Below, one piece after another: positions 1-25,409 of a DNA stretch of 25,409 nucleotides. The notes beneath the pieces were generated by a model, which was not told the DNA's origin, did not search any database, and worked only from the letters and a program-made list of their open reading frames with translations. Both the position numbers and the translations under genes were made by a program. This DNA is from Deltaproteobacteria bacterium. GTDB lineage: Bacteria; Bdellovibrionota_B; Oligoflexia; Oligoflexales; Bog-1112. The first letter of the stretch is position 1. Each line of letters starts with the position of its first letter. The stretch lies in NCBI GenBank assembly GCA_016186945.1, contig JACPKR010000028.1, positions 1 through 25,409 on the forward strand, read 5' to 3'.

Positions 1-111
1 ACACTGGAGGGGAACTTTCCTCGCGGGATGACACTGGAGGGGAACTTTCCTCGCGGGATGACACTGGAGGGGAACTTTCCTCGCGGGATGACACTGGAGG
101 GGAACTTTCCT
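1..111. repeat. 30-bp tandem repeat array, about 3.7 copies
   Basis: Three identical 30-bp units (1-30, 31-60, 61-90) are followed by a 21-bp partial unit ending at 111. The unit begins ACACTGGAGGGGAACTTTCC and ends TCGCGGGATG. The array starts at the first base of the window, so it probably continues to the left. There are no spacers, so it is not a CRISPR array. Read on the other strand, 27 consecutive bases across a unit junction match 8558-8584 with one mismatch. The array therefore looks like local amplification of the edge of the palindromic element found between sufC and sufD. It lies just downstream of the prpF-like stop codon. Confidence 0.95.
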
Positions 112-124
112 TGCCAGAAGCGAG

Positions 125-1264
125 TTAGAAGAAAGCGACACCTTCCATAACCTTCTTCCAAGTTCTACCGATGGAAACCTGCTCTAGATTCCCCGTTTCA
201 GCATCCTTCAATATTTTGACAGAAAGTACACCATTGGGGTGCGCGATGCGAACCGATGGGCGACTTAAAACCGAGCCTGGATCGCGTAGCATCGCATGTA
301 CGAGACTACCCTTCAGGTGCGCAGCCACGGCGACACAACAAGCCCCGGTGCCGGGAAAAGCCTTGTGCGCGCGTTTGAACCCGACCAGCCTGACGATAAG
401 ATCCATCGCATCTTCGTCTAATAAAGTCCCCTCATGCAAATTGTGGCGTTGAGCCGGAGCGAGAAGCGTTAGGAACGGCACATAAGGGGACAAAGAGAAA
501 GCTTCCTCAGCCTTCGCGACAAGGCCAAGGCGCAGGGCGCAGTGACCGCGAAGACGTTCCAATCTTTCCAAAAGTTCAAGATTCCTCTCTAGTTCATCTG
601 TCGTCTCCCATCCGTTTAGGCCGAGATCGTTGGCTCTGACGAAAGCAACAGGATTGGCAATGTCAACGAAGGAGACAGGAATCGTTCCCAGTTCCGGTAT
701 AGAAAGCGTTTCGATTAACTGTCCTGTTGGCAGGAGCTTGCCGTTCAGGCTTCCCACAGTTTGCGAAAAATCGAGTGAGATTTCCGCACCGCTCCCCGGC
801 ACACCCTCGACTTTGAAATCACCGTAGGTTTTGGGTAACCCATCTTCTACAGGAACCCTGGCAATAATGATCTTTGCTGTGTTCGTGTTGTGAATCTTCA
901 CGGTAGTAAAAGGAGCTTTCGCCTTTACCATGCCTTTTTCAATGGCAAAAGGTCCGACGGCCGCTGAGATGTTACCGCAGTTGCCGTCGTAGCTCACGGT
1001 GTCCTCAGCAATTCCCACTTGGCCAAATGTGTAGTCGAGATCAGCATCCGACCGCGAAGGTGGTCCGATAATCGCAATCTTACTTGTTAGAATGTCGGCC
1101 CCCCCAAGCCCATTGATTTGCCGTTTATCCGGTGTGCCCATCACAGCTTTTATAATGCGGTCCCTTTCCTTTCCAGAAGGGGGAAGATCCTCCGACAGGA
1201 AAAAAACCCCCTTGCTGGTTCCGCCACGAAGGATTGAGCAAGGGATCGACTTCAAGCCTTGCAC
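125..1264 (-). CDS. PrpF-family double-bond isomerase (2-methylaconitate isomerase-like)
   Basis: This 379-residue protein belongs to the PrpF / 4-oxalomesaconate tautomerase family, which moves C=C bonds in aconitate-like tricarboxylates using a diaminopimelate-epimerase-type fold. Family signatures are the N-terminal RGGTSKG (residues 13-19), GLGGADILTSK (52-62) and NCGN around Cys96, with GPFAIE following. Length is normal for the family. The start is a GTG at 1264 behind a purine-rich GGGGAGGGAG. It overlaps the end of the upstream dehydratase by 13 bases, which suggests translational coupling. It is the third gene of a synthase/hydro-lyase/isomerase operon. In known methylcitrate pathways PrpF partners the aconitase-like AcnD. 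Here the partner is a LeuCD-type enzyme, so the substrate is not predictable and I give no symbol. Confidence 0.88.
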   Translation of the reverse strand: MQGLKSIPCSILRGGTSKGVFFLSEDLPPSGKERDRIIKAVMGTPDKRQINGLGGADILTSKIAIIGPPSRSDADLDYTFGQVGIAEDTVSYDGNCGNISAAVGPFAIEKGMVKAKAPFTTVKIHNTNTAKIIIARVPVEDGLPKTYGDFKVEGVPGSGAEISLDFSQTVGSLNGKLLPTGQLIETLSIPELGTIPVSFVDIANPVAFVRANDLGLNGWETTDELERNLELLERLERLRGHCALRLGLVAKAEEAFSLSPYVPFLTLLAPAQRHNLHEGTLLDEDAMDLIVRLVGFKRAHKAFPGTGACCVAVAAHLKGSLVHAMLRDPGSVLSRPSVRIAHPNGVLSVKILKDAETGNLEQVSIGRTWKKVMEGVAFF

Positions 1265-3327
1265 GTCTCCCTCCCCTTCGTTGTCTGCTTGGAATACGCC
1301 ATAAGGCCGCCCATACGGATAAGCTTCTCCTGAAAAGGAGTCATTCCCTTTGCGGGATAGCTTTCGTTCTGGCTATGATTCACAATTCTTTTTTCTTTCA
1401 AATCCACGTCGAGACGATCCCCTTCCCGAATCCTGTAAACATCCTCCCCAATTTCATACACAGGCAGCCCGATGTTCAACGCATTGCGGAAGAAAATGCG
1501 TGCAAAATCACAGGCCACCACAAACTTCACGCCTGCGGTCTTAATGCCAAGCGGAGCACTCTCTCTGGAGGAGCCACAACCGAAATTTCTCCCAGCAACG
1601 ATCACGTCATGGGGAATCTGAAACTTAGCCTGGGTAAAGTGTTCTAAAAAGTCCTCATGTTGGCTATCTGCAAGGATAAACTTCTTGTACTCTTGCGGAT
1701 TCGTAATATTACAAAATCGAGAGGGCATAATCACATCCGTGTTGACATTGTCACCGAAACACCAGGCCCGAGCACCTGCGGAGGATTCCACTTTGTTTGC
1801 AGAGGGGCAAGGCATGGCAATATGGGTTCCTCCTCCCCTTGCCCGCTTTTTCTCAAACGTAGACCGCACCTCTATCAGTTTCTCCAACGCTGTCTCAATT
1901 TCTGCGTCGTTTTCATAGTACGCATCACGTTCCGCAGGAGCTGCCAGGTATCCTGAAAGTGCCGTTGCGGCCGCAACCGCTGGGCTTGCAAGAATGACCT
2001 GTCCGCTGCGATCACCCGTTCTGCCATAGAAATTACGATTGGAAGTGAACACAGCTATTTCGTTCTTGCCGACCACTCCTGATTTGATACCAATGCAAGG
2101 GCCACAGCTTGAAGATTCGATATAACAACCTGCGGACAGGAAGGTTTCCACAAGACCCTCCCTCAAAGCTTGACGGAAAACCTGCTGCGAGGCAGGAATG
2201 ATGACCGCTCTCATGGAAGAAGGAATGCGTTTCCCTCTCAGAATTCCTGCAACAACCCGAAGGTCTTCAATGCGTCCGTTGGTGCATGAACCGATGAACA
2301 CCTGCTGAATAGGAATATGTCCCGACCCATCCACGCGTGGAAGAATGGATTTGACCCTGTCATAGAGCAAGGTCTGTTCATATTTTCTTGGCTGTCTGAG
2401 AACATGCAGGAGTGAGTAAAGCCCCAAGGTGTTTTCAGGAAGGAAGGGCAGTGCCACCATAGGTTCAAGCTGGTCCAGCTTGACGCTTAGTCTTTGGAAA
2501 TAGTCAGCCGAGGAATCGACCTGGAAAGAAGGCATCCTTTCTTTTTCCGGATGAAAGCGGACCTCGTCGGGAAAGTCCTTCAGAACCTTTGAAAAAAGAT
2601 AATCCGAGCTTACGGCATCGGTCGGGAAAAGACCAAATTTCGCCCCTCCTTCGACAGCCATGTTCGCAATCGTAAAACGGGAGGCCATACCGAGATGGGC
2701 AAGCCCGTCGCCGGAGAACTCCAACGCCTTATACGTCGCCCCGTCCACACCCATCATCCCGATGAGGTAAAGCACAATATCTTTGCCGGAAATATGCGGT
2801 CCAGGTTTCCCCGACAGCTCTACAAGAATGGAAGGAGGGACTTGAAGCCAAACTTTCCCCGTCAGCATGATGCTTGCAAAATCGGTCGATCCTACCCCCG
2901 CTGCCAAGGAGCACAGCGCTCCGTAAGTGCAAGAATGAGAATCCGCACCCATCCCGACTTGACCAGGGAACAGAAAGCCTCGCTCCTCAAACAAGCGGTG
3001 CTGAATGCCTCCGTCATAGCCAACCTCAAAAACCCTGATACCGAACGCTCTGGCAAACTCTCGCAGATCTACCATAAGGGAAGCGGAACGAGCCTCGTTC
3101 GCAGGAATAAGATGGTCGAAGGGAAACATTACGTTTTTAGCATTTGCAAGCACATTGTCCACGTAAGGAACTTGCAGGCATCCCTCTTCCTTCAAAATAT
3201 CAATTGCGAATTTCGTGGTCATCTCGCTACCCCAAGCAAGATCGACCTCTACCTCACAGCAATCACCCACGCTAGGGTGGGTACCGGTTTTGTGATGTAT
3301 GATTTGTTGGACAAGTGTTTGTTTCAT
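1252..3327 (-). CDS. Single-chain LeuC-LeuD-type hydro-lyase (aconitase superfamily), substrate unknown
   Basis: This 691-residue protein carries a complete LeuC-like large subunit (about residues 1-490) followed by a LeuD-like swivel domain (about 515-685). The large part has GADSHSCTYGAL (128-139), VWLQVP and the [4Fe-4S] ligands Cys348 (GSCTN), Cys408 and Cys411 (SSCGPC). The small part has NTDVIMPSRF (529-538) and the active-site GCGSSRE (583-589). Most bacteria encode these as two genes, and canonical AcnA/AcnD are nearer 870-890 residues, so this is a compact fused form. The position that in isopropylmalate and homoaconitate isomerases reads YLxx is here FCNI (538-541), pointing to an unusual substrate. 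The gene follows the LeuA-like synthase by 16 bases and overlaps the PrpF-like gene. No LeuB-type dehydrogenase is present, so ordinary leucine synthesis is not supported. Confidence 0.88.
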   Translation of the reverse strand: MKQTLVQQIIHHKTGTHPSVGDCCEVEVDLAWGSEMTTKFAIDILKEEGCLQVPYVDNVLANAKNVMFPFDHLIPANEARSASLMVDLREFARAFGIRVFEVGYDGGIQHRLFEERGFLFPGQVGMGADSHSCTYGALCSLAAGVGSTDFASIMLTGKVWLQVPPSILVELSGKPGPHISGKDIVLYLIGMMGVDGATYKALEFSGDGLAHLGMASRFTIANMAVEGGAKFGLFPTDAVSSDYLFSKVLKDFPDEVRFHPEKERMPSFQVDSSADYFQRLSVKLDQLEPMVALPFLPENTLGLYSLLHVLRQPRKYEQTLLYDRVKSILPRVDGSGHIPIQQVFIGSCTNGRIEDLRVVAGILRGKRIPSSMRAVIIPASQQVFRQALREGLVETFLSAGCYIESSSCGPCIGIKSGVVGKNEIAVFTSNRNFYGRTGDRSGQVILASPAVAAATALSGYLAAPAERDAYYENDAEIETALEKLIEVRSTFEKKRARGGGTHIAMPCPSANKVESSAGARAWCFGDNVNTDVIMPSRFCNITNPQEYKKFILADSQHEDFLEHFTQAKFQIPHDVIVAGRNFGCGSSRESAPLGIKTAGVKFVVACDFARIFFRNALNIGLPVYEIGEDVYRIREGDRLDVDLKEKRIVNHSQNESYPAKGMTPFQEKLIRMGGLMAYSKQTTKGRETCKA

Positions 3328-3343
3328 GGAATGCTCTCTCTCC

Positions 3344-4588
3344 TCAGATTAGATTGAGAATTTCACTCTCGGTAAGGATATGATCTGCTTGTTTTGCAAA
3401 TTCAAACACGCGATTCACTCGGTCCGAGTCTGGCTCATAGCCTCTTTTTTTCAACCAGTAAATGACATTTGATTTTCCACTGGCAGGGCCGATTTCTATA
3501 ATTTGCTCACCGCCAAGCTTTTCCGCGGGGACCGACGAATAGACGTAATCCGCCAACCAATGACTTTGATCCTTTTTCTGGGCTTTGATAATGGCAGCTG
3601 CATGAACGCCCGTTGCTGTTCGGAAAGCATCAGCACCGATAGCTGGGTAATTCCTGGGGATAGGCATCTCATAGGTCCTGGAAACGAAATGACAGTACTC
3701 GTTTAGTAGCTTCAGCTTTTCACCCTGGTACATATCGAGCAAAAAAAGATTTATGAGAATCTGATCCATCGACGCGTTGCCGGATCGTTCTCCGATCCCC
3801 AGACATGTTCCATGTATACGATCCACTCCGCCATCAACAGCTGCAACAAGAGCGTTCGTGACACCAAGCCCCCTGTCGTTGTGCCCATGCCAGTCGATTT
3901 TGACATCGACTCCGGAATCCCAGATAGTCTTTCGCGTGAATTCGATCAAATTGATGACACCGTCAGGAGTGGCGTAGCCGACCGTATCGCACAAACATAG
4001 TCGCCTTGCCCCCGCATTGATCGCGACTCTGAAAAGCTCCTTTAAAAATCGAGGATGCGCCCTCGTCGTGTCCTCCGTAACGAACATCATCTCCAGACCG
4101 TTTTCCGTACCGAAGCGAATGCATGCCTCCGTTTTTTCCAACATTTGCTCGAAATTCCAGTCTTCTGTAAAACGGCGTATCATGCTGGAACCGATGAACG
4201 CATGACCTTCGAGGGGAAGCCCGACTTTCTGAGAGAGTTCGACAATGGGAACAAAGTCTTCTTTAAGTGTCCGCCCTCCACTAACTAGTTTCAGTGACAT
4301 GCGACATCTTGCAGCTTCTTCCGCTAGACGAAAAACGTCGCTTTTCACCCTCTCCCCAGCCATGGGAAGCCCAATGTTGGCCACAGTGATACCAAGATCG
4401 TTCATATAGTGAAGAATTTTTATCTTGTCCTCTATGCAAGGGGTTTTTACTGAGGGGGACTGCAAGCCATCTCGCAAGGTTTCATCATTAAGGTCAACAT
4501 GAGCGACTTTACGGTCAAATAATTTATGAGTGCTATTTCCCGCAAAATCAAACTTGTTCCACGGGTAGATGAACTCATTAATACTCAC
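3344..4588 (-). CDS. LeuA/homocitrate synthase-type acyl-CoA condensing enzyme
   Basis: This is a 414-residue DRE-TIM metallolyase-superfamily synthase, expected to condense acetyl-CoA with a 2-oxoacid. It has DETLRDG (residues 35-41), LCDTVGYATP (about 199-208), the metal-binding HGH (234-236) and GIGERSGN ending at Asn270. It lacks the roughly 100-residue C-terminal leucine-feedback domain of standard LeuA and ends soon after a SGKSNVIYWL segment. I choose GTG at 4588 because AAGGAG sits 6 bases upstream. The open frame continues to 4744, but those 52 extra codons are translation of a repeat element. It is the first gene of the operon with the hydro-lyase and PrpF-like isomerase. Candidate activities are isopropylmalate, citramalate, Re-citrate or another alkylmalate synthase, and sequence alone does not decide. 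Confidence 0.85.
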   Translation of the reverse strand: MSINEFIYPWNKFDFAGNSTHKLFDRKVAHVDLNDETLRDGLQSPSVKTPCIEDKIKILHYMNDLGITVANIGLPMAGERVKSDVFRLAEEAARCRMSLKLVSGGRTLKEDFVPIVELSQKVGLPLEGHAFIGSSMIRRFTEDWNFEQMLEKTEACIRFGTENGLEMMFVTEDTTRAHPRFLKELFRVAINAGARRLCLCDTVGYATPDGVINLIEFTRKTIWDSGVDVKIDWHGHNDRGLGVTNALVAAVDGGVDRIHGTCLGIGERSGNASMDQILINLFLLDMYQGEKLKLLNEYCHFVSRTYEMPIPRNYPAIGADAFRTATGVHAAAIIKAQKKDQSHWLADYVYSSVPAEKLGGEQIIEIGPASGKSNVIYWLKKRGYEPDSDRVNRVFEFAKQADHILTESEILNLI

Positions 4589-4594
4589 GGCGGT

Positions 4595-4600
4595 CTCCTT
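4595..4600 (-). promoter_or_regulatory. Ribosome binding site that fixes the start of the LeuA-like gene
   Basis: On the minus strand AAGGAG is followed by a 6-base spacer and GTG at 4588. No comparable site precedes the upstream in-frame ATG at 4744, which lies inside the repeat element. Confidence 0.7.
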
Positions 4601-4614
4601 TACATTAGATTGAT

Positions 4615-4754
4615 GTAATGCGTAAGCCACTTGGGGCAAATAGGGAGAGGGGGGTTTGGGGGGGCGAGGGAACCGTCGCTCCCCCAAGGGATTTCTTGGA
4701 GGAACCAGCTGCGCAGTTTCCTCCAAACCACCTCCTTGCCCCAAGTGGCTTACT
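4615..4754. mobile_element. Full-length MITE-like palindromic element, copy A
   Basis: This is about 140 bp with perfect 18-bp terminal inverted repeats: GTAAGCCACTTGGGGCAA at 4622-4639 and its complement at 4737-4754. The left side carries an extra GTAATGC that the right side lacks. Inside are a G-rich block with four G runs (4643-4670) and a conserved 54-bp core (complement of 4685-4738) shared with the copies near 16.2, 19.0 and 21.9 kb. It encodes no transposase. It fills most of the gap between the divergent LeuA-like and ComA-like genes, so transcription of one or both must start in or beside it. In the minus-strand frame it adds the peptide GGGLEETAQLVPP to the LeuA-like reading frame, which is an artefact. 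Confidence 0.85.
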
Positions 4755-4832
4755 CCTTTGAAAGACTATGAATCTTCATCAGATAATGATGCATTTTAAG
4801 TTCAATTTTCAAATTGCGTGAGAGAGGCTTTT

Positions 4833-5756
4833 ATGAATTTTACACAGATGCTCACTAATTTTCAAGATCAACTCACAAAAGATGCAGGCAGAACAGCGAA
4901 ACCAAGACGTGAAGGTATCACGATGGTTCTTGTTTTTGATGTTGTGAATCGTGGACCTGCTTACATACGACCTTTCAGTAAATTGATAGATCGCGTAAAG
5001 CTATTGGACACGATGTGGCACGATGACCTCTCGACAGTTGCCAAGTATGTTCAGGAATTTCGAGAACTCAATATCGACGTTGCTTTTGGTGGCACTCAAT
5101 TTGAAGTTGCTAAAGCGCAAGGTAAGATGAGTGAATATCTGACGCTTTTAACCCAACTTGGAGTCAATGAGATTGAAGTTGAGAATCATGCAAGTGGAGC
5201 CACACTTGAGGAAACAAAAGACGAAATAAAAATGTTGAAAGATAGAAATTTCACCGTCGTAGGAGAACTCGGGAAAAAATGGGCCTGGAAAGATCCTACA
5301 AGAAAATCGCGAGACCTCATTTTCGTCGACAAAGTACTCGAACAAGCATTAAGTATGGTAGAGGCAGGAGCTGATTATATCTACTGGGAAGGCATGGTCG
5401 TCAGGAATTTGATCGGCACCCAACTTGAGAACTTAGAAGGACAGAAGCAATTTCTCGACGTAGTCAGGCAAGTGCATTCTGATCGTTTTATTTTTGAAAT
5501 TTGGGACGCACGCGGACAACCCAATACGCCCATTATTTCGTGGCTGGTCAAGGAGCTTGGTCCTAACGTTAATCTTGCAAATATTTTCCCGGAAGATGTG
5601 AAATTTGTAGAGTGGATACGCAACGGTATCATCTACGAGATGGATCACCCGTACATGCGCTGGTCGCAAGACAGGTCAGTAGCCAAACATTGGTGGCAAA
5701 TGGAGTCTCCCGATTACTCGATCGACATGCAGCGGAATTTTTCCCTCAAAAAGTAG
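4833..5756 (+). CDS. ComA-like protein (phosphosulfolactate synthase / HSA32 family)
   Basis: This 307-residue TIM-barrel protein is similar along its length to ComA, which adds sulfite to phosphoenolpyruvate in coenzyme M and sulfolactate synthesis. Matching features are IDRVK (52-56), FGGTQFE (85-91), the acidic NEIEVEN (112-118), GELGKK (144-149), AGADYIYWEG (178-187) and NVNLANI (245-251). The segments after IDRVK and after the second EG differ from archaeal ComA, and the last 35 or so residues (MDHPYMRW onwards) extend past the family's usual end near 250 residues. Plant HSA32 homologs show that not every family member has a known sulfite-adding activity, so the reaction is uncertain. 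ATG at 4833 is preferred over GTG at 4818 because GAGAGAGG precedes it. No ComB, ComC or ComDE is in the window. It looks somewhat AT-richer than its neighbours. Confidence 0.75.
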   Translation: MNFTQMLTNFQDQLTKDAGRTAKPRREGITMVLVFDVVNRGPAYIRPFSKLIDRVKLLDTMWHDDLSTVAKYVQEFRELNIDVAFGGTQFEVAKAQGKMSEYLTLLTQLGVNEIEVENHASGATLEETKDEIKMLKDRNFTVVGELGKKWAWKDPTRKSRDLIFVDKVLEQALSMVEAGADYIYWEGMVVRNLIGTQLENLEGQKQFLDVVRQVHSDRFIFEIWDARGQPNTPIISWLVKELGPNVNLANIFPEDVKFVEWIRNGIIYEMDHPYMRWSQDRSVAKHWWQMESPDYSIDMQRNFSLKK

Positions 5757-5762
5757 CGAGGG

Positions 5763-6128
5763 TTACAAATTCTCCCAGCCCTTTCTTTTAAAGAACTTGC
5801 CCCGAAACTTCTTATGACGAGGGTTTACGACAAGAAACCCTTTCCCTCTTTCGTCATCCACCCAGGAGATAGTGGCACCTTGCACGAATTTCAAGGTGTC
5901 TGGATCGACGACTAGGTTGATTGCCTGTCCGGTGGAAGTTTCCTGCGGAAAATGAAGGTCGCCCTCTTTCGTTCCGTCAAAACTAACGCCATAGGAAAAA
6001 CCATCACACCCCTTGCCAGCTATATAAAGGCGGACCGAAAGTTGCCGCCATTCTTCGTTTTCCTGCTGAAACTTCTTCGCTTGCGTGATTGCCCCTTCGT
6101 CCATTTCTATCTGCGTTCTTTCTTGCAT
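5763..6128 (-). CDS. A-type iron-sulfur carrier homolog (HesB/IscA/ErpA family) lacking the CxC tail
   Basis: This 121-residue protein has the HesB/IscA fold signature. The first conserved cysteine is kept in GKGCDGFSYG (Cys41), and the region GFLVVNPRHKK corresponds to the segment before the usual C-terminal CGCG. Here that motif is replaced by FRGKFFKRKGW, leaving Cys41 as the only cysteine in the protein. Classical IscA/SufA/ErpA proteins bind Fe-S or iron through three cysteines, so this one is probably altered in cluster binding or works with a partner. It is divergent from the suf operon across a shared intergenic operator, and convergent with the ComA-like gene with only 6 bases between the two stop codons. 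The start ATG at 6128 follows GGAAGAGGAAGG. Confidence 0.82.
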   Translation of the reverse strand: MQERTQIEMDEGAITQAKKFQQENEEWRQLSVRLYIAGKGCDGFSYGVSFDGTKEGDLHFPQETSTGQAINLVVDPDTLKFVQGATISWVDDERGKGFLVVNPRHKKFRGKFFKRKGWENL

Positions 6129-6160
6129 TAGCCTTCCTCTTCCTGCATAACGTTGGCACC

Positions 6161-6188
6161 TTAGCGTCTTCCTACTCTTTTATATAAT
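6161..6188 (+). promoter_or_regulatory. Candidate sigma-70-like promoter in the hesB/sufB gap
   Basis: A perfect TATAAT (6183-6188) lies 16 bases after a weak TTAGCG. The TATATAAT run is nearly symmetrical, so it could equally serve the divergent A-type carrier gene. Assignment is tentative. The operator at 6246-6268 lies downstream of it, which would fit roadblock repression or indicate a second promoter nearer sufB. Confidence 0.3.
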
Positions 6189-6192
6189 GAGC

Positions 6193-6209
6193 AAGCCACT
6201 TGGTGGCTT
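6193..6209. repeat. Small hairpin resembling fused tips of the MITE terminal repeats
   Basis: AAGCCAC, a TTG loop and GTGGCTT form a perfect 7-bp stem. The first 11 bases, AAGCCACTTGG, are identical to the tip of the terminal repeat of the element at 4615-4754, and the last bases match the opposite tip. It may be a deletion relic of the same element family, or an independent hairpin in the sufB leader. Confidence 0.5.
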
Positions 6210-6245
6210 TTATAGCCCTACAGAAAATAAAGTTTTCCTGGTTAA

Positions 6246-6268
6246 ATGTCGACTAATTTAGTAGACAT
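6246..6268. promoter_or_regulatory. IscR type 1-like operator upstream of sufB
   Basis: This is a 23-bp dyad. The arms are ATGTCGACTAA and TTAGTAGACAT around a central T, with one mismatch between arms. The core GACT-AATTT-AGTA closely resembles the enterobacterial IscR type 1 core (GACT, five mostly A/T bases, AGTC), differing in one base of the second half. The operon it precedes ends in an IscR-like gene, so autorepression by holo-IscR is a reasonable inference. The divergent A-type carrier gene may share this control. Confidence 0.65.
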
Positions 6269-6315
6269 AAAAGTTCGGGATCCAAAGATTTTCGAACGTT
6301 AGGAGAAGGGAAGAC

Positions 6316-7749
6316 GTGTTGAATGCGGAAAAACAGAAATTTTCCGGTAAGGGTTACGAATTCGGGTTTGTAACTCCGGTTGAGATGGATCTTTTTCCGA
6401 AAGGGCTGAATGAGGACATCGTCCGCAGACTTTCGGAGGTAAAAGGTGAGCCGGAATTTTTGGTCGCATTTCGGCTAAAGGCTCTTCGTTTCTGGCAAGG
6501 TTTGTCTGAACCACACTGGGCAAACGTTCACCACCCTGCCATTAATTACCAAGACATACGCTATCACGCAGAGATCAAGAAAAAACCGACACGTTTGGAA
6601 GACGTCGATGAGGAAGTCCTTCGTACATTCGAACGCTTGGGAGTTCCTCTGTCCGAACAAAAGAGACTGACGGGTGTTGCCGTCGATGCCGTCTTCGACA
6701 GTGTCTCCGTCGGAACTACGCATCAGGAGGAACTTTCCAAACTGGGGGTTGTCTTTTGTGGCATCAACGAAGCGGTAAAAAAACATCCTGAGCTTGTCAA
6801 AAAATATCTGGGTATGGTTGTTCCGTACAAGGACAACTTTTTCGCAGCGCTTAATTCAGCAGTTTTTAGTGACGGCTCCTTTGTCTATGTTCCCAAGGGC
6901 GTGCATTGTCCGCTAGATCTTTCGACCTACTTCCGCATAAACGCGTCGGAGGTCGGTCAGTTTGAGCGGACCCTCATCATTGCGGATGAGGGTGCGAAGG
7001 TCAATTACCTCGAAGGTTGTACCGCCCCCATGCGCGACGAGAATCAGCTCCATGCTGCGGTCGTCGAATTGATCGCGCTCAAAGATGCGGAGATCAATTA
7101 CTCCACGGTACAAAACTGGTACTCGGGAGATAAGGAGGGAAAAGGGGGCGTCTACAATTTCGTCACCAAGCGAGGCTACTGTCTAGGGGAAAACTCGAAA
7201 ATTTCCTGGACACAGGTGGAAACTGGCTCAGCCATCACCTGGAAATACCCAAGTGTCATCCTCAAAGGGGACAATTCCCGGGGGGAATTTTACTCCGTCG
7301 CATTGACGAACAAACGAATGCAAGCGGACACCGGGACAAAGATGATCCATCTGGGGAACAACACGTCTAGTCGTATTGTCTCTAAGGGAATTTCCGCAGA
7401 CGAGTCGTGCAACAGTTACCGCGGTCTTGTGAAAATTTCCCCCCAAGCCGAGAATGCCAGGAACTACACCGTCTGTGATTCCATGCTTGTCGGATCAAAA
7501 GCGAAAGCAAACACCTACCCTTACATGGAAATTCGTAACAAGTCCGCTACGGTCGAACATGAAGCAACGACCTCAAAGATAAGCGATGAAGAACTATTCT
7601 ACTTCCAGTCGCGAGGCATTGGCGAAGAACAGGCCATCAGCCTCCTTCTCAACGGTTTTTGCAAGGAAGTCTTCAACAAGCTGCCCCTTGAGTTTTCCGT
7701 TGAGGCCGTGAAACTTCTTGAAATGAAACTCGAAGACAGTGTTGGCTAA
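6316..7749 (+). CDS. sufB: SufB, Fe-S cluster scaffold subunit of SufBCD
   Basis: This 477-residue cytosolic scaffold protein assembles Fe-S clusters with SufC and SufD. Diagnostic segments include [20 protein letters not shown], the [12 protein letters not shown] stretch and the C-terminal [20 protein letters not shown] (about residues 415-434). Length is typical (about 480-495). The start is GTG at 6316 behind AGGAGAAGGG; the next codon, TTG, is also possible. It is the first gene of a seven-gene operon and is preceded by an IscR-like operator. sufC follows after 23 bases. Confidence 0.95.
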
Positions 7750-7772
7750 TCTAAGCTTAGAGGATATGAAAA

Positions 7773-8522
7773 ATGCTAGAAATCCTTGATTTGCACGCTT
7801 CCGTTAACGAAACGCCGATCCTGAAAGGGGTTGATCTTACTGTAAAGGAAGGCGAACTGCACGCCATTATGGGACCAAACGGTTCCGGGAAAAGTACACT
7901 TTCCAAGATTATTGCTGGACACCCAAGTTTTCGGGTTACGAAAGGCTCCGTCAAGTACGAGGTCAATTTCAAGATGAAAGACCTTCTGGCACTTAGCCCC
8001 GACGAGCGCGCAAGGGAAGGGATTTTCCTTGCCTTCCAATATCCCGTGGAAGTCCCGGGCGTCAGTAATTTTGAATTCCTCCGAGCCGCGTTCAATGCTG
8101 CCGCCGCCCACCAAGGCGGAGAGGAAATGGACGTTATGGAGTTCAACGACTTCGTGCATGAAAAACTTCGCTCGATTGGCATTGACGAAGAATTCCTCAG
8201 CCGACAGTTAAACGTCGAATTCTCCGGTGGCGAAAAGAAACGAAATGAAATTCTACAAATGGCAGTTCTCTCCCCACGACTCGCCATTCTCGACGAAACG
8301 GACTCCGGCCTTGATGTCGACTCTCTTCGAGAAGTGGCCGCAGGAATTAATAAACTCCGCAGTCCCCAAAATGCTATGATCCTTATCACGCACTACCAAA
8401 GGATCCTTAACTACATAGTGCCTGACAAAGTCCATATTCTAAGCGGGGGGAAGATCATTCGCTCGGGAGATTATGAATTGGCTAAGGAAGTGGAAGAAAA
8501 AGGCTACGAACATATTATTTGA
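7773..8522 (+). CDS. sufC: SufC, ATPase of the SufBCD complex
   Basis: This 249-residue ABC-type ATPase energises the SufBCD scaffold in the cytosol. The Walker A motif is GPNGSGKS (34-41), the signature SGGEKKR (151-157), Walker B LAILDE (170-175) with the SufC-typical DETDSGLD, and the switch histidine is His207 in ITHYQR. Length is normal. The ATG at 7773 is followed by the usual LEILDLHA start of the family. A 184-bp gap holding a large palindrome separates it from sufD. Confidence 0.96.
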   Translation: MLEILDLHASVNETPILKGVDLTVKEGELHAIMGPNGSGKSTLSKIIAGHPSFRVTKGSVKYEVNFKMKDLLALSPDERAREGIFLAFQYPVEVPGVSNFEFLRAAFNAAAAHQGGEEMDVMEFNDFVHEKLRSIGIDEEFLSRQLNVEFSGGEKKRNEILQMAVLSPRLAILDETDSGLDVDSLREVAAGINKLRSPQNAMILITHYQRILNYIVPDKVHILSGGKIIRSGDYELAKEVEEKGYEHII

Positions 8523-8557
8523 GAAAAAGAATTTGTGGAGAGGACCTTTTTTGAAAA

Positions 8558-8654
8558 AAAGTTCCCCTCCACTGTCATCCCGCGGCTTGACCGCGGGATC
8601 CAACGGCAGCCCTCCTCGAATAAGTTGGATCCCGCGGTCAAGCCGCGGGATGAC
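8558..8654. repeat. Palindromic intergenic repeat between sufC and sufD
   Basis: A perfect 31-bp inverted repeat (left arm 8574-8604, starting GTCATCCCGCGGCTTGACCG; right arm 8624-8654) flanks a 19-base loop. In RNA it would form a very stable hairpin inside the suf transcript. The left flank, AAAGTTCCCCTCCACTGTCA (8558-8577), continues the element outward and matches the unit of the tandem array at 1-111. 'GTCATCCCGCGGCTTGACCGC' palindromes are, from general knowledge, recurrent intergenic repeats in several alphaproteobacterial and host-associated genomes. No U-run follows directly, so it is more likely an RNA-processing or polarity element, or an insertion, than a terminator. Confidence 0.93.
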
Positions 8655-8706
8655 ACGTAAAGGTTTTTCCCAAAATTGATTATCTTGAATACTAGAGGAG
8701 AGCACC

Positions 8707-9936
8707 GTGGCCCCTGAGTCAGATTTCATCACAGCTTTTGAAAGTCTTAACAAGACGACGAATCTACCCCTTTGGATCGCTGCCCACAGACTTCCCGCAC
8801 AGAAAGCTTTCCTGGCAAAAGGCTTTCCCACTCTCAAAGACGAAGAGTGGAAATATACTAACCTCAAAGACATAGGGACATCAAAATTCTCCTTGGGGAA
8901 CACCCAGGGAAATGCGCACCTCGATGTTTCCGATCCAAACATCACCATAGATCCGCTTGAAAAAGCCTGTTTGGAGAAAGAAACCCTGGTGCAATTTGCA
9001 ATAAAGCTGAGTTCGCAAGTTGCGCAAAATGCCTTCTCACTTTTAAACGACGCACTGCTGGGGGAAGGGTTCTTGGTACATGTTAAAAAAGGAGCAAAGG
9101 TGGGGAACACTCTCCATCTTACACACAAGATCGCTCAAGCCCCGCAAGCATCTGCAATCTTTCCTCGCAATATTGTCATCCTTGAGGAAGGCACTGAACT
9201 TTGCCTGGTGGAAACTGAGGAGTGCTCCCCGACCGAAGGTGAGACAGCCTTGCTAAGTCCTTTGACGGACATCATTTTGCATGAAAACGCGACGTTGATG
9301 TATATCAAAACCTTTCCATCGTCCCAAGAAAGCACAACGTCTAGCTTTGTCATAAGTCACACGCGATGTCATCTTGGGAAAAACGCTCGACTCCTTGGCT
9401 TTGTCGACCGAGCAGGCCCAAAGCTTTCCCGCGAAGGTTTATCTGTAATGCTAGGGGGCAACGGTTCTGAAGTTCGCCTTTGGGGCCTCTTTCATACCCG
9501 AGGAAACGAACACCTTGACTACAATGTTAACGTCGAACATGCTGCCTCTTTCACAGTAAGCAGACAATTTTTCAAAGGTGTGGCAGAGGATAATTCACGA
9601 GGAGTGTTCTGCGGAAAGATTCGAGTGGGCCACGGTTTGCATAAAGTGGATGCCCGGCAACTTACCAAGAACCTTATTCTGGGGCCGACAGCTGAGATTG
9701 ATGCAAAACCGCATCTGGAAATCAATTCTGATGACGTGAAATGCACACATGGCTCTGCGATTGGAAAACTAAGGGATGAAGAAGTGTTCTACCTCCAGAC
9801 AAGAGGGATCGGAAGACAGAAGGCGGAATCCATTCTAAGTAAGGCGTTTACGCGCGAAGTCATCCTCGCCATCAAAGAGAAACGTTTTCAAGAGAACGTA
9901 AGAAAACATGCCAGGGGAGGCAAAGATGGGTCTTAG
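8707..9936 (+). CDS. sufD: SufD, partner subunit of the SufBCD scaffold
   Basis: This 409-residue SufB paralog forms the SufBC2D complex needed for iron acquisition during cluster assembly. It begins with the family's N-terminal segment (KAFLAKGFPTLKDEEWKYTN) and ends with the conserved HGSAIGKLRDEEVFYLQTRG region and the helix GRQKAESILSKAF. The start is GTG at 8707 after AGAGGAGAGC. Its 3' end overlaps sufU by 11 bases. Expression relative to sufB and sufC may be affected by the stable hairpin immediately upstream. Confidence 0.94.
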   Translation: MAPESDFITAFESLNKTTNLPLWIAAHRLPAQKAFLAKGFPTLKDEEWKYTNLKDIGTSKFSLGNTQGNAHLDVSDPNITIDPLEKACLEKETLVQFAIKLSSQVAQNAFSLLNDALLGEGFLVHVKKGAKVGNTLHLTHKIAQAPQASAIFPRNIVILEEGTELCLVETEECSPTEGETALLSPLTDIILHENATLMYIKTFPSSQESTTSSFVISHTRCHLGKNARLLGFVDRAGPKLSREGLSVMLGGNGSEVRLWGLFHTRGNEHLDYNVNVEHAASFTVSRQFFKGVAEDNSRGVFCGKIRVGHGLHKVDARQLTKNLILGPTAEIDAKPHLEINSDDVKCTHGSAIGKLRDEEVFYLQTRGIGRQKAESILSKAFTREVILAIKEKRFQENVRKHARGGKDGS

Positions 9937-10387
9937 TCAATTGGAAATGGACCTTTACCAACAGATGATTCTGGAGCACAACCGCAAGCCTCGAAACTTC
10001 AAAGAGTTGCCCGATGCCTCCTACAGCGCGGAGGGATTCAACCCCCTTTGCGGGGATCATCTTTGGATTTACGTCAAGACCGCCGATGACGGTAAGATTG
10101 AGGAAATTTCCTTCAGCGGCACCGGTTGCGCTATCAGTAAAGCTTCAGCCTCCATGATGACGATAATACTAAGAGGGAAAACTGTGGAGGAAGCCGAGGA
10201 GGTTTTTGATGAATTTAGAAGGCTTATCATAGGAGACTTGGACCCCGAAAAGGCACAAGCCCTTGGAAAGTTGAAGGTATTCGCCGGCATCTGCCGCTAC
10301 CCGTCTCGGGTTAAATGCGCAGGGTTAGCTTGGCATACGATGCATGGCGCCATGACTAAGGTTTCCAAAAGAGTGAGCACGGAATAG
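9926..10387 (+). CDS. sufU: SufU, zinc-dependent sulfur-transfer protein
   Basis: This 153-residue IscU/SufU-family protein normally activates a SufS cysteine desulfurase by accepting its persulfide. Ligand residues are Cys42 and Asp44 (NPLCGD), Cys68 (GTGCAIS) and Cys131 (RVKCAGLAW). The extra segment of about 18-20 residues between the second and third cysteines is the feature separating SufU from IscU. I choose ATG at 9926 because GGGGAGG lies 5 bases upstream. An in-frame ATG at 9908 is less well placed. It overlaps the sufD stop by 11 bases. No sufS is found in the window, although SufU needs one. Confidence 0.9.
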   Translation: MGLSQLEMDLYQQMILEHNRKPRNFKELPDASYSAEGFNPLCGDHLWIYVKTADDGKIEEISFSGTGCAISKASASMMTIILRGKTVEEAEEVFDEFRRLIIGDLDPEKAQALGKLKVFAGICRYPSRVKCAGLAWHTMHGAMTKVSKRVSTE

Positions 10388-10397
10388 AGGAACGAAT

Positions 10398-10967
10398 ATG
10401 CTACGATTTCGCATACAAGGAACGCCAAACCCACGGGCGCGTAAGTATGTCGTGAACTATGACCTCAAGACGGAAGGCAAAGTCACTTACAAATCTCGCT
10501 CGGAATGCGCACATCTACCTTTAGGCCAGGCCCTCTTTACGATCCCCGGCGTGCAGCAAATCCACTTTTTTGAAAACGTTGCTACGGTTACGCAAGATGG
10601 GAACCGCGAATGGGCCGACTTCGATCAACAAGTTCAAGAGGCCATCATTGCTCATATCGACAAACATGATCCCAAGTTTCCCGACAGTATCGAAAAAGAA
10701 AAAGAAAAAGAAAAAGAGAAACCGAAGAATTGGTCGCCTGTCATGCAAAAAATTGATGAAATCCTCGATGAAATGATTCGTCCAAGCTTGCAAATGGACG
10801 GTGGAGATATTGAGGTGGTCGATTTGGAGGAAAACATTCTGACACTTCGCTATATGGGCGCTTGCGGAGGATGCCCAACATCTATGTCCGGAACCCTGGA
10901 AGCTATTCGTGGTATTTTGAAGGACGAAATCCACCAGGATTTGGAAATAGTAGCGATTGATTTTTAG
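10398..10967 (+). CDS. Nfu-type Fe-S carrier with N-terminal Nfu domain and C-terminal NifU-like domain
   Basis: This 189-residue Fe-S cluster carrier passes assembled clusters to target enzymes. Residues 1 to about 90 form the Nfu N-terminal domain (starting MLRFRIQGTPNPRARKYV). A charged KE-repeat linker covers 99-108, and the NifU-like domain runs from about 115 to the end with the cluster-binding CGGC (Cys156 and Cys159). It lies between sufU and nadA with short gaps, so it is part of the operon. A role in loading NadA's [4Fe-4S] cluster is a reasonable inference from the neighbourhood only. Confidence 0.9.
   Translation: MLRFRIQGTPNPRARKYVVNYDLKTEGKVTYKSRSECAHLPLGQALFTIPGVQQIHFFENVATVTQDGNREWADFDQQVQEAIIAHIDKHDPKFPDSIEKEKEKEKEKPKNWSPVMQKIDEILDEMIRPSLQMDGGDIEVVDLEENILTLRYMGACGGCPTSMSGTLEAIRGILKDEIHQDLEIVAIDF
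10692..10721 (+). repeat. Hexanucleotide GAAAAA microsatellite inside the nfu gene
   Basis: Four perfect GAAAAA units plus one GAGAAA encode five Glu-Lys pairs between the two domains of the Nfu protein. Slippage here would change linker length in steps of two residues without a frameshift. Confidence 0.9.
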
Positions 10968-10975
10968 AGGACAGC

Positions 10976-12022
10976 ATGCTCATTGACTTCGACACAGCTT
11001 ATATGAATCTTGCAGCAAAGCTTGAGAATGTTGTTCCACAAGCCGAAATTTACCTACAAGCTGAGCGCGTGGTGGAAATCGAAAGGTTGAAGAAAGAACG
11101 TAACGCCATCATCCTCGGGCATAACTACATGGAACCGGCTCTCTTCCACAGCGTCTGCGATTTCAAAGGCGACTCCCTCCAGTTAGCACGCATTTCCGCA
11201 GAAACCACAGCAGACGTGATCGTCTTCTGCGGGGTAAAATTTATGGCAGAGACCGCGAAGATTCTTAACCCGACTAAAACTGTGCTCATCCCCTCAGACC
11301 GTGCAGGTTGTTCCCTTGCTGCGAGCATCACAGCAAAGGATGTAAGAGAACTGAGAAAACTCTACCCGGGCGTCCCCGTCGTGACATACATAAATACCTA
11401 CGCGGAGGTGAAAGCTGAGTCCGACGTCGTCTGCACATCAGGGAATGCAAAGAAAGTCATCGAGTCATTCCACAGTGATACCGTTATCTTTATCCCCGAC
11501 GAATACCTTGCAAAAAATGTGGCAAGAGAGACGGGGAAAAAAATCATCGTCCCGACGCTCAACCCGCGCTTGTCACGTCCGCTGGAAGAAGGTGTGAGCA
11601 AAGTCCTCATCGGTTGGCCAGGAAAATGTGAGGTTCATGAACGTTTCAGCGTCGAAGATATTCAAAACGTTCGGAAACAGTTTCCCGATGTCGTCGTATT
11701 GGCACACCCCGAATGCGCTCCGGACGTGGTCGAAGCTTCTGACTTTTCCGGCAGCACGTCGGCTATGATAAAATATGTAAAGGAATCAAAAGCACCCCAC
11801 TACTTACTCCTTACGGAATGCTCGATGGGAGACAACATCGTTGCAGAAAATCCTGAGAAAGACTTGCTGCGACTTTGCAGCGTTCGTTGTCCGCATATGG
11901 CACAGATCACTCTTGAAATGACACAAAAAGCCCTGGAGCTGATGCGTTACCAGGTTGAAGTCGACGAAGGCATCCGTGTTAAGGCTAAACGTGCGATTGA
12001 CCGGATGTTGGAGATCGGCTGA
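10976..12022 (+). CDS. nadA: Quinolinate synthase NadA
   Basis: This 348-residue [4Fe-4S] enzyme condenses iminoaspartate with dihydroxyacetone phosphate to make quinolinate for NAD synthesis. Family segments include GHNYMEPA (49-56), FCGVKFMAETAKIL (84-97), DRAGCSLA with Cys112, GWPGKCEVHERF with Cys218, HPEC, and the C-terminal VRCPHMAQITLEM with Cys305. Cys112, Cys218 and Cys305 fit the three cluster ligands of the family. ATG at 10976 comes 8 bases after the nfu stop codon. NadB and NadC are not in the window. Its place inside the suf operon ties synthesis of a labile Fe-S enzyme to cluster assembly. Confidence 0.95.
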   Translation: MLIDFDTAYMNLAAKLENVVPQAEIYLQAERVVEIERLKKERNAIILGHNYMEPALFHSVCDFKGDSLQLARISAETTADVIVFCGVKFMAETAKILNPTKTVLIPSDRAGCSLAASITAKDVRELRKLYPGVPVVTYINTYAEVKAESDVVCTSGNAKKVIESFHSDTVIFIPDEYLAKNVARETGKKIIVPTLNPRLSRPLEEGVSKVLIGWPGKCEVHERFSVEDIQNVRKQFPDVVVLAHPECAPDVVEASDFSGSTSAMIKYVKESKAPHYLLLTECSMGDNIVAENPEKDLLRLCSVRCPHMAQITLEMTQKALELMRYQVEVDEGIRVKAKRAIDRMLEIG

Positions 12023-12042
12023 CATGAGGAGAGGAAGCCCCT

Positions 12043-12525
12043 TTGAATATTACCGCTAAAAGTCGCTACGCCCTGAAAATTATGATGGACCTTTCTCTCC
12101 ATGAGGAAGGGGGCCATCAACAGAGGCACAATATCGCTGTAAGACAAGGGATCCCTCTCGACTTTATGGATCAGGTGACTGCCCGCCTGCGTTCTGCATC
12201 CTTGATCGAAAGCATTCGAGGGCGAAGTGGCGGCTTCAAGCTTTCCAAGGCGTCCCCCAAGATCTCCCTCTGGGACATTTTCCAGGCAGTGGAAGATAAC
12301 CTCTACCCCGTCAAATGCCTCGATCACGAAAAGTGCGCTCTTGAAGGGATGTGCGTCAGTATCGACGCCTGGGATGAAGTCTTCTCCATCCTCAAAAACG
12401 AATTACAAAAACGCTCCCTTCAGGAAGTCGTCGACAAATGGAGGCAAGGCAACACACACATGGACGAGAATGCCCCGTCCCCGATCACCATATGTAGCCG
12501 CCCACACTATGGTCAGGGATCGTAG
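12043..12525 (+). CDS. iscR: IscR-like Rrf2 family Fe-S-sensing repressor
   Basis: This 160-residue Rrf2 regulator has the N-terminal winged helix ([17 protein letters not shown] onward) and wing GRSGGFKL (60-67). The three cluster cysteines Cys92, Cys98 and Cys104 have the exact numbering and C-x5-C-x5-C spacing of E. coli IscR. The fourth ligand, His107 in E. coli, aligns here with Ile107, so another residue must supply it or the cluster is held differently. The start is TTG at 12043 after AGGAGAGGAAG. It is the last gene of the suf operon and probably binds the operator upstream of sufB. Its last 13 bases overlap the 3' end of metH on the other strand. Confidence 0.88.
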
Positions 12526-15500
12526 GCAAGAATAGGTGCCAACCATTTTTCCACCTCCTTGAGACTCATCCTTTTTCGAACAGCGTAACTTTTAACCTGA
12601 TCTTCGAGAATGCTTCCCACACGAAAGTACTTCGCCTGAGGATGACAGAAATAATAGCCCGACACCGAGCTAGGAGGGTCCATAGCGAAAGATTCGGTCA
12701 AATGAATACCCGTCTGACGTTCCACATCCATCAGTTCCCATAGCTTTTGTTTCTCTGTGTGGTCGGGACAGGCGGGGTAACCGGGAGCGGGGCGAATCCC
12801 TCGGTACCGTTCTTTAATCAAGTCCTCTAGGCTCAGAGTTTCCTCCTTGCCGTAGCCCCAAACTTTCCTAAGTTCCCCATGTAAAAGTTCTGCGAATGCT
12901 TCGGCCATCCGATCACCCAAAGCTTTGACCATGATAGAACTGTAGTCATCTTGTTTCTTCGCAAATTGCTCCGCCCACTGTCCAACTTCAAAGCCCATCG
13001 TAACGGCGAAAGCACCGAGGAAATCTCCCTCGTCTTGCACATAGTCAGACAGGCAGAGGCTCTCGTTGGCTTCTTTTCCTTTCTTTTGCTGACGAAGGAA
13101 GCAAAGGGTACCAAGAGTTCTTCCACCCTCTGGATCAAGAACATCAAGATCGTCCCCGTTCTTTCTTACAGGCCAGATACCCAGGCTCGCCTTAGCTTGG
13201 AAGCGGGACCGCTCGATGATGTCTTGCAGGAATTTCTGAGCGTCTTTAAATAGGCTCCTTGCCTGCTCACCCCATTTGGGAGATTCCAGAACATGGGGGT
13301 AAATGCCCTTGATTCCCCAAGTCCAAAAAAAGGGGGCCCAGTCAATGAAATCAGCTATGTTTTTTAGAGAAGCTGAGAAAAATCTCCTGCCTAGGAAAGA
13401 CGGAGCGGGTTCAGAAACGCGATCTACCTTCAAACGTCTCTTACAAGCTTCCTCGTAAGTCCAAAATTCTGCCCTTGACACTGTCTGTTCGCGACGGGAA
13501 CGCAGGGTCTCCTGCTCTTCCTTCAACGCCCGAACAGTTTCCTCTTTTGAAGCTTCATTCATGAAGGCGTTACAAACCCCTACAACCCGCGACGCGTCAA
13601 TCACGTGACAGACGGGGCCTGAGTAATGGGGTGCAATCTTGATAGCCGTATGCAATTTACTGGTCGTCGCTCCTCCGATAAGGAGGGGGACTTGGAACCC
13701 CTGGCGTTCCATTTCCTTCGCATTGAAGACCATCTCGTCGAGGGAAGGTGTGATCAACCCGCTCAGGCCGATGATGTCCGCGTCCATACTCCTCGCTTTT
13801 TCGAGGATATCTTCGCAGCGGACCATGACACCTAGGTCGATCACTTCGTAGCTGTTGCAGCCAAGGACAACCGACACGATGTTTTTCCCAATATCGTGAA
13901 CGTCTCCTTTTACCGTAGCAATGACAAGTTTCCCCCGTGAGGGAGCAGCAGCTTTGTCCTTTTCCATGAAAGGTCGCAAGTAGGCGACCGCACGTTTCAT
14001 AACCCGAGCACTTTTGACAACCTGAGGGAGGAACATTTTCCCCTCACCGAAGAGGTCTCCCACTTCCTTCATCCCGTCCATGAGGGGGCCTTCAATAACT
14101 TCCAGAGGCTTGACAAAGAGATGCCTCGCCTCTTCTGTGTCCGCCTCGATGAAGTCTTCGATCCCCTGGATGAGGGCATGTTTGAGCCTCTCTTTAACGG
14201 GGGCTTCCCTCCACTCCTGAGCTTTCTTCTGTCGACTCTCCTGTGTTTCCTGATGACTCTGCCCGTAGGCAATCAGTTTTTCCGTCGCATCCGCTGCTTT
14301 GTTAAATAGAACCGCTTCTACAAGCTGAAGAAGCACCCTGTCGACTTCTTCGTAGACCTCAATCATCCCCGCATTGACAATGCCCATATCCAGACCATTG
14401 CGGATAGCATGGTAAAGAAACGAGGCGTGCATAGCCTCGCGGATACGATTCTGCCCGCGGAAGGAGAACGAAACGTTGCTGATCCCTCCACTTGTCAAGG
14501 CAAAGGGACACGCTGCTTTTATGTCGGGCAAAGCACCGATGAACGCTTTGGCATAATCGTTGTGCTCCTCCATACCCGTCCCGACGGTGAGCACGTTAGC
14601 GTCGAAAATAATGTCGCACGGGTCAAAGCCGGCTTTGTCGACTAAAAGTTTGTACGCGCGTCGGCATACATTTACTTTGTCCTCTCGGGACGTGGCCTGA
14701 CCCTTTTCGTCGAAAGCCATAACAATAAGGGCAGCACCGTATTTTCTGACAAGCTGTGCTTTCGCCAGGAACTCGTCTTCGCCTTCCTTCAGACTCAGGG
14801 AGTTGACAATTCCCTTGCCTTGCATGCATTGCAGTCCCGCTTCCAGTACACTCCACTTGGAGCTGTCCAGCATGATCGGAACACGTGAGATTTCCGGCTC
14901 GGAGGCAATCAAATTGAGAAACTTGACCATACAGGCAGGACTGTCGAGAAGCCCTTCGTCAAAATTGATGTCGATGATGTTGGCCCCGCTCTGCACCTGC
15001 TGACGGGCGACCGTCAAGGCACCGACAAAGTCATTTGCCGCGATCAGATTACGAAATTTCGGAGACCCGGTGACGTTTGTCCGCTCCCCCACGACAACGA
15101 AAAATTTGTCGCTGGCCCGTATTCTTAGAGCTTCCAATCCAGAAAGACGCGTCAATCGTTCCACGATCGGGATCTTCCTAGGTGGGTATTTGGCAAGCCG
15201 GGAGGAAATTTTCTCGATGTGCTCAGGTGTCGTCCCACAGCAACCTCCTGCAAGGTTGAGCAGACCAGCCCTCGCAAATTCCTCCAACTGGGATGCCGTT
15301 TCTTCAGATGTCTCGGTATACCCTGTCTCGCTTAACGCATCAGGCAATCCAGCATTGGGGTAGCAACTGATGTAGCAGTCACAGAGATCGGAAAGTTCCT
15401 TCACATAGGGGCGCATATCTCTCGCCCCAAGAGCGCAGTTGATGCCCACAGCAAGCGGTTTTGCGTGACGAATGGAATTCCAGAAGGCTTCCATCGTCTG

Positions 15501-16157
15501 ACCGGAAAGGGTGCGCCCAGACTTGTCTGTCACTGTGACTGAAATGATGACAGGCAGACGCGTGCTTTTTTCCTCGAACAATTTGTCGATGGCAAAGAGA
15601 CAGGCTTTCAAATTCAGCGTGTCAAACACCGTTTCGGGGAGAAGGATATCGACCCCACCTTCCCAAAGCCCAAGAGCCTGCTCGTAATAAGCCTCCACAA
15701 GCCCGCTAAAAGTTACCTCTCGATGTTCGGGACGGTTGACGTCGGGAGAAAGCGAGCAAGTTTTGTTCGTAGGACCGAGGGAACCTGCCACGAAGAGCGG
15801 TCTGTCAGGAACTTCCTGACGGAAAGCTTCTAGCACCTTTCTGGCAAGCTTGGCAGCTTCCTTGTTTAGCTCATAAGCGAGGGAACTTAAGCCATAGTCA
15901 TCTTGCGAAATCTTCGTCGAGTTAAACGTGTTCGTACATATGATGTTTGCCCCTGCTTTCAGAAATTTGTAATGAATCTCGCTAACCAATTCCGGGCGAG
16001 TCAGATTAAGCAGGTCATTATTCCCTTTTAAGTCACGCGCATGATCACGAAAGCGCTCCCCTCGGAAATCTTTCTCCTCCAGCCTATAACCTTGGATAGA
16101 TGTCCCCATCCCTCCGTCGAAAAACAGAACCTGTTTTTTAAGTGCCTCTTCCAACAT
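12513..16157 (-). CDS. metH: Cobalamin-dependent methionine synthase MetH
   Basis: This 1214-residue cytosolic enzyme transfers the methyl group of 5-methyltetrahydrofolate to homocysteine through cobalamin. All four modules are present. The homocysteine domain has zinc ligands Cys241, Cys306 and Cys307 (GINC, GGCCGTT). The pterin domain runs from about 345 to 625. The B12 domain has DVHDIGKN with cobalt-ligand His754. The C-terminal reactivation (SAM-binding) domain runs from about 890, with [15 protein letters not shown]. Length is close to E. coli's 1227. ATG at 16157 starts the typical short N-terminus. The gene lies downstream of two prepilin genes on the same strand but behind a mobile element. 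I see no cobalamin or SAM riboswitch in the 181-bp upstream gap. Confidence 0.97.
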
Positions 16158-16181
16158 CTATGTCCTTCCCTACTCATGCAA

Positions 16182-16329
16182 GGTAATGCGTAAGCCGCTT
16201 GGGCCAAAAAGGGAGAGGGGGGTTTGGGGGGGCGAGGGAACCGTCGCTCCCCCATGATTTTTTTTGGAGGCACCAGCTGCGCAGTTTCCTCCAAACCACC
16301 TCCTTGCCCCAAGTGGCTTACGCATTACC
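16182..16329. mobile_element. Full-length MITE-like element, copy B, with target-site duplication
   Basis: This is a 148-bp non-coding element with 26-bp terminal inverted repeats (16182-16207 and 16304-16329) matching at 24 of 26 positions. The outer tip is GGTAATGCGTAAGCC. It is flanked by a perfect 6-bp direct repeat ATGCAA (16176-16181 and 16330-16335), the expected footprint of transposition. The interior is nearly identical to copy A, including the G-rich block (16211-16238) and the 54-bp core. It inserted three bases downstream of the stop codon of the prepilin gene and 24 bases upstream of the metH start. No transposase is encoded. Confidence 0.9.
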
Positions 16330-16338
16330 ATGCAAGCG

Positions 16339-17727
16339 CTACAAAGTACAAGTCGCCGCAAGATCGGCGGGCGTCTCGTCAAATTCATAACAACATTTGA
16401 TCTCTTCCTTGCACGTCACATCTGTTGTGCAGCTTCCCCCATATTTGTTAATAGCACAAGGTGAAGAAAGATCGGCCCTGCACGAGGAGTCCGGAATGGA
16501 TGGATCACTCACATCATCTCTGGCATATCCTGGCAAATCTCTGTTAGGCGGAGGCACGATCTGTTCGATAATCGGGCGGATCGATTCCATCCAACCTCCT
16601 CGCTTGCATCCCAGAGAGCCGCCTGCGTTCCAGTCGATCGTTTTCGTTTCGCAACAGACTTGTGTGCAAATGACACCACCGTCCGCATCGACTCCGCGAA
16701 AGCGTTCATCCGCAGCACACCGTTTCTCCTCCGCAAAACATGCTCCTTTGTCATCGCCAAGCCCACTAGGCACAAACGTGTACGGGAACAGGCATTCACA
16801 GACAGGTTCCCCGTCCTGAATCCCCGTTACCGAAAAATTAGGGGCGCAAGACGACTCCGACGCGGTTATATCCCTCGGCACTATGCTTACAGGAATCGTG
16901 ATCGCCCCGAGGGTGGACATGACCGAATCCTTCTCCACCCAAAATACCTTATCCGGAGGGTAGTTAGAAACGTGAATACGCTGAGACCCCGATCGTGGAA
17001 TTGCGGGTTCATAGACGACCTGATAACGAAGGTGAAGGGTCTGTGCTGTTGAACACAGAGTTGGGGTAAATTCCGGTCTTCCGCTTCGCGTCTCACCAGG
17101 GGTTCCCAAGAAGGTGTCTTGAGGCCCGCATGTTGCCCAGAAATAGGCTCGCACCTTCACATCACACCCGCGTTCCGGCGCCGCACGCGAACATAGTCTG
17201 CCGTCCAGGATATTGTAGAGAGCAGGCTGACTCGGGCTGCCTGCGATCGTGTGCTTTTCAAGAAGTTGCGGCGCCACCGAACTTGAATCCCTGAACGGGA
17301 GGATAAGTTCGAATCCGACCTGTGCCCTGGGGTCTGTCGCACTACAGGCAAGCGCGTTAGGATCCCCAGCAAGGGACAAACAGTTGCGGAGTGCCACGTT
17401 CCCGTCAGCGTTGGAAAACACGGAGCTGGCGCGGATCACGTTTGGATCGGAAAGGGCACGCTCGATCCTCTGCGCAATCTCCTTCGTCCGCAAATTGACC
17501 TGCATGTCACGCACGGTCCTCTGCTGCTGACTTACAAAAGTCGCTATACCCAACGACAGTGTCACGGTGATGCCGATCGCGATCATCAGTTCGACAAGAG
17601 TCACGCCGGAGGATGGGCGGAGTAAGCAAAATCGTCGGCAAGGATGATTTTTGCCAATTCGGAGTGCCTTCGCGGGAATCGACGCCCGCTGGGGAACATT
17701 TTCTTGATCTCTTACTGAGGTTGACAA
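16339..17727 (-). CDS. Cysteine-rich prepilin-like protein (PilW-type minor pilin), second of a pair
   Basis: This 462-residue protein has a prepilin peptidase site SSG/VTLVE (cleavage after Gly41, Glu at +5) followed by a hydrophobic helix (about 47-65). Such proteins are exported and assembled into a type IV pilus or pseudopilus tip. The leader is long and arginine/lysine rich. The only well-placed in-frame start is TTG at 17727, which overlaps the upstream gene by 16 bases. The large C-terminal region is cysteine-rich, with ending motifs such as CECLFPY, ERFRGVDADGG and VCCETK. Its order of motifs mirrors that of the upstream gene, so the two are tandem paralogs. Function beyond the pilin-like export signal is unknown. 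Confidence 0.82.
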   Translation of the reverse strand: MSTSVRDQENVPQRASIPAKALRIGKNHPCRRFCLLRPSSGVTLVELMIAIGITVTLSLGIATFVSQQQRTVRDMQVNLRTKEIAQRIERALSDPNVIRASSVFSNADGNVALRNCLSLAGDPNALACSATDPRAQVGFELILPFRDSSSVAPQLLEKHTIAGSPSQPALYNILDGRLCSRAAPERGCDVKVRAYFWATCGPQDTFLGTPGETRSGRPEFTPTLCSTAQTLHLRYQVVYEPAIPRSGSQRIHVSNYPPDKVFWVEKDSVMSTLGAITIPVSIVPRDITASESSCAPNFSVTGIQDGEPVCECLFPYTFVPSGLGDDKGACFAEEKRCAADERFRGVDADGGVICTQVCCETKTIDWNAGGSLGCKRGGWMESIRPIIEQIVPPPNRDLPGYARDDVSDPSIPDSSCRADLSSPCAINKYGGSCTTDVTCKEEIKCCYEFDETPADLAATCTL

Positions 17728-18908
17728 CAGACGAGTCTCCTCATGTTACACACAAGGCCCATGGCATATTCTCGACGATCAACTCTGCACGCAGCAGGGC
17801 AATCATCGTTTTTTAACGCACTCGTGACCGTGCCTTCCGGACAACTGCTTCTGCAACCGACGACACCGCTTACCCTCTTTTTATACCCATCTATCCTGTT
17901 TTCCGCAGCTTCGTTGCTGGAACAACCCCTATAGATGCTGTTTATCTTGGGCATGGTGCAGTAAAAGGCACAGCCCTGTCTGTGATCTTCCTGCACCCAA
18001 TACCCTGCGGGACAGCTAGCCGTTTCGGCGATGGTTTTCTCAAGTTCGATGCAGTTATAAGCTTCCGAGGGATCCACGCAGTTAGCCGTACCATCAGAAC
18101 GCAGGCCGCGGAAAACAAGGTTTTCCGGACAGGTCAGTTCGGCTGCCATCGTTCGACGGCAGATGGGCCCTCGTCTGTTTTCCGTAGGGGACTCCGTTCT
18201 GGAAACGTAGGGTGGGGTGCAAACGCAAATCGCTCGCCCTCGGGAATCGTAGCCGCTGATGATGGCGCCCGGGTTGCATTCGCTGCTGGTAAAGGGACCG
18301 AGGATGTCTTCGACACGATGGGTGAAAAAGTTGACGGCCTTCGGAAGGGGAGCGAACGGTTTCATCCCCGCCAGGGTGCCAGGACGTTGAGAAACCTCGT
18401 AGCCCACGTGGATTTCCTCAGCACCTTCCAAACATGTTTTCCCCTCTCCCCCCGGGCATGTGGCAAAGAAAAACGTGTCGACCTGAAAGACGCATTCAAG
18501 ATCCCCCCCCTCCTTACATTTCAGACCCTGCGTGTTGAAAAACACCGGCTCAGCAGGAAACCCACTCATGCGGTCAAAACTGGCAGTTCCCGTCGGATAG
18601 GCTAGGGCAAAATAATTGGGGCTTGCCACATCGTGAGCGATGAGCCGAGTGGTGCACCCGTCAAGAGAGCCTAAGAGACATTTGATGAGATCGACATTTC
18701 CTTCATCCAGGATGCTAAGATAGAGGGAACTAGGGGTTCTGATTTTATTCTCAACATCTTGTGCTATGAACTGAAAAACGGTGCGGATACGCGCCCTTCT
18801 TTGTGATTGGAAAGTCGAGCTGAAAAACTGGGAAATACCGACAACTAGAATGCCAATTATCCCAGCAGCTACAATAGCTTCGATAAGAGTTGCTCCACGT
18901 TGGCGCAT
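17712..18908 (-). CDS. Cysteine-rich prepilin-like protein, first of a pair
   Basis: This 398-residue protein has a very short leader MRQRG, then the cleavage and methylation motif ATLIEAI (Glu at +5) and a hydrophobic helix up to about residue 28. The rest is soluble and rich in cysteines, suggesting a disulfide-stabilised exported domain. Shared landmarks with the downstream paralog are FFATC, a C-P..G..CxC..PY block (ICVCTPPY), LVFRGLRSDGT and a closing CC. The extra C-terminal part from about residue 290 has further cysteine repeats. No pilus assembly genes (PilB, PilC, PilD, PilQ) are in the window. Upstream lies a divergent region shared with rapA. Confidence 0.82.
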   Translation of the reverse strand: MRQRGATLIEAIVAAGIIGILVVGISQFFSSTFQSQRRARIRTVFQFIAQDVENKIRTPSSLYLSILDEGNVDLIKCLLGSLDGCTTRLIAHDVASPNYFALAYPTGTASFDRMSGFPAEPVFFNTQGLKCKEGGDLECVFQVDTFFFATCPGGEGKTCLEGAEEIHVGYEVSQRPGTLAGMKPFAPLPKAVNFFTHRVEDILGPFTSSECNPGAIISGYDSRGRAICVCTPPYVSRTESPTENRRGPICRRTMAAELTCPENLVFRGLRSDGTANCVDPSEAYNCIELEKTIAETASCPAGYWVQEDHRQGCAFYCTMPKINSIYRGCSSNEAAENRIDGYKKRVSGVVGCRSSCPEGTVTSALKNDDCPAACRVDRREYAMGLVCNMRRLVCCQPQ

Positions 18909-18976
18909 TTTTCTCGTTTTTCCGCTTATTTTTCCCTTTACAATAACATAAGTTCCTCCCTTTTACCCCCCCTCAA

Positions 18977-19056
18977 AGCCCGCTTGTAGCAAGGAGGTGG
19001 TTTGGAGGAAACTGCGCAGCTGGTTCCTCCAAGAAATTCCTTGCCAAAAGCGGGCT
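18977..19056. mobile_element. Short form of the MITE-like element, copy C
   Basis: The 54-bp core (18990-19043) is shared with the other copies and is flanked by a 9-bp inverted repeat, AGCCCGCTT (18977-18985) and AAGCGGGCT (19048-19056). The G-rich block of the long copies is absent. The arms differ from those of copy A, but the changes occur on both sides so pairing is kept. It ends about 6 bases before the rapA ribosome binding site, and it extends the rapA reading frame artificially by 25 codons. Confidence 0.8.
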
Positions 19057-19062
19057 ACGCAA

Positions 19063-19067
19063 AGGAG
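19063..19067 (+). promoter_or_regulatory. Ribosome binding site that fixes the rapA start
   Basis: AGGAG lies 9 bases before ATG 19077. The upstream in-frame ATG at 19002 lies within the repeat core and codes for repeat-derived peptide (EETAQLVPP), so it is not the real start. Confidence 0.65.
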
Positions 19068-19076
19068 AGGCCCAAG

Positions 19077-21839
19077 ATGTGGATCGTCAATCAAAAAATC
19101 ATAAGCTTACCCGAGCCTAATTTAGGCCCTGGCGTCATCACAAGGATCGACACAGAACGTGGAATCTTCACCGCCGAATTCCCAGAAACAAAAACACAGA
19201 GAACCTATTCCCTCATCAAGGCACCTGTCCGGGCCTACGACGAAACCTTGGACCATGCTGCTCCAGCGCTTCGGTCCCTCTTTTCCCGTGAGCTGACGAA
19301 TTTCCGTTCCTTCGACCTAAGAAAAGAAGCTTGGGCGTTAAAAAGCAAGCACGTCAAACTTCCCTCAAAAGGCTTACTCGGTGCTCGCATTTTTCCCATC
19401 CCCCACCAGCTTTACATTGCTTGGGAAGTCTCCCGCCGCCTACACCCGCGGGTTCTCCTTGCTGATGAAGTGGGTTTGGGAAAAACCATAGAGGCGGGCC
19501 TGATCTTTTCGCGACTGAAAACGCTGGGACGTGCGGAACGCGTTTTGATCCTCGTCCCCCCGTCCCTTGTCCATCAGTGGACAGCAGAGATGTTTCGACG
19601 CTTTGGGGAGCTTTTCGCAATCCTTGACGAATCCCGCAGCCGTGAGGAAGAAACAGCGCACGCCCAGTCTCCTTTCGAAGCGAATCAGAAAGTTATCTCC
19701 TCCCTCGACTTCCTGGCAGGCAATCCACTTAGGCTCGAGCAAGCACTCGCCGCCCAATGGGACCTTCTCATCATTGATGAAGCACACAAGTTGGAATGGG
19801 ACCTTGAGGAACCGAGTAAACTCTGGCTCATAGCGAGAGGACTCGCAACGATAAGCAAGGGTTTGCTACTGTTGACAGCAACTCCGCATCAGCGAGGGTC
19901 AGCAACACAGTTTGGCTTACTCAATCTGGTCGACCCCGCACGCTTCTCAGATTACGAGCAATTCCTCGAAGAAAGCGAGCGCATGCATGAACTCGCTGAC
20001 ATGGTAAACATCATCCTCAAGGGTTCTCCTGCCCACCAACAACGAGTCACGGTGTCTCTGCGGAAACTGTTTGCTGAGGATCGCCATCTGCTCGATCTCG
20101 TCGAGACAGGGTTGAAAGAAGACAAGGTCTCGGAGCTTCTCTCCGCTTTGATTGATCGACATGGAACCGGGAGGGTATATTTTCGCAACCGCCGCGAACG
20201 GATTCCTGGCTTTCCGAAGAGAAAACTTCTTTCCGTCCCCCTCTTGCCCTTTGATGAATACAAAGAACACCTGAAAGGCGTCAATCCAGTCGAACTCTCA
20301 GACACCCACCTTGTCGACTATGCAACAGGGCGGGGACTGAAAAGGACCTTCGACGCAAAAACAAATACCGATGCCCGATTCCAATGGCTTAAGGAATTTC
20401 TGAAAGGCATGGGGGACAAAGTCTTGATCATCTGTTCATCTAAAGAACGCGTGGAGAAGGTGGCAAAGTTCCTTGACCCTAATTTCGACAAGCCAGCACA
20501 AAGGAAAGTCGGCATCTTCCACGAAGGGCTTTCCATCGTGGACCGAGATATTCAGGCTGCCTGGTTCGCCCGCGAAAAGGGAGCAAAGGCACTGGTGTGC
20601 AGTGAGATTGGGGGGGAAGGGAGGAATTTTCAGTTCGTCAAGAAACTCATTCTTTTCGACCTGCCCATGCACCCCGACTTACTGGAACAAAGAATCGGTC
20701 GCCTCGATCGCATAGGTCAAGGAAAGGAAATTGACCTCATCGTCCCCTGGCAAAAAGATACCCCAGAAGAAGTCTTGTTCTCCTGGTACCAGGAAGGTTT
20801 GAATGCCTTTGAACAAAGCTGGAATGGAGCTGCCCTGATCTTAGAAGAATTCGGCGAGCGCCTGCTGGACGTGTTCGCCATGTTTCTCCCCCACCATGAG
20901 AACCATAAGAACCGACGTAAGGCTTTGGACACTTTAATAGAATCCACCCGGAATACTGTCTCAGATCTTCGCAAGCACGTCACACAGAACATCGACTCGC
21001 TGGTTGATTTGAATTCATTTAAGGAAGACATCGGCAGCAGCATTCTGGAATCCATTGACGACAGTGATGATGACACAGACCTAGAATTTTTTATGCACCA
21101 GGTCTTCAATCACTACGGAGTGGACTACGAAGACTACGACGACCAAGGATCTATACTGGTAAAGGGCGGGACCCTTGCTTTCATAGAGGATTTCCCCCTC
21201 GCCAAGAAAGAGGAAGAGGACACCCTCGTAACGTTCAACCGAAGGGTAGCTTTGGCACGAGAGGAGATGATTTTTCTTAGCATGGATCACCCGCTCGTCG
21301 AGGCAACCCTGGACCACATCCTGCTAAGAAACGAAGGAGTCGCCAGTGTCTGCCTTTGGGACCACAGCCCCTTCGGTCGTGGAATGCTCCTCGAATGTTC
21401 GCTCATCCTTGAGGCTAAAGGCCCCCCGCCACTCGACCTGGGCAGGTACCTTCCCTTGCAAGTGAGCGATTTTATAGTCGACCATACAGGGAACATGATT
21501 GAACAGGAGAAGCTGAAAAATAAGAACCGCTTCCTTTCCGAGAACCGAGATTTCTCGTTATTCGAGAGGGCCACATTCAAAGATGCCCTGCACAAGCTGA
21601 CAGGAATAGTCCTCGGTCACGCAAAGAAATGGGTGGACAAAGAAAAAAAATCGGCCCTCGTCAAAGCTCGGAAGGAAATAGACGACGAACTAGCGCGCCT
21701 GCGTTACCTCGCTAAAGTGAACCCCCTCGTATCCTCTGAAGAAATCGAAGCAATGGAGAGCTATAAGTCACAAGTTCTCAACGCCTTGGAAGCCTCCACT
21801 TGCCGAGTTGACGCTGTTCGCATGATTCTGACTCACTAG
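19077..21839 (+). CDS. rapA: RapA-like Swi2/Snf2 ATPase that recycles RNA polymerase
   Basis: This 920-residue protein is close to E. coli RapA (968) in length and motif context. RapA binds RNA polymerase and uses ATP to remodel stalled or post-termination complexes. Helicase motifs are LLADEVGLGKTIEAG (127-141), LLIIDEAHKLEW (230-241), LLLLTATPHQ (about 263) and a C-terminal helicase domain with the motif VI segment EQRIGRLDRIGQ. The region after TATPHQ (LLNLVDPARFSDYEQFLEE) matches RapA rather than general Snf2 proteins. ATG at 19077 is chosen by its AGGAG. The gene stands alone and is convergent with the glycyl radical enzyme gene, with a repeat core between them. Confidence 0.93.
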   Translation: MWIVNQKIISLPEPNLGPGVITRIDTERGIFTAEFPETKTQRTYSLIKAPVRAYDETLDHAAPALRSLFSRELTNFRSFDLRKEAWALKSKHVKLPSKGLLGARIFPIPHQLYIAWEVSRRLHPRVLLADEVGLGKTIEAGLIFSRLKTLGRAERVLILVPPSLVHQWTAEMFRRFGELFAILDESRSREEETAHAQSPFEANQKVISSLDFLAGNPLRLEQALAAQWDLLIIDEAHKLEWDLEEPSKLWLIARGLATISKGLLLLTATPHQRGSATQFGLLNLVDPARFSDYEQFLEESERMHELADMVNIILKGSPAHQQRVTVSLRKLFAEDRHLLDLVETGLKEDKVSELLSALIDRHGTGRVYFRNRRERIPGFPKRKLLSVPLLPFDEYKEHLKGVNPVELSDTHLVDYATGRGLKRTFDAKTNTDARFQWLKEFLKGMGDKVLIICSSKERVEKVAKFLDPNFDKPAQRKVGIFHEGLSIVDRDIQAAWFAREKGAKALVCSEIGGEGRNFQFVKKLILFDLPMHPDLLEQRIGRLDRIGQGKEIDLIVPWQKDTPEEVLFSWYQEGLNAFEQSWNGAALILEEFGERLLDVFAMFLPHHENHKNRRKALDTLIESTRNTVSDLRKHVTQNIDSLVDLNSFKEDIGSSILESIDDSDDDTDLEFFMHQVFNHYGVDYEDYDDQGSILVKGGTLAFIEDFPLAKKEEEDTLVTFNRRVALAREEMIFLSMDHPLVEATLDHILLRNEGVASVCLWDHSPFGRGMLLECSLILEAKGPPPLDLGRYLPLQVSDFIVDHTGNMIEQEKLKNKNRFLSENRDFSLFERATFKDALHKLTGIVLGHAKKWVDKEKKSALVKARKEIDDELARLRYLAKVNPLVSSEEIEAMESYKSQVLNALEASTCRVDAVRMILTH

Positions 21840-21858
21840 AGGTTTGGACCCTTCGGAG

Positions 21859-21912
21859 CAAGGAGGTGGTTTGGAGGAAACTGCGCAGCTGGTTCCTCCA
21901 AGAAATTCCTTG
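21859..21912. mobile_element. Core-only copy of the MITE-like element, copy D
   Basis: These 54 bp are essentially identical to the core of copy C, starting CAAGGAGGTGGTTTGGAGG and ending AAGAAATTCCTTG. No longer terminal repeats are visible. Internally GGAGGAA and TTCCTCC pair around CTGCGCAG, giving a hairpin. It fills the gap between the convergent rapA and glycyl radical enzyme genes and could act as a bidirectional stop or RNA-stability structure. Confidence 0.8.
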
Positions 21913-21925
21913 TCACGACGAGCAA

Positions 21926-24334
21926 CTACCACGTCTCATAATGAGTGCGATGTATAATGTCGTCTTGAACTTCCTTGCAAAGTTCGACGAAATAGGCGCT
22001 ATAGCCCGCCACGCGAACAATCAAAGACCGAGCCTGGTCAGGGTCTTTTTGCGCGGCAAGAAGTTGTTCCTTCGTCACGCAATTGAACTGGATTTGACTT
22101 CCTCCCAGTTTTTTGTGGGACTTCACCAAGGAGACAAATTGCCGCTTTCCTGTTTCATTCTCAAGAAGTTTAGGATCAATTTTTACGTTGAGCAGTGTGC
22201 CAAGCGGCATTGCGATCGGGTTGACGCGAGCGACAGACTTGATTACAGACGTGGGCCCTTCCTTGTCGGTTCCTTGCGAGGGGCTAATGCCGTCAGACAA
22301 CGGCATGTATGCTTTTCTCCCGCTTGGCAGAGCGCTTATGGCAGCGCCTTGCGGAACATTGGTGGAAACAGACAAGGTTCCCAGTTCGAGGGTGGAGAAG
22401 AGACCTCTGTGTTGAGTGATTTCGTAGGAAGCAAAGTCCACAATTTCTTTCGCGATGTGATCGACTTCTTCCACGTCATTTCCGTATTTCAGAACGTTTC
22501 GACACATCTTGTGAACATCTGGGTGCCCTTCGAAATTTGCCTGAAGAACGTTGACCAGCGTGCGGAATGTCAGTTTCTTTTCCTCAAAAACAAGTTTTTT
22601 AACTGCATACATGGCGTTCGCATAGTCAGCCACTCCTACTACGATCACGCCGGGGCCAGAGTTGTAACGGGCACCTCCGTCCATGTAACCTCTGCCTGAT
22701 TCCACGCAACCTTCGACGAGGGCTGACCCAGCAGGTTTGGGAACGTAGCGTTGGTGGGCTTTCTGGCAGACAATCGTGCAGGTTGCCGATACCTTGAACA
22801 GGTGTCTGAGCTGCTCCTTGACGGCATGTTCGAAAGTATCAAAGCTTTTGAAAGTTTCCACCTCACCGGTTCGGAGGCCTAAAACCTGATTACTCTTTAA
22901 ATGACGTCCGTTGTTGAGTGCGAGTTCGATCGCTACGGGAAAGTTCGTGTAAATTGCCGATGCCCACCGCACCAACTTCCCGTGTATGTGCGGTTCAACA
23001 CATGCCATCACACAATAGTCCCGGGCATCTTCAAGTGAGATGCCTCGAGATTGGAGCATCTGGAAGTGAATCTCGTCGAAGTGAATGCCGGGAAATCCCA
23101 TCCCGGCTTTGACGAGGTCAGCGATGGCGAAGAGGAAATCATCCTTGGTTTTGTCGCTCACTCGAACGGAAATCGAAGGTTGATAGAGCTTCAGATTCGC
23201 TGAGCATTCCATGACCAAGAAAGACAATGGGTTGGTGGCATCCTCACCGTTCCTGTCCAGGCCGCCTACGATTACATTTTGGAAGGGCATATACCCTGCA
23301 AAATAGTAGGCGCCAAATTCGCTGAGAGGCCAGACGTTTTCGCTTAACTTAATGAACAGGCAATAGAGCAGCTCCTTTGCCTCCTCCCAAGTGAGCGTCT
23401 TGTCATCGAGGTCTTTTTTCAAAAATGGGTAAAGGTACTGGTCGATCCTTCCCGGCGATGTCCCTGCATTATTCTCTTCAAGATAGAGTGACATCTGCCC
23501 GAACCACAAAGCCTGGAGCGCTTCGTGAAAGGTCTCCGGAGGCAGACCAGGGACCTTGGTGCAAATCTCCGCAATCTGAACTAAGTCTTGTTTTCTCTTG
23601 AAATCCTTAGAGGCAGCAGCCTGCTCACGCGCTAAGGTGGACATGCGCCTTCCCAAGAGGATCATAGCGTCGCACACGATCGTGACTGCCGTTAAAAAGA
23701 AGTGCTTTTCAATATCCTCACTCTTGTGCAGTTCCAGTTGACGCAGTTTCTCTTCCGCCTCTTGTTTAATGCCCAAATATCCCTTTTTTAGAAGAATATT
23801 GGCATAGCCAGGAGAAAGGTCTCCTCCTCCATTTGTAGTTTTCACTTCGCAGTCAATAATTCCCGACCCGAGGGAAATGTTTAAGAGTCCCAGCTCATCG
23901 AGTTGCCTATAAACAACCTCGTCAACGGAACGCCCTTTCCAGAAAGGAAAGATCTCCTCTCTAAGAGTTTTTTTGTCTTCCTCAGAGATGGTATAGGGAT
24001 CGACAGAGCGTTTGTGAACCGTGTCTAGCTCTCGCTCCACCCATCTCCAACAGATGTCTGGAGAAAACATGCCGGCCCTCGGCTTTCCCCCGGCGTGGCC
24101 AACAATAAGCTCGCCTTCACTGATATAGATGGGAAGAGTTTCGCAGGTGCGATAGATCCCCCGCGCCTTTGTCAAAATCGGGTGCATACCAGGATGCTCG
24201 CGAGCAATATCGGTAAGCGCTTTCGCGCTGTGAATAGAGAGCGAAGGCTTTGCTGAAAAGTAGGCGTCTCGCATCTTGCGAATGCGGGGCGGAAGTTTGT
24301 CGATACCATGCCTTGCCTTAGCTGTATGTTCCAT
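21926..24334 (-). CDS. CutC-like glycyl radical enzyme, substrate uncertain
   Basis: This 802-residue anaerobic radical enzyme of the eliminase branch has active-site Cys445 and Glu447 in ACVEP and the glycyl radical Gly777 in RVAGYS. Compared with choline trimethylamine-lyase CutC (residue numbers from memory), the Cys-to-Gly spacing is exactly 332. Asp172, Phe351 and Tyr462 fall where CutC has Asp216, Phe395 and Tyr506. The position of CutC Thr502 is Ala, and that of Tyr208 appears to be Val. Phe at the 395 position argues against isethionate lyase, where I recall a Trp. It may act on choline or another trimethylammonium or small alcohol substrate. ATG at 24334 is chosen because AAGGA precedes it. 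It overlaps the activase gene by 17 bases. No microcompartment shell genes are present. Confidence 0.85.
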   Translation of the reverse strand: MEHTAKARHGIDKLPPRIRKMRDAYFSAKPSLSIHSAKALTDIAREHPGMHPILTKARGIYRTCETLPIYISEGELIVGHAGGKPRAGMFSPDICWRWVERELDTVHKRSVDPYTISEEDKKTLREEIFPFWKGRSVDEVVYRQLDELGLLNISLGSGIIDCEVKTTNGGGDLSPGYANILLKKGYLGIKQEAEEKLRQLELHKSEDIEKHFFLTAVTIVCDAMILLGRRMSTLAREQAAASKDFKRKQDLVQIAEICTKVPGLPPETFHEALQALWFGQMSLYLEENNAGTSPGRIDQYLYPFLKKDLDDKTLTWEEAKELLYCLFIKLSENVWPLSEFGAYYFAGYMPFQNVIVGGLDRNGEDATNPLSFLVMECSANLKLYQPSISVRVSDKTKDDFLFAIADLVKAGMGFPGIHFDEIHFQMLQSRGISLEDARDYCVMACVEPHIHGKLVRWASAIYTNFPVAIELALNNGRHLKSNQVLGLRTGEVETFKSFDTFEHAVKEQLRHLFKVSATCTIVCQKAHQRYVPKPAGSALVEGCVESGRGYMDGGARYNSGPGVIVVGVADYANAMYAVKKLVFEEKKLTFRTLVNVLQANFEGHPDVHKMCRNVLKYGNDVEEVDHIAKEIVDFASYEITQHRGLFSTLELGTLSVSTNVPQGAAISALPSGRKAYMPLSDGISPSQGTDKEGPTSVIKSVARVNPIAMPLGTLLNVKIDPKLLENETGKRQFVSLVKSHKKLGGSQIQFNCVTKEQLLAAQKDPDQARSLIVRVAGYSAYFVELCKEVQDDIIHRTHYETW

Positions 24335-25265
24335 CTGCTGATCCTTCAAAAAAAGCACGTATTCCATATGTTTCCAAAATCGACCGTGCCGTGTTGAGAA
24401 AGGGGTTCAAATCGCAACGGGGAGCTTGAAAGGGGGCTTCAATACCAAGCCGTTTCACTTTTCCCAGACCTAATTTATGGTAACGGAGCAACTCTACTCC
24501 CTGAAATTGTTTGCCAGGAAGGTTTTCCAGAAAACGACCCGCCATGTGGACATTTTCCTCATTGTCATTTATCCCCGGAACAACAGGAATTCTTATTGTC
24601 AAAGCTATGTCTTTTCTAAGAAGTGCTTTGATATTGCGAAGGATGGGTTCATTGGGCACACCAGTCACGGCACGGTGGACTTGAGAGTCCATAACCTTCA
24701 TGTCTACAAACATGCTGTCGACGTGATCCGTTAACCGATCCAGCACCTTCCACGGCGCATAGGCAGAACTTTCCATAGCCGTGTTGATCTTTGCTTCATG
24801 ACAAGCCTTGAGCAGGTTCAATGCAAACTCAGCTTGGGATATGGGATCCCCTCCCCCCAGCGTCATCCCCCCATCACTTTCTTCATAGAAGGTGAGGTCC
24901 TGCTTAACGATGTCCAAAACTTCAGCAACGCTCATGAGACGACCGCTTGGGACAAGAGCGTCATGGGGGCACTTTTCAATACATTCCTGCCACGTCAAAC
25001 AAGGGTCATCGCTTTCACCACGTCCGCTATCCAAGACCTCTCTTCTTGTTCTTGCAGCCTTAAGCGGGCAAGCGCTCTCGCTGAGATCGCAGGTTTCACA
25101 CTTTTCTCGGTCGAAGAATAGAGACCTTGATCGTGATTGCCCCTCAGGATTCGAGCACCATAAGCAGGACAGGGGACAGCCTTTAAGAAAGACAAGAGTT
25201 CGAATGCCCGGGCCATCATGAAGCGAAAACTTCTGTATATTGAAAATGAAGCCCGTCATCTTCAT
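24318..25265 (-). CDS. Glycyl radical enzyme activase (radical SAM, CutD-like)
   Basis: This 315-residue radical SAM protein installs the glycyl radical on the downstream enzyme and needs anaerobic conditions. The SAM cluster motif is Cys30-x3-Cys34-x2-Cys37 (CPLSCLWC), preceded by SLHDGPGIRT (14-23), the usual activase signature. A ferredoxin-like insert follows with Cys56, Cys59, Cys66, Cys89, Cys95 and Cys99. That is six cysteines, fewer than the eight expected for two extra [4Fe-4S] clusters. GGGDP (about 140) is the GGEP-type SAM motif. It is the first gene of the operon and overlaps the enzyme gene. ATG at 25265 follows GAAAGG. Confidence 0.92.
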   Translation of the reverse strand: MKMTGFIFNIQKFSLHDGPGIRTLVFLKGCPLSCLWCSNPEGQSRSRSLFFDREKCETCDLSESACPLKAARTRREVLDSGRGESDDPCLTWQECIEKCPHDALVPSGRLMSVAEVLDIVKQDLTFYEESDGGMTLGGGDPISQAEFALNLLKACHEAKINTAMESSAYAPWKVLDRLTDHVDSMFVDMKVMDSQVHRAVTGVPNEPILRNIKALLRKDIALTIRIPVVPGINDNEENVHMAGRFLENLPGKQFQGVELLRYHKLGLGKVKRLGIEAPFQAPRCDLNPFLNTARSILETYGIRAFFEGSADGTYS

Positions 25266-25299
25266 CCAAAAAACCTTTCGGATTAGGTAGGCGCGGAAA

Positions 25300-25342
25300 C
25301 CCCGTCTTAGTCTGATTGCGAAGCTGTCAGACTAAGACGGGG
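25300..25342. repeat. Strong 16-bp inverted repeat in the divergent leader region
   Basis: CCCCGTCTTAGTCTGA (25300-25315) and its perfect complement (25327-25342) flank an 11-base loop. An outer GGCGC/GCGCC pair adds stability after a short mismatch. It lies 35 bases upstream of the activase start and 11 bases upstream of the partial plus-strand gene. It could be an operator, a leader hairpin or another repeat family. There is no T-run on either side for a classic terminator. Confidence 0.85.
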
Positions 25343-25353
25343 AGGAAGCGCCC

Positions 25354-25409
25354 ATGCGTTTAAATCACATAACTGTATCCATCGGCACTATGAACTGTGC
25401 GGCAGTAAC
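25354..25409 (+). CDS. Start of a plus-strand gene cut by the window edge, possibly VOC superfamily
   Basis: ATG at 25354 follows GAGGAAG with a suitable spacer, and the frame is open to the end of the window (18 codons). The visible residues, MRLNHITVSIGTMNCAAV, resemble the first strand and helix of vicinal-oxygen-chelate (glyoxalase-like) proteins, which often start M-x-LNHI. Too little is visible to claim a function. It is divergent from the activase gene and shares the hairpin region with it. Confidence 0.35.
   Translation, partial: MRLNHITVSIGTMNCAAV

Follow-up and report, generated by a model that had tools for sequence, protein, structure and literature searches.

Background

The question raised by the locus described here is which acid, if any, would be made by three tightly coupled genes encoding a LeuA-like synthase, a fused LeuC-LeuD-type hydro-lyase and a PrpF-like isomerase, and whether the ComA-like gene running divergently from them takes part. 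The locus lies at one end of a contig of 25,409 nucleotides (the window, meaning the whole stretch that was analysed), which belongs to an assembly of 2.66 Mb in 76 contigs that is 91% complete. An initial annotation had read the three enzymes as carrying out condensation, dehydration and double-bond isomerisation, which their families support, and had gone on to suggest a sulfonated substrate. The features concerned are the following.

125-1264, minus strand: PrpF-like isomerase gene (open reading frame; PF04303, E 2e-116; nearest Mii)
1252-3327, minus strand: fused LeuC-LeuD-type hydro-lyase gene (open reading frame; PF00330, 2e-98, and PF00694, 1e-14)
3344-4588 as likely extent, reading frame open to 4744, minus strand: LeuA-like synthase gene (DRE-TIM; PF00682, 1e-37)
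4615-4758, no strand given: dispersed 144-nt repeat upstream of the synthase (second copy at 16183-16326, 92%)
4818-5756, plus strand: divergent ComA-like TIM-barrel gene (PF02679, E 2e-34)

Locus organization and gene starts

All four open reading frames were recovered with the coordinates and Pfam matches first given to them, and their close spacing is exact, with an overlap of 13 bases between the PrpF-like and LeuCD-like genes (1252-1264) and a gap of 16 bases between the LeuCD-like and synthase genes (3328-3343). The synthase itself has to be shortened: an open reading frame does span 3344-4744, but a start at 4744 is unlikely, because its first ~47 residues are translated from the dispersed repeat (144 nt, 4615-4758), a ribosome-binding-like AAAGGAG stands just before a GTG at 4588, and homologues begin near the MSINEF-YPWN segment found there. 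The true start is therefore likely to be this GTG, as judged from the sequence, giving a protein of ~414 residues. Between the ComA-like gene and the synthase start there are ~230-245 bases, with the mobile-looking repeat in between, so that a shared divergent promoter should not be assumed.

The repeat belongs to a family of 59-144 nt elements in both orientations, present in the window at 4615-4758, 16183-16326, 18988-19046 and 21857-21915, with at least 28 further short translated matches in the genome; members of the family lengthen reading frames artificially. Three 30-bp tandem repeats, exact or near-exact, occupy positions 1-114 at the contig end, just 3' of the PrpF-like gene.

The isomerase resembles Mii

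Among solved structures, the best match of the PrpF-like protein is 3-methylitaconate Delta-isomerase (Mii, 3G7K) at 350 bits, ahead of PrpF (232) and oxalomesaconate isomerase (205); the protein is 47% identical to Mii over 366 aligned residues and keeps the PrpF-family cysteine (GNCGN, C96). By sequence, then, its closest solved relative is Mii, an enzyme that turns methylitaconate into dimethylmaleate and has activity on itaconate too (PMC4720413). The aconitate isomerases TbrA and TarA are PrpF-superfamily proteins as well (PMC11495376), as is fungal Adi1, and since some members of the superfamily isomerise aconitate, family membership is not enough to settle the substrate. A methylcitrate-type pairing gave scores under the cut-off for both partners (275 of 440 bits for the PrpF model, 102 of 1420 for AcnD), and the sole citrate synthase found in the genome passes the cut-offs for citrate synthase but not those for methylcitrate synthase, in agreement with the initial statement that this is not the standard methylcitrate cycle.

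The pairing of a LeuCD-type hydro-lyase with a Mii-like isomerase of the PrpF family has a counterpart in the nicotinate fermentation of Eubacterium barkeri, where DmdAB and Mii work with a dimethylmalate lyase; in the window, by contrast, the C-C enzyme is a LeuA-like synthase and a single gene encodes both hydro-lyase subunits. LeuCD and PrpF-like genes also lie side by side on a plasmid of Yersinia ruckeri (with LeuC broken), and Streptantibioticus cattleyicolor carries LeuC-LeuD-PrpD-PrpF-lyase, the lyase being of the isocitrate-lyase/PEP-mutase family. By analogy, these two neighbourhoods correspond to the DmdAB-Mii-lyase arrangement, and the window has the synthase in the place of the lyase.

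The hydro-lyase substrate loop

The fused protein comprises a large subunit (residues ~1-465) and a small subunit (~515-690), scores above the cut-off of NF001614, and has as its closest solved matches homoaconitase and the archaeal isopropylmalate (IPM)/citramalate isomerase subunits. Its small-subunit substrate loop reads SRFCNIT, where IPM isomerase has ARYLVYT and homoaconitase GPYLRTT. The Arg of the YLRT loop, which serves homoaconitase for a charged side chain, is replaced by Asn (FCNIT), and this speaks against a homoaconitase.

The loop also contains a Cys that the solved LeuD proteins lack at this position. LeuD partners beside seven relatives of the synthase (L036, L042, L048, L050, L076, L097 and L100) read [YF]C, and a Cys is found at the same position in L033 and L047; L098, with Val, is an exception, and LeuD proteins encoded far from the synthase (L056, L067, L074) read FL. 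The distribution gives the impression of co-adaptation to substrates of one kind, though the comparison was made only after the pattern had been spotted.

A widespread synthase clade

Relatives of the synthase were collected with a profile built from the window protein and a Streptomyces plasmid homologue and run on bacterial and archaeal genomes; a scan of viral contigs gave no match. The synthase is ~50% identical to clade members in many phyla, and the best 80 of a longer list of relatives, at 43-54% identity, are titled as Myxococcota, Acidobacteria, Gemmatimonadetes, Planctomycetota, Chloroflexi and others. In a maximum-likelihood tree, 18 members of the family group together (100/100) at the end of a long stem that separates them from LeuA, CimA, NifV and one FrbC-like reference, although several long branches meet there and the placement of these outgroups is unsure. 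No NCBIfam model scores above its cut-off; the LeuA models reach 190 of 517 bits at best. On sequence grounds the synthase is thus a member of a distinct, widespread LeuA-like clade without an NCBIfam model of its own, and the early expectation that it would fall outside LeuA, CimA and NifV was borne out.

Aligned to solved homocitrate synthases, the window protein has Gly and Met in place of the His and Arg that, we presume, hold the distal carboxylate of 2-oxoglutarate in those enzymes, which speaks against a homocitrate synthase or NifV. In profile scores the citramalate synthase structure ranks below homocitrate and isopropylmalate synthases, and is the lowest LeuA-type structure except for Mycobacterium tuberculosis LeuA.

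The neighbourhoods of the relatives are varied. LeuC and LeuD adjoin the synthase in L036, L042, L050 and on the plasmid of Streptomyces sp. KN37 (L033), and in L036, L042 and KN37 a LeuB-family dehydrogenase completes the row; LeuC/LeuD genes beside the clade were also noted in L076, L097 and L100. A thiolase gene is nearby in 13 of 81 loci, an isopropylmalate-type dehydrogenase gene in 4, and a PrpF-like gene at only one other synthase locus among 80, L077. On the KN37 plasmid, the synthase, LeuCD (LeuD first) and dehydrogenase genes stand in a PKS/NRPS region that also holds two crotonyl-CoA carboxylase/reductase genes, and this set possibly supplies an unusual building block. L077 and L048 place their synthases inside anaerobic benzoyl-CoA degradation clusters, with Oah in both, a BcrC-like gene in L048, and Had, a 2-oxoacid oxidoreductase subunit and PrpF- and LeuC-like genes in L077.

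Leucine synthesis and chain elongation

The locus shares with the leucine pathway (LeuA-LeuCD-LeuB) its order of synthase and isomerase and its family logic. It differs in having a synthase of ~414 aa outside the LeuA clade (LeuA models are ~500 aa), an extra PrpF-like gene, a Cys in the LeuD loop and no LeuB found. The absence of a LeuB-type dehydrogenase, first noted for the locus, holds throughout the 91% complete genome, in which the only Iso_dh protein is an NADP isocitrate dehydrogenase. In contrast, the claim that there is no citrate synthase is true of the locus and not of the genome, which has one Si-type enzyme on another contig, along with one separate mitochondrial-type aconitase and the single NADP isocitrate dehydrogenase. 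With these enzymes encoded separately and no LeuB found, the locus fits neither simple leucine biosynthesis nor the TCA cycle. Within the genome, HMGL-like matches were limited to the synthase and a 1160-aa frame, presumably pyruvate carboxylase.

If a dehydrogenase were encoded in the unsequenced part of the genome and the PrpF-like gene were incidental, the synthase and LeuCD could still elongate a 2-oxoacid by LeuA-LeuCD-LeuB logic, as the four-gene rows of L036, L042 and KN37 might suggest, and a 91% complete assembly leaves room for such a gene. We consider this unlikely, given that no second Iso_dh protein was found and that the 13-base overlap of the PrpF-like and LeuCD genes argues for a joint function of their products.

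Citrate and aconitate

The same three genes could alternatively encode a Re-type citrate synthase, an aconitase-like LeuCD and an aconitate isomerase, leading from acetyl-CoA and oxaloacetate to trans-aconitate. TbrA, TarA (PMC11495376) and fungal Adi1 give this reading a precedent within the PrpF superfamily, and a citrate branch would be sensible for the relatives in benzoyl-CoA clusters, particularly L077 with its apparent 2-oxoacid:ferredoxin oxidoreductase genes. Against it, the PrpF-like protein is nearest Mii, LeuCD lacks Arg at the homoaconitase position, and an Si-type citrate synthase is encoded in this genome as well as in 49 of the 50 genomes containing a synthase relative, which makes the clade dispensable for citrate formation. 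Overall, a trans-aconitate product appears improbable, somewhat more so than chain elongation, and a Re-citrate synthase serving as sole citrate synthase was rejected, the Si-type enzymes leaving such a role unneeded.

The ComA-like protein and the sulfonate proposal

It had been proposed that sulfopyruvate, made via the ComA-like protein, is condensed to a sulfonated analogue of malate or citrate. The protein does belong to the PF02679 fold family, it reaches E 7e-18 against 1QWG with phmmer, and, like coenzyme M-type ComA (1QWG; YitD, 1U83), it is a TIM-barrel protein with GGT, GKK (including the lysine) and VNLAN segments. Together with its divergent position next to the synthase, the kept GKK lysine speaks for the proposal. 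The likeness ends at the five common motifs DKG, FG(W/A)GT, S(D/N)G, RESG and EAP, which are replaced by FDV, LLDTMWHD, VENHA, GMVVR and EIWDA. All five are kept by proteins of Xanthobacter and Nocardioides (coenzyme-M-type) and Methylocystis, and four by the solved fragments 1QWG and 1U83, with DKG outside the fragments. The score against the arch_ComA model, 95 of 280 bits, is below the cut-off, and ComB (PF04029) has no match in the 91% complete genome, whereas 7 of 14 control genomes do match. The protein is probably not a phosphosulfolactate synthase. With the LeuCD and synthase pockets also lacking the residues by which a charged side chain is accommodated in homoaconitase and homocitrate synthase, and no ComA-like gene within up to 10 kb on each side of 80 synthase relatives, condensation of sulfopyruvate becomes highly improbable. 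A ComA domain in a 970-aa protein on a Legionella lytica plasmid (L115, 7673-10585), beside a ComB gene and an aminotransferase gene, possibly marks a different, genuine sulfolactate-type cluster.

The precedent invoked from FR-900098 biosynthesis did not hold up either. FrbC, too, is a LeuA-superfamily enzyme encoded near an aconitase-family gene, but the single FrbC-like reference, picked by its PEP-mutase neighbourhood and sitting on a long branch, groups with NifV and outside the window's clade. A plasmid of Streptomyces scopuliridis (L178, 1868-7020) carries a PEP-mutase-family gene, a NifV-like synthase, an aconitase and a dehydrogenase fragment, resembling an FR-900098-type cluster.

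Whether the ComA-like gene belongs with its neighbours has a divided answer. It is not conserved beside the synthase clade, and the four-gene set was seen only at this locus, being absent from the 80 synthase loci and the phylum; ComA-like genes do, however, adjoin LeuCD, PrpF or PrpD elsewhere. Phylogenetically, the window protein clusters with three proteins of Chloroflexota (95/94), its branch being 2.6 changes per column long, and two of their genes adjoin PrpD. A C-terminal piece from Natrinema zhouii has in common with it the unusual segment WEGMVVRNLIG, and has CoA transferase, HMG-CoA lyase and tricarboxylate transporter genes as neighbours. Less closely related ComA-like genes are found overlapping PrpF in Bradyrhizobium, within a TcuA-PrpD-PrpF region of Paracoccus versutus, and immediately after LeuC-LeuD in a Chloroflexota genome, while other sampled loci have no LeuCD, PrpF or PrpD neighbours. 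As these organisms are unrelated, the arrangement may be more than coincidence, although the association is no more than suggestive. The literature search returned no paper naming both phosphosulfolactate synthase and PrpF.

Within the phylum, searches beyond the genome itself recovered neither a ComA-like gene (56 genomes) nor, at E<=1e-90, a LeuCD (58 genomes, the number that the collection holds), which gives the cluster the look of something acquired, or else retained only here. The ComA-like protein likewise had no match at 1e-15 in a sample of 395 genomes from the phylum to which another genome, G085 (titled Gammaproteobacteria), belongs.

A candidate route to itaconate-type acids

The reading we prefer, tentatively and at somewhat less than an even chance, is that the three genes form a biosynthetic operon for an itaconate-type acid, resembling the DmdAB-Mii-lyase module run backwards. 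A neutral side chain is suggested as preferred because the synthase and hydro-lyase lack carboxylate-binding residues and the isomerase is nearest Mii, and with a LeuA-like synthase as the C-C enzyme the direction should be biosynthetic. In the first step, the synthase would condense acetyl-CoA or some other acyl-CoA with a 2-oxoacid whose side chain is uncharged, such as pyruvate, to form a 2-alkylmalate; dehydration by the fused hydro-lyase would lead to an alkylmaleate, and an allylic shift of the double bond by the Mii-type isomerase would then yield an itaconate-type acid. Pyruvate and acetyl-CoA would yield itaconate, and pyruvate and propionyl-CoA 3-methylitaconate, the irreversible synthase standing in for the lyase of the E. 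barkeri module. The ComA-like protein, rather than being a sulfite/PEP enzyme, may have the product or one of the intermediates as its substrate. Gene anatomy, families, nearest relatives and the missing LeuB are observations, on which we base our inference of the substrates, the direction of the route, its product and any part played by the ComA-like protein.

The tbrA/tbrB trans-aconitate operon and the Adi1/Tad1 itaconate route likewise use a PrpF-superfamily isomerase to make an unsaturated acid; they differ from the window, which has a dedicated synthase and hydro-lyase in place of TCA-cycle cis-aconitate, and where neither an exporter nor a decarboxylase was recognised beside the operon. 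Several observations count against an itaconate-type product, namely the isopropylmalate-type dehydrogenase beside several synthase relatives, which points to 2-oxoacid elongation there, the low citramalate synthase score, the lack of a recognised exporter beside the operon, the restriction of PrpF-like genes to L077 among the other synthase loci and the Val of L098. The two relatives in benzoyl-CoA clusters, which have no evident link to its chemistry, are a weak point for it as well.

What is new is the combination of known enzyme kinds headed by an uncharacterised synthase clade. The broader proposition, that bacteria make itaconate or 3-methylitaconate de novo without needing aconitate decarboxylase, by a route that starts with the widespread LeuA-like clade with its LeuD-Cys partners and in which a repurposed ComA-family enzyme may act on the product, is rather doubtful at present. 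If true, it would provide bacteria with a direct route to itaconate-type acids whose chemistry is unlike that of the cis- and trans-aconitate decarboxylase routes. Itaconate-type acids inhibit isocitrate lyase and are industrial monomers.

Whatever the product, an uncharacterised LeuA-like synthase clade across many phyla is marked out. Moreover, proteins annotated through PF02679 as 'phosphosulfolactate synthase' include a group without that enzyme's motifs, encoded among carboxylic-acid hydro-lyase and isomerase genes, for which that annotation misleads.

Other features of the window

Two long adjoining proteins are encoded at 16339-18908, without a family match apart from a weak prepilin methylation motif in one of them. 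Positions 21926-25265 encode a glycyl radical enzyme and its activating enzyme; the best solved match is CutC (choline TMA-lyase), and the enzyme scores 925 bits against the CutC model, under the equivalog cut-off of 1050.
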